Shown in pieces: positions 1-47,138 of a DNA stretch of 47,138 nt. The stretch comes from Accumulibacter sp. Its GTDB lineage: Bacteria > Pseudomonadota > Gammaproteobacteria > Burkholderiales > Rhodocyclaceae. The notes beneath the pieces are model-generated. The model saw nothing but the letters and a program-made list of their open reading frames with translations. It was not told where the DNA came from and made no database searches. Position numbers and translations under genes: made by a program. The first letter of the stretch is position 1. Each line of letters begins with the position of its first letter. The stretch covers positions 1 to 47,138 of the forward strand of contig JAIFKU010000073.1 in assembly GCA_020049495.1 (NCBI GenBank), read 5' to 3'.

Positions 1-816
1 ATGGGTAATGGGGTTGATCCATTTGCTCCTCTGTTTCAGGCAATTGACGGTTCCTTGCGCATTTCGCTCAAGTACCAGAACTACCTGTCGATTTTTGAAG
101 AGGTCGACAAGAACGGCGTCCTGGCCTTGGGGGATACGATCTACCTCGAAGCCTATATCACCTCGGTGAAGTATGCCTTCTGGACGACCGTCCTGTGCCT
201 GTTTATTGGCTATCCCTTTGCTTACTTCATAGCACGCGCCAAAATAAACGTCCAGCCAGCGTTGCTGATGCTGGTTATGCTGCCGTTCTGGACATCCTTT
301 TTGCTGCGTGTGTATGCTTGGAAAGGCATTCTGGCCGATCAGGGTGTGCTCAATAACTTTCTGCTCTGGCTTGGAGTCATCCAGGATCCGGTACAGATTC
401 TGTATACCGATGTGTCGATGCTGGTCGGGATGACGTATGTGTATTGCCCGTTCATGATCCTGCCGCTGTATGCGACACTGGTGAAGATGGACTTTCGTTT
501 GCTGGAAGCCGCTCACGATCTAGGTGCCAGCCCGTGGAAAGCCTTCTGGCTGGTTACCGTGCCCCTCAGCAAAGCAGGAGTCATTGCCGGTTCCATGCTG
601 GTGTTCATCCCCTGTCTTGGTGAGTTCGTCATACCCTCGCTGCTGGGTGGCGCCGAGAACATCATGATTGGCCGCGTGGTCTGGGACGAAATGTTCAGCA
701 GTAACAACTGGCCACGTGCTGCCGCCTTGGCCGTCGTCATGGTGTTGTTTATTCTGGTTCCGATTGCGATCTATACCCATTACAGCGCTGAACGCGATAT
801 GAGGACTGAAGGTTGA
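1..816 (+). CDS. potH: Spermidine/putrescine-type ABC transporter permease, PotH/PotB-like (5'-partial)
   Basis: Inner-membrane permease of a polyamine-type ABC importer. Several hydrophobic segments are visible, and the binding-protein-dependent permease (EAA) loop is clear near residue 165 (EAAHDLGASPWKAF), the site that docks on the ATPase. PotH proteins normally have about 60 more N-terminal residues including a first membrane helix. Here the frame begins at base 1 with residues that match the stretch after that helix, so the ATG at base 1 is probably internal and the gene starts upstream of the window. Its stop overlaps the next permease start by one base (TGATG), showing translational coupling. 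The binding protein and ATPase genes are not in view, and the exact substrate (putrescine, spermidine or another amine) cannot be read from the sequence. Confidence 0.85.
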   Translation: MGNGVDPFAPLFQAIDGSLRISLKYQNYLSIFEEVDKNGVLALGDTIYLEAYITSVKYAFWTTVLCLFIGYPFAYFIARAKINVQPALLMLVMLPFWTSFLLRVYAWKGILADQGVLNNFLLWLGVIQDPVQILYTDVSMLVGMTYVYCPFMILPLYATLVKMDFRLLEAAHDLGASPWKAFWLVTVPLSKAGVIAGSMLVFIPCLGEFVIPSLLGGAENIMIGRVVWDEMFSSNNWPRAAALAVVMVLFILVPIAIYTHYSAERDMRTEG

Positions 817-1682
817 TGGGGCAAATTCTTGTAAGATTTCTACACGCGAACTTTGGCCGCTTCTGGTTGGGCGCGGTCTATCTGTTTCTATATGCCCCCC
901 TGGTTTTTCTGATCCTGTTTTCATTTAACAGCACTCGCCAGGATGGGGTATTTACCGGATTTTCAACACGTTGGTACGTAGCTTTACTCAACGATTCGCG
1001 CTTGGTTGATGGTTTTTTCCTGTCATTGAAAGTAGCAGTCATTACCGCAACACTGTCGACAGTATTGGGAACATTCGCCGCCTTTGTGCTGGTTCGCTAT
1101 AATCGATTCAAGGGGCGCTCCCTGTTTTCGGGTCTGGTGAGTGCGCCACTGGTCATGCCTGAAGTAATCATTGGCTTATCCCTGCTGCTGCTCATGGTAG
1201 CCGTGCAGCATGCTATTGGCTGGCCCGAACGGGGGGTGACGACAATTGTTACCGGCCATACCTTACTGGGCATGGCCTACGCCACGGTAGTCATCGCGGC
1301 TCGCTTGCGTGAAGTGGATCGTACGATTGTAGAAGCCGCAATGGATCTCGGCTGTCGCCCATCGCAGGTTTTCTTTCTGGTTACCCTGCCGAATATCCTG
1401 CCATCCCTCGTCGCGGCCTGGGTCCTGACATTCACCTTGTCATTCGATGATGTGGTTATTTCCGAGTTTTTGTCCGGCCCCGGCGTGACGACCTTGCCGC
1501 AGGTTATTTTTGGTTATGCCCGGCGGGGCATAAACCCGTCGATTTATGCAGCAGCTACGATACTTATCCTCACCATATCCATCGGAATCATTGCCTACAG
1601 CATTACCTCGGTTCGCACACAAGCATGGCGCGGACGCGAGGCCAAGGTAGCTGTGCAAGCCGAGTTGACAACAAGATCGTAA
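816..1682 (+). CDS. potI: Spermidine/putrescine-type ABC transporter permease, PotI/PotC-like
   Basis: Second permease of the heterodimeric polyamine-type importer. The protein of about 288 residues has an N-terminal membrane helix (about residues 17-38), several further hydrophobic segments and the EAA loop (EAAMDLGCRPSQVFF) about two thirds along. The late motif SFDDVVISEF is typical of PotI/PotC. I chose the ATG at 816, which overlaps the stop of the upstream permease; a TTG at 813 is in frame and would add one residue. The GAAGG just upstream is a usable ribosome site. The 93 bases that follow, up to the convergent kinase gene, show no clear terminator. Confidence 0.88.
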   Translation: MGQILVRFLHANFGRFWLGAVYLFLYAPLVFLILFSFNSTRQDGVFTGFSTRWYVALLNDSRLVDGFFLSLKVAVITATLSTVLGTFAAFVLVRYNRFKGRSLFSGLVSAPLVMPEVIIGLSLLLLMVAVQHAIGWPERGVTTIVTGHTLLGMAYATVVIAARLREVDRTIVEAAMDLGCRPSQVFFLVTLPNILPSLVAAWVLTFTLSFDDVVISEFLSGPGVTTLPQVIFGYARRGINPSIYAAATILILTISIGIIAYSITSVRTQAWRGREAKVAVQAELTTRS

Positions 1683-1775
1683 TTCCCTCCCAGACATCTT
1701 TCAAAACAGAGATCACCGAGGAAACCACAGAGAACACAAGGTCTGTAACAAGGTGCCCCTGTTTGTCCCAACATT

Positions 1776-4367
1776 TCAGCCGACAATTTCCAGCCAGTGG
1801 AGCAGCGTGGCGAAGAGCGCTTCGGGATCGACCGGTTTCCGGATGTGGTCATTCATGCCGGCGTCGAGGCAGGCCTGGCGGTCTTCGTCAAAGGCATTGG
1901 CGGTCATCGCCAGGACGAACGGCCGTGTTTTCTTGCCCGGCAACCGGCGAATGGCCCGGGTGGCTTCAAGGCCACCCAAGACCGGCATCTGCATGTCCAT
2001 CAGCACGAGGGCGTAGTCGCTAGCGCCCACCTTGTCTACGGCCTCCTTGCCGTTGCCAACGGCGTCGACAAGCAGCCCGGTGAGGCCGAGCAGCTCGAGT
2101 GCAACCTCGCGCCCGATGGGGTCATCCTCGGCCAGCAGGACCCGCCTTCCGGCAAAACGCGCCTTGATGACGTTTTCCAGCAGCACCTTGTCCTTGATAG
2201 CGGCAGACTCGCCTGCCGTGCCCGGCAATTTGCGCAGGCGGGCGCTGGCCCAGAAGGTGCTGCCCTCTCCCAGCCGGCTTTCTACGCCGATTTCACCGCC
2301 CATGAGCTGCGCCAGGTGACGGCTGATCACCAGCCCGAGTCCGCTGCCGCCGTACTTGCGGGTAGTCGATCCGTCCGCCTGAACGAAGGCGTGGAAGATC
2401 CGGGCCTGTTGCTCTGCAGACAGGCCGATCCCCTGATCCCGGACTTCGATACGCAACAGGACAGCCTGCGCATCTTCCTCGACGACCGCCATGGAGACCC
2501 TGATTTCTCCGCGTTCGGAGAACTTGACCGCATTGCCGACGAGGTTGAGCAGGATCTGGGAAAGCCGCAGCGAATCGCCCATCAGGCTGGAGGGTACCGA
2601 CGGGGCTACCGTCCCGGACAGGCGTAAACCCTTGGCGGCGGCACGGTCGCCGAGCATGGCCAGCGTGCTGTCGACAATCCGGGCTGGCGAAAACTCGCTT
2701 TCCTCGGTGCTGAGGCGGCCGGACTCGATTTTGGAAATGTCGAGAATATTGTTGAGGATGCCGAGCAGGTGTTGTGCCGCCTCGTTGATCTTGGCCAGCT
2801 TGTCCATGGCTTTCGGGTCGGCAAGCTCTTTGCGCAGCAGGTGGCTGAGGCCGATGATGGCGTTCATCGGCGTGCGTATCTCGTGGCTCATGTTGGCCAG
2901 GAAAGTGCTCTTGGCGCGGTTCGCGGATTCTGCGGCCTCTGTCGCTGCGCCAAGCTCGGCGGTACGCTGGACAACCAGTTCCTCGAGATGATCGCGGTAT
3001 GTCTTCAGCTCGGCTTCGATCTTTTTGCGCGGGCTGATGTCGATGTCAATGCAGAACAGTTCGGGTGCCTTGCCCGGCACCTTGACAACAGCATGGCTGG
3101 AAATGACCTCGACCCGCGAACCGTCCTTGCGCATCAGCGACAGCTCGCTGGCCGGGAACGGTTGTCCGGTCTCGAGCATTTCGGCGATCGCCTTTTCCGC
3201 ATTCCCGACCATTTCCGGCGGGATGATGAGAGAGGTCAGTTTCTGACCGATGGCTTCGCTGGCGCTATAGCCATAGAGAATTTCGGAGGCCTGATTCCAG
3301 TAATGGGTTGTCAGATCGGCGCCATAGCCCTGAACCGCAATCGAGGATACCTCGTTGAGCAGCTTGCGAAAGCGCAGTTCGCTCTCCTTCAGGGCTTCGT
3401 TTGCCAGCCTTCGCTCGGTGATGTCAAGGCAGTAGCCGATATAGCCGATGAAGCGACCTGACGCATCGTAGCGCGCAGCCCCATCGTCCTGAATCCAGCG
3501 ATACTCGCCGTCATGGCGGCGCAGCCGGTAGTCCATGCTGAATCTTTCGCGCTTTTCGAAGGCCTGCACGTAGGTATCCAGGCAATACTGGAAGTCGTCG
3601 GGATGGACGCCCTCGGTCCAGCCGTTGCCGAGTTCCTGCGCTATCGTCCGGCCGGTAAAGTCGAGCCAGACCTTGTTGAAGTAGTTGCACAGCAGGTCGG
3701 TGCCGGCTGTCCAGATCAGTGCCTGCCCGGAATCGGCCAGCGTCCGGTATTGCTGCTCGCTTTCGAGCAGAACCCTGCCGATGCGCTGGCTTTCACTGAC
3801 CAGATGATTGACCCTGAACAAGACAATGACGAACAGCACCAGGCTGGTGAGCATGCCCAGCGTGATGGTCAGGAAGGCGACCCGGCGAACGTAATCGGAC
3901 TGGCGCTGCAATGCGCCGATGTAGTGCTGGTGTTCGCTTTCCAGTTGATCAAAACCCAGACTCAGCCGGCTCATCAATTCATTGCCGCGCCTGACCAGCA
4001 ATTCCTGATCTTCTGCCTTCAGGCCGGAACGGCTGGCGGTCACCGTTCGTGCTGACCACTCAAGAATATCCCGCACCCGCTGCTCGAAGGGGCCGTACAG
4101 CCACGTCTCGCCCGAGTTGCCGGCCCGGCCCAGATTCAGTTCGTCCAGCCTGAGCCGGGCGCGATCCGCGGCGACCAGGCTGGTATTGAGAAAACGCAGG
4201 TCGTCAGTGAGCAGGAAGCTGAGCACATGGCTCTGGTGCTGGGCGATGTTGGATAAGGTATCTGCGCTTCTGGCGTAGAGCGACTCACTTTGTGTCAACT
4301 GCTGGTTGGTCGCGGAAATCTGGTATTGCGAGCGGATCGCGGTCAGGCTGATGAAGATCAGCAGCAA
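1776..4367 (-). CDS. Hybrid sensor histidine kinase, C-terminal part (CHASE3-PAS-PAS-HisKA-HATPase-REC); frame broken at its 5' end
   Basis: Signal-transducing kinase of 863 readable residues. Order: membrane helix (1-10 plus residues upstream of the apparent start), CHASE3-like extracytoplasmic helical region (about 20-160), membrane helix (about 163-184), two PAS/PAC units (about 205-320 and 330-450), HisKA with phosphoacceptor H495 (MSHEIRTPMN), HATPase with N and G boxes (610-690), and a receiver domain with phosphoacceptor D791 and K844. No HPt domain or output domain is visible, so the final partner is unknown. The start at 4367 is a TTG without a ribosome site. The same frame is open back to a TAG at 4452-4454 and encodes the start of a membrane helix there, overlapping the end of the upstream membrane-domain frame. 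The two are probably one gene split by a one-base indel. Family of the domains: high confidence; signal: unknown. Confidence 0.85.
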   Translation of the reverse strand: MLLIFISLTAIRSQYQISATNQQLTQSESLYARSADTLSNIAQHQSHVLSFLLTDDLRFLNTSLVAADRARLRLDELNLGRAGNSGETWLYGPFEQRVRDILEWSARTVTASRSGLKAEDQELLVRRGNELMSRLSLGFDQLESEHQHYIGALQRQSDYVRRVAFLTITLGMLTSLVLFVIVLFRVNHLVSESQRIGRVLLESEQQYRTLADSGQALIWTAGTDLLCNYFNKVWLDFTGRTIAQELGNGWTEGVHPDDFQYCLDTYVQAFEKRERFSMDYRLRRHDGEYRWIQDDGAARYDASGRFIGYIGYCLDITERRLANEALKESELRFRKLLNEVSSIAVQGYGADLTTHYWNQASEILYGYSASEAIGQKLTSLIIPPEMVGNAEKAIAEMLETGQPFPASELSLMRKDGSRVEVISSHAVVKVPGKAPELFCIDIDISPRKKIEAELKTYRDHLEELVVQRTAELGAATEAAESANRAKSTFLANMSHEIRTPMNAIIGLSHLLRKELADPKAMDKLAKINEAAQHLLGILNNILDISKIESGRLSTEESEFSPARIVDSTLAMLGDRAAAKGLRLSGTVAPSVPSSLMGDSLRLSQILLNLVGNAVKFSERGEIRVSMAVVEEDAQAVLLRIEVRDQGIGLSAEQQARIFHAFVQADGSTTRKYGGSGLGLVISRHLAQLMGGEIGVESRLGEGSTFWASARLRKLPGTAGESAAIKDKVLLENVIKARFAGRRVLLAEDDPIGREVALELLGLTGLLVDAVGNGKEAVDKVGASDYALVLMDMQMPVLGGLEATRAIRRLPGKKTRPFVLAMTANAFDEDRQACLDAGMNDHIRKPVDPEALFATLLHWLEIVG

Positions 4368-5110
4368 CAGGCCGAGCGCGAATCCGGTTGTTGCCGTCTT
4401 GCCGAGCTGCCACGAAAGGCCTGCTGCGTACAGGTGAGGAGAAACACCGCGCTACCCAGCAGGATGAAAAGAATCGCCGTATCACCGGCCATGACGTTCA
4501 GCCCCAGCCAGCCAAAAACGCCCAGAACCGGGGAGAAATAGGTGCTCAGCGACGAGATCCCCAGCGCAACGAGCATCAGGCTGCAGAATGCGGCGGCAAT
4601 GACCGACGGGCGGCTGACGCGCGGAAGCATGCCGATCAGCAGCGAAGCAGCCAGCAGGATGTGGCAGATCGCTGTTTCCGGCGCCATGCGATGCGGGTGG
4701 GCGCGATTTGCCGGGGTGCCGACGTTGGCTACGAAAAGCGTGTCGATACCGGGGTTCCAGCCGGAAAGGTACTCGGCCAGAGTGATCAGTCCGATCAGCG
4801 CAGGCAGCAAAGCTAGAATGCTGGCTAAAGTGCGCAGCAGGGAAGTGTGATTCGGCGACCGGGGCAAGCGCAGCGCCAGGGCCAAACTCATGGCTAGTCC
4901 GATGGAAACAAAGGCGAGTGCCGTATTCGGCTTCATCGGCACCCAGCCTTGCAGGATGCCCTTGAGCACGGGCAGGTCGAAGCCGTGACCGATCATCACC
5001 ATGGCGCCGATACACACGGCCAGTGCGGCCGCCAGTGCGGCAAAGCGGTTTGTTGACGAGGCCTGGCGGCGGCTGTTCAGGTCTGCTGCGCCGGCGACGG
5101 GAGGCGTCAT
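4358..5110 (-). CDS. Multi-helix membrane sensor domain, N-terminal part of the split hybrid kinase
   Basis: About 250 residues with six hydrophobic segments (roughly 22-45, 57-80, 92-115, 143-165, 168-193, 207-230) and the signature KPNTALAF after the first helix. This kind of module is seen at the N-terminus of CHASE3/PAS sensor kinases and diguanylate cyclases. The frame ends in a low-complexity tail (RSACCC) just after its sixth helix, exactly where the downstream kinase frame, one base out of register, begins a seventh helix. I therefore read this as the N-terminus of the kinase at 1776-4367 rather than a free protein. It starts with an ATG overlapping the stop of the lipoprotein gene by 4 bases (ATGA), so all parts form one operon. 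If the break is genuine, the module may be made as a separate membrane protein. Confidence 0.7.
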   Translation of the reverse strand: MTPPVAGAADLNSRRQASSTNRFAALAAALAVCIGAMVMIGHGFDLPVLKGILQGWVPMKPNTALAFVSIGLAMSLALALRLPRSPNHTSLLRTLASILALLPALIGLITLAEYLSGWNPGIDTLFVANVGTPANRAHPHRMAPETAICHILLAASLLIGMLPRVSRPSVIAAAFCSLMLVALGISSLSTYFSPVLGVFGWLGLNVMAGDTAILFILLGSAVFLLTCTQQAFRGSSARRQQPDSRSACCC

Positions 5111-6231
5111 GGCGCTGACCCTGGCGGCACGAAGGCGCCGTTTCTTACGCTAACCATGAATGTTCCGCCACGGGTATCGCCGTTGGCGTCAAAGCTGATG
5201 GGTTTTTGCACCCCGGCAAAGGTCTGTTGCGCGAGGATGGCCTGTTTGAGCGATTGCTCCGGCGCTTTATTTTCCAGGGCAGAAAAAATCACGTTGGCGG
5301 CATCAAAACCGAAAATTCCGGCGAACCCCGGCTCTAGCCGGAAACGGGCAAGGAAGGCTGCTCTGAAAGCCGTGTACGCAGGCTGCGTGCTTTGCCGGTC
5401 AAAGAACTGTGCCACCGTGATGCCCTCGACCGCTTTGCCACCCAGTTCGGCCAGGCGTTCGGTTGCGGCCCATTCCGAAGTGCCCAGGGCAATCGACGGG
5501 TCAAGCCGGCGAATGTTCTGGCAGAACATGGCGGCATCGACCGAGTTGCCAAGGATGATGATGCCATCCGGTTTCCCTGAAAGTGCCTCGCGGGCAAGGG
5601 CAGAAAAGTCCGTTTCATCGCTCGAGTTAAAGCCGATCGGAGCGAGCATTTTCCCGCCTTCCCCGGCAAAGGGCTTGCTGAAGTCCCTGAGCCAGCTTTC
5701 AGTGTAGGAGCGGTTGCGCAGGTCATAGACCAGCAGCACACGGTGTAAACCCAGGGTGCGGAAATAATAGTGCGCACTGGTCCGGGCAAATTCACCAGTC
5801 TCGGGGAGCACACGGAAGAAATAATCATCGAGCCCGCTCAGGTCATTGGTGGTTACCGTCGGACTGAGCATCAGCAGTTGGGCCTGATTGGCCAGCGTTA
5901 CGGTGGGCATGGCCATGGCGCTGGTCATCGGGCCGACAATGGCGGTCACCCGGTGTTTGATTAGGGTGGCAAAGGCCTGGAGCGCGACTTCGGGATCCTG
6001 CTGGTCGTCGGCTTCGATCAGTTCGATCTGACGCCCCTTGATGCCGCCTGCCTTGTTGCGCAGCTCAACGGCCAGGCGAACGCCGTTGAGGCCGCCGATT
6101 CCGAGGTCACTGGCCCGTCCGGACAGGCCGCCGAGAAAACCGATGCGGATGGGCTCGGGCGGCGCACAGGAGGCAAGCGCCAGGGCTGCGCTGGCGAGCA
6201 TGAACAGGATGGCGTGGCGCATGGGTAACAT
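5107..6231 (-). CDS. Substrate-binding lipoprotein, LivK/Peripla_BP_6 type, likely receptor for the adjacent kinase
   Basis: Periplasmic binding protein of 374 residues. A signal peptide ends in the lipobox LASC with the lipidated Cys at residue 22. The mature part has the fold-type-I ligand-binding pattern of branched-chain amino acid receptors (IRIGFLGGLSG at the start, then GLNGVRLAVE and IVGPMTSAMA). No ABC permease or ATPase lies nearby; instead the stop overlaps the start of the membrane sensor/kinase gene. By analogy with binding-protein/kinase pairs such as TorT-TorS, I infer that it presents a small ligand to the kinase. An ATG at 6219 is an alternative start, but AAAGGGG stands at a good distance from the one at 6231. 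The ligand is not predictable. Confidence 0.85.
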   Translation of the reverse strand: MLPMRHAILFMLASAALALASCAPPEPIRIGFLGGLSGRASDLGIGGLNGVRLAVELRNKAGGIKGRQIELIEADDQQDPEVALQAFATLIKHRVTAIVGPMTSAMAMPTVTLANQAQLLMLSPTVTTNDLSGLDDYFFRVLPETGEFARTSAHYYFRTLGLHRVLLVYDLRNRSYTESWLRDFSKPFAGEGGKMLAPIGFNSSDETDFSALAREALSGKPDGIIILGNSVDAAMFCQNIRRLDPSIALGTSEWAATERLAELGGKAVEGITVAQFFDRQSTQPAYTAFRAAFLARFRLEPGFAGIFGFDAANVIFSALENKAPEQSLKQAILAQQTFAGVQKPISFDANGDTRGGTFMVSVRNGAFVPPGSAP

Positions 6232-6353
6232 GGCGGGCCCCTTTTCTGTTGGACGGCAGGATTTCCAGAGAGGTGGGCAATCCGGATAGCGGTATTGGCG
6301 AGGCTAATTCTTATTGGCTACTATCTTCACAAACTTCTGGTCGCTTGTATACC

Positions 6354-6385
6354 CGTAGTTTGTGCAGAAAACTGCGGAAACTACG
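6354..6385. other. Nested perfect stem-loop in the intergenic region
   Basis: An 8-bp arm CGTAGTTT (6354-6361) pairs with AAACTACG (6378-6385). Inside it a 4-bp stem GCAG/CTGC closes an AAAA tetraloop, with a symmetrical 2-base internal loop between the stems. It lies in the roughly 200-base gap between the metallopeptidase gene and the receptor-kinase operon, both on the minus strand. Neither side is followed by a T-run, so it is not an ordinary intrinsic terminator. It could be a leader structure of the receptor operon or an operator. Confidence 0.5.
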
Positions 6386-6434
6386 TAGTCGGCGCGCCCG
6401 GGACAAATGCCGGGAACTGCTGTTCTGCGCGGGC

Positions 6435-7196
6435 TTATAGCCAGTGCGGGCAGTGGGCAGCGAGGCCGTTCAATTCGTCGCGCGCGGCCTTGTAGTCGGG
6501 ATAGAGTTGCCCGACGGTAATCCAGAAGCGCCGGCTGTGGTTCATTTCGCGCAGATGGGCCAGTTCATGGGCAACGACGTAATCGACAATGTGCGGGGGA
6601 AAATGAATCAGCCGCCAGTTCAGGCGAATCCCGGTTTGCCGGCTGCAACTGCCCCAGCGCGTGCGGGCGGCGGATAGCGTGAGTGGCGGGACGGGCAGGC
6701 CCAGTTGCTGGGCAAAATGCGACAGGCGTTCGCCAAACCACTGGCGCGCTTTTTCGCGCAAGGCTTTCTCCAGAGACTTGCCGGCATCGGCCGGAGTGCG
6801 CAGCAACAGCGTCAGTACCGGCGCTGACTGCAGGTTCCATAGAGCACGGTTGCTGCCCAGGGCGAGACGGATTTCCAGCGACTGGCCGAGCATCGGCAGG
6901 TGCAGGCCATCGACAATTCTCAGGGGTTCCGGGCGACGGCGACTGCGCCATTCGTCGAGTTTTTGTGCTACCCAGTCGCCATGGTGCAGGATCAGCGCTT
7001 CGACCTCGGTGAACGAAGCGCGGCGAGGGGCGCCGACGCGCAGGCCGCGATGGTCGATGGAAAGACCGATGGTGCGCCGCTTGGCGCGGCGCAGGACATA
7101 GGGAACAATGCGGTCGCCGAGGGCGATGGTGCGCGGCGTTTCGTCCGCCGTCAGCGGCTTTTCGCCGCCGAGCGGAAGTTCAGCCTGCCATGGCAT
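6435..7196 (-). CDS. YgjP-like (DUF45, SprT-fold) zinc metallopeptidase
   Basis: Protein of 253 residues with the zinc-protease motif HELAH followed by LREMNHSRRFW near the C-terminus, the arrangement of the YgjP/WLM family of M48-like metallopeptidases. The motif RWGSCS before it is also typical. The substrate is unknown in this family; roles in protein repair have been suggested. The frame is open further upstream to 7247, but the ATG at 7196 (start MPWQAELPLGG) gives a usual N-terminus and a short 17-base overlap with plsC. It is the last gene of the glyQ-glyS-gmhB-plsC run, a frequent neighbour of these genes in betaproteobacteria. Confidence 0.83.
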   Translation of the reverse strand: MPWQAELPLGGEKPLTADETPRTIALGDRIVPYVLRRAKRRTIGLSIDHRGLRVGAPRRASFTEVEALILHHGDWVAQKLDEWRSRRRPEPLRIVDGLHLPMLGQSLEIRLALGSNRALWNLQSAPVLTLLLRTPADAGKSLEKALREKARQWFGERLSHFAQQLGLPVPPLTLSAARTRWGSCSRQTGIRLNWRLIHFPPHIVDYVVAHELAHLREMNHSRRFWITVGQLYPDYKAARDELNGLAAHCPHWL

Positions 7197-7926
7197 GGGC
7201 AGCGTCGGGATAACGATGCGGCGAGATGCGGCGCATCTCTTGTTCAATCCATTGCTCGGCCAGGGAAGTGATTTCTTCCGCGGTCCTGCCGCTCGGGTCG
7301 ATGGCCGGGCCGATACTGACCGTGATCAGCCCGGGTTTCTTGACGAAGGCGTTTTTTCCCCAGAATTCCCCGGCATTGTGCGCTACCGGTAGCGTCGGCG
7401 CGCCGGAACTGACGGCCAGGTGCGCACCGCCGGCCTTGAAGCGGCGGGTTTCTCCGGGGCGCATGCGCGTGCCTTCGGGGAAGATGATGACGCCGAAGCC
7501 GGCCTTGAGCCGCTCGCCACCCTGGGTGATGACCTGGCGCAGGGCATCCTTGCCGGCGCTGCGGTCAATCGAAATCATTCGGGCGGCGGCCAGCCCCCAG
7601 CCGAGAAAGGGAATCATCAGTAATGACTTTTTCATGACGAAGACGACCGGCGGAAAGATCGCCTGCAGGCTGACGGTCTCCCAAGCCGATTGATGCTTGG
7701 CGAGAATCACCGGGGGCGTAGCGGGAATGTTTTCGCGGCCGATGACCTGATAATGCAGACCCAGTACGTAACGGCAAAGCGCCAGGAACACGGTGTACCA
7801 GACGGCGATGATCCTGAAGCGAAGGCTTATCGGCAGCGCATACGCCAGGGCCACGAGCAAGCCGGCGGGCGCGGTGATCAGTAGGGCTAAGGGAGCAAAA
7901 AGCAGGGAACGGATGAACGCGATCAT
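7180..7926 (-). CDS. plsC: 1-acyl-sn-glycerol-3-phosphate acyltransferase
   Basis: Inner-membrane enzyme of 248 residues that adds the second acyl chain to lysophosphatidic acid to make phosphatidic acid. An N-terminal membrane segment (about 10-35) is followed by the acyltransferase motif I as HQSAWE (H-x4-E in place of the more common H-x4-D, a variant common in this group) and motif III FPEGTR. The start ATG overlaps the gmhB stop by 4 bases. The 3' end overlaps the metallopeptidase gene. The family has paralogues with different acyl preference, so the symbol is by family rather than by proven role. Confidence 0.87.
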   Translation of the reverse strand: MIAFIRSLLFAPLALLITAPAGLLVALAYALPISLRFRIIAVWYTVFLALCRYVLGLHYQVIGRENIPATPPVILAKHQSAWETVSLQAIFPPVVFVMKKSLLMIPFLGWGLAAARMISIDRSAGKDALRQVITQGGERLKAGFGVIIFPEGTRMRPGETRRFKAGGAHLAVSSGAPTLPVAHNAGEFWGKNAFVKKPGLITVSIGPAIDPSGRTAEEITSLAEQWIEQEMRRISPHRYPDAAHAMAG

Positions 7927-8459
7927 GAGTGCAGAATGTGGCCTACGGCCTCGGCGAGATCGGCAAAAACCAGCGTACCTTCCGGCAGGTCTTCTTCCGC
8001 ATGCGTGAATTTTCCCTTGCCGGTGAGTACCAGTACCGGTCTGGCCCCCGCCGAGACGGCCGCCTGCAGGTCGCGCAGGGAATCGCCAATGGCATAGACG
8101 CCGCTCAGGTCGGTGTTGAAACAGCCGCTGATGCGCTCAAGCATGCCGGGCTTGGGCTTGCGGCATTTGCAGTTGGAGTCGGCCGAGTGCGGACAATAGA
8201 AAATGGCATCAATGCGCCCGCCGACACTTTGTACAGCACGGTGCATCTTCTCGTGCATGGCGTTGAGCGTATCCATGTCGAACAGGCCGCGGCCGATCCC
8301 CGACTGATTGGTGGCGACCACCACCTTATAGCCGGCCTGATTGAGCTTGGCAATGGCTTCCAGACTGCCGGGAATAGCTTTCCACTCGGCCGCCGATTTG
8401 ACGAAATGTTCGGAGTCGTAGTTGATGACGCCGTCGCGATCAAGGATGACGAGTTTCAT
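7923..8459 (-). CDS. gmhB: D-glycero-beta-D-manno-heptose-1,7-bisphosphate 7-phosphatase
   Basis: Cytoplasmic HAD-superfamily phosphatase (178 residues) of ADP-heptose synthesis for the LPS inner core. Visible are the nucleophile motif DRDGVIN at residues 7-13, motif [11 protein letters not shown], a zinc-loop cluster [17 protein letters not shown] (three Cys and one His) characteristic of GmhB, and the final acidic motif GDSLRD. Length is normal for the family. It is coupled to both neighbours by ATGA overlaps (glyS upstream, plsC downstream), so it is part of one long transcript. Confidence 0.92.
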
Positions 8460-10519
8460 ACGCCCAGTTTCGAAATGTCGGCTACTGCATTGAGTTGGTC
8501 GAAGAGTGCCTTGAGCAGGCCAAGACGATTGGCGCGCACAGCTGTATCTTCGACGTTGACCATCACCTTGTCAAAGAAATGATCAACCTCGGCACGTACC
8601 GAGGCCAGCGCCTTGAGTGCGTCGGCGTAGGCTTCGTTGGCAACGTGCACGCTGACGACCGGGGCAATTACCTGAATCCTGGCGAACAGCGCCTTCTCGG
8701 CGTCTTCCAGCAGCAGGGCCGGATCGGGCTTGGGCAGAACGCCTTCGGCTTTTTTCAGGATGTTGCCGATGCGCTTGTTGGCTGCGGCCAGCGCCAGCGC
8801 TTCGGGCAGGGCGAGGAAGCGGCGCACCGCATCGAGTCTGGCCGGAACCAGGTCAATGCGCGTCGGTCGCTGCGCCAGAACGGCTTCGACGACGTCCTGG
8901 GCGTGCCCCGCGTCCCTGAGCAGGCCGCGCAGCCGGTCGAACATGAAGTCGAGCAGGGGCTCGGTCACGGCTTGCGTCAGCACGCCAGCGGCGAAACCGG
9001 CCTGTGCATCGGCAATCAGTGCGCCGAGGTCGAGCGGCAGCGGCGATTCCATCAGGATGCGCAGCACGCCAAGCGCGGCGCGGCGCAGGCCGAAGGGATC
9101 CTTGTCGCCGGTGGGAATCTGGCCGATGCCGAAGAAACCGCTCAGGGCATCGAGCTTGTCGGCGAGTGCGGCGGCACAGGCGATGTTGCCCTGCGGCAAG
9201 GCGTCACCGGCAAACCGCGGCTGGTAATGGCTCTGCACGGCGTCGGCGACTTGCTGATCCTCGCCGTCGTGCAGGGCGTAATAGCGGCCCATGATGCCTT
9301 GCAATTCAGGGAACTCGCCGACCATGTCGGTGACCAGATCGGCCTTGGCCAGGCGCGCTGCGCGGGCAGCCAGCGCGTCATCGGCGCCGAGGCGGACGGC
9401 GATCTTCCGGGCCAGCGTTTCCAGCCGCTCCGCACGCTGCAGCACCGAGCCGAGCTTGTTGTGATAGACGACGTTGCCGAGCTTGTCGAGGCGCGAGGCG
9501 AGCGAAGTCTTGCGATCCTGGTTGTAGAAGAAACGGGCATCGGAGAGGCGCGGGCGAACGACGCGGGCATTGCCGCCGATGATGTGCTTCGGGTCGTCCA
9601 CCTGCATGTTGGAGACGATCAGGAACTTGTTCAGCAGCTTGCCGGCTGTGTCGAGCAGCGGGAAGTACTTCTGGTTCTGCTGCATGGTCAGGATCAGGCA
9701 TTCCTGCGGCACTTCGAGGTATTCGGATTCAAACTCGCCGACATAAACGACCGGCCATTCGACCAGTGCCGTGACTTCATCGAGCAGACCATCGGCCGGA
9801 TTGAGGCGGGCGGCGAGTTCTCTCGCCCTGGCGTCGAGCTGCGCGGCAATAGACGCGCGGCGCTCGGCGAACGAAGCAATCACCTTGCCGGCCATGAGCT
9901 TCGTTGCGTAGTCTTCAGGATTGGCGATGACGATTTCACCGGCAGACAGGAAGCGGTGCCCCAGTGTCGTGTTGCCGCTGGAGAGTCCAAGCACGCTGCC
10001 GGCGACCACCCGCGTGCCGTGCAGCATGATCAGGCCGTGCACCGGGCGCACGAACTGGTGCTCGGAATCACCCCAGCGCATGACTTTCTGGATCGGCAAT
10101 TTCTTCAGTGCCTGGGTGACGATGTCGGCCAGATGGGCGTCCAGCCCTTCGCCTTTTTTCTCGCTGCGCACGACAAAGTACTCGGCCTTGCCGTCGCTCA
10201 CCTTCTGCAACTGTTCGAAGGTGGTGCCGGCCGAGCGCATGAAGCCTTCCAGCGCCTTGGTCGGCTTGCCGGCAGCATCGACGCCGCTACTCACGGCTGG
10301 GCCTTTTTTCTCGATCACGCGGTCGGGTTGCCGTTCAACGATATCGGTCACCACCAGCGCCAGACGGCGTGGCGTGGCATAGGGCGTGCAGGTGCTTTGC
10401 GGCGAGGCAAAGGCCTGATCCTTGAGGGCAGTGAAAACGGAATGGGCAAAGGATTCGGAGAGGGCCTTCAGCGATTTCGGCGGCAACTCTTCGGTGCGCA
10501 GTTCGATCAGCACGTTCAT
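8456..10519 (-). CDS. glyS: Glycine--tRNA ligase beta subunit
   Basis: Beta subunit (687 residues) of the alpha2-beta2 bacterial glycyl-tRNA synthetase; it holds the tRNA-binding and editing-like regions, including an HD-like domain and a C-terminal anticodon-binding region. The N-terminus [14 protein letters not shown] is diagnostic. The frame is open back to 10720 but that part only shadows glyQ; the ATG at 10519 lies one base after the glyQ stop. Its own stop overlaps gmhB by 4 bases. A long open frame on the opposite strand (8495-10555) is a codon-bias artefact. Confidence 0.95.
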
Positions 10520-10520
10520 G

Positions 10521-11474
10521 TTATTTCGCCTCCGCTGCAGCAGACATCGCCCTGAGCGAGACGGAGTCTTGCGAAGAAGTACTCTTGGGGTGCACCTTGC
10601 ACATCGGGAAGCCGAGGGCTTCGCGCGCATTGAAATAGGACTGGGCGACTTCGCGCGCCAGGGCACGCACGCGGCCGATGTAGGCGGCACGTTCGGTGAC
10701 CGAAATGGCGCCACGGGCATCGAGCATGTTGAAGCAGTGCGAGCACTTCATGACCTGCTCGAAGGCCGGCAGCGCCAGATTCAGCGCCATCAGGCGCTTG
10801 GCTTCGGATTCGTGGTCGCCGAAGTGGCGGAACAGCAGTTCGACGTTGGAGTGTTCGAAGTTGTACGTTGATTGCTCGACTTCGTTCTGGTGATAGACAT
10901 CGCCGTAAGTGACGCGGTATCCCGGACCTTCGGCCCAGACCAGGTCATAGACGTTCTCGACGCCCTGCAGATACATGGCCAGACGTTCGAGGCCGTAGGT
11001 GATCTCGCCGAGTACCGGCTTGCAGGTCAGCGAGCCGACTTCCTGGAAGTAGGTGAACTGGGTGACTTCCATGCCGTCCAGCCAGACCTCCCAGCCCAGC
11101 CCCCATGCGCCGAGCGTCGGCGATTCCCAGTCGTCTTCGACGAAGCGGATGTCGTGTTCCTGGAGGTTGATGCCCAGCGCTTCCAGCGATTGCAGATAAA
11201 GCTCCTGAATATTATCAGGCGAGGGTTTCAGGACGACCTGGTACTGGTAGTAATGCTGCAGGCGGTTCGGATTTTCGCCGTAGCGGCCGTCCTTGGGTCG
11301 GCGCGAAGGCTGGACGAAAGCGGCGTTCCACGGCTCCGGGCCAATGGCGCGCAGAAACGTGGCGGTATGGAAGGTACCGGCTCCAACCTCAATGTCGTAA
11401 GGCTGGAGCAGCGCGCACCCCTGTTTGTCCCAGAAACTCTGGAGACGCAGAATGACTTCCTGAAAAGTTGGCAT
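10521..11474 (-). CDS. glyQ: Glycine--tRNA ligase alpha subunit, with a repeat-derived C-terminal tail
   Basis: Catalytic alpha subunit (317 residues) of glycyl-tRNA synthetase, class II. The start [12 protein letters not shown] and the blocks [14 protein letters not shown] and [16 protein letters not shown] are highly characteristic. I chose the ATG at 11474; the longer frame to 11531 has no family support. After the usual end near GFPM there are about 26 extra residues ([10 protein letters not shown] and on to AAEAK). The DNA for part of this tail resembles a 27-base sequence found inside the intergenic repeat at 13007-13103, which suggests that a small repeat has entered the 3' end of the gene and extended the frame. 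Confidence 0.94.
10572..10592. repeat. Copy of a short palindromic repeat inside the 3' end of glyQ
   Basis: The 21 bases here match the sequence at 13029-13050 with one missing G and one C-to-T change (core AAGTACTCTTGGGGTG against AAGTACCCTTGGGGTG). It encodes part of the HPKSTSSQ stretch in the unusual C-terminal tail of GlyQ. The similarity was found by eye, and the probability of chance has not been computed. Confidence 0.45.
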
Positions 11475-11559
11475 GTAAGGCTTCGTGAATGCTGGGCAAA
11501 GGGCGATTTTACTTGGTTTTATGCCCGACAAGAAGAAGCCCGACGGTCTGCCGCCCGCG

Positions 11560-12465
11560 CTAGGACAAAGTCATCCAGGTCTGGTATTTCTCCCCGGGTT
11601 GCAAGCTCAGCGCGTGATCGGCGACATCACCCCGTTCCACGCAGATGTAGCCGACATGATTGCCCTCGCCGATATCCGCAATATTTCTGGCGTTGGCCCA
11701 AGCGTTCCAGACCACGGCACAGGCGGTGGCCGATTCGATTGTTACCCGGCCCGAGGTGCTTTCCAGGGTTTGAACCGGCGGCACACCGAGATAGATAAAA
11801 ACGCTCTCGGCACTGAGCCTGACTTCGCCGGCCTGTTTTTTGATTGCCGAGTCGCTCATCTTGTCGATATAAGTGACGCCGTCGAGTCCGGATATTCGTG
11901 CTTCCGCGACATCGGATACGGCGAAGTAGGTGTGGAAGGCAAAGGCGAAGGGCGCCGTTTCCGTACTGCAATTCCGGGCGGAAAAATTCAGCTTCAGTTC
12001 GCTGCCGACAACGACTTCGAGGCGGAAGTCAAAGGCATGCGGCCACAGGGCACAGACCGAGGCATCACCGCTCAGGCGCAGCACCAGGCGCGTTGCCCCG
12101 CTTTCCAGACTCTCGGCAGCGACCAGCGACCACGGCATGAGGCGCGGGAAGCCGTGCAGGAGCTTGCCGTCGCTGCTCGGGCCGAACCAGGGAAGGCAGA
12201 GCGGGATGCCGCCGCGGATGGGCTTTCCTGCTTCCAGCGCACTCTTGGGTGAAACCCAGAACATTTCGCCTCCGCCCACCGGCTGAAAGGCCATCAGGTG
12301 TGCGCCCTGCAAGGCGATCACGGCGCGCCCAAGGGCATTTTCCACGACCAGCATCGGCAAACCGGCATCGCCCGGCTGATGCAGTGCCGGATAGAGTTCG
12401 GTGGAATTGATCTGTTTGATGCCGGCACTGTTGCCAAGCTGTTCGAAAACGGACGGAGCGGACAT
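11560..12465 (-). CDS. D-hexose-6-phosphate mutarotase (YeaD-like, aldose 1-epimerase superfamily)
   Basis: Cytoplasmic beta-sandwich enzyme of 301 residues thought to interconvert the anomers of glucose-6-phosphate and related sugar phosphates. Visible family marks are the block [12 protein letters not shown], the catalytic His in FHTYFAVS, and the late motif [13 protein letters not shown] with a following Glu in CVERGDV. The frame continues upstream, but the ATG at 12465 is preceded by AGGAG at a suitable spacing and gives the usual length. It sits between a hemerythrin gene and glyQ on the same strand; the 60-90 base gaps give no evidence for tight coupling. Confidence 0.87.
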
Positions 12466-12529
12466 TGAGGGATTCTCCTGAAGTACTGCTGTTGGTGAAA
12501 GCGGGAAGTCGCGGAATGCGACCGGCATT

Positions 12530-12955
12530 TTATGGCCCGACGGTCGTATCGGGTTTCTTATTGCGCAGCAGAAAATCCCGGAACAGATAGTCATTCCTGA
12601 GGATGTGCTCGACCAGCCACGCCTTGACGAATTTCATGGTGTCCATTTCGAGGTGGATGTTCCTGTCTTCGAAAGACTGGCGCAGCCTGAAGATGGTGTC
12701 TATCATCGCCTCGTGAATCTGCTGGTGCTGCTCGAGCGTTGGGTAGCCGGCATCATGCATGATGACTTCCTCGTGACGGAAGTGCATCTGTGCGTAGACC
12801 ACCAGTTGGTTGAGGATGCGAGCGATGTCCTGAGGGTCACGTTTGTCGAGCCAGTGGTCGTGGAAGGCATTGATCAGACGAAACAATTCCTCGTGTTCGG
12901 CATCGATCAGGTCATTGCCGATCAGGTACTGGTTGGACCACGAAAGCAAGGCCAT
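12530..12955 (-). CDS. Bacteriohemerythrin
   Basis: Single-domain di-iron O2-binding protein of 141 residues. All ligand motifs are present in order: H-EELF near residue 21, HFRHEE near 57, HQQIH near 75 and HILRND near 113. That fits reversible O2 binding for storage, delivery or sensing, as in bacteriohemerythrins of microaerobic bacteria. The start MALLSWSNQ at 12955 has AGGGGAG upstream and is the normal N-terminus; the open frame to 13012 runs into a repeat element and is not used. It has no partner domain. The gene stands alone between lnt and the mutarotase gene. Confidence 0.93.
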   Translation of the reverse strand: MALLSWSNQYLIGNDLIDAEHEELFRLINAFHDHWLDKRDPQDIARILNQLVVYAQMHFRHEEVIMHDAGYPTLEQHQQIHEAMIDTIFRLRQSFEDRNIHLEMDTMKFVKAWLVEHILRNDYLFRDFLLRNKKPDTTVGP

Positions 12956-13006
12956 TGAGCGGCTCCCCTGTTTTTCAGCTAGAGAAACGCTGAAGTATTC
13001 CAAATC

Positions 13007-13103
13007 CGTCATTCCGGCGAAAGCGCCCCGAAGGAAGTACCCTTGGGGTGCCGGAATCCAGAAAAATCAACGAACTGGACCCCGGCCTTCGCCGGGGTGA
13101 CGA
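13007..13103. repeat. Intergenic inverted-repeat element with a second small palindrome nested in its left arm
   Basis: Left arm: CGTCATTCCGGCGAAAG (13007-13023) and CCGGAATCCAG (13051-13061). Right arm: 13075-13103, beginning CTGGACCCCGG and ending GGGGTGACGA, the imperfect inverse of the left. The right arm is identical over 29 bases to 26586-26614. The left arm is interrupted by 27 bases (13024-13050) that form their own imperfect hairpin (CCCCGAAGG ... CCTTGGGG). It lies between lnt and the hemerythrin gene, just upstream of the latter's ribosome site, and would fold in the transcript. It is of the REP/BIME kind common in proteobacteria. Confidence 0.85.
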
Positions 13104-13119
13104 ATAAATCAGCGTTTCC

Positions 13120-14652
13120 CTAGGATACTGCTGATCGTCTGCGGGTGAAAGCAATCAGCAACAATGCCAGAAGAATCGCCGGCCAGTTGCCCCAGCGCAC
13201 GTAGGGGGTGGGCCCTGCATAACCCTGCACTTTTGCGTGCAGCGCGCCGCGGGTAAAGGGTTTGAGTGCGCTCAGCAGATGACCGTCCGTGTCAATGATG
13301 GCCGTCATGCCGGTATTGGTGGCGCGCAGCATCATGCGCCCCGTTTCGAGCGCACGCATCTGGGCGATCTGCAGATGTTGCGCCGGGGCTAGTGAATCAC
13401 CGAACCAGGCGACGTTGGAGAGGTTGATCAGCAGCGAGGCTTCGGGCAGTGCGCGGATGATTTCTTCGCCAAAGGCATCCTCGTAGCAGATATTGAGCGC
13501 AATCTTCTGCCCGGCAATGTTCATCGGCGCCTGCCGGTCTGCGCCGGGGGTGAAGTCCGACATCGGGATGTTGACCAGGTTCATGAACCACTTGAAACCT
13601 GACGGTACGAACTCGCCAAACGGAACAAGGTGAACCTTGCGGTAGTCCTGTTCGCCCGCGGCGCCAATGCTGAGTACGGCGTTGGCGTATTGACGGTGGC
13701 TACCGATGACGATGCCGAGCAGCAGATCGCCCTGTTCGCGTTTCGCCAGACTCCTGAGATGATCCAGGTAGTCGGCCGGCAACTGGTCAAGAAAAGCGGG
13801 CAAGGCCGTTTCGGGCAGGACGGTGAGCTGCGCCGGATTTTCCAGTGCGAGGCGGTAATAGGTGCGCAGGGACTCGTTGAAGGTTTCGGGGCGCCATTTG
13901 AGCTCCTGCGGGATATTGCCCTGGAGCAGGCTGACGCTCAGCGGGGGCCCTTGCGGCGAGGTCCAGCGCTGATATCGCAATAGCGCGCCAGCGGTGATCA
14001 GAACGACCAGTAGCAGCAGTGGCAGGGCGGGGCACCAGCGGCTCCAGCGCAAGGGCGTGCAGGGAACACGGCCAGATACGCGGCGGACGGCTTCAACCAG
14101 CAGCACCGCGACAAGAACGGTGATCAGGGAAAGGCCATAGACACCCAGTACCGGGGCAAATCCCGAGAGCGGGCTGGCGGGCGCCTGCGCATAACCGGTC
14201 GCCAGCCAGGGGAAGCCGGTCAATACCCAGCCGCGCAACCATTCGCTGAGTGTCCATAAACCCGCAAAGAACAGGCTGCGTTGCCACCAGACTTGCGGCG
14301 AGAAACGGACGAACAGTGCGCAGGCCAGTGCCGGGTAAATCGACAGCAGGCCACAGAAGAGCAAGGTGGCCAGTGCGGCAAGGGGAACTGGCATGCCGCC
14401 ATAGGTGCTCAAGCTGACATACACCCACGATACCCCGGCGATGAACAGGCCAAAGCCAAAGGCCGCACCAATCAATGCGCCCTTGACGCTTCTCCGGGTT
14501 TCATTCGCGGGCAGGTCAAGCAAGGCAAAGAGACCGCCCAGCGTCAGCCAGATCAGCGCAAACCAGCCAACGGGTGCGTAAGCCAGAACGCTTGCCGCGC
14601 CCAGCAGCAGCGCGGCGCTCAGGCGCATGACGTAAGGCTCAGGCCGGGCCAT
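13120..14652 (-). CDS. lnt: Apolipoprotein N-acyltransferase
   Basis: Inner-membrane enzyme (510 residues) that adds the third acyl chain to the N-terminal Cys of lipoproteins, needed for sorting to the outer membrane. An N-terminal block of several membrane helices is followed by a nitrilase-like periplasmic domain with the catalytic Glu (LPETALP), Lys (YRKVHLVPFGEFVP) and Cys (ICYEDAFGE), and a last helix at the C-terminus. The ATG at 14652 overlaps corC by 14 bases; an ATG at 14628 is a possible alternative. The corC-lnt pairing is standard in proteobacteria. Confidence 0.94.
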   Translation of the reverse strand: MARPEPYVMRLSAALLLGAASVLAYAPVGWFALIWLTLGGLFALLDLPANETRRSVKGALIGAAFGFGLFIAGVSWVYVSLSTYGGMPVPLAALATLLFCGLLSIYPALACALFVRFSPQVWWQRSLFFAGLWTLSEWLRGWVLTGFPWLATGYAQAPASPLSGFAPVLGVYGLSLITVLVAVLLVEAVRRVSGRVPCTPLRWSRWCPALPLLLLVVLITAGALLRYQRWTSPQGPPLSVSLLQGNIPQELKWRPETFNESLRTYYRLALENPAQLTVLPETALPAFLDQLPADYLDHLRSLAKREQGDLLLGIVIGSHRQYANAVLSIGAAGEQDYRKVHLVPFGEFVPSGFKWFMNLVNIPMSDFTPGADRQAPMNIAGQKIALNICYEDAFGEEIIRALPEASLLINLSNVAWFGDSLAPAQHLQIAQMRALETGRMMLRATNTGMTAIIDTDGHLLSALKPFTRGALHAKVQGYAGPTPYVRWGNWPAILLALLLIAFTRRRSAVS

Positions 14653-15481
14653 CGCGGCCTGGCAGGGTGCTGACCAGCAGCGTGTAGAGTCTGCGGCTGT
14701 CGGCACGCAGTACCCGGAAGCGCATGTTGTCGAGCTCAATGGCCTCGTTGCGCCTGGGGACCCGGCCCAGATGATTGAGGATCAGGCCGCCCACGGTATT
14801 GCACTCCTCGTTGCTGAACTGCGTGCCGAGAGTGGTGTTGAAGTCCTCGATGGCGGTTTGCGCCTTGACTCGGTATTGGCCGTTCTGATCGCGCCGGATG
14901 TTGTCATCATCTTCATCAAAATCGTATTCGTCTTCGATGTCGCCGACAATCTGTTCGAGAACGTCTTCAATGGTGATCAGGCCGGAGACACCGGCGTATT
15001 CGTCGATAACTACCGCCATGTGATTGTGGGAAACGCGGAATTCGCGCAACAGCACATTCAGGCGCTTGGATTCGGGAATGAAAACGGCCGGCCGCAACCA
15101 GTCGCGCAAGCTGAATCTGTTTTCACTCTGCAGGCGCAGAAAATCCTTGGCCAGCAGCAGACCGATGACCTTGTCCCGGTTGCCGTCGATGACGGGAAAG
15201 CGCGAGTGCCCGGTGCGATTGACCAGGGCAATGATTTTGTCCAGTGGATCGTCGATGTCGATGACTTCCATCCGGGCGCGCGGCACCATGATATCGGACA
15301 CGCTGATTTCAGAGGCCGCGAGTGCGCCTTCGGTGATCGACAGCGCGTCGGCGTCGAGCAGATTGCGTTCGAAGGCCGAATGCAGCAGCTTGATGAGTTG
15401 TTCCCTGTCCTCCGGCTTGCGCAGGAGAAAGGAAGAGAGGCGTTCGAAAAAACCGGGTCGGTTGCTTGGGTTAATGTCCAT
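14639..15481 (-). CDS. corC: CorC/HlyC-family transporter-associated CBS-domain protein
   Basis: Protein of 280 residues with two CBS domains (SDIMVPRARMEVID near residue 65 and the second around 130-185) and a C-terminal CorC_HlyC domain (about 200-275). There is no DUF21 membrane domain, so this is the short soluble form linked to Mg/Co efflux and found next to ybeY and lnt. An acidic stretch DEYDFDEDDD joins the CBS pair to the last domain. I chose the ATG at 15481 (MDINPSNRPGFF); the frame is open well upstream but without family support. Its stop lies inside the lnt start region. Confidence 0.9.
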   Translation of the reverse strand: MDINPSNRPGFFERLSSFLLRKPEDREQLIKLLHSAFERNLLDADALSITEGALAASEISVSDIMVPRARMEVIDIDDPLDKIIALVNRTGHSRFPVIDGNRDKVIGLLLAKDFLRLQSENRFSLRDWLRPAVFIPESKRLNVLLREFRVSHNHMAVVIDEYAGVSGLITIEDVLEQIVGDIEDEYDFDEDDDNIRRDQNGQYRVKAQTAIEDFNTTLGTQFSNEECNTVGGLILNHLGRVPRRNEAIELDNMRFRVLRADSRRLYTLLVSTLPGRDGPA

Positions 15482-15528
15482 AAATCGAGTAATGAGTGAA
15501 GGCTGGTGGTTCCCGCTTGCGGCAGGGC

Positions 15529-15978
15529 TTACTTCTCTCCCGGATAGGGGTCGGCATAGCCGAGCGACGCGAGAATGACACACTCCTGATTTTCCATGAG
15601 GCGCGCCTGTTTTTTTCCGCTTTCGTGGTCGAAACCCTGCAGGTGCAACATCCCGTGCACGATCAGGTGGGCGTAATGGGCTTCCGCTGACTTGCCCTGT
15701 GCGACCGCTTCGCGTTCGACCACCGGGGCGCAGACGACCAGGTCGCCGCAAACGACCGGTTCGCGTTCGTAAGGGAAGGACAAAACGTTGGTGGCGTAAT
15801 CCTTGCCGCGATAGTCGTGATTGAGCGCTCGTCCCTCGCCGTCATCGACAAAGCGTATGGTGATCTGTCCGCCGCCTTCGAGTGCCGCACGCGCCCAGGC
15901 ACGGATCTGCGGACGCAAGGGTAGTTCTGCCACATTACAGGCATATTGCACACTGAGATTGAGTCGCCTGGTAATCAC
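15529..15978 (-). CDS. ybeY: Endoribonuclease YbeY, rRNA maturation factor
   Basis: Zinc-dependent RNase (149 residues) for 16S rRNA 3'-end maturation and ribosome quality control. The metal motif [11 protein letters not shown] is complete, preceded by [10 protein letters not shown] and NVLSFPYE, both usual. The start is a GTG at 15978 overlapping the phoH stop (GTGA). The very long frame that continues upstream in this register (to 16884) only shadows phoH. The phoH-ybeY-corC-lnt order is a conserved operon. Confidence 0.94.
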
Positions 15979-16988
15979 TTGCCTTCCAGCGAGGCCGTGT
16001 GTGCTTCGTAGGCGGAGACGATGCGGGCGACCAGCGGGTGACGCACCACGTCTTCCTTCTGAAATTCGGTGAAGGCAATGCCGCGCACGTCCTTGAGAAT
16101 CTGGCGTGCCTCGATCAGCCCGCTTTTCTGCCCGCGCTGCAGATCGATCTGCGTCACATCGCCGGTGACCACGGCTTTGGCGCCGATGCCGATGCGCGTG
16201 AGGAACATCTTCATCTGCTCGGGCGTGGTGTTCTGCGCTTCGTCGAGGATGATGAAGGCATGGTTCAGCGTACGCCCGCGCATATAGGCGAGCGGGGCGA
16301 TTTCGATGGCGCCGCGTTCGAAGAGCCTGGCCACCTTGTCGAAGCCCATCAGATCGTAGAGCGCGTCGTAAAGCGGGCGCAGGTAGGGATCGACCTTCTG
16401 CGCCAGATCGCCGGGCAGAAAGCCGAGCCGCTCGCCGGCCTCGACCGCCGGGCGGGTGAGGACGATGCGCTGCACCAGTTCGCGCTCGATGGCGTCGACA
16501 GCCGAAGCGACGGCCAGATACGTCTTGCCGGTGCCGGCCGGACCGGTACCGAAAGTAATGTCGTGTTCCTGGATATGCTTGAGATATTCGACCTGGCGTG
16601 GCGTACGGCCGTGCAATTCGGTCTTGCGCGTCATCAGCGTCGGCGACAGCCCGCCGATCAATGATTCCTTGCGCCGCGGACGGTTGATCAGCTCGATCAG
16701 CCCGAGCTGGATTTCGTCGACCGAGAGCGTGTCTCTGGCCAGCGCGTAGAACATCTGTAGCGCTTCGGAGGCGCGCGCGGTCTGTTCCTTTTCGCCGTGC
16801 AGCGTGAAGCGCTCGCCGCGACGGGCAATGGAAACATCGAGCGCCGTTTCGATCTGGCGCAGGTTCTCGTCGAGTGCGCCGCACAGATTGGCCAGTTGGG
16901 CGTTGTTGACCGGCGAAAGCAGCAACTCGACGGCCCTGGGTTTTATCGGGGCTCTGACGTTCATCCCAAGAGTATTCCTTTCAGTCAT
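15975..16988 (-). CDS. ybeZ: PhoH-family ATPase (PhoH-like protein YbeZ)
   Basis: P-loop ATPase of 337 residues. Walker A is [11 protein letters not shown] near residue 130 and Walker B is [13 protein letters not shown] near 230; a short KH-like N-terminal domain precedes them. YbeZ is known as a partner of YbeY in ribosome maturation, and the genes overlap here. I took the ATG at 16988, which overlaps the miaB stop by 4 bases. A second ATG at 16964, with AAAGGAA upstream, gives the N-terminus [14 protein letters not shown] and is a realistic alternative. Confidence 0.92.
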
Positions 16989-18322
16989 GATTCCTTGATC
17001 AGGATTTCGCCGCGCAGCGAATGCGGCAGGGCAGATGTTATGCACAGGTCGACGAAGCGATGCACGAGGCGCGGATGGCCAACAAAGTTGACGATGCGGT
17101 TGTTGTCGGTGCGTCCGGCCAGCTCGTTTTCATCTTTCTTCGACAGGCCTTCGACCAGTACGCGCTGGATCGTACCGACCATGGCTTGCGATACGACCTG
17201 GGCCAGCTCTTCGATCCTATGTTGCAGGCGCATCAGGCGTTCGATCTTGAGTTCGTGCGGCGTATCGTCGTGCAACTCCGCCGCCGGAGTGCCGGGGCGT
17301 GAACTGTAAAGGAAGGAGAAGGAGGCGTCGAAACCGACATCGTCGATCAGCTTCATCGTCTTCTCGAAATCATCGGCCGTCTCGCCGGGAAAGCCGACGA
17401 TGAAGTCCGAAGAAAGCGAAAGGTCAGGACGGGCAAGGCGCAGCTTGCGCACCAGACTCTTGTATTCAAGAGCCGTGTAACCGCGCTTCATCGCCGCCAG
17501 CACGCGGTCAGACCCGGATTGTACGGGCAGATGCAGATGCGATACGAGTTTCGGCACACTGGTGTAGACGTCGATCAGGCGTTGCGAAAGTTCGCGCGGG
17601 TGCGAGGTGGTGTAGCGGATGCGCTCGATGCCGGGCATCTCGGCGATATATTCGATGAGTAGCGCGAGGTCGGCCGTTTCGTCGCCGCTCGACATGGCGC
17701 CGCGATAGGCATTGACGTTCTGCCCGAGCAGCGTGATTTCCTTGACGCCTTGCGCGGCTAGACCGGCAACCTCGGTCAGGATGTCATCGAAAGGCCGCGA
17801 TACTTCCTCGCCGCGCGTGTAGGGGACGATGCAGAAGGTGCAGAACTTGCTGCAACCTTCCATGATCGACACAAAGGCCGAGGCGCCATCGACCTTGGCT
17901 GGCGGCAGATTGTCGAATTTCTCGATTTCGGGGAAGGAGATATCGACCTGCGACTTGCCGAGCCGGCGACGTTCAGCAATCAGTTGCGGCAGGCGATGCA
18001 GGGTCTGCGGGCCGAAAACGATGTCCACATAAGGCGCGCGGGCGACAATCGCCGCGCCCTCCTGGCTGGCGACGCAACCACCGACGCCAATAATCAGATC
18101 GGGATTGGCTTTCTTGAGCCGCCGCACGCGGCCGAGATCGTGAAAAACACGCTCTTGTGCATTGTGTCGCACCGAACAGGTATTGAAGAGGATGATGTCA
18201 GCATCTTCGGGGGTGTCGGTCTTGACGATGTCTTCAGAAGCAGCGAGCACGTCGGCCATCTTGTCCGAATCGTACTCGTTCATCTGGCACCCGAAGGTGC
18301 GGATGAACAGTTTTTTTGCCAT
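16985..18322 (-). CDS. miaB: tRNA-2-methylthio-N6-dimethylallyladenosine synthase
   Basis: Radical-SAM methylthiotransferase (445 residues) that modifies i6A37 of tRNAs reading UNN codons. Visible are the N-terminal MTTase domain with its three cluster cysteines ([17 protein letters not shown] and GCVASQEG), the radical-SAM motif CSKFCTFC near residue 152, and a C-terminal TRAM domain. The length is standard. The gene heads the miaB-ybeZ-ybeY-corC-lnt series and is 10 bases downstream of a small hypothetical gene. Confidence 0.96.
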
Positions 18323-18332
18323 TTTTCCTTGA

Positions 18333-18689
18333 TCAGTTGTTTGGGTGTGCCGCCGCTTCGGCGGGATTGATCATCCAGACGCGGAAAACGGCGCCGGATG
18401 CGTCTGTGAGGTAGACGACTTCTTTCGTGTCCTCAATAGTCATCGGCATGACGATCAGGTTGCGCAGACTGCGAAATTGTACCGCCGGAGCAAGCCGTAA
18501 CGATTGGCCGTCAATCACCACATGGCCGTCTCCCTGGGGCGGCAACATGACGCCAAGCTTGGCTTCGGGTGGCAGTGTGCGGGTCGTTGCGTAGATTTCG
18601 TATTGCGCAGGATTGGACGCAGAGCTTTGCGTTGCTGTTTCGATTATGGCGCTGATAATCGAGGCGATCAGGGATGCAGGTAGTGGCAT
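18333..18689 (-). CDS. Hypothetical protein, 118 residues
   Basis: I do not recognise this family. The protein has a hydrophobic, amphipathic start ([16 protein letters not shown]), then a stretch rich in beta-prone residues with a [19 protein letters not shown] ending that could bind or scaffold. No signal peptide, metal motif or known domain is evident. It is probably real: its codon use resembles that of its neighbours, it fills the gap before miaB with a 10-base spacer, and it ends the run of minus-strand genes facing the tRNA. Co-transcription with miaB is likely. Confidence 0.6.
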
Positions 18690-18735
18690 GGCACCATTAT
18701 AGACAAGCTTGCGCGCCTTGTGTGGCCGTAAAAAC

Positions 18736-18765
18736 TTGACCAGAAGCTCCGCGAAACCCTATAAT
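18736..18765 (+). promoter_or_regulatory. Sigma-70 promoter of the tRNA-Met gene
   Basis: TTGACC (18736-18741) and a perfect TATAAT (18760-18765) are separated by 18 bases. The -10 box ends 14 bases before the mature tRNA, leaving room for a short 5' leader. Confidence 0.8.
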
Positions 18766-18779
18766 CTCGCGCCCTACTT

Positions 18780-18856
18780 GGTGATGTAGCTCAGTTGGTT
18801 AGAGCGATGGATTCATAACCCATAGGTCGGCAGTTCAATTCTGCCCATCACCACCA
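18780..18856 (+). tRNA. tRNA-Met (anticodon CAT), elongator type
   Basis: 77 bases fold as a cloverleaf: acceptor stem GGTGATG/CATCACC, D-arm GCTC/GAGC, anticodon loop TTCATAA, T-arm GGCAG/CTGCC with TTCAATT loop, discriminator A and an encoded CCA. Position 1 pairs normally with 72, so it is not the initiator type. The closing anticodon-stem pair 31-39 is A and C, a mismatch. A CAT anticodon could also mark the lysidine-modified Ile tRNA, which I cannot fully exclude. Confidence 0.93.
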
Positions 18857-18872
18857 ATAAAAACAAGGAGAT

Positions 18873-18899
18873 AGCCCGATTCGAAAGATCGGGCTTTTT
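18873..18899 (+). terminator. Intrinsic terminator of the tRNA-Met transcript
   Basis: An 8-bp perfect stem AGCCCGAT/ATCGGGCT with a 7-base loop is followed by a run of T (18895-18899), 16 bases after the tRNA 3' end. Confidence 0.88.
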
Positions 18900-18903
18900 C
18901 TTT

Positions 18904-18924
18904 GGGCTAACACCGGGCTAACAC
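18904..18924. repeat. Two direct copies of GGGCTAACAC just after the tRNA terminator
   Basis: GGGCTAACAC occurs at 18904-18913 and 18915-18924, a period of 11 bases (one helical turn). Same-face repeats near a tRNA 3' end are typical of recombinase arm sites. No integrase gene is present, so the role is inference. Confidence 0.5.
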
Positions 18925-19197
18925 GAAGCCTGAAAATCACCCAAAAACATAAACAAAAAACCGGCCAGCACCAGTCACTGACGGCTTCCAAATACTGCTT
19001 TGCCAGGCGGTAGGTTATGATCAGATCGCTGTCATTGGGTGTCAGAGGGCTCGTCAGTTGGTACGGAATTGTTGCATAGTGTCTTTTAGGAGGTCGGGAA
19101 TTTACCATCCAGGCATTGGTGGATTTCGGATAGAAGGCGATGTTTTACTAACACATGAAGGCACTGAAGTGCCCGGATATTTTGATAGGGATTTACT
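18925..19197. other. Gene-free stretch between the tRNA unit and the SDR gene
   Basis: No convincing coding frame, RNA or terminator is seen. The open frames crossing it on the minus strand have no ribosome site and run into the tRNA. It is visibly AT-richer than the flanking housekeeping genes (for example the run of A around 18940-18960), which fits a boundary between core and acquired DNA. It must hold the promoter of the SDR gene; I could not single out one good -35/-10 pair. Confidence 0.5.
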
Positions 19198-20016
19198 ATG
19201 GCAATAAATTACGCTCTTGAAGGAAAAGTCGCGGTAGTTACGGGGGGAGGAGGAGCAATTTGCGGCGAGATTGCGGCGCATCTTGCCCTGGAAGGCGTCA
19301 GGGTTGCCGTGTGTGATCTCTCTCTGGATAACGCGCAGCGCAAGGTGGATGGGATTGTCGCTGCCGGGGGTATTGCGCTGGCCGTCGAGTGCGATGTGAC
19401 TTCCAGGGCGAGCGTTGCCTCAGCAATAGAGATGGTTGTCGCCAAATTCGGCACGGTGGATATGCTCGTAAACGGAGCGGGCGGTAGCCGCAAGGAATGT
19501 ACGACCTCTCCCGAACTGGAGTTCTTTGATATAGCGCCGGAAGCGTTGACCAGCACCGTTGCGCTCAATTATATGGGCTCGGTCATTCCATCGCAGATCG
19601 TCGGCCGCCTATTCGCGGAAAAGAAGTCCGGGGTTGTCCTTAACATAGCCTCGATTGCCGGTATAAGTCCGCTCACCCGGGCTATCGGATATTCGAACGG
19701 CAAGGCTGCCGTCATCAGCTTCACCCAGTGGCTGGCGGTTCACATGGCACAGAACTATGCGCCGAACATTCGGGTAAACGCGATTGCTCCCGGATTCATG
19801 CTCACCGATCAGAACAGATTCCTCCTTGTTGACGAGAAGACCGGTGTGATGACTGAAAGAGCCCAGAAGATACTCGCAAACGTTCCGATGAGTCGCTACG
19901 GCAACCCTGAGGAGATCGTTGGGGCGGCGCTTTGGCTTCTGTCGGATGCGGCAAGCTTCGTGACCGGGGCGGTTGTGCCTGTGGATGGCGGATATACCGC
20001 CTTTTCCGGCGTATAG
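19198..20016 (+). CDS. SDR-family oxidoreductase, D-mannonate oxidoreductase-like
   Basis: NAD(P)-dependent dehydrogenase of 272 residues. The nucleotide loop is TGGGGAICG (15-23), with N124, S152, Y165 and K169 as the catalytic set. The blocks FTQWLAV, VNAIAPGFMLTDQNR and the C-terminal PVDGGYTAFSGV are those of the mannonate-reductase subgroup of classical SDRs, which interconvert a sugar acid and its keto form. No other hexuronate genes are nearby, so the true substrate may be a different hydroxy acid. Start ATG at 19198 with AGGGA upstream. It points away from the tRNA and towards the LysR gene and stands alone as a transcript. Confidence 0.8.
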   Translation: MAINYALEGKVAVVTGGGGAICGEIAAHLALEGVRVAVCDLSLDNAQRKVDGIVAAGGIALAVECDVTSRASVASAIEMVVAKFGTVDMLVNGAGGSRKECTTSPELEFFDIAPEALTSTVALNYMGSVIPSQIVGRLFAEKKSGVVLNIASIAGISPLTRAIGYSNGKAAVISFTQWLAVHMAQNYAPNIRVNAIAPGFMLTDQNRFLLVDEKTGVMTERAQKILANVPMSRYGNPEEIVGAALWLLSDAASFVTGAVVPVDGGYTAFSGV

Positions 20017-20412
20017 ATGAAAGGCAATGGAATGATTGATCGGTCAGGGCTGGAAGAGACTACTCCGGTACCTGCCTGAAGCCGTGGCGCAAACTGATGT
20101 CTTGTGTCGGCAAACTGCCGCAAGAGTATCAGGCGAAGCGTCAGCAAGCCGCCAGTGCACATGAAAATATCATCAGCATCAATTTCTTTGCACGCTTTTC
20201 GAAAGTAACGAATCCGGAGCAATTCTTCCAATGATTGCCGTGAGCGTTTCCCGTGCTCTCTGGAGTTGTCTGAACTGATGGCCTTGGCTTCCTCAGCCAT
20301 TGGCACCCCATCTCCGTCGCCTGCAAAGAAGCAGATCTCTGCAGAAGGCGCAGCTCTCTTCAGAGCAGCGCGCTGAAAAGAGGACGCCAAATGGTTGCGG
20401 CCTCCCCCCGGG
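20017..20412. other. Gene-free stretch between convergent SDR and LysR genes
   Basis: No recognised gene. A plus-strand frame at 20040-20234 has protein-like composition in its second half (from an ATG at 20097, ending NPEQFFQ before TGA) but has no ribosome site and no family I know; it may be the decayed end of a lost gene. No clear bidirectional terminator is seen. The long minus-strand frame at 19896-20591 only shadows its two neighbours. Confidence 0.45.
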
Positions 20413-21315
20413 TCATCCCGGTCCGTCGATGCTGGTAGGAAAGTCGGCGATCTGATGCTTGATCCACTGCCGGAAGCGGGTGACGGGCCGGGTGTCCAGC
20501 TTATCCATCCGGCACAGGAAGAAGTAGGACATTGGCGAATCGACGTAAGCGCTGAAGGGTCGCACCAGGCGTCCGGCGACAAGGTCGTCATAAGCCAGTG
20601 AGTGGCGGACGAGACCGAGTCCCTGCCCTTTTGCGGCGGCTTGCAGGATCAGCGCTGAATTGTCGAACATGATTCCGCGTTCGGGCTCCCTGGCCGTAAT
20701 TCCGGCCGCAGGAAACCACAGCGACCACGGCTCGTAATCCGAGTGCATCAGGGGAACGCTGTCGATCCAGGCATGATCGTGCAGCTTGTACTGCCGGGCG
20801 AATTCGGGCGAGCAAACGGGGAACAACCAGTCACGCAACAGGAGTTCGCAGAACAGACCGGGGTAGGGGCCGGTACCGAAAGCAATCCAGACATCGGCGT
20901 CGCCGCTCTTGAGATCGGTCGGCTTGTTCGTCGATTGGACGTCGACGTCGATCTCCGGACAGGACGAGATGAAGTCGCCGAGCCTTGGTAGCAGCCAGCA
21001 GGCGGCAAACGAGGAAATGGTGTTGATGCGCAGCCGCTTGTGGGTGTTGGCGCCAATTTCATGGGCGGCGTCCTCGATTTCGGCGAACGCGGCTTCGACC
21101 CGTTCGGCAAAGCGGCTGCCTTCACCGGTCAGGCTCAGGCCGCGACCGGCTTTTTCGAACAGGGTGACGCCGAGTTCTTCCTGCAGGGCGCGGATCTGGT
21201 GGCTGACGGCGCTGTGCGTCAGGTTGAGCGCTTCGGAGGCGCGCGAAACACCGCCGTGGCGGGCGACCGCGACGAAGGCGCGCAAGGCATTGAGCGATGG
21301 CAGGCGTTTCGACAT
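20413..21315 (-). CDS. LysR-family transcriptional regulator, GcvA-like
   Basis: DNA-binding regulator of 300 residues: N-terminal winged helix-turn-helix (about 5-65, with GGVSRASEALNLTHSAVSHQIRALQ) and a C-terminal effector domain of the periplasmic-binding type (about 92-295), of the GcvA-like subgroup. It is divergent from the oxidoreductase operon beginning at 21435, with a classic T-N11-A palindrome between them, so it very probably controls that operon. The effector would be expected to be the substrate or an intermediate. Start at 21315 gives the standard N-terminus; the frame open to 21408 runs through the intergenic region. Confidence 0.9.
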   Translation of the reverse strand: MSKRLPSLNALRAFVAVARHGGVSRASEALNLTHSAVSHQIRALQEELGVTLFEKAGRGLSLTGEGSRFAERVEAAFAEIEDAAHEIGANTHKRLRINTISSFAACWLLPRLGDFISSCPEIDVDVQSTNKPTDLKSGDADVWIAFGTGPYPGLFCELLLRDWLFPVCSPEFARQYKLHDHAWIDSVPLMHSDYEPWSLWFPAAGITAREPERGIMFDNSALILQAAAKGQGLGLVRHSLAYDDLVAGRLVRPFSAYVDSPMSYFFLCRMDKLDTRPVTRFRQWIKHQIADFPTSIDGPG

Positions 21316-21322
21316 GTGAATA

Positions 21323-21336
21323 ATTCTAACAAGAAT
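21323..21336. promoter_or_regulatory. Inverted repeat next to the LysR start
   Basis: ATTCT-AACA-AGAAT, a perfect 5-4-5 palindrome, ends 8 bases upstream of the LysR start codon. It could be an autoregulatory site. Confidence 0.35.
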
Positions 21337-21394
21337 GCCAAAAAAATAGCGATTGAATTCGCATGCTTCGCTACCTAGAATCCTTAATATGATT

Positions 21395-21407
21395 TGCCGT
21401 AATGGCA
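21395..21407. promoter_or_regulatory. LysR-type box (T-N11-A) upstream of the 2-oxoacid oxidoreductase operon
   Basis: TGCC-GTAAT-GGCA (with one more T/A pair outside: TTGCC ... GGCAA) fits the T-N11-A consensus with dyad symmetry. It lies 28 bases upstream of the small leader ORF and within the LysR/oxidoreductase divergent region, where such a recognition site is expected. Confidence 0.6.
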
Positions 21408-21434
21408 ATCCGATCGAGTTCTGGAGGTTGTGTC

Positions 21435-21518
21435 ATGTTACACGAATCGACAAGTCTGCAGATCGGGGAAGTGCTCTTGATCGTCCGTGACAGGGATTAT
21501 TGCCTGAACTGGGACTGA
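21435..21518 (+). CDS. Possible 27-residue leader peptide, coupled to the oxidoreductase gene
   Basis: ATG at 21435 has a strong ribosome site (TGGAGG, 8 bases upstream), better than that of the large gene that follows. The frame runs 27 codons (MLHESTSLQIG ... CLNWD) to a TGA at 21516, and the next ATG is at 21522, three bases on. The arrangement suggests translational coupling or a leader function. The sequence resembles no family known to me; it has no run of a single amino acid that would suggest classic attenuation. Being so short, it could also be a fortuitous frame. Confidence 0.5.
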   Translation: MLHESTSLQIGEVLLIVRDRDYCLNWD

Positions 21519-21521
21519 CTT

Positions 21522-23810
21522 ATGGAAAATGATTCCTCGCACCAGACCGCTGCTCCCGATCTTGACTATCTGTCCCTGCCACTCGAAGTGAGAGTGCACG
21601 GCCGAGGGGGACAGGGCGGTGTGACCTGCGCCAAACTGATTGCCTCGCTTTATACCCAGATGGGTCTGCACGTACAGACCTTCGGCGATTATGGCAGCGA
21701 ACGCTCGGGAGCGCCAATCCAGGCCTTTACCCGTGTCGATCGCGTGGCCATTGCCAACCGCAACAAGGTTTACCAACCGGATCACCTGATCGTTCTCGAT
21801 GAGGCTCTGATGGGCCCCCAGGTGCTGTCAGGAACGGCACCCGGGGCGCTGCTGTTGCTCAATTCCCGCTCGAATCCGGAGTCCTACGCGGGTCTGTATG
21901 CGGAGTATCAATTCGGCGTCGTTGACGCCACGGCGATAGCGCGCGAACACGGCATCGGCAGCAACTCGGTCGTCATCATCAATACAACCATACTCGGAGC
22001 CTACGCGCGTCTGCTTGGACTGCCTTTGAGCGCACTTGAAATGGCTTACGTTTCGCTCGGCCTGGGCGGCGACCTGGCCGCCGCCGAGGAAGCCTACGAG
22101 CGGGTACAAATGCAGGCACGAGCTGAGGCCGATGCCAATCCGGCCGCTTTAGCCCCGATCACCTTGCCAGCCGCGTTTCCGCCGGTCATGCCGACGACCG
22201 AGCACTGCGCAGATTCTCCGGCGGCACTGAAGACCGGAGCATGGAGCACCCAGGCGCCCCGCTACCGCGAACAATCGGCGCCTTGTAATTTTGCCTGTCC
22301 GGCAGGAAACGATGTGCGGGGATTCATTCAGGCGCTGAAGAATGACGGAGCCGAGGCGGCAGCGGCCGTATTGTTGCGCACACAGCCCCTGCCTTCGGTG
22401 TGCGGCCGGGTCTGCCCGGCGCCGTGCATGCAGGCATGCAACCGTGAGGCATTCGACGGCGCGGTGAACATCCGCAGTCTGGAGCGCTGGATAGCCGATC
22501 ATTCGGCGCTGGAACTGGTGCAGCAAACAGCGACACAGCGACTACGCTTTGCCGTGGTCGGTGGCGGTCCGGCGGGCTTGAGCACGGCCTACCAACTCAC
22601 CTTGCGCGGTCACGCGGTGACCATTTACGAAGCCGGTCCGGCATTGGGCGGCGTACTGCGCAACGGCATTCCGGCCTTTCGCCTGCCGCAGGAGGTCCTG
22701 CAGCGCGATCTGGAGCGCATCCTGAGGCTGGGCGTCGAGGCGCGCTTCAATATTCGCCTGGACAAAGCCGGCCTGCTGCGCCTGCAAAGCGAGCACGACG
22801 CACTGATCGTATGTACCGGATTCGGCCCGCCTCTGGGTCTTGCCGTCGATGGCGCCGGATTGGCCGGCGTGGAGCAGGGTCTGGATTTTCTCGACCGGGC
22901 GAAACGGAACAAGGTCGAGTTGCAGGGACACGTCGTGATCGTGGGCGGCGGCAACACGGCGATCGACTGCGCGCGCACGGCACTGCGTTGCGGCGCGGCT
23001 TCGGTGAAACTCGTCTATCGCCGTGGCCGCGAGGAAATGCCGGCCATTGCCGAAGAAGTCGAAAGCGCCGAGCTCGAAGGCGTGCGCCTGCTGCTGCATC
23101 GGCAACCGGTAGCGTTTACCGGCAATGGCGCCGTGTCGGCGCTGCTTGTTGCGGAAGTCGAGCCGGGGTCGCCTGACGAGAGCGGCCGGCGGCGCCCGGT
23201 GGTGACGCAGCGCACGGCTAGCTTGGCCTGCGACAAGGTTCTCCTGGCGCTCGGCCAGAGCAGCGCAATGGATTTTTTGCCCGACACCTGGCAGGTTCGT
23301 GAGGGCCGCGCCTGGCAAGGCGACCAAGCCCTCAATGTCTGGTTTGCCGGGGACTGCGCGAGCGGCGAGGGAACGGTGACCCACGCTATCGGTAACGGGC
23401 GGCGGATGGCGTTGGCCGCTCTGGCCCGGCTTACCGATACGCCGGGTGAAGCGCTGCGGGAAGCAGAGAGCCCGGTGGCTGCGGGGCAGATCCGCTTCTC
23501 CCATTTCGAAGTGGCGCCGCCGCATCGCGACAAGGAACTGCCGCCTTCCGCGCGCCGGGGCAGTTTCGCAGAATCCAGTCTCGGCCTCGCCGGGCCGGAA
23601 GAGGCCGATCGATGTTTCTCCTGCGGGCAGTGCACCGAGTGCGACACCTGCCTGATCTATTGCCCGGACGGGGTGATCAGCCGTAGCGCAGACGGCTACC
23701 GGATTGACGCCGACTACTGCAAGGGCTGCGGCATGTGCGTTGCAGAATGCCCGCGCAGTGCCATGGAAATGTACGAAAAGAACAGGCAGGAGGTGAGTTC
23801 ATGTCGCTGA
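21522..23810 (+). CDS. 2-oxoacid oxidoreductase: fused gamma subunit, GltD-like NAD(P)H flavoprotein and 2[4Fe-4S] ferredoxin
   Basis: A 762-residue fusion. Residues 20-195 are the gamma domain of pyruvate-type oxidoreductases (VHGRGGQGGVT). Residues 245-330 hold the N-terminal Fe-S domain of the glutamate-synthase small-subunit family (Cys 255, 259, 294, 298, 302, 306). Residues 341-640 are its FAD/NAD(P)H core (GGGPAG at 347-352; VGGGNTAIDCA near 475 with YRRGREEMPA; AGDCASG at 609). Residues 698-743 form a ferredoxin (Cys 698, 701, 704, 707, 710, 714, then 733, 736, 739, 743). It would carry electrons from the thiamine centre to NAD(P). The alpha and beta genes follow with overlaps. Phenylglyoxylate oxidoreductase of denitrifying betaproteobacteria has comparable parts on separate chains. 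The substrate is unknown. Confidence 0.88.
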   Translation: MENDSSHQTAAPDLDYLSLPLEVRVHGRGGQGGVTCAKLIASLYTQMGLHVQTFGDYGSERSGAPIQAFTRVDRVAIANRNKVYQPDHLIVLDEALMGPQVLSGTAPGALLLLNSRSNPESYAGLYAEYQFGVVDATAIAREHGIGSNSVVIINTTILGAYARLLGLPLSALEMAYVSLGLGGDLAAAEEAYERVQMQARAEADANPAALAPITLPAAFPPVMPTTEHCADSPAALKTGAWSTQAPRYREQSAPCNFACPAGNDVRGFIQALKNDGAEAAAAVLLRTQPLPSVCGRVCPAPCMQACNREAFDGAVNIRSLERWIADHSALELVQQTATQRLRFAVVGGGPAGLSTAYQLTLRGHAVTIYEAGPALGGVLRNGIPAFRLPQEVLQRDLERILRLGVEARFNIRLDKAGLLRLQSEHDALIVCTGFGPPLGLAVDGAGLAGVEQGLDFLDRAKRNKVELQGHVVIVGGGNTAIDCARTALRCGAASVKLVYRRGREEMPAIAEEVESAELEGVRLLLHRQPVAFTGNGAVSALLVAEVEPGSPDESGRRRPVVTQRTASLACDKVLLALGQSSAMDFLPDTWQVREGRAWQGDQALNVWFAGDCASGEGTVTHAIGNGRRMALAALARLTDTPGEALREAESPVAAGQIRFSHFEVAPPHRDKELPPSARRGSFAESSLGLAGPEEADRCFSCGQCTECDTCLIYCPDGVISRSADGYRIDADYCKGCGMCVAECPRSAMEMYEKNRQEVSSCR

Positions 23811-24961
23811 AACTGCTCAGTGCCAATCATGGCGCCGCCTTGGCCGCGACCCTAGCGGCTCGGGCCAATCGCACGGGACGGGGGTTTTGCAGCGGCGTCT
23901 ATCCGATTACGCCGTCGACCGAGTGCATGGAGTATCTTTGCCTGCAGGAGATCGAGAAGGGCCGGGTGGTGAAGGTGGAAAGCGAGCACAGCGCCATGGG
24001 CGTCTGCATCGGCGCTGCTGCGGCCGGTGCCCGCACGTTTACCGCGACATCGTCCAACGGCCTGGCCTACATGGCTGAGAACTGCATCGCCGCGGCGTTC
24101 ATGCGCTTGCCGGTGGTGCTGGCGGTGGCCAACCGCACCCTCGGTCCGCCCTGGAATATCTGGGCCGACCACGGCGATTCCCTGCTGTTGCGCGATCAGG
24201 GCTTGATCCAGTTCTACTGTGCTGACAATCAGGAATTGTTCGATACGGTGCTGTGCGCCTTCAGACTGGCGGAGGATGCGTCAGTAATGATGCCGGCCAT
24301 GGTCTGCATGGATGGCTTCATCCTCTCGCACACCGTGGCGCAGACCGATATTCCGGAACAGGCGCAGGTGGACAGTTTCCTGCCGCTGACCGCGGTTCCG
24401 CATCGACTCGGCGACATGCCGCACACGCTGGGACAGATCGAGGTGCCGCATCAGACCGAAGTGCATCGACACCAGCACCATGCCGCCATACTCGGCGCAA
24501 CCAGGGTCTACGCCGGAATCCAAGACGAGTTCGAACAGATATTCGGCCGCCGCCTGACTGATGCGGTGGTGGCTTACCGCGCCGAGGACGCCGAGACGCT
24601 GATCGTTTCGATGGGCACCATAGGCGCGACCGCCGAACGGGTGGTGGACCTGCTGCGCGCACAGGGGCAGAAAGTGGGTTCGCTGCGCGTGCGCATGTTC
24701 CGTCCGCTGCCCGTCGAGGAAATCCGGGAGTGCTTCGCCGGCAAGCAGCGCATTGCCGTCATCGACCGCGACATCAGCCTAGGCTTCGGCGGCGTGTTGT
24801 GGGGCGAAGTCAGGTCGCTGGCCGATCCGGGCGCGGTGGTGCAGAGCTACATGGCGGGTCTGGGCGGTGGCGATGTGCGGCCCGAGCATATCGTGCGCAT
24901 GCTGGCCGATTTGCTGCCGCGCAAGTTGGCGCGACGGCCGACGATGATGGAGGCCGTGTAA
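23801..24961 (+). CDS. 2-oxoacid oxidoreductase alpha subunit (PorA-like)
   Basis: Alpha chain (386 residues) of a thiamine-diphosphate 2-oxoacid:acceptor oxidoreductase, making an acyl-CoA, CO2 and reducing equivalents. It has the N-terminal YPITPSTE motif (near residue 34), the PWNIWADHGDS block of pyruvate-type enzymes, and a transketolase-C-like second domain ending in SLGFGGVLWGEV. ATG at 23801 follows a strong AGGAGG and overlaps the end of the fusion gene by 10 bases; the longer frame upstream is a shadow. Its TAA overlaps the beta-subunit ATG by one base. Pyruvate, branched-chain or aryl substrates are all possible. Confidence 0.9.
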   Translation: MSLKLLSANHGAALAATLAARANRTGRGFCSGVYPITPSTECMEYLCLQEIEKGRVVKVESEHSAMGVCIGAAAAGARTFTATSSNGLAYMAENCIAAAFMRLPVVLAVANRTLGPPWNIWADHGDSLLLRDQGLIQFYCADNQELFDTVLCAFRLAEDASVMMPAMVCMDGFILSHTVAQTDIPEQAQVDSFLPLTAVPHRLGDMPHTLGQIEVPHQTEVHRHQHHAAILGATRVYAGIQDEFEQIFGRRLTDAVVAYRAEDAETLIVSMGTIGATAERVVDLLRAQGQKVGSLRVRMFRPLPVEEIRECFAGKQRIAVIDRDISLGFGGVLWGEVRSLADPGAVVQSYMAGLGGGDVRPEHIVRMLADLLPRKLARRPTMMEAV

Positions 24962-25905
24962 TGAACGAACCCGTCCTTGGCGGCATGGCTCAGACGGCAC
25001 TGGATCGCCCCGATCCGCTGCTGCGCATGGGCAATACCAATTGCGGCGGCTGCGGCCTGTCCTCCCTGACGCAGATGATGCGGCACGCGCTGGCGGACCG
25101 GCGCGTGCACCTCGTCATCCCCGCGTGCTGTGCTGCGGTTGCCGCAGGGGTCTTCCCGCACAGCACCTACGGTGCGCCCACCCTGATGACGACCTTCGCC
25201 TCGGCGGCGGCAGCGGCCAGCGGGATCGCCAGCGTGTGCCAACTGAACGGTGAAGATACGCGTGTGATCTGCCTTGCCGGCGATGGCGGAACCTATGACA
25301 TAGGCTTTGCCACGTTGTCGGCGGCAGCGGAACGCAACGAGGACATTCTCTACATCTGCTACGACAACGAGATTTATGGCAATACCGGCGGACAACGTTC
25401 TTCGGCTACACCAGCCGGCGCCATGACGACCAACCTTTCAGGCGTCAAGACGGAACAGAAGAAGGATATCATGGCGATCATGGCGGCGCATCGCATTCCC
25501 TATTGCGCGTCGATATCGCTTGCCCACGCCGAGGATACTGTGCGCAAGCTGCGTCGGGCGCTCGATCTCAAGGGCTTCCGCTTTATTCATGTGCTGTCGC
25601 CCTGTCCCACCGGCTGGAAGTCGGAGCCGGCACTGGGCATGGAACTGGTACGCTTGGCCGTGCGTTCCGGCCTCTTTCCGGTGTTCGAGGTTTTCGATGG
25701 CAAGCGTCATGTGGTGAACATCGAGCCGGACTTCTCAGACGAGGCGCTGAACATGTATTTGTCGCTGCAACGTCGTTTCCAGAAGTCGGAAATCAGCGCC
25801 GCCAGCCTGCGCCCGGCCATTGATCGTTACTGGCAGGATTTGCGCGCACGCAGCGGACGCATAATTCCTGCGCAGCGACACACGACTGATTCGCGGAGCC
25901 TATAG
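24961..25905 (+). CDS. 2-oxoacid oxidoreductase beta subunit (PorB-like)
   Basis: Beta chain (314 residues) carrying the thiamine-diphosphate site (GDGGTYDIG ... DNEIYGNTGGQRSS) and cysteines for a [4Fe-4S] cluster: C26 and C29 in NCGGCG, and a CC pair near residue 57. The third motif cysteine lies in SPCPTGW. These match PorB of pyruvate/2-oxoisovalerate enzymes. The start is fixed by the TAATG overlap. The downstream XRE-cupin gene begins 11 bases after the stop, so the complex and a regulator are in one operon. The enzyme class is usually oxygen-sensitive, which points to anaerobic or microaerobic use. Confidence 0.9.
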   Translation: MNEPVLGGMAQTALDRPDPLLRMGNTNCGGCGLSSLTQMMRHALADRRVHLVIPACCAAVAAGVFPHSTYGAPTLMTTFASAAAAASGIASVCQLNGEDTRVICLAGDGGTYDIGFATLSAAAERNEDILYICYDNEIYGNTGGQRSSATPAGAMTTNLSGVKTEQKKDIMAIMAAHRIPYCASISLAHAEDTVRKLRRALDLKGFRFIHVLSPCPTGWKSEPALGMELVRLAVRSGLFPVFEVFDGKRHVVNIEPDFSDEALNMYLSLQRRFQKSEISAASLRPAIDRYWQDLRARSGRIIPAQRHTTDSRSL

Positions 25906-25916
25906 AGGAGCAACTG

Positions 25917-26471
25917 ATGCGCAAATACGTCGGGGAACGGATCAAGAAGCTGCGCGAGGCGCAGGACATGAGCCTGGCTCAAGTCGCCAAACTGACCGGG
26001 ATCGAGGCGGATCGCCTGCTCGCCTTCGAGGACGGGTCTGCGGTTCCTTCGATCGGCGTGGTCATCCAGTTGTCGCGCGTGCTTGGATCAAAGATGGCCG
26101 GTTTGCTGCACGGTGGCGGGACCGTCTCCGATGCGTTGACCATCTGTCGTTCCGGGGAGTCGCTGGCTGGTGAACTGGGTGATACGGAGCAGAGTTACGC
26201 CTATAACTCCCTTACCCGGCCTGGCACCGCAGGTCATTTGATGGAGCCGTTTCTGCTCAGTTTCGATCCAGATGTGGCGCGCGGTGTGCCGATTACGCAT
26301 GATGGCCAGGAGTTTGTCTATGTCGTCGAGGGGTCCGTCGAGCTGTTTTACGACGGGCACCGATACCGGCTCGAAAAGGGCGACAGCGCCTACCTCGACT
26401 CATCGCTTCCACATACGTTTCACGGACTGGGGGATAGCGTCGCGAGAGTTCTGGCGGTGGTGAGTTGTTAA
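25917..26471 (+). CDS. XRE-family regulator with C-terminal cupin domain
   Basis: 184 residues: a helix-turn-helix of the XRE type at about 5-60 (MSLAQVAKLTGIEADRL) and a cupin_2 domain at about 112-182 (GQEFVYVVEGSVELFYDG ... GDSAYLDSSLPHTFHG). Such proteins commonly sit inside operons for 2-oxoacid oxidoreductases and acyl-CoA metabolism and sense a small metabolite through the cupin barrel. GAGGAG precedes the ATG. Together with the LysR protein it gives the operon two regulators. The ligand is not deducible. Confidence 0.88.
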   Translation: MRKYVGERIKKLREAQDMSLAQVAKLTGIEADRLLAFEDGSAVPSIGVVIQLSRVLGSKMAGLLHGGGTVSDALTICRSGESLAGELGDTEQSYAYNSLTRPGTAGHLMEPFLLSFDPDVARGVPITHDGQEFVYVVEGSVELFYDGHRYRLEKGDSAYLDSSLPHTFHGLGDSVARVLAVVSC

Positions 26472-26537
26472 TCCTGAACAGCAGCCTGGAAGAAGGTTTA
26501 CGGTCTATTGATCCGGCATTGCAAAGAAAGAAGTCTG

Positions 26538-26614
26538 CGTCATCCCGGCGAAGGCCGGGATCCAGTATTGACGCGGATTACCCTTCTGGACCCCGGCCTT
26601 CGCCGGGGTGACGA
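26538..26614. repeat. Intergenic inverted-repeat element (REP-like), second copy
   Basis: Left arm 26538-26565 (CGTCATCCCGGCG ... GGATCCAG) and right arm 26586-26613 (CTGGACCCCGG ... GGGGTGACG) are inverse to each other with two mismatches, around a 20-base centre. The right arm with the next base is identical over 29 bases to 13075-13103. Each arm also folds as a small hairpin around GCGAAGGC/GCCTTCGC. It lies between the XRE-cupin and CoA-transferase genes and could attenuate transcription between them. Confidence 0.88.
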
Positions 26615-26675
26615 CTTCAGATACATTCATGCCGGATCTAATAGATCAAATAACACAGTACCTCGGGAGTAAACA

Positions 26676-27971
26676 ATGTCCGTGAGCGCGCAATATCAGC
26701 AAAAGCGCATGTCCACCGCTGAAGCGGTCCGTTGTGTTCGCGATAATGATGTCATTCTGGTTCCCACCGGCGTCGGCGAACCCCCAGCCCTGCTGGCCGA
26801 GCTTTCCGGGCAACGGCGCAGTTTCAGAGGTGTTCAGGTGTCCCAGACCCTTCCCCTGCGCAAATTTGCCTATTTCGACCCGGAGACTGTCGAGCATGTC
26901 CGGCATGTTTCGCTTTTCTTTGGCGGCGCATCAAGACCCGGGGGGCAGGAAGGATGGATCGATTTTATTCCGGCATACTTCTCTGAACTGCCGATCCTGA
27001 TTGAACGTGGACTGATCCCCGCCGACGTCGTGTTCTCGATGGCCTCGGAAATGGATGAGCAAGGCTACTTTTCCCTGAGCCTGGCGACTGATTACACGAT
27101 GGCGGCCATCTCCAGGGCGCGGGCCGTGGTGCTTGAGGTTAACCCCAACGTGCCATTTGCCCATGGCAACTGTCACATCCATATCTCCCGGGTCAGCGCG
27201 CTGGTTGAAAGCGAAGAACCCATCCTGGAGGTCGGCCTGCCAAAAATCGGGCCGGTACAAGAGATTATCGGAAAATACGTGGGGGAACTCATTCCCGACG
27301 GCGCGACGCTGCAGATCGGCTACGGCGGCATTCCTGATGCCGTGGTCATGCAATTGACGAACAAGCATGATCTCGGAATCCATACCGAGATGATCGGTGA
27401 CGGTATTCTGGCCCTGATTGAAGCCGGTGTCGTCACCAACCGCCGCAAGAACCATCATCCCTTGCAGATGTTCGCAACCTTCGCCCTCGGCTCCAGAAAA
27501 CTCTACCAGTTCATGCATCGCAACCCGGCTCTGGAAATGCACCCCGTCGATTTCACCAACGATCCTGCGCTGGCCGGCCTGAATGACAACCTGATCGCCA
27601 TCAATGCCACGCTGCAGGTCGACCTGATCGGGCAGTGCGGCTCGGAGAGTCTGGGCTTTACTCCCTATTCGGGAACGGGTGGCCAGGCCGATTTTGTCCG
27701 GGCCGCGAATCGTTCGAGAGGAGGAAAATCCTTTATTGTTCTGCCTTCAACGGCGAAGGAAAATTCCATCTCCAGAATCGTTCCTGTTTTTTCGCCAGGC
27801 ACCCATGTCACCACCAGCAAGAACGACGTGAATTACGTGGTCAGCGAATACGGCGTGGCCCAGTTGCGTGGCAAAAGCGCGAAGCAGCGTGCCGAAGCAT
27901 TGATTGGCATCGCTCACCCTGACTTCCGTGGCGAATTGCGTGAGGCAGCACGAAAGATGCGTTTGCTTTGA
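26676..27971 (+). CDS. CoA-transferase of the acetyl-CoA hydrolase/transferase (4-hydroxybutyrate CoA-transferase, Cat1) family
   Basis: Family I CoA-transferase of 431 residues that would move CoA from an acyl-CoA to acetate, succinate or a similar acid through a glutamyl-CoA intermediate. Visible are the N-terminal domain (1-190), a glycine-rich GYGGIPDAV loop, the expected active-site region HTEMIGDGILALIEAG (about 250) and the motif GTGGQADFVR with a following A in place of the usual G. The start at 26676 follows GGGAG. Its place after the oxidoreductase suggests that it recycles the CoA of the acyl-CoA product and so conserves its energy. The acyl group is unknown. Confidence 0.87.
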   Translation: MSVSAQYQQKRMSTAEAVRCVRDNDVILVPTGVGEPPALLAELSGQRRSFRGVQVSQTLPLRKFAYFDPETVEHVRHVSLFFGGASRPGGQEGWIDFIPAYFSELPILIERGLIPADVVFSMASEMDEQGYFSLSLATDYTMAAISRARAVVLEVNPNVPFAHGNCHIHISRVSALVESEEPILEVGLPKIGPVQEIIGKYVGELIPDGATLQIGYGGIPDAVVMQLTNKHDLGIHTEMIGDGILALIEAGVVTNRRKNHHPLQMFATFALGSRKLYQFMHRNPALEMHPVDFTNDPALAGLNDNLIAINATLQVDLIGQCGSESLGFTPYSGTGGQADFVRAANRSRGGKSFIVLPSTAKENSISRIVPVFSPGTHVTTSKNDVNYVVSEYGVAQLRGKSAKQRAEALIGIAHPDFRGELREAARKMRLL

Positions 27972-28312
27972 TCGCGCGCGATGAATGAAGTATCAACGCC
28001 TTTCGACCTGCGGGGCATCGAAGGATTCATCATCTTTTAACTGCGGTTTTAGGCTCAATCCTGCCGCTACAAGTCTGATCGACAACTCTGGCGTTTGCAG
28101 CGCTGGCTTTGTACGGCAACGAACAGACGCACAGTCGTCAATTCCTTAGTCTTGTTCTCCATGCATCGGTCAGTTGTCGTTATGCCGATAAACTATCAGG
28201 TGTGGCATGCGATGCGTTGATGCTGCGGCACTGTCGGCACCGTTTTGCTGAACTTGTTACGTGTGTTCATCAAGGAAAGCCGAGGGTCTGGGTAATGCGA
28301 GAAGGAGTTGTC
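27972..28312. other. Gene-free stretch before the glycine-zipper gene
   Basis: No convincing gene: the frame open from 28109 has no ribosome site and no family character before 28313. No clear terminator for the CoA-transferase gene and no strong promoter could be singled out. The start of the next gene is marked by GAAGGAG. Confidence 0.5.
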
Positions 28313-28861
28313 ATGGAAAATTCAATGATCAAGGGACTCGTCATCGGAGCGGTTTCCGTGGTGGCGATCAGTGCCAGCGGTTTCGCCGGTTACAAGGTTC
28401 TGACTCAACCGGCTTATGCCGAGGTGATTGCCGTCAAGGACATCAAAGAAACGGTCAGGACCCCGCGTGAAGAGTGCCAGGATGTTCAGGTGCAGAGGAA
28501 GGCGCAGGTGAAGGATGAAAACCGGGTCGCCGGGACGGTGATCGGTGGTGTCCTTGGTGGTCTGGTGGGTAACCAGATCGGTCATGGAACCGGCAATACG
28601 ATAGCCACAGTCGCCGGCGCCGCCGCCGGTGGATATGCCGGTAACACCGTACAGAAAACCATGCAGGACAAGGATACGGTCGCGACGACTGCGCATCGCT
28701 GCAAGACCGTCTATGATTCCTCCGAGAAACTCGTTGGCTACGATGTGAGCTATCGGCTTGACGGCAAGGAAGACCATGTCCGTCTGGCCTATAATCCGGG
28801 CAATCGCATTCCGGTCAAGGACGGAAAGCTGGTATTGCAGTCTCCCGTTCCGGCGAAATAA
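28313..28861 (+). CDS. Glycine-zipper 2TM-domain envelope protein (17-kDa surface-antigen type)
   Basis: 182 residues. A hydrophobic N-terminal helix (about 6-28) is a signal peptide or anchor with TQPAYAEV as possible cleavage region and no lipobox. The glycine-zipper domain (GTVIGGVLGGLVGNQIGHG, about 80-120) is of the Rick_17kDa/2TM type found in outer-membrane and periplasmic proteins. Two Cys flank it (C57 in EECQDV and C132 in HRCKTV), which may form a disulfide. The exact role of these proteins is unknown; stress protection and envelope integrity have been proposed. ATG at 28313 follows GAAGGAG; the frame open to 28109 is not supported. Confidence 0.83.
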   Translation: MENSMIKGLVIGAVSVVAISASGFAGYKVLTQPAYAEVIAVKDIKETVRTPREECQDVQVQRKAQVKDENRVAGTVIGGVLGGLVGNQIGHGTGNTIATVAGAAAGGYAGNTVQKTMQDKDTVATTAHRCKTVYDSSEKLVGYDVSYRLDGKEDHVRLAYNPGNRIPVKDGKLVLQSPVPAK

Positions 28862-28935
28862 GGCTGCTCATCCTTGGGGAGGTCAGGCTGACTGTCTAAT
28901 AAACAGGCAGGTTGAGGCGAGCATTGCAGGGCCGT

Positions 28936-28980
28936 TGTGGATAAGTATTATCCACAGACTTATCCACCGATTCGGTGGAT
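28936..28980. promoter_or_regulatory. Cluster of DnaA boxes with adjoining palindrome
   Basis: TGTGGATAA (28936-28944) and TTATCCACA (28948-28956) are perfect consensus DnaA boxes in inverted orientation separated by GTA, forming a 21-base palindrome. A third site TTATCCACC (28960-28968) differs in one base and overlaps another perfect palindrome (ATCCACCGA-T-TCGGTGGAT, 28962-28980). DnaA sites usually regulate initiation or titrate DnaA. No dnaA, dnaN or gidA gene is nearby, so this is not obviously oriC. Confidence 0.75.
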
Positions 28981-29026
28981 GGTCAGACCGATGGAAAATT
29001 GCATCAAACCAGGGCGGTCGTGCACC

Positions 29027-29131
29027 CTAGCGGTGCGGTGTTCTGGTCCTGACCCAGTTCCAGAGGGCTTCACTGACGTAAGGCAGAACAGCGCCACAAC
29101 CGAGTAGTACAAGTGTTTCAGGGTCCAGCAT
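29027..29131 (-). CDS. Possible 34-residue hydrophobic small protein
   Basis: ATG at 29131 preceded by GAGG at 8 bases opens 34 codons (MLDPETLVLLGCG ... WNWVRTRTPHR) ending in TAG at 29027. The middle is hydrophobic (LVLLGCGAVLPYV) and the C-terminus is basic, the pattern of small single-span membrane proteins. It lies between the DnaA boxes and the hemF gene on the same strand as hemF. I know no family; it could be fortuitous, but the ribosome site, spacing and composition are better than random. About 190 bases between it and the hemF end show nothing further. Confidence 0.45.
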   Translation of the reverse strand: MLDPETLVLLGCGAVLPYVSEALWNWVRTRTPHR

Positions 29132-29326
29132 TTTGATTGCCTCGCATACGACGTTGATGACGAGGAGTTCTACGCATTATCCGTGCCAATGAACGACTAC
29201 GTCGATTGACCGTTTGCTCGGGCTTTCGTTATGGACGAGGCCGCATACGGATGGTCTGCAGCGGAGTGAGTATGTGTTCAGCCCCCTCGCCCTTGTTCCG
29301 TAAGCTTGGCTGCTGAACAATCCGGG

Positions 29327-30262
29327 TCAAACCCAATCGCGCGGCGGCAGCATTTCGTAGAGTTGCGCTTCCGGTGTTCCCGGATCGGGTTTCCAGTCGT
29401 AGCGCCATATGACGACCGGCGGCAGCGACATGAGGATGGATTCGGTGCGCCCTCCCGATTGCAGGCCGAACAGGGTGCCGCGATCCCAGACCAGATTGAA
29501 CTCGACGTAGCGGCCACGCCGGTACGCCTGGAAGTCGCGTTCGCGTTCGCCAAACGGCGTGTTCCGGCGCTTCCCGATGATCGGCAGATAGGCTTCATTG
29601 AAGGCGTCACCGACGGCGCGGGTCAAGGCAAAGCAGCGCTCGAATGGATCTTCCCCGCCGGCACCGCCTTCATTGAGGTCGTCGAAAAAGATGCCGCCGA
29701 CACCGCGCGGCTCGTTGCGATGTTTGAGGAAGAAATACTCGTCGCACCATTGCTTGTAGCGTGCATGTACGCCGTCGCCGAAGGGCGTCAGCGCCTGCTT
29801 GCAGGTGCCATGGAAATGGCGGATATCGTCGGCGAAAGGATAGTAGGGCGTGAGATCCATGCCGCCGCCAAACCAGCCGACCCGTTCTTCCCCGGACTTG
29901 CCGGCGATCAGGGCGCGCACGTTCATGTGTGCCGTCGGGCAGTAGGGGTTCTCCGGGTGCAGGACGAGCGAGACGCCCATGGCTTCGAAGGCGTATCCGG
30001 CCAGTTCAGGACGTTTGGCCGTGGCCGAGGCCGGCAGCGCGGCGCCGGTGACGTGCGAGAAGGCGACGCCGCCGCGTTCGAAGACGCGACCGCCTTCGAT
30101 GATGCTGGTCAGTCCGTTGCCGCCGAGCGGTTGGCCCGCTTCCTTTTTCCACGGATCAGGGCGGAAACGCCCGCCGTTATTACCTTCAAGCGCCTCGACC
30201 GCTGTTACGATGCGCGCCTGCAGGCCGGTAAAATAGGTCAGAAGCGTGTCGGTGGCGATCAT
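29327..30262 (-). CDS. hemF: Oxygen-dependent coproporphyrinogen-III oxidase
   Basis: Cytosolic enzyme (311 residues) that oxidatively decarboxylates coproporphyrinogen III to protoporphyrinogen IX using O2. The blocks [30 protein letters not shown] and [21 protein letters not shown] are all present. The length is standard. It begins 4 bases after the purD stop, so it is the last gene of dusB-fis-purH-purD-hemF on the minus strand. An aerobic enzyme implies that the organism grows with oxygen at least at times. Confidence 0.96.
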
Positions 30263-30266
30263 CGCG

Positions 30267-31535
30267 TTAGCGTGTTATTGCGCGATATCCGATGTCGCGA
30301 CGGTACTGCATGCCGTCGAAGTGGATGCCGACGAGAGCGTCGTACGCCTGCTTCTGGGCCTGCCTGACGTTGTCGCCGAGCGCCGTGACGCACAGCACGC
30401 GACCGCCCGAAGTCAGAATCTTGCCGCCCTTTTCTTCCGTGCCGGCATGGAAGATGTGCACGGTCTCGCTTTCCGCCGGCAGGCCGCTGATGACGTCGCC
30501 CTTGCGCGGCGAGGCCGGATAGTTGGCCGCCGCGAGGACCACGCCCATGGCCACGCGCCGGTCCCACTCGGCCTCAACCTGGTCAAGCTTGCCGGCGACC
30601 GCGTGTTCGAGCAGCGTGAGCAGACTGGATTTGAGGCGCATCATGATCGGCTGCGTTTCAGGGTCGCCCATGCGGCAATTGAATTCGACCGTCTTGACCG
30701 AACCGTCCCTGCCGATCATCAGGCCGGCGTAGAGAAAGCCGGTATAGGGCATGCCGTCGGCCATCATCCCGCGCACGGTCGGAAGGATGATCTCGCGCAT
30801 CGCTCTGGCGTGGATCTCCGGGGTGACCACCGGTGCCGGCGAGTAGGCTCCCATGCCACCGGTATTGGGGCCGGTATCGCCGTCACCGATGCGCTTGTGA
30901 TCCTGGCTGGAGGCCAGCGGCAAGACGTTCTTGCCGTCGACCATGACGATGAAGCTGGCTTCCTCGCCATCGAGAAACTCCTCGATGACCACGCGTGAGC
31001 CCGCATCTCCCAAGGTATTGCCGGAAAGCATGTCGTCAATGGCGCGGTGCGCCTCGTCCAGCGCCATGGCCACGACAACGCCCTTGCCGGCGGCCAGTCC
31101 ATCGGCCTTGATGACGATCGGCGCGCCCTGCTGCTCGACGTAGGCATGGGCGGCGGCGATGTCGCTAAAGGTTTTGAAAGCCGCGGTCGGGATGTGGTGC
31201 CGGGTCATGAAGCGCTTGGCAAAATCCTTCGAACTCTCAAGTTGGGCAGCTTCGCGGGTGGGGCCAAAGATTTTCAGGCCGCGGGCGCGGAAAATATTGA
31301 CGATGCCGGCGGCCAGTGGTGCTTCAGGTCCGACGACGGTCAGGTAAATGCCTTCCTTCTCGGCAAAATCGGCGAGGGCGACCGGGTCGCTTATCGCGAT
31401 GTTTTCCAGTTCTGCTTCATGTGCCGTGCCGGCGTTGCCGGGCGCCACGTAGATTTTCTGCAGCCCGGAGTTCCTGGCCAGGCGCCAGGCCAGGGCGTGT
31501 TCCCGGCCGCCGGAACCAATCACAAGCAATTTCAT
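30267..31535 (-). CDS. purD: Phosphoribosylamine--glycine ligase (GAR synthetase)
   Basis: ATP-grasp enzyme of 422 residues for the second step of purine synthesis. The N-terminal [16 protein letters not shown] motif, the ATP-grasp core around [11 protein letters not shown], and the metal-binding [13 protein letters not shown] are diagnostic. It lies 100 bases downstream of purH, with an inverted repeat between them, and is followed directly by hemF. The start at 31535 is the standard one. Confidence 0.96.
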
Positions 31536-31566
31536 AAAAATCCTTTCGCCAGCAACTCACCAGAAC

Positions 31567-31613
31567 AGGACGCCAGAATGCACCAGGAATGTCTTTGCCC
31601 GAGCTGGCGTCCT
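31567..31613. other. Inverted repeat between purH and purD
   Basis: AGGACGCCAG (31567-31576) pairs perfectly with CTGGCGTCCT (31604-31613) around a 27-base loop. It lies in the transcript between purH and purD and has no T-run on the downstream side, so it is more likely a processing or stability structure than a terminator. Confidence 0.5.
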
Positions 31614-31635
31614 TTGTCTAGTGTGGTGAGAATGA

Positions 31636-33210
<1,575 letters not shown>

Positions 33211-33240
33211 GATGGATATTTTCGGGTTCAAAAATCGGGT

Positions 33241-33477
33241 TCACACGAGCTTGTAGTCGACGAGCTTCTTGCGCAGGGTATTGCGGTTGATGCCGAGCAT
33301 CGTCGCTGCCAGCGTCTGGTTGCCACCGGCCTGTTGCAGGACGATCTCAAGCATCGGCCGCTCGACGCTCTTCAGCACCATGTCGTAGATGGGTGCCGGC
33401 ATTTCGCCGTCGAGGTTTTCAAAATAGGTTTCCAGCGCGCCGAAAATACAGGCCGATATGTCGTTGTCGCGTTTCAT
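33241..33477 (-). CDS. fis: Fis-family nucleoid-associated regulator
   Basis: Small DNA-bending protein of 78 residues with the C-terminal Fis helix-turn-helix (GGNQTLAATMLGINRNTLRKKLVDYKL). This is the shorter betaproteobacterial form, lacking the first ~20 residues of the enteric protein. Its ATG overlaps the dusB stop by 4 bases, the conserved dusB-fis pair, and purH follows 30 bases downstream. In known systems Fis activates stable-RNA genes and is regulated by growth rate. Confidence 0.94.
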   Translation of the reverse strand: MKRDNDISACIFGALETYFENLDGEMPAPIYDMVLKSVERPMLEIVLQQAGGNQTLAATMLGINRNTLRKKLVDYKLV

Positions 33478-34508
33478 GCGGCGAGTCCCTCACTGTCATT
33501 GTTGTTTTCGGCCTGAATATAGCTCAGGTGTTCGTGGCGTTCGGCCAGTGCGTAAAAGAAATCATCGACCCCCCGCCGTTGCTGGACGATGTCCGGCAAC
33601 TGGTTCATGCGGTGGCGGAAGACGGCCGAGCCGGCCAGCCCGCGGGTATACCAGGAGATGTGCTTGCGCGCGACGCGCACGCCGGTTTCGATGCCGTAGA
33701 AGGCGTACAGGTCGTCAAGATGGGCGATCAGAATGGCATGGATTTCACTGACGCGGGGTGGCATCAGGTGCGTGCCGGTTGCCAGGAAATGTTCGATTTC
33801 ACGGAACAGCCAGGGACGACCCTGGGCGGCGCGACCGATCATCAGCGCGTCGGCACCGGTTGCGTCAAGCACGAATTTTGCCTTCTCCGGCGTGGTGATG
33901 TCGCCGTTGGCAATGATCGGGATGCGGGCTTCGGCCTTGACCGCCGCGATGGTCTCGTATTCGGCCGAACCGGTGTACGCACAGGCGCGCGTACGGCCGT
34001 GCATGGCCAGGGCGCGGATACCCGACTGTTCGGCGATTTTCAGTATGGACAGCGCGTTGCGGTTGGCCGTGTCCCAGCCGGTGCGGATCTTCAGCGTAAC
34101 CGCGGTGTGCGGTACGGCCCTGACGACGGCGTCGAGGATGCGGCCGACCAGCGGTTCGTCCTTGAGCAGCGCCGAACCGGCCATGACGTTGCAGATTTTC
34201 TTGGCCGGGCAGCCCATGTTGATATCGATGATCTGCGCGCCGCGGTCGACGTTGTGGCGTGCCGCATCGGCCATCATCTGCGGCGCCGCGCCGGCGATCT
34301 GCACGGCAATCGGTTCAACCTCGCCGTCGTGGTTGGCGCGTTTCTGCGTCTTGGCGCTGCCGTAGAGCAGGGAATTCGAGGTGACCATTTCCGATACGGC
34401 CAGGCCGGCGCCCATCTTCTTGCACAACTGGCGGAACGGCCGGTCGGTCACACCGGCCATCGGCGCAACAAACAGATTGTTCCTGAGCGTAAAGCCGACG
34501 AATTCCAT
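33474..34508 (-). CDS. dusB: tRNA-dihydrouridine synthase B
   Basis: FMN-dependent TIM-barrel enzyme (344 residues) that reduces uridine in the D-loop of tRNA. Visible are APMAGVTDRPFR at the FMN end, NMGCPAKK with the catalytic Cys, and the LMIGRAAQGRPW phosphate-binding motif. I chose the ATG at 34508 (MEFVGFTLRNN); a GTG at 34523 is in frame but has no ribosome site. It is the first gene of the dusB-fis-purH-purD-hemF series. No terminator of the preceding gene is evident in the 93-base gap. Confidence 0.95.
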   Translation of the reverse strand: MEFVGFTLRNNLFVAPMAGVTDRPFRQLCKKMGAGLAVSEMVTSNSLLYGSAKTQKRANHDGEVEPIAVQIAGAAPQMMADAARHNVDRGAQIIDINMGCPAKKICNVMAGSALLKDEPLVGRILDAVVRAVPHTAVTLKIRTGWDTANRNALSILKIAEQSGIRALAMHGRTRACAYTGSAEYETIAAVKAEARIPIIANGDITTPEKAKFVLDATGADALMIGRAAQGRPWLFREIEHFLATGTHLMPPRVSEIHAILIAHLDDLYAFYGIETGVRVARKHISWYTRGLAGSAVFRHRMNQLPDIVQQRRGVDDFFYALAERHEHLSYIQAENNNDSEGLAA

Positions 34509-34616
34509 GGCGGTGGAGGGCACGAGGTATGACTAGGGAAGGGGCGGATTTTACTCTGATTGCCGCCTAAAAAATAGTCAATTGATGGCTTGATGCTACG
34601 GCCAGTGCCGAGTCGC

Positions 34617-35780
34617 TTACAGCCACGACCTGGCGCCCCAGATCATGCGTTTGGCAACGAAGTGGCGCAACGGCGGGCACAGGTCGAGCGCCAGCAGACC
34701 CAGGCCGCGGGCGACCCTGAGCGGCGGCAGTTCGTTGGAGAAGAGGCGGACGAGGCCATCGGTGAAGGCCATGCCGGCGCGTCTATCCAGTTGCCGGCGG
34801 CGCGCATAGGCGGCTAATCCATTAGGATTGCCGGCATCGGTCTGGGTGTGCAGGATCTCGGCGAGTTCCCAGGCGTCGCGCAGGCCGAGGTTGAAGCCCT
34901 GGCCGGAAACCGGATGCAGGGTCTGCGCCGCGTTGCCGATCCACACCTGACGTTGTTGCGTGGTTTGCGAGCGGAGACGCAAGGCGAGCGGGAAACTCGA
35001 ACGCGCACCGGTAGCCACAAAATCGAGGCGTTGGCCGAACTGCTGGTGCAACGCGGCGAGAAATCCTGCATCGTCGAGGCGCAGCAGTCGATCGGCTTTC
35101 TCCGGCGGCACGGTGAACACGACCGAGTAGTCGTCTCCGAGCGGCAGCAGCGCCAGCGGTCCGTCCGGAGTGAACCGTTCCCAGGCCCGGTGCTGGTGGT
35201 CGGGGTGCGGCCGGACTTCGGCGACAATGGCGTGCTGCCGGTAATCGCAAACCCTGATTCCGGGCTCGTCCTGCGGCGTGCCTTCGGCATGGACGACGAG
35301 TTTTGCCGTGATGCACCGTGTTGTGCCGTTATGCATGAGCGTTACGCTCGCCCCTTCGTGGCCGGCCTCGATGCGCTCGACGCGGCATGGGGCAAGCAGT
35401 TGCTCTGCTGTGAGGCGGCTGTCCAGTGCGGCGGCGAGGTCACGGTAGCGCATGACGTAACCGAGTGCCGGTACGCCGTAGTCCTGCGCCTTGAGCAGAG
35501 TGCGACCGAAACCGCCACGCTGCGACACGTGAATCTCGCGAATCGCCGTGCCTGCGGGCTCGCTCCAGGCCTTCAGCCGTTCGAGCAGTTGCCGGCTGCC
35601 GTGCGCAATGGCCAGCGCGCGCGGATCGTCGGCCCAGGCGCCGCGTGCGCGACGGTCGATCAGCAATACGCGCCACGGGCTGTCGGCCAACGCCAGCGCC
35701 AGCGTCATGCCGACCGGGCCGGCGCCGACGATGAGCACGTCGATGTTCGCTGGAACAGGCTCAGTCACGGCGCATGACAT
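34617..35780 (-). CDS. ubiH: UbiH/UbiF/COQ6-family FAD-dependent ubiquinone biosynthesis hydroxylase
   Basis: Flavin monooxygenase of 387 residues acting on the prenylated ring of ubiquinone precursors. Family marks: the Rossmann GAGPVGMTLAL at about 18-28, the middle sheet region, and WIGNAAQTLHPVSGQGFNLGLRDAWELA near 275-300. The ATG at 35780 overlaps pepP by 20 bases; a GTG at 35768 is the other candidate. Family members hydroxylate C1, C5 or C6; the location after pepP, as in pepP-ubiH of enteric bacteria, suggests UbiH (C1), but the regiospecificity is inferred. Confidence 0.86.
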   Translation of the reverse strand: MSCAVTEPVPANIDVLIVGAGPVGMTLALALADSPWRVLLIDRRARGAWADDPRALAIAHGSRQLLERLKAWSEPAGTAIREIHVSQRGGFGRTLLKAQDYGVPALGYVMRYRDLAAALDSRLTAEQLLAPCRVERIEAGHEGASVTLMHNGTTRCITAKLVVHAEGTPQDEPGIRVCDYRQHAIVAEVRPHPDHQHRAWERFTPDGPLALLPLGDDYSVVFTVPPEKADRLLRLDDAGFLAALHQQFGQRLDFVATGARSSFPLALRLRSQTTQQRQVWIGNAAQTLHPVSGQGFNLGLRDAWELAEILHTQTDAGNPNGLAAYARRRQLDRRAGMAFTDGLVRLFSNELPPLRVARGLGLLALDLCPPLRHFVAKRMIWGARSWL

Positions 35781-37059
35781 CCTCAATTTCGGCAATCGTT
35801 TTCGGTGCCGTGGTATAAACCTCGCACCCCTCGGTGCTGACAAAGGCATCATCTTCGATGCGGATGCCGATGCCATGCAGGTGTTCGGGCACATCGGCCC
35901 CCGCCCGGATGTAGAGACCGGGTTCGATGGTCAGCGCCATGCCGGGTTCGAGCCGTACCCAGTCGTCGCCGGATTTGTATTCGCCGGCATCATGCACGTC
36001 GAGCCCGAGCCAGTGCCCGGTACGGTGCATGTAGAAGGGCTTGTAGGCTTCGCTTTCGATCAGGCCGTCAACGCTGCCGGCCAGCAGCTTGAGGTCGGCC
36101 ATGCCCTGAACCAGGACGCGCAGGGCCGCGTCGTGGTAGGCGATGAAGGGCGCACCCGGCTTGATGGCGCCGATCGCCGCTGCCTGTGCTGCAAGAACGA
36201 TGGCATAAACATCGCGCTGCACGGCGCTGAAGCGGCCGTTGATCGGGAAAGAACGCGTGATGTCGGAGGCGTAGCCTTGGACTTCGCAGCCGGCGTCGAT
36301 CAGCACCAAAGCATTTTCTGCAAGCGGCTTGTCGTTTTCGACGTAGTGCAGAACGCAGGCGTTGCTGCCGCCGGCGACGATCGGCGAATAGGCGTGACCG
36401 GTCGCGCCGCGCTGGCGGAATTCATGGGCGAGTTCGGCTTCGAGTTCGTATTCGGCCATGCCGGGACGGCAGGCGCGCATGGTGCGGGCATGCGCCGATG
36501 AGGCAATGGCGGCAGCCCGGCGCATGATGGACATTTCGTGCTCGTCCTTGCGCAAGCGCATGCGGTCGAGCGGCGTGTGCAGGTCGTGCATTGCTCCCGG
36601 CGCCCGCTTGCCGGCCCGGCTTTGCGCGCGCACCGTGTTCAACGCACTGACGATCTTTGCATCCCAGGCGGCGTCGTGACCCAGTGCATGCCACAGCGAG
36701 CCGCGCTTGGCGATGAGTTCGGGCAACTTCTCTTCGAACGCGCTGAAGGGATAGGCCCGGTCAAAGCCGAAGGCGTCGCATGCCGCTTCGGGCCCGTGGC
36801 GGAAGCCATCCCACACCTCGCGCTCGGCATTCTTTTCGCGGCAGAAAAGGATTGATTCCGGTTCATGGCCGCCGATCAGGACGATCACCGCCTCGGGTTC
36901 AGGAAAACCCGAGAGATACCAGAAGTAACTGTCGAAACGGTAGGGGTAGTAGGCGTCGCGGTTGCGCAGGCGTTCGGGCGCGGTCGGGATGATGGCTACG
37001 CCGTCGCCGATCTGTTCGAGCAGTGCACTGCGGCGGGTCGAGTAGGGTTCGTTGTTCAT
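35761..37059 (-). CDS. pepP: Xaa-Pro aminopeptidase
   Basis: Cytoplasmic dinuclear metallopeptidase (432 residues) removing N-terminal residues before proline. It has an N-terminal creatinase-like domain and the pita-bread domain with all metal ligands visible: IDAGCEVQGYASDITRSF (two Asp), HRTGHWLGLDVHD (His), IEPGLY (Glu) and RIEDD (Glu). The start overlaps the murU stop by 4 bases, and the stop overlaps ubiH, so murU-pepP-ubiH are translationally linked. Confidence 0.95.
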   Translation of the reverse strand: MNNEPYSTRRSALLEQIGDGVAIIPTAPERLRNRDAYYPYRFDSYFWYLSGFPEPEAVIVLIGGHEPESILFCREKNAEREVWDGFRHGPEAACDAFGFDRAYPFSAFEEKLPELIAKRGSLWHALGHDAAWDAKIVSALNTVRAQSRAGKRAPGAMHDLHTPLDRMRLRKDEHEMSIMRRAAAIASSAHARTMRACRPGMAEYELEAELAHEFRQRGATGHAYSPIVAGGSNACVLHYVENDKPLAENALVLIDAGCEVQGYASDITRSFPINGRFSAVQRDVYAIVLAAQAAAIGAIKPGAPFIAYHDAALRVLVQGMADLKLLAGSVDGLIESEAYKPFYMHRTGHWLGLDVHDAGEYKSGDDWVRLEPGMALTIEPGLYIRAGADVPEHLHGIGIRIEDDAFVSTEGCEVYTTAPKTIAEIEDVMRRD

Positions 37060-37748
37060 TGGGCTAGTCTCAGTTCATGATCGAGTTCGGCAAGGCGCTC
37101 GGGGGTTCCTACGTCGACCCACCGGCCCGCATGACGTTCCCCGGTGACGATGCCGCGCAGGATTCCAGCGTCGAGCAGAGGGCGCATCTTCATGATTGCA
37201 CCGACCGGGACCGTGGCGAAAAACTCCGGCGCGAATACGCCGGTACCGGCGTAGGTCAGCGTCGGACCGATGCCGGTGCTGGCGTATCTGACGGTCTTGC
37301 CGTCGAGACAGAAATCGCCCCCCGCATGTTGCGCCGGATTGTCGACGAAGACCAGATGCGCCTGGTTGCTGCCGAGTCCCTGAGCGCACTGGTACGCCTG
37401 CGAGAACTCCCAGTCACACCAGACATCGCCATTGATGACCAGAAACGGCGCCTTGCCGAGTAGGGGAAGCGCCCTGGCGATGCCGCCTGCGGTTTCCAGT
37501 GCTCCCGGCGGTTCCGGCGAGTAGCGGATATTCAGTCCGAATCGGTGGCCGTCGCCGAGCGCGTTTTCAATCTGCTCGCCGAGGTGGGCGTGGTTGATGA
37601 CTATATCATTGAAACCCGCAGCGGCCAGGCGCTCGAGATGCCAGACGATCAGCGGCTTGCCGCCGGCGTGCAGTAGCGGTTTTGGCGTGCTGTCGGTGAG
37701 CGGGCGCATGCGATCGCCGCGACCGGCGGCCAGGATCATGACGCGCAT
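37056..37748 (-). CDS. murU: N-acetylmuramate alpha-1-phosphate uridylyltransferase
   Basis: Nucleotidyltransferase of 230 residues. The pyrophosphorylase loop AAGRGDRMRPLTDSTPKPLL and the metal site NGDVWCD are visible. Lacking the C-terminal hexapeptide domain of GlmU and lying directly after an AmgK-like kinase, it fits MurU, which makes UDP-MurNAc in the peptidoglycan recycling pathway that bypasses de novo synthesis and lowers sensitivity to fosfomycin. The amgK-murU pair beside lptD is known in Pseudomonas and other proteobacteria. Confidence 0.88.
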   Translation of the reverse strand: MRVMILAAGRGDRMRPLTDSTPKPLLHAGGKPLIVWHLERLAAAGFNDIVINHAHLGEQIENALGDGHRFGLNIRYSPEPPGALETAGGIARALPLLGKAPFLVINGDVWCDWEFSQAYQCAQGLGSNQAHLVFVDNPAQHAGGDFCLDGKTVRYASTGIGPTLTYAGTGVFAPEFFATVPVGAIMKMRPLLDAGILRGIVTGERHAGRWVDVGTPERLAELDHELRLAQ

Positions 37749-37784
37749 GGGCTTCTCCGGGAGAACATCCGGTACGCGGCAATG

Positions 37785-38804
37785 CTAAAAAGTGTAGGCG
37801 ACATCGGCGTGCCTGTTTTCCAGTTGGTCGAGCAGACGCGCCAGCGGCCGCAGTTCCAGGTAGCGCTCGCAGGTTCGGCGCAGGTAGTGCATCACGCGCG
37901 GCATGTCCTGCAGGTAGGCGTCCTTGCCGTCCCGGTGGCAGAGGCGGGCAAAGATGCCAAGGACCTTGATCTGGCGTTGTGCTCCCATCCATTCGTAATC
38001 GCGGTAAAAATTGTCGAAGTTGGCCGGCACCGGCAGTCCGGCATGGCGCGCCCGTTCCCAGTAGCGGATTACGAAATCGAGCTCCTGCTCTTCTTCCCAG
38101 GCGATGTAGGCGTCGCGGTAGAGCGAGACGAGATCGTAGGAGATCGGTCCAAAGACCGCGTCCTGAAAATCGATGATCCCGGGGTTGGCCGGATAGTCTT
38201 CTCCGGAGAGCATCAGGTTGCGCGAATGGTAGTCGCGATGAACGAAAACCTGCGCTTGTCCGAGGTTGTTGTCGAGAATCCTGGCGAATACCGAACGCAG
38301 CGTTGCCTGCTGATCGGTGTCGAGCGTGAGGCCCAGATGGCGTGCGACATACCAGTCCGGGAAGAGATCGAGTTCGCGGCTGAGCAAGGTACGGTCGTAT
38401 TCGGGCAGCACGCCGGGTCGGCTGGCGCGCTGGATGTCGACCAGCGCTTCATTGGCATGACGATAAAGCATGGGTGCCGTGGTGGCGTCGAGCACGCTCA
38501 GGTAAGTGTTTTTTCCCAGGTCGGAAAGGAGCAGAAATCCCTGCGCCAGATCCTCGGCATGGACTTCGGGGACATGCACGCCGGCGGCGCGGAAAAGTGC
38601 GGCAATCTTCAGGAAGGGCCGGCAATCCTCGTGTTCGGGCGGGGCATCCATGATGATGCGGGTAGTTTCGTCCGGCAGCGTGATGCGGAAATAGCGCCGG
38701 AAGCTGGCGTCGGCCGAGGCCGGTTCGAGCACGAATTCCTGGTCGGGGTACTGGCGCGAGTAGAAGCGGTTAAGCCAGTCGCGCAGCAGGACGGTACGCG
38801 GCAT
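37785..38804 (-). CDS. amgK: N-acetylmuramate/N-acetylglucosamine kinase
   Basis: Aminoglycoside-phosphotransferase-fold sugar kinase of 339 residues. The catalytic loop HRDYHSRNLM with its Asp, the metal motif IDFQDA and the N-terminal ASFRRYFRI are typical of AmgK, the anomeric kinase feeding MurU. The gene is divergent from the lptD operon, with 115 bases and a dyad operator candidate between. The start ATG at 38804 is preceded by AAGGAGAAG, a strong ribosome site. Confidence 0.9.
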   Translation of the reverse strand: MPRTVLLRDWLNRFYSRQYPDQEFVLEPASADASFRRYFRITLPDETTRIIMDAPPEHEDCRPFLKIAALFRAAGVHVPEVHAEDLAQGFLLLSDLGKNTYLSVLDATTAPMLYRHANEALVDIQRASRPGVLPEYDRTLLSRELDLFPDWYVARHLGLTLDTDQQATLRSVFARILDNNLGQAQVFVHRDYHSRNLMLSGEDYPANPGIIDFQDAVFGPISYDLVSLYRDAYIAWEEEQELDFVIRYWERARHAGLPVPANFDNFYRDYEWMGAQRQIKVLGIFARLCHRDGKDAYLQDMPRVMHYLRRTCERYLELRPLARLLDQLENRHADVAYTF

Positions 38805-38868
38805 GCCGCTTCTCCTTGAGCTATGGTGCTAAAATGCGACGATTTTACCACTCGCCCTGTTGTCCGCT

Positions 38869-38887
38869 GTGTCATCGGAAATGACAC
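38869..38887. promoter_or_regulatory. Perfect 7-5-7 palindrome between amgK and the pagP-lptD gene
   Basis: GTGTCAT-CGGAA-ATGACAC, centred 42 bases upstream of the PagP-LptD start and 74 bases upstream of the divergent amgK start. The size and placement fit an operator for a dimeric regulator. The regulator is unknown. Confidence 0.55.
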
Positions 38888-38919
38888 GAGTTTGTTCTGG
38901 CAAATACTGATATTTCTGG

Positions 38920-41900
38920 ATGAAATCAACCGTCCGGCGCAAACCACTCGCGCTGTTCCTTTTTTACGGCGTTGCGAGCGTTCTGGTCGGTGCCGCCGAT
39001 CAGGCGCAGGCGCAGGCTCCCGTGCCGCTGCGCGTCGATCCGGTATTGCTCGGTCTGCCACCGATAAAGCCGGCAGAAGCTCCCGCACCTGCCGCCGTTC
39101 CAGCGCCGGCTGAAAAGGCGCGCGTCGAGGTCAAGCCGATCGAGGCGCCCGTTGTTGAAACGCGACCTGCCGTACCGCCAGCGGCGCCGATAGTGGCCGT
39201 CCCTCCGCCGGTTCAGGCGCAACCGGTGAGCGTATCGCCGGTGCCTGTGCCAGCGGCATCAGGGCCGGCGAAACCAGCGCAAGCTTCAGCGCCAGCGCCG
39301 GTAACGGCAACACCGTCAGCAACAAAGCCGGTCGCATCGGCTCCGGCCGCACTGGCTCCGGCCGCACTGGCTCCGGCCGCTTTCACACCCCTTGCTGCGG
39401 CTTCGTCAGCCGCCTCCGGCACAGTCTCGGCCTTGGCACCGTTGCGCGTAGACCCGGCGCTGCTCGGGCTGCCTCCTGTCGCGGCATCGGTTTCGACGTC
39501 TCAAGCCTCGGCAGCAAGGGCGGCAACGTCACTGGTATCGGGCGACGTACTCGCAGCAGGGCTGGTTTCGGGAGGGACGAAGCCGGCGGCTTTCAGAAAG
39601 TCAGCCGACGCCGACAAGTCCTGGTACCAGCGACTGTGGAGTCCGATTGCCAATGCTTACGACAAGGGTGACTGGGAGTTTTATCTGCCCTTGCGCACGC
39701 ACCATTTGCGCAGCCAGTATTCGGCCGAGAAAATTGCCTCGTATCAGGAAACACCCTACGGCTTTGGCCTAGGCAGCGGAATGTACAACGAGCATGGGAA
39801 CTGGGAAGGCGTGTATGTGATGGCTTTCCAGGATTCGCACTTCAAGCCGATGTACATGGCCGGTTACGGCTGGAAAGCCATGTGGCGACCGGTCGAGGAT
39901 GTTCGTCTGGGGCTCGGGTATACCGCGGCCCTGATGTCGCGCACGGACATTCTTGGCTACGTACCCTTCCCGATTGTCTTGCCGATGGCCTCCGTGGCCT
40001 ACAAGAGCTTCAGTCTGGAAGGCACTTACGTTCCCGGCGGCGAGGGTTTCGGCAACATTTTCTTCATCTGGGCCAAATGGGAACTGGGCAAATCGGGACA
40101 GCCCGTCGGCACGCCGGCGCGCCCGGAACAGTCGGCACCGACCGAACTGGCCAACACGTCTTTCGGGCCGTCTACCCCGCTGGCTCGCCAGCAAGTGCCC
40201 TTTGGCCCGGTGCTTGAGCCCGGTCCGGGGTTCCGTCTTGCCGCGCCGGCGGAAACCGTGCCGCCGCTGGTAGCATCAAGAGGCTGGCGGGACGAGGAAG
40301 AAGTGCCCGATGTCCTGCCGGCACTGGCCTTGCGTTCGGCCAAGTCCATGCAGCCTCCGCCGAAGGAAAGCCCAGTGCCGCGACCGGTTTTCCTCAGTGC
40401 CTACCGGATGGGGGGAGATATTGACCGGGAGTTTGTTGCCGAAGGTGATGCCGAACTGCGCAAGATCGGTACCGTAGTCAATTCCGATCGCCTGACCTAC
40501 TGGCCGGTCGATGATGAGATCGAGGCCGAGGGCAATGTCCGTCTGGAGCAGGGGGATAGTCTGATTACCGGACCGAAAATGCGGCTCAAGCTCGAAGATC
40601 AGGTGGGCTTTTTCGAGCAACCTTCGTATCACATCAAACGGCAGCCTCAACCCGGCAGCCAGGCGGCGGCCGACAAGGCCTTTGCCGCACAATTCCTTGA
40701 GCAGCAGGGGGATTCGTGGAACTCGGGATTTGCCCTGCCGCGTTCGTTTAACCAGACCTCGACCAATTTGCCGACCATGGCGCAGACCATGTCGGATGGA
40801 CGAGGCGAGGCTGACCGGATCGACTTCGAGGGCGAGAATCAGGTCCGGTTGACGAACGGAAGCTATACGACGTGCGCGCCGGGCAACAATGATTGGTACG
40901 CCAAGGCCAGTGATCTCAAGCTCGATTACGACCATGAAACCGGCCAAGGCAAGGACGGTAAGCTTTATTTCATGGATGTGCCGATTCTGTACTCGCCGTG
41001 GCTGTCGTTTTCGCTGAACAACGCCCGTAAATCGGGATTCCTTGCGCCGTCGTTCGGGGCGACCAGCGACAGTGGCTTTTCAGTCAGGCAACCCTACTAC
41101 TGGAATATCGCCCCGAACATGGATGCGACGATCACGCCGCGTGTGCTGAGCAAACGCGGCGCTCTGCTTAGTTCGGAATTCCGCTACCTAAATACCGCGT
41201 TCGGCGGCGGCTATCGCGGAGAGGCTAGAATCGAGACGCTGCCCAACGACAAGTTGAGAGAAGGCGACAGCCGCTACGGAATATCTCTTGTGCACAACCA
41301 GAATCTGGCCAACGGTTTTTCGGGGATGATCAACTACAACAAGGTCTCCGATAACAATTACTTCACCGATCTGTCAAGCAACGTCGTGAGCACCTCGCAG
41401 TCCCAACTCATGCAACAGGGCATGGTGAGCTATGGTGGTGGGGGCTGGTGGAGTGCCACGGCCAATTTCCAGAATTATCAGACACTGCAACCCGACCCGA
41501 AGAATCCGGTGCTTGAACAGTACCGCATGCTGCCGCAAATTACCCTCAATGCCCGCAAGCCCGACTGGTATCTGACCGACAGCAGTTTCATGGGGCAGTA
41601 CACTTCGTTCTCCAAACCGAAGCAGGTAATCAACGGCAACACCGTGGCCGATCCCAGCGGGCAGCGCCTGGTGCTCTATCCGCAGGTGGCACTACCGTAT
41701 GTGACCCCGGGGTGGTACGTGACTCCCAAGCTCGGCCTGAACATTCGTAACTATGTGCTGGACGGGCTGGCGCCGGGTCAGCCGGATTCGTTCAACAGCA
41801 CGCTGCCAGTGGTCAGTATTGATTCGGGCATGACCTTCGAGCGGGCAAGCCGCTGGTTCGGACGCGACTACACCCAGACCCTGGAGCCCCGCCTCTTCTA

Positions 41901-42717
41901 CCTGAATATTCCGTACAAGAATCAGGACGGGATCCCGCTTTTTGATTCCGGTCTGGCGGATTTCAACTTTGCGCAGATTTTCTCCGAGAACCAATTTTCC
42001 GGCTGGGACCGTATCAACAATGCCAACCAGTTGACGGCGGCCGCAACGACCCGCCTGCTCGATCCTGCAACGGGTTCGGAAATCATGCGTGCGATGCTCG
42101 GTCAGCGTTTCTATTTCACCAGGAACCAGGTGGCACTCGCTGCCAATCCCGCCCCGCTTACCGACGATAGAAAATGGGACAAGTCCGATTTTCTGGCGGC
42201 CTTCAGTGGCCAGATTCTGCCCCGGGTCTATGCCGATGTGGCTTCGCAGTACAACTTTGGCGATCGCCAGGTCAAACGCTATTCGATGGGCGTACGCTAT
42301 CAGCCGGAACCGGGCAAGGTGCTGAACGCTGCGTATCGTTACAACCGCGATGCCACCGCACCGATCGACCAGGTCGACTTTTCCGGGCAGTGGCCGATTT
42401 CGGGGCGCTGGCATGGTGTCGGGCTACTCAACTATTCGTTCAAGGATCCGGGAACGAATCTTTCAACCAGTTCTCAGGGCGGGCGCCTGATCCAGACCAT
42501 CGCCGGCCTGGAATACAACGGCGGGTGCTGGGTCGTGCGTGGCGTCTTCCAGCGATTGGCCCTGACCCAGGACAAGGCTTCGACGGGCTTCTTCATCCAG
42601 CTTGAGCTGAATGATTTTGCCAGTATCGGCTCGAATCCGGTCAATCTCCTGCGGCGCAATATCCAAGGCTACAGCCTGATCAACCAACCCGTGGCCGATC
42701 CTGTTTTTGGCCAATAG
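38920..42717 (+). CDS. lptD: PagP-LptD fusion: lipid A palmitoyltransferase domain joined to the LPS-assembly outer-membrane protein
   Basis: 1265 residues, against about 780 for E. coli LptD. Order: signal peptide (1-32), Ala/Pro-rich spacer (33-230) with the motif PLRVDPxLLGLPP at 36-48 and again at 174-186, a PagP-like domain (about 234-390), a Pro-rich linker (391-488), the LptD periplasmic OstA domain (about 489-575) and the LptD barrel (to the end). In the PagP part the amphipathic N-terminal helix (SWYQRLWSPIA), GNWEGVYVMAFQDSH, GYGWKAMWRP and the aromatic C-terminal strand are clear, and H262, D305 and S306 align with the catalytic His33, Asp76 and Ser77 of PagP. Only two Cys occur, C652 and C1203, aligning with the second disulfide of E. 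coli LptD. surA, pdxA and rsmA follow. The start has a weak ribosome site. A genuine fusion: the frame is open with no stop. Confidence 0.93.
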   Translation: MKSTVRRKPLALFLFYGVASVLVGAADQAQAQAPVPLRVDPVLLGLPPIKPAEAPAPAAVPAPAEKARVEVKPIEAPVVETRPAVPPAAPIVAVPPPVQAQPVSVSPVPVPAASGPAKPAQASAPAPVTATPSATKPVASAPAALAPAALAPAAFTPLAAASSAASGTVSALAPLRVDPALLGLPPVAASVSTSQASAARAATSLVSGDVLAAGLVSGGTKPAAFRKSADADKSWYQRLWSPIANAYDKGDWEFYLPLRTHHLRSQYSAEKIASYQETPYGFGLGSGMYNEHGNWEGVYVMAFQDSHFKPMYMAGYGWKAMWRPVEDVRLGLGYTAALMSRTDILGYVPFPIVLPMASVAYKSFSLEGTYVPGGEGFGNIFFIWAKWELGKSGQPVGTPARPEQSAPTELANTSFGPSTPLARQQVPFGPVLEPGPGFRLAAPAETVPPLVASRGWRDEEEVPDVLPALALRSAKSMQPPPKESPVPRPVFLSAYRMGGDIDREFVAEGDAELRKIGTVVNSDRLTYWPVDDEIEAEGNVRLEQGDSLITGPKMRLKLEDQVGFFEQPSYHIKRQPQPGSQAAADKAFAAQFLEQQGDSWNSGFALPRSFNQTSTNLPTMAQTMSDGRGEADRIDFEGENQVRLTNGSYTTCAPGNNDWYAKASDLKLDYDHETGQGKDGKLYFMDVPILYSPWLSFSLNNARKSGFLAPSFGATSDSGFSVRQPYYWNIAPNMDATITPRVLSKRGALLSSEFRYLNTAFGGGYRGEARIETLPNDKLREGDSRYGISLVHNQNLANGFSGMINYNKVSDNNYFTDLSSNVVSTSQSQLMQQGMVSYGGGGWWSATANFQNYQTLQPDPKNPVLEQYRMLPQITLNARKPDWYLTDSSFMGQYTSFSKPKQVINGNTVADPSGQRLVLYPQVALPYVTPGWYVTPKLGLNIRNYVLDGLAPGQPDSFNSTLPVVSIDSGMTFERASRWFGRDYTQTLEPRLFYLNIPYKNQDGIPLFDSGLADFNFAQIFSENQFSGWDRINNANQLTAAATTRLLDPATGSEIMRAMLGQRFYFTRNQVALAANPAPLTDDRKWDKSDFLAAFSGQILPRVYADVASQYNFGDRQVKRYSMGVRYQPEPGKVLNAAYRYNRDATAPIDQVDFSGQWPISGRWHGVGLLNYSFKDPGTNLSTSSQGGRLIQTIAGLEYNGGCWVVRGVFQRLALTQDKASTGFFIQLELNDFASIGSNPVNLLRRNIQGYSLINQPVADPVFGQ
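39339..39383 (+). repeat. 15-base tandem repeat in the Ala/Pro spacer of the PagP-LptD gene
   Basis: GGCTCCGGCCGCACT is repeated twice exactly and a third time with a changed end, encoding three APAAL/F units. The unit length is a multiple of three, so copy number may vary without shifting the frame. Confidence 0.75.
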
Positions 42718-42729
42718 AAAGTGTTAAAG

Positions 42730-44040
42730 ATGATGAAATTGCTTAGTGCATGGGTTCTGTTTTCCTGCCTTTTCGGTATGGCCTGTGCACAATCACCGCA
42801 ACGGCAGGCCAGTGATCCTTTGCCGGCGGATCGTATTGTTGCCGTGGTCAATGACGAGGTGATTACCTACCACGAGTTACGCACGCGCCTTGATCTGGCG
42901 CTCAGCCAACTGAAGCGGCAGGGAACCGCTCTGCCCCCGCGCGATGTGCTCGAGAAGCAGATGCTTGAACGTCTGGTGATGGACAAGGTTCAGTTGCAGC
43001 ATGCGCGGGACATCGGTTTGCGCGTTGATGACACGCAACTCGAGCAGGCACTGCAGCGCATTGCCGCCGGCAACAAGATGTCGCTAGTGCAGTTTCGCGA
43101 GGCTCTGCAGAAGGACGGAATTCAGTTCGTGAAGTTTCGTGAGGATATCCGTGAAGAAATGACCATTGCCCGTGTCCGTGAGCGTGAAGTGGAAAACAAG
43201 ATTGCCATTTCTGAAGGCGAGATTGACAACTATCTGAGCGGCGATTCGGCGAAAGGAAGAGCGAGTGAAGAGTTCGAAGTGGCGCACATTCTTTTGCGTT
43301 CTCCCGAATCGGCGAGTCCGGAACAGATTCAGCAACTCAAGGCCAAGACCGATCAGGTGTTTGAACGGCTGAAGAAAGGCGAGGATTTTGCGCAGATGGC
43401 GGCCGCCTATTCCGACTCGCCCGACGGGCTGCAGGGAGGCAGCCTGGGAATGCGCACAGCGGATCGTCTGCCCGGGATCTTTTCTGAAATTGTCAGCAAG
43501 CTCAATGTCGGCGAAATTGCACCAATCCTGCGCAGTCCGAACGGTTTTCACATTGTCAAGCTGGTTGCAAAGCGCGGTGGCGCGACCATGCCTGCGGTTC
43601 AGCAAACGCACGCCCGGCATATCCTGATCAAGGTCAATGAAGTGGTTTCCGAAGCCGATGCCAGGCACAAGCTGAGCGGTTTGTACGATCGCATCAAGAA
43701 CGGTACCAGTTTTGCCGAACTGGCCAGACTGTTCTCGCAGGACGGTTCGGCGTCCAAGGGCGGTGATCTGGGCTGGCTTTATCCCGGCGATACCGTGCCC
43801 GATTTCGAGCGGGCGATGAATCAGTTGCAGCCGGGTGTAGTCAGCCAGCCGATTCAGTCGCCCTTCGGTTTCCATCTGATCGAAGTGCTTGAACGGCGCG
43901 TGCAGGATGTATCGGCTGATCGTCAGCGGGCCGCGGCGCGCCAGGTGCTGCGCGAGCGCAAGATGGACGAGGCGTATCAGGACTGGCTGCGTCAGGCGCG
44001 TGATCGCGCCTATGTCGAGAATCGCCTCGAGGAGCGATGA
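42730..44040 (+). CDS. surA: Periplasmic chaperone and peptidyl-prolyl isomerase SurA
   Basis: Chaperone for outer-membrane proteins, with LptD as a chief client. 436 residues: signal peptide ending near ACAQ, N-terminal SurA domain (about 28-145), and two parvulin domains (about 170-275 and 285-385; each with the VxHILL/HARHILI entry and GGxLGxM/GGDLGWL loop), then a short C-terminal helix. I chose the ATG at 42730; a GTG at 42721 and an ATG at 42733 are also in frame. It begins about 12 bases after the PagP-LptD stop and shares its transcript, supporting co-production of chaperone and client. Confidence 0.94.
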   Translation: MMKLLSAWVLFSCLFGMACAQSPQRQASDPLPADRIVAVVNDEVITYHELRTRLDLALSQLKRQGTALPPRDVLEKQMLERLVMDKVQLQHARDIGLRVDDTQLEQALQRIAAGNKMSLVQFREALQKDGIQFVKFREDIREEMTIARVREREVENKIAISEGEIDNYLSGDSAKGRASEEFEVAHILLRSPESASPEQIQQLKAKTDQVFERLKKGEDFAQMAAAYSDSPDGLQGGSLGMRTADRLPGIFSEIVSKLNVGEIAPILRSPNGFHIVKLVAKRGGATMPAVQQTHARHILIKVNEVVSEADARHKLSGLYDRIKNGTSFAELARLFSQDGSASKGGDLGWLYPGDTVPDFERAMNQLQPGVVSQPIQSPFGFHLIEVLERRVQDVSADRQRAAARQVLRERKMDEAYQDWLRQARDRAYVENRLEER

Positions 44041-44043
44041 GCC

Positions 44044-45039
44044 ATGCCGCAGCCTATCGTTGCCGTTACTTCAGGCGAACCGGCCGGGGTGGGCCCCGAG
44101 ATCTGTCTGCGTTTGCTTGAATGCGCCGGGCAGGCGCTTCCCGTTCAACTGGTCATCCTTGCCGATCGGCAACTGATGGCCGGGCGGGCGCAATCGGTCG
44201 GTTTCTCCGGCCGCTTGCGCGACTGGACGCCCGGTATGCCGCCAGCCCCTGGCACCCTCGACATATTGCACCTTCCATTGTCCGTCCCGTCATGCCCGGG
44301 AAAGCTTGATCCGGCCAATTCTCCCTACGTGCTTCAGTTGCTTGATCGCGCGCTCGAAGGCTGCCTGTCGCGCGAGTTTTCCGCGCTGGTCACGGCGCCG
44401 GTGCATAAGGGTGCTATCAATGATGCAGGCATTCCATTTATCGGGCATACCGAGTATCTGGCAGAGAAAACGCACACCGCGCACGTCGTGATGATGCTTG
44501 CCGGTGGCGGCATGCGCGTTGCATTGGCGACGACCCATCTGCCGCTGAAGGAGGTGCCGGCGGCGGTGACGCAGGCCTCCCTGGAACGGACGCTACGCAT
44601 CCTGCATGCCGATATGGGCAGGAAATTCGCTATCGGAAATCCGCGCATTCTGGTCGCCGGACTCAATCCGCATGCCGGCGAGAGCGGTTATCTCGGGCGT
44701 GAGGAGATTGAAGTCATCACGCCGGTGCTCGATCGTTTGCGTGCCGAGGGCATGATCCTGATCGGCCCGTTGCCTGCCGATACCCTGTTTACTCCGCCGA
44801 TGCTGTCCCGGGGTGATTGCGTACTGGCCATGTTTCATGACCAGGGATTGACGGCGCTCAAGTACGCCAGCTTCGGCAAGGGCATTAACGTCACGCTTGG
44901 CCTTCCCGTCATTCGCACCTCGGTTGACCACGGTACCGCGCTGGAACTGGCCGGAACCGGTCGCGCCGACCCCGGCAGCCTCTTTGTTGCCGTCGAACAG
45001 GCCATCGCGATGGCGCAGCGGGCGGAACTCAATCCCTGA
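44044..45039 (+). CDS. pdxA: 4-hydroxythreonine-4-phosphate dehydrogenase
   Basis: NAD-dependent enzyme (331 residues) in vitamin B6 synthesis. The N-terminal [13 protein letters not shown] block, the first metal His in FIGHTEYL, the motif GLNPHAGE with the second His, and MFHDQGL with the third are all present, followed by [18 protein letters not shown]. Length is normal. It starts 3 bases after the surA stop and is followed by rsmA, the conserved lptD-surA-pdxA-rsmA order. Confidence 0.96.
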
Positions 45040-45043
45040 GGCC

Positions 45044-45829
45044 ATGAACAAACATATTGCACGCAAGCGTTTTGGCCAGAATTTCCTGATCGACGCGCAG
45101 GTGATCGCTGATATTGTCGCCGCCGTGGCACCGCAGTGCGGGGATTGCGTCGTCGAGATCGGTCCCGGCCTTGGCGCGCTGACCGACCCCTTGCTGAAAA
45201 GGCTGGATCGTCTGCACGTGGTCGAAATCGACCGCGACATCATCGTCCGGCTCAGGCAGCGTTATTCGCCGGATAAACTCATCATCCACGAAGGCGACGC
45301 GCTGGTCTTCGATTTTTCTGCTCTGGCCGATTCTTCCGGCGGCGGTTTGCACATCGTTGGCAACCTGCCCTACAACATCTCGACGCCGCTGCTTTTCCAT
45401 CTGGCCGCTTGCGCAGATTGTGTAGCCGACATGCACTTCATGTTGCAGAAGGAGGTTGTCGAGCGCATGGTTGCCGAACCGGGCACGTCCGATTTCGGCC
45501 GCCTGTCGGTGATGCTTCAGTATCGCTTTATCATGGATTGTCTGATCGATGTGCCGCCCGAATCCTTCGCTCCGGCACCGAAAGTCGATTCGGCCTTCGT
45601 ACGCCTGATTCCCCGTCCGCCCGAGGAACTTTCGGCCAGGGACGAGGCGCAGTTTGCTGCACTGGTCTCCGCGGCCTTTGCCCAGCGGCGCAAGATGCTG
45701 CGCAACAACCTCAAGGGCATTCTTGGCGATAGTGGCTTTGAGGAACTCGGTATTGCACCGACCGCGCGTGCCGAGGAGTTGTCCGTAGCCGATTACATCC
45801 GCATGGCCAATGCCCTGGTTGTTCAGTAG
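45044..45829 (+). CDS. rsmA: 16S rRNA (adenine1518/1519-N6)-dimethyltransferase
   Basis: RsmA/KsgA of 261 residues dimethylates the two adjacent adenines of 16S rRNA helix 45. The N-terminus [11 protein letters not shown], the SAM motif [11 protein letters not shown], the catalytic NLPYNIS and the [11 protein letters not shown] block are complete. Start at 45044, just after the pdxA stop (4-base gap); the longer frame upstream shadows pdxA. It is the last gene of the operon and converges on guaC, with about 58 bases and no obvious terminator between. Confidence 0.96.
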
Positions 45830-45887
45830 CGATACCCTGCGCTCCGCCTGATCGCGCACCGGTCGGGGCGGCGCTGAAGGGTAGGCT

Positions 45888-46928
45888 TCAGGACGCTCCG
45901 AAAACCTCGTTCAACTGCTGGCTTACGCGGATGAATGTCGTGCGCTTCGATAACTCCTTGAGCGTGCGTGCTCCGACGTAGGTGCAGGCCGAGCGTACAC
46001 CGCCGAGGATGTCCTGCAAGGTGTTCTCGACCGGGCCGCGATAGTCGAGCAGGACTTCCTTGCCTTCCGATGCGCGGTAGGCCGCAACGCCGCCGGCATA
46101 TTTTTCCATCGCTTCGCGCGAACTCATTCCGTAAAAGCGCATCTTGCGCACGCCATCCACCTCGACGATATCGGAAGCACATTCGTCGTGGCCGGCCAGC
46201 ATGCCGCCGAGCATCACGAAATCGGCACCGGCGCCGAAAGCCTTGGCCAGGTCACCCGGCGAAGTGCAGCCGCCATCGGCACAGATCAGCCCGTGCAGGC
46301 CGTGCGCCGCGTCGGCGCATTCGATGATCGCCGAGAGCTGCGGATAGCCGACACCGGACATCTTGCGCGTGGTGCATACCGATCCGGGACCGATGCCGAC
46401 CTTGACGATGTCCACACCGTCAAGAATCAGTTCTTCGGTCATCTCTCCGGTCACCACATTGCCGGCCATGATCGTGATCTCGGGGTAGGCGTTGCGCAGT
46501 TTATGGATGAAGCCGATGAACGCCTTGGTATAGCCGTTGGCGACATCGACACAGACATGCTGAATGGTGTTCCCGGCCAGCTTCATGATACGCACGAACT
46601 TGTCGTAATCCGGCCTGGTAATCCCCATCGAATAGAACGCTGCCGGCGGTACCGGATCCTCGGCAAAGAAAGCGAGCAATTCTGCATCGCCGTAGTGCTT
46701 GTGCAAGGCGGCGGAGAGCTTGTGCCTGGCCAGCGCATGCGCCATCTGAAAGGTTCCGGTGACATCCATGTTGGCGGCGATGATGGGAATGCCGTGATAC
46801 TTGCGCTGCGAGTGGAGAAAAACGAAATCCCGTGAGATATCGACCTCAGAACGCGAGGTGAGTGTCGAACGTTTTGGGCGAATGAGAACGTCCTTGAAGT
46901 CAAGTTTCATGTCTTGTTCAATGCGCAT
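45888..46928 (-). CDS. guaC: GMP reductase
   Basis: NADPH-dependent conversion of GMP to IMP with release of ammonia, in purine salvage. 346 residues, with [22 protein letters not shown] at the start (matching the enteric GuaC N-terminus, which fixes 46928 over the ATG at 46910), the catalytic Cys in [12 protein letters not shown], and [12 protein letters not shown] dehydrogenases would carry CBS domains, absent here. The frame upstream to 47087 is not part of the protein. It is single, oriented against rsmA. Confidence 0.94.
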
Positions 46929-46960
46929 GGCTTTTCTTTCGTGAGGGTGTGGCCAAAATT

Positions 46961-47138
46961 TTAATCCTGCCGCTGGTTTTTCTGCACCAGGATTTGTAAT
47001 TGTTCGATGAAGGCGTCGCGCAGGGCGTGGAGTTCGCCGAGGCGATCGAGGGCCTCGGTTGTCCGGTTCTGCGCCTTGAGCGTGCACAGGGCGGTGGCCA
47101 GCCCATGCGTCTGACGGTGCAGGGGTTCGATCGACAGG
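46961..47138 (-). CDS. C-terminal end of an unidentified protein (5' end outside the window)
   Basis: The frame reads into the window from its right edge and ends with TAA at 46961-46963, giving 58 residues ([14 protein letters not shown] ... [10 protein letters not shown]). They are helical and rich in Leu, with His and Cys (HRQTH, ALC). The pattern resembles the helical end of a chemoreceptor zinc-binding or similar sensor domain, but this is too short to decide. The stop lies 33 bases upstream of the guaC start, so guaC may be its operon partner. Confidence 0.5.

Follow-up and report, generated by a model that had tools for sequence, protein, structure and literature searches.

Does an open reading frame in which PagP-like sequence precedes LptD encode one exported protein with two outer-membrane barrels, and what would such a protein do? 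PagP is known from textbooks as an enzyme that senses the loss of outer-membrane asymmetry, and insertion of LPS depends on LptD, an essential protein. A preliminary description of the window (the whole 47,138-nucleotide stretch of DNA that was analysed) had claimed that both are joined in one chain, and this joining was borne out by a single unbroken ATG frame of 1265 aa holding both families (Table 1). The chain runs from a signal peptide (hydrophobic 12-mer maximum 2.41, aa 12-23) through a Pro/Ala-rich linker (P+A+S+T+V = 73% over aa 36-228) into a complete PagP, a 96-aa linker and a complete LptD. The domain limits proposed at the outset (PagP at residues 234-390, LptD from about 489) proved correct within a few residues, LptD_N starting at aa 488. 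No second signal peptide was found between PagP and LptD, where the top 12-mer hydropathy was 1.03 (aa 391-490). Two transmembrane barrels are placed on the single chain by the sequence families and by a PagP-domain model; a model of aa 165-1265 (pLDDT 42.6, pTM 0.28) was not used for the arrangement of the barrels.

Table 1. Features of the PagP-LptD locus and of the purH-purD slot in the window
Feature	Position	Strand	Basis
purD	30267-31535	-	Pfam
purH/purD gap, 100 bases, without pagP	31536..31635	.	gene order
purH	31636-33231	-	Pfam
nucleotidyltransferase (murU-like), divergent neighbour	37056-37748	-	Pfam
APH-family kinase (amgK-like), divergent neighbour	37785-38804	-	Pfam
lptD gene with in-frame pagP domain	38920..42717	+	1265-aa frame and family matches
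signal peptide, about aa 1-34	38920..39021	+	hydropathy; cleavage site by eye, position inferred
N-terminal linker, aa 35-233, Pro/Ala-rich, presumably disordered	39022..39618	+	composition
motif LRVDPxLLGLPP, copy 1, aa 37-48	39028..39063	+	repeat in N-terminal linker
motif LRVDPxLLGLPP, copy 2, aa 175-186, N-terminal to PagP	39442..39477	+	repeat
PagP domain, aa 234-390, N-terminal helix and eight-strand barrel	39619..40089	+	profiles, alignment, model
H262	39703..39705	+	aligned to E. coli PagP His in 1mm4/3gp6; 14/14 invariant
D305, S306	39832..39837	+	aligned to E. coli PagP Asp, Ser; 14/14 invariant
second linker, aa 392-487, 96 aa	40093..40380	+	domain limits
LptD, aa 488-1265, periplasmic LptD_N and outer-membrane barrel	40381..42714	+	profiles, PDB match
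surA, pdxA, ksgA (RrnaAD), downstream of lptD	42721..45829	+	Pfam

The PagP pattern claimed for residues 234-390 is borne out by profile matches to a complete domain: Pfam PF07017 matched aa 244-386 over profile positions 3-144 of 144 (E = 3.4e-52, 176.2 bits, cut-off 24), and the NCBIfam PagP equivalog NF008271 matched aa 228-388 with 188.7 bits, above its cut-off of 155. A sequence search of the PDB returned the PagP entries 1mm4/1thq at 3.2e-33. The PagP-domain model (pLDDT 89.8, pTM 0.83) contained a helix (11-25) and eight strands, and its best PDB structure matches were 3gp6 (E 3.8e-15, TM 0.76/0.85) and 1thq. The placing of H262, D305 and S306 at putative catalytic positions also held. 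These residues align with the His, Asp and Ser of E. coli PagP, which we take to be the catalytic His33, Asp76 and Ser77, and showed no variation in the 14 fused rows of the alignment or across all 26 rows when fused and free PagP were pooled. Four prolines matching P28, P50, P127 and P144 of E. coli PagP, presumably the lipid-access sites, were constant in 14/14 fused rows, as was a GTP tripeptide directly after the barrel (G173, T174 and P175 of row A1). The PagP ruler residue sets acyl length in E. coli; it is G317 in the window and S, S, Q, A or T in five of the 14 fused rows, so the added chain may not be palmitate in all of them.

The LptD part had been called intact, and its profiles agree: LptD_N (PF03968, aa 520-672, E = 7e-6, 26.7 bits, cut-off 20.4) and the C-terminal barrel (PF04453, aa 784-1164, E = 9.1e-98, 328.5 bits, cut-off 22.4) both exceed their Pfam cut-offs, and the PDB sequence search found 7omm at 2.7e-101. 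The NCBIfam LptD equivalogs NF002997 (355.7 bits, cut-off 683) and NF003358 (333.2 bits, cut-off 944) scored below their cut-offs, and we take both to be models of other lineages. The periplasmic domain and the barrel contain one cysteine each (C652 and C1203, respectively), and the window's genome, which is 85% complete, yielded a single LptD match. Judged from E-values and conservation in other genomes, a chance match is excluded for PagP and LptD alike. The two divergent neighbours (37056..38804) presumably deserve the names murU and amgK.

The fusion is not confined to one assembly. We sampled 28 genomes of the window's genus (Propionivibrio, by inference), several of them incomplete; ten contained PagP, and in all ten it was fused to LptD. 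The same architecture was found in three Rhodocyclus genomes and one groundwater MAG, and the bearers include the isolates Propionivibrio dicarboxylicus DSM 5885, Rhodocyclus tenuis 2761, R. gracilis DSM 110 and R. purpureus DSM 168. Relatives that carry free pagP and no fusion, named at the outset as a finding that would speak against the claim, were seen only outside the fusion clade; within the genus, no free pagP was detected at E<=0.001 in any of the 28 sampled genomes (the window's own 85% complete, several of the 27 relatives incomplete). Fifteen genus genomes on the LptD tree are without the PagP domain, which indicates that it is dispensable. Their LptD frames are long (984-1160 aa), and we considered whether they hold PagP relics. 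Profiles were run without any filtering against the N-parts of 14 of these 15 proteins (all but G025) and of 10 LptDs from other genera; no match was better than E 4.6, and the window, as control, gave 2.9e-102. Relics were rejected for these proteins; the N-parts are linkers consisting to 40-58% of Pro, Ala, Ser, Thr and Val.

Gene order and trees point to the origin of the fusion. In most relatives examined free pagP lies between purH and purD, the order purH-pagP-purD occurring at 19 of 31 distinct free loci, and the corresponding slot of the window is empty and about 8 kb from the PagP-LptD gene. On the LptD tree, 3 changes account for the distribution of the fused label, compared with 11.7 on average when labels are shuffled, though change counts alone cannot separate gain from loss. 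On the PagP tree, with fused and free labels taken from reading frames, the fused PagPs were monophyletic in 94% of 200 bootstrap replicates, and the SH-aLRT of their clade was only 54. On these trees the fusion appears to have been gained once and lost twice. Combined with gene order, the trees indicate that pagP probably left its place between purH and purD a single time and was inserted some 8 kb away in the 5' part of lptD. Propionivibrio, Rhodocyclus and one uncultured relative would share the ancestor in which this took place, and two Propionivibrio lineages would have lost the fusion later. Over nine pairs sharing genomes, dN/dS was 0.03-0.27 for PagP, 0.06-0.27 for LptD and 0.21-0.54 for the linkers where computable; by these ratios, purifying selection acts on the PagP domain as it does on LptD, whereas the linkers are drifting. 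The linker between PagP and LptD measures 54-148 residues in the fused proteins.

From the sequences, we consider it probable that one exported chain forms two outer-membrane barrels, an active PagP-type acyltransferase tethered beside the LPS exit and the LptD channel itself. The chain would fold as two barrels with a flexible periplasmic linker between them. Since LptD is single in the 85% complete genome and no second signal peptide follows PagP, LptD would have no way to the outer membrane other than in the fused chain, unless this is cut later. The conserved fold, putative catalytic His/Asp/Ser and lipid-access prolines suggest that the PagP domain most likely palmitoylates lipid A, moving a palmitoyl chain to it from outer-leaflet phospholipid. 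A linker of 54-148 residues would keep the distance between PagP and the LPS exit to some nanometres, and the amount of PagP would be fixed at one per LptD. Under such an arrangement, newly arrived lipid A may be expected to be palmitoylated continuously, and not on demand as by free PagP, and stray phospholipid may be cleared beside the exit. Lipid A structures or acyl data of Rhodocyclus and Propionivibrio were not found in the portions of the literature consulted; a 1978 study reportedly deals with the lipid A of Rhodospirillum tenue 2761. The usual acyl chain is available, as C16:0 makes up 33-36% of Rhodocyclus fatty acids (PMC8954225). A stronger version would make the protein a coupled machine: LPS emerging at the lateral gate of LptD would pass to the adjacent PagP barrel and be acylated with phospholipid taken up at that very place, whereby the exit would police asymmetry and each LPS would be modified on arrival. 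We put this forward tentatively, as possible but doubtful.

The tether itself might be incidental. If the fusion served expression or export only, PagP would ride on the essential LptD at a constant, matched dose, and closeness to the LPS exit would be irrelevant. This explanation, which we hold to be somewhat unlikely, draws on the long, fast-evolving linkers, on the two groups of the genus that live without the PagP domain and on the family's general character as a working free enzyme elsewhere; two points weigh against it without being decisive, namely that all ten PagP-bearing genus genomes keep the fusion with no separate gene and that the GTP tripeptide behind the barrel does not vary. 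It seems improbable that the chain is cut after export, leaving mature PagP and LptD as separate proteins and undoing the tether: although long Pro/Ala-rich linkers are in general good protease targets, the ten Propionivibrio proteins have linkers of broadly comparable length (94-129 aa). It is very improbable that the PagP domain is catalytically dead and has come to serve the structure or assembly of LptD, such as by acting as a lateral-gate chaperone. Joining to LptD could repurpose a barrel, and the translocon has other accessory subunits, LptM and LptY (PMC12644819), but the constancy of the putative catalytic residues in fused and free rows, a PagP dN/dS as low as that of LptD and the two groups lacking the domain all speak against such a role. 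An assembly or frame artefact joining two adjacent genes, conceivable in a draft genome of 178 contigs, was rejected and has next to no probability, because the identical architecture recurs in independent assemblies, including the four Propionivibrio and Rhodocyclus isolates, and the 31 free pagP loci that were examined all lack an adjoining LptD.

Read as a PagP-type enzyme tethered to LptD, the protein would be a natural link between delivery and modification of outer-membrane LPS in some environmental bacteria. Conservation of a natural fusion would imply that closeness or a matched dose of PagP and LptD is useful in some bacteria. A genus with and without the domain offers a genetic handle on the site of lipid A modification with respect to the exit point and on a possible entry of phospholipid into the outer leaflet close to LptD. 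The fusion, in which a barrel end lies inside the chain, may also serve as a test case for how a two-barrel protein is assembled. Its occurrence in cultured environmental species makes it directly testable.

Compared with known PagP (PF07017, NF008271; E. coli 1thq, 3gp6), the fused domain shares the complete profile, the helix and eight strands, His/Asp/Ser, the lipid-access prolines and the ruler glycine G317, but it is fused instead of free, with linkers on both ends and its C-terminal strand internal to an LptD-bearing chain. Like LptD (PF04453, PF03968; 7omm, 4q35), the fusion has a complete periplasmic domain and barrel, lies upstream of surA-pdxA-ksgA and is the one match in its genome, whereas an extra barrel enzyme precedes its periplasmic domain and it has two cysteines where E. 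coli LptD has four. Multi-barrel outer-membrane proteins have reportedly been surveyed by Solan et al. (PNAS 2021), whose survey may include this pair; among the matches listed by our targeted literature searches (titles and starts of abstracts), no published PagP-LptD fusion appeared. Multi-barrel proteins including GfcD (PMC11494523) likewise carry two barrels per chain, and differ in that the present fusion pairs a lipid A-modifying enzyme with the LPS translocon. The nearest parallel for PagP within a double-barrel chain is another family of the order Burkholderiales (L029, L158), in which PagP and a C-terminal OMP_b-brl barrel share one chain; there, unlike here, the partner is a generic small barrel and not LptD, and in the PagP tree its PagP branches well apart from the fused clade.

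The preliminary description had proposed that PagP, of the lipid A palmitoyltransferase family, and LptD, the LPS translocon, share one chain, and Pfam searches of the single open frame confirmed this, matching both families within 1265 residues and covering nearly the whole PagP profile. The frame scored 188.7 bits against the NCBIfam PagP equivalog, above its own cut-off of 155, and 355.7 and 333.2 bits against two LptD equivalogs, both well under the respective cut-offs of 683 and 944. The closest solved structures by sequence were 7omm for LptD (2.7e-101) and 1mm4/1thq for PagP (3.2e-33). The divergent upstream pair comprises a kinase gene (amgK-like) and a nucleotidyltransferase gene (murU-like). 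The second linker, between PagP and LptD_N, was searched for a signal-like stretch and none was found.

Features of the fused gene and its surroundings
Feature	Nucleotides	Residues	Strand	Detail
Fused gene	38920-42717		+	ATG start
Signal peptide		includes 12-23		hydrophobic peak at these residues
N-terminal linker		includes 36-228		ahead of PagP; Pro, Ala, Ser, Thr and Val make up 73% of these residues
LRVDPxLLGLPP, first copy	39028-39063	at 37	+	N-terminal to PagP
LRVDPxLLGLPP, second copy	39442-39477	at 175	+	N-terminal to PagP
PagP (Pfam)		244-386		profile 3-144 of 144, E=3.4e-52
Ruler glycine	39868-39870	317		
Second linker				96 aa, PagP to LptD_N (start at aa 488)
LptD_N (Pfam)		520-672		E=7e-6
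Cysteine	40873-40875	652		
LptD (Pfam)		784-1164		E=9.1e-98
Cysteine	42526-42528	1203		
Upstream genes				divergent; kinase, nucleotidyltransferase
Downstream genes				surA, pdxA, ksgA
purH-purD	30267-33231			

Many LptDs of the window's family, whether fused or unfused, carry one to three copies of the motif (L/F)RVDPxLLGLPP in their N-terminal region; a looser form occurs three times in an LptD of another family (G035), and some LptDs of the set have no copy. It may represent a short translocon binding motif. Simple QAT(n) or QA(n) repeats are present in the N-terminal linker of some fusions (L023, L024 and L025), probably reflecting a fast-changing linker length.

A model of the PagP domain (residues 225-400), built on 26 aligned sequences, both fused and free, reached pLDDT 89.8 and pTM 0.83 and displayed a helix (model residues 11-25) followed by eight strands. 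The top Foldseek ranks were the PagP structures 3gp6 (E 3.8e-15), 1thq (4.0e-15) and 1mm4 (6.9e-11), with an OmpA barrel fourth (7.7e-4). H262, D305 and S306, previously pointed out as catalytic, align with the catalytic His, Asp and Ser of E. coli PagP (H33, D76 and S77 in mature numbering), and these putative catalytic residues are invariant in 14/14 fused rows. Equally unchanged in all 14 are P257, P279, P355 and P372, equivalent to the E. coli lipid-access sites P28, P50, P127 and P144. G317 corresponds to E. coli G88, the acyl-length ruler residue; since the ruler is glycine as in E. coli, palmitate is the expected chain in the window fusion. This position is S, S, Q, A and T in G014, G013, G022, G109 and G076, respectively (5 of the 14 fused rows), predicting another acyl chain length there. 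Modeling of residues 165-1265 from 13 rows again gave the helix and eight strands across the PagP part, with the linker at very low confidence and overall scores (pLDDT 42.6, pTM 0.28) too low for placing the two barrels relative to each other.

The window's own genome (178 contigs, 85% complete) contains one PagP match, the fusion itself, and one LptD match. Within its genus, PagP was found in 10 of 28 sampled genomes, the window's own included (G000, G005, G007, G008, G010, G013, G014, G019, G022 and G026), and in all ten it shares one frame with LptD, those of G005 and G008 being cut by contig ends and that of G022 being split over two contigs, one of which carries LptD as well as the junction. 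Sixteen of the other 18 have LptD and no PagP anywhere (G016 and G025 being only partly visible), and neither was found in the incomplete genomes G001 and G017. PagP turned up in 36 of the 199 family-sample genomes, eight of which carry both domains in one frame (four of the window's genus, three of g83, inferred to be Rhodocyclus, and one of genus g50), the other PagP frames spanning 135-593 aa with one (G114) cut by a contig end. PagP was present in 58/399 order-sample and 15/369 class-sample genomes, where only the window's genome has a PagP frame of >1000 aa. When named genomes were scanned using the alignment of fused PagPs, 27 loci came up. Fused genes, carried by 12 genomes, account for 13 of these: in 12 loci a single frame holds both domains, and the remaining locus is the counterpart half of a gene that is split. 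The other 14 loci are unfused, L185 among them being cut by a contig end. Fusion bearers include Propionivibrio dicarboxylicus DSM 5885, Candidatus Propionivibrio aalborgensis, Rhodocyclus tenuis 2761, R. gracilis DSM 110, R. purpureus DSM 168 and MAGs. A different arrangement, in which a small OMP_b-brl barrel is joined in frame behind PagP as the second barrel, was seen in G053 (L029, E 6.3e-10) and G546 (L158, 5e-10) of f20, another family of the order; five further f20 genomes have PagP frames of 389-486 aa.

The PagP enzyme domain is under purifying selection and conserved as strictly as the LptD channel. Across nine fused-gene pairs, which share genomes and are not independent, Nei-Gojobori dN/dS was 0.03-0.27 for PagP, 0.06-0.27 for LptD, 0.21-0.45 for the N-terminal linker (one of nine saturated) and 0.21-0.54 for the second linker, with most pairs so diverged at synonymous sites that absolute values are rough. 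The cleanest pair, G005/G026, gave 0.028 for PagP, 0.064 for LptD, and 0.21 and 0.37 for the two linkers. The window fusion has two cysteines, C652 in the LptD periplasmic part and C1203 near the barrel end, with equivalents in 13/14 fused proteins, namely those reaching both ends; remaining cysteines of fused frames are confined to the leader part. E. coli LptD has two pairs of cysteines, whereas the window fusion has one cysteine per part.

An LptD tree was built without a mixture model from the C-terminal 640-650 aa of 39 rows, 14 fused and 25 unfused (one truncated row contributed 300 aa), and long outgroup branches were flagged; on it the fused label required three changes against a shuffled mean of 11.7. 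PagP-less groups of 12 and three rows nest inside fused groups, most simply read as one gain and two losses, change counts alone not separating gain from loss; no PagP relic was found in the 14 of 15 nested rows searched (all but G025). A 75-row PagP tree grouped all 15 fused rows, from 14 genomes, in a single clade (bootstrap 94, SH-aLRT only 54). Among 36 unfused pagP loci with flanks, 31 of them distinct (other free PagPs of the family and order samples lie outside this set), pagP sits between purH and purD on the same strand as both in 19 of the 31; three more are truncated on one side by a contig end and show purH (two) or purD (one) on the intact side, and nine have different surroundings. 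The window has the gene order seen around free pagP, amgK-murU-pepP-FAD gene-dusB-purH-purD, and only 100 bases separate purH from purD there, and in G044, which has a free PagP, lptD lies ~9 kb from pagP on the opposite strand, indicating that pagP was probably relocated locally and inverted, ending up in the 5′ part of lptD.

Both ends of PagP family proteins lie on the periplasmic side, so the topology of the fusion fits. The PagP-LptD linker, 54-148 aa long across 14 fused proteins, would keep PagP close to LptD at equal dose, and LptD would be exported only as part of the fusion chain. A serious alternative is that fusion serves co-expression, with no gain from closeness of PagP to LptD. 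The PagP part would probably acylate lipid A using outer-leaflet phospholipid; the usual acyl chain is available in Rhodocyclus, where C16:0 makes up 33-36% and C16:1 43-50% of the fatty acids (PMC8954225).

No PagP-LptD fusion appeared in literature searches on this pairing or on PagP from these bacteria, which covered mostly titles and abstract beginnings. Multi-barrel chains are already known as a kind (Solan et al. 2021, cited in PMC11494523), and the PagP-LptD pairing may be a new variety of them, although Solan et al. may list the pair. Like the two-barrel GfcD, the subject of PMC11494523, the window fusion carries two barrels on one chain, here PagP and LptD.
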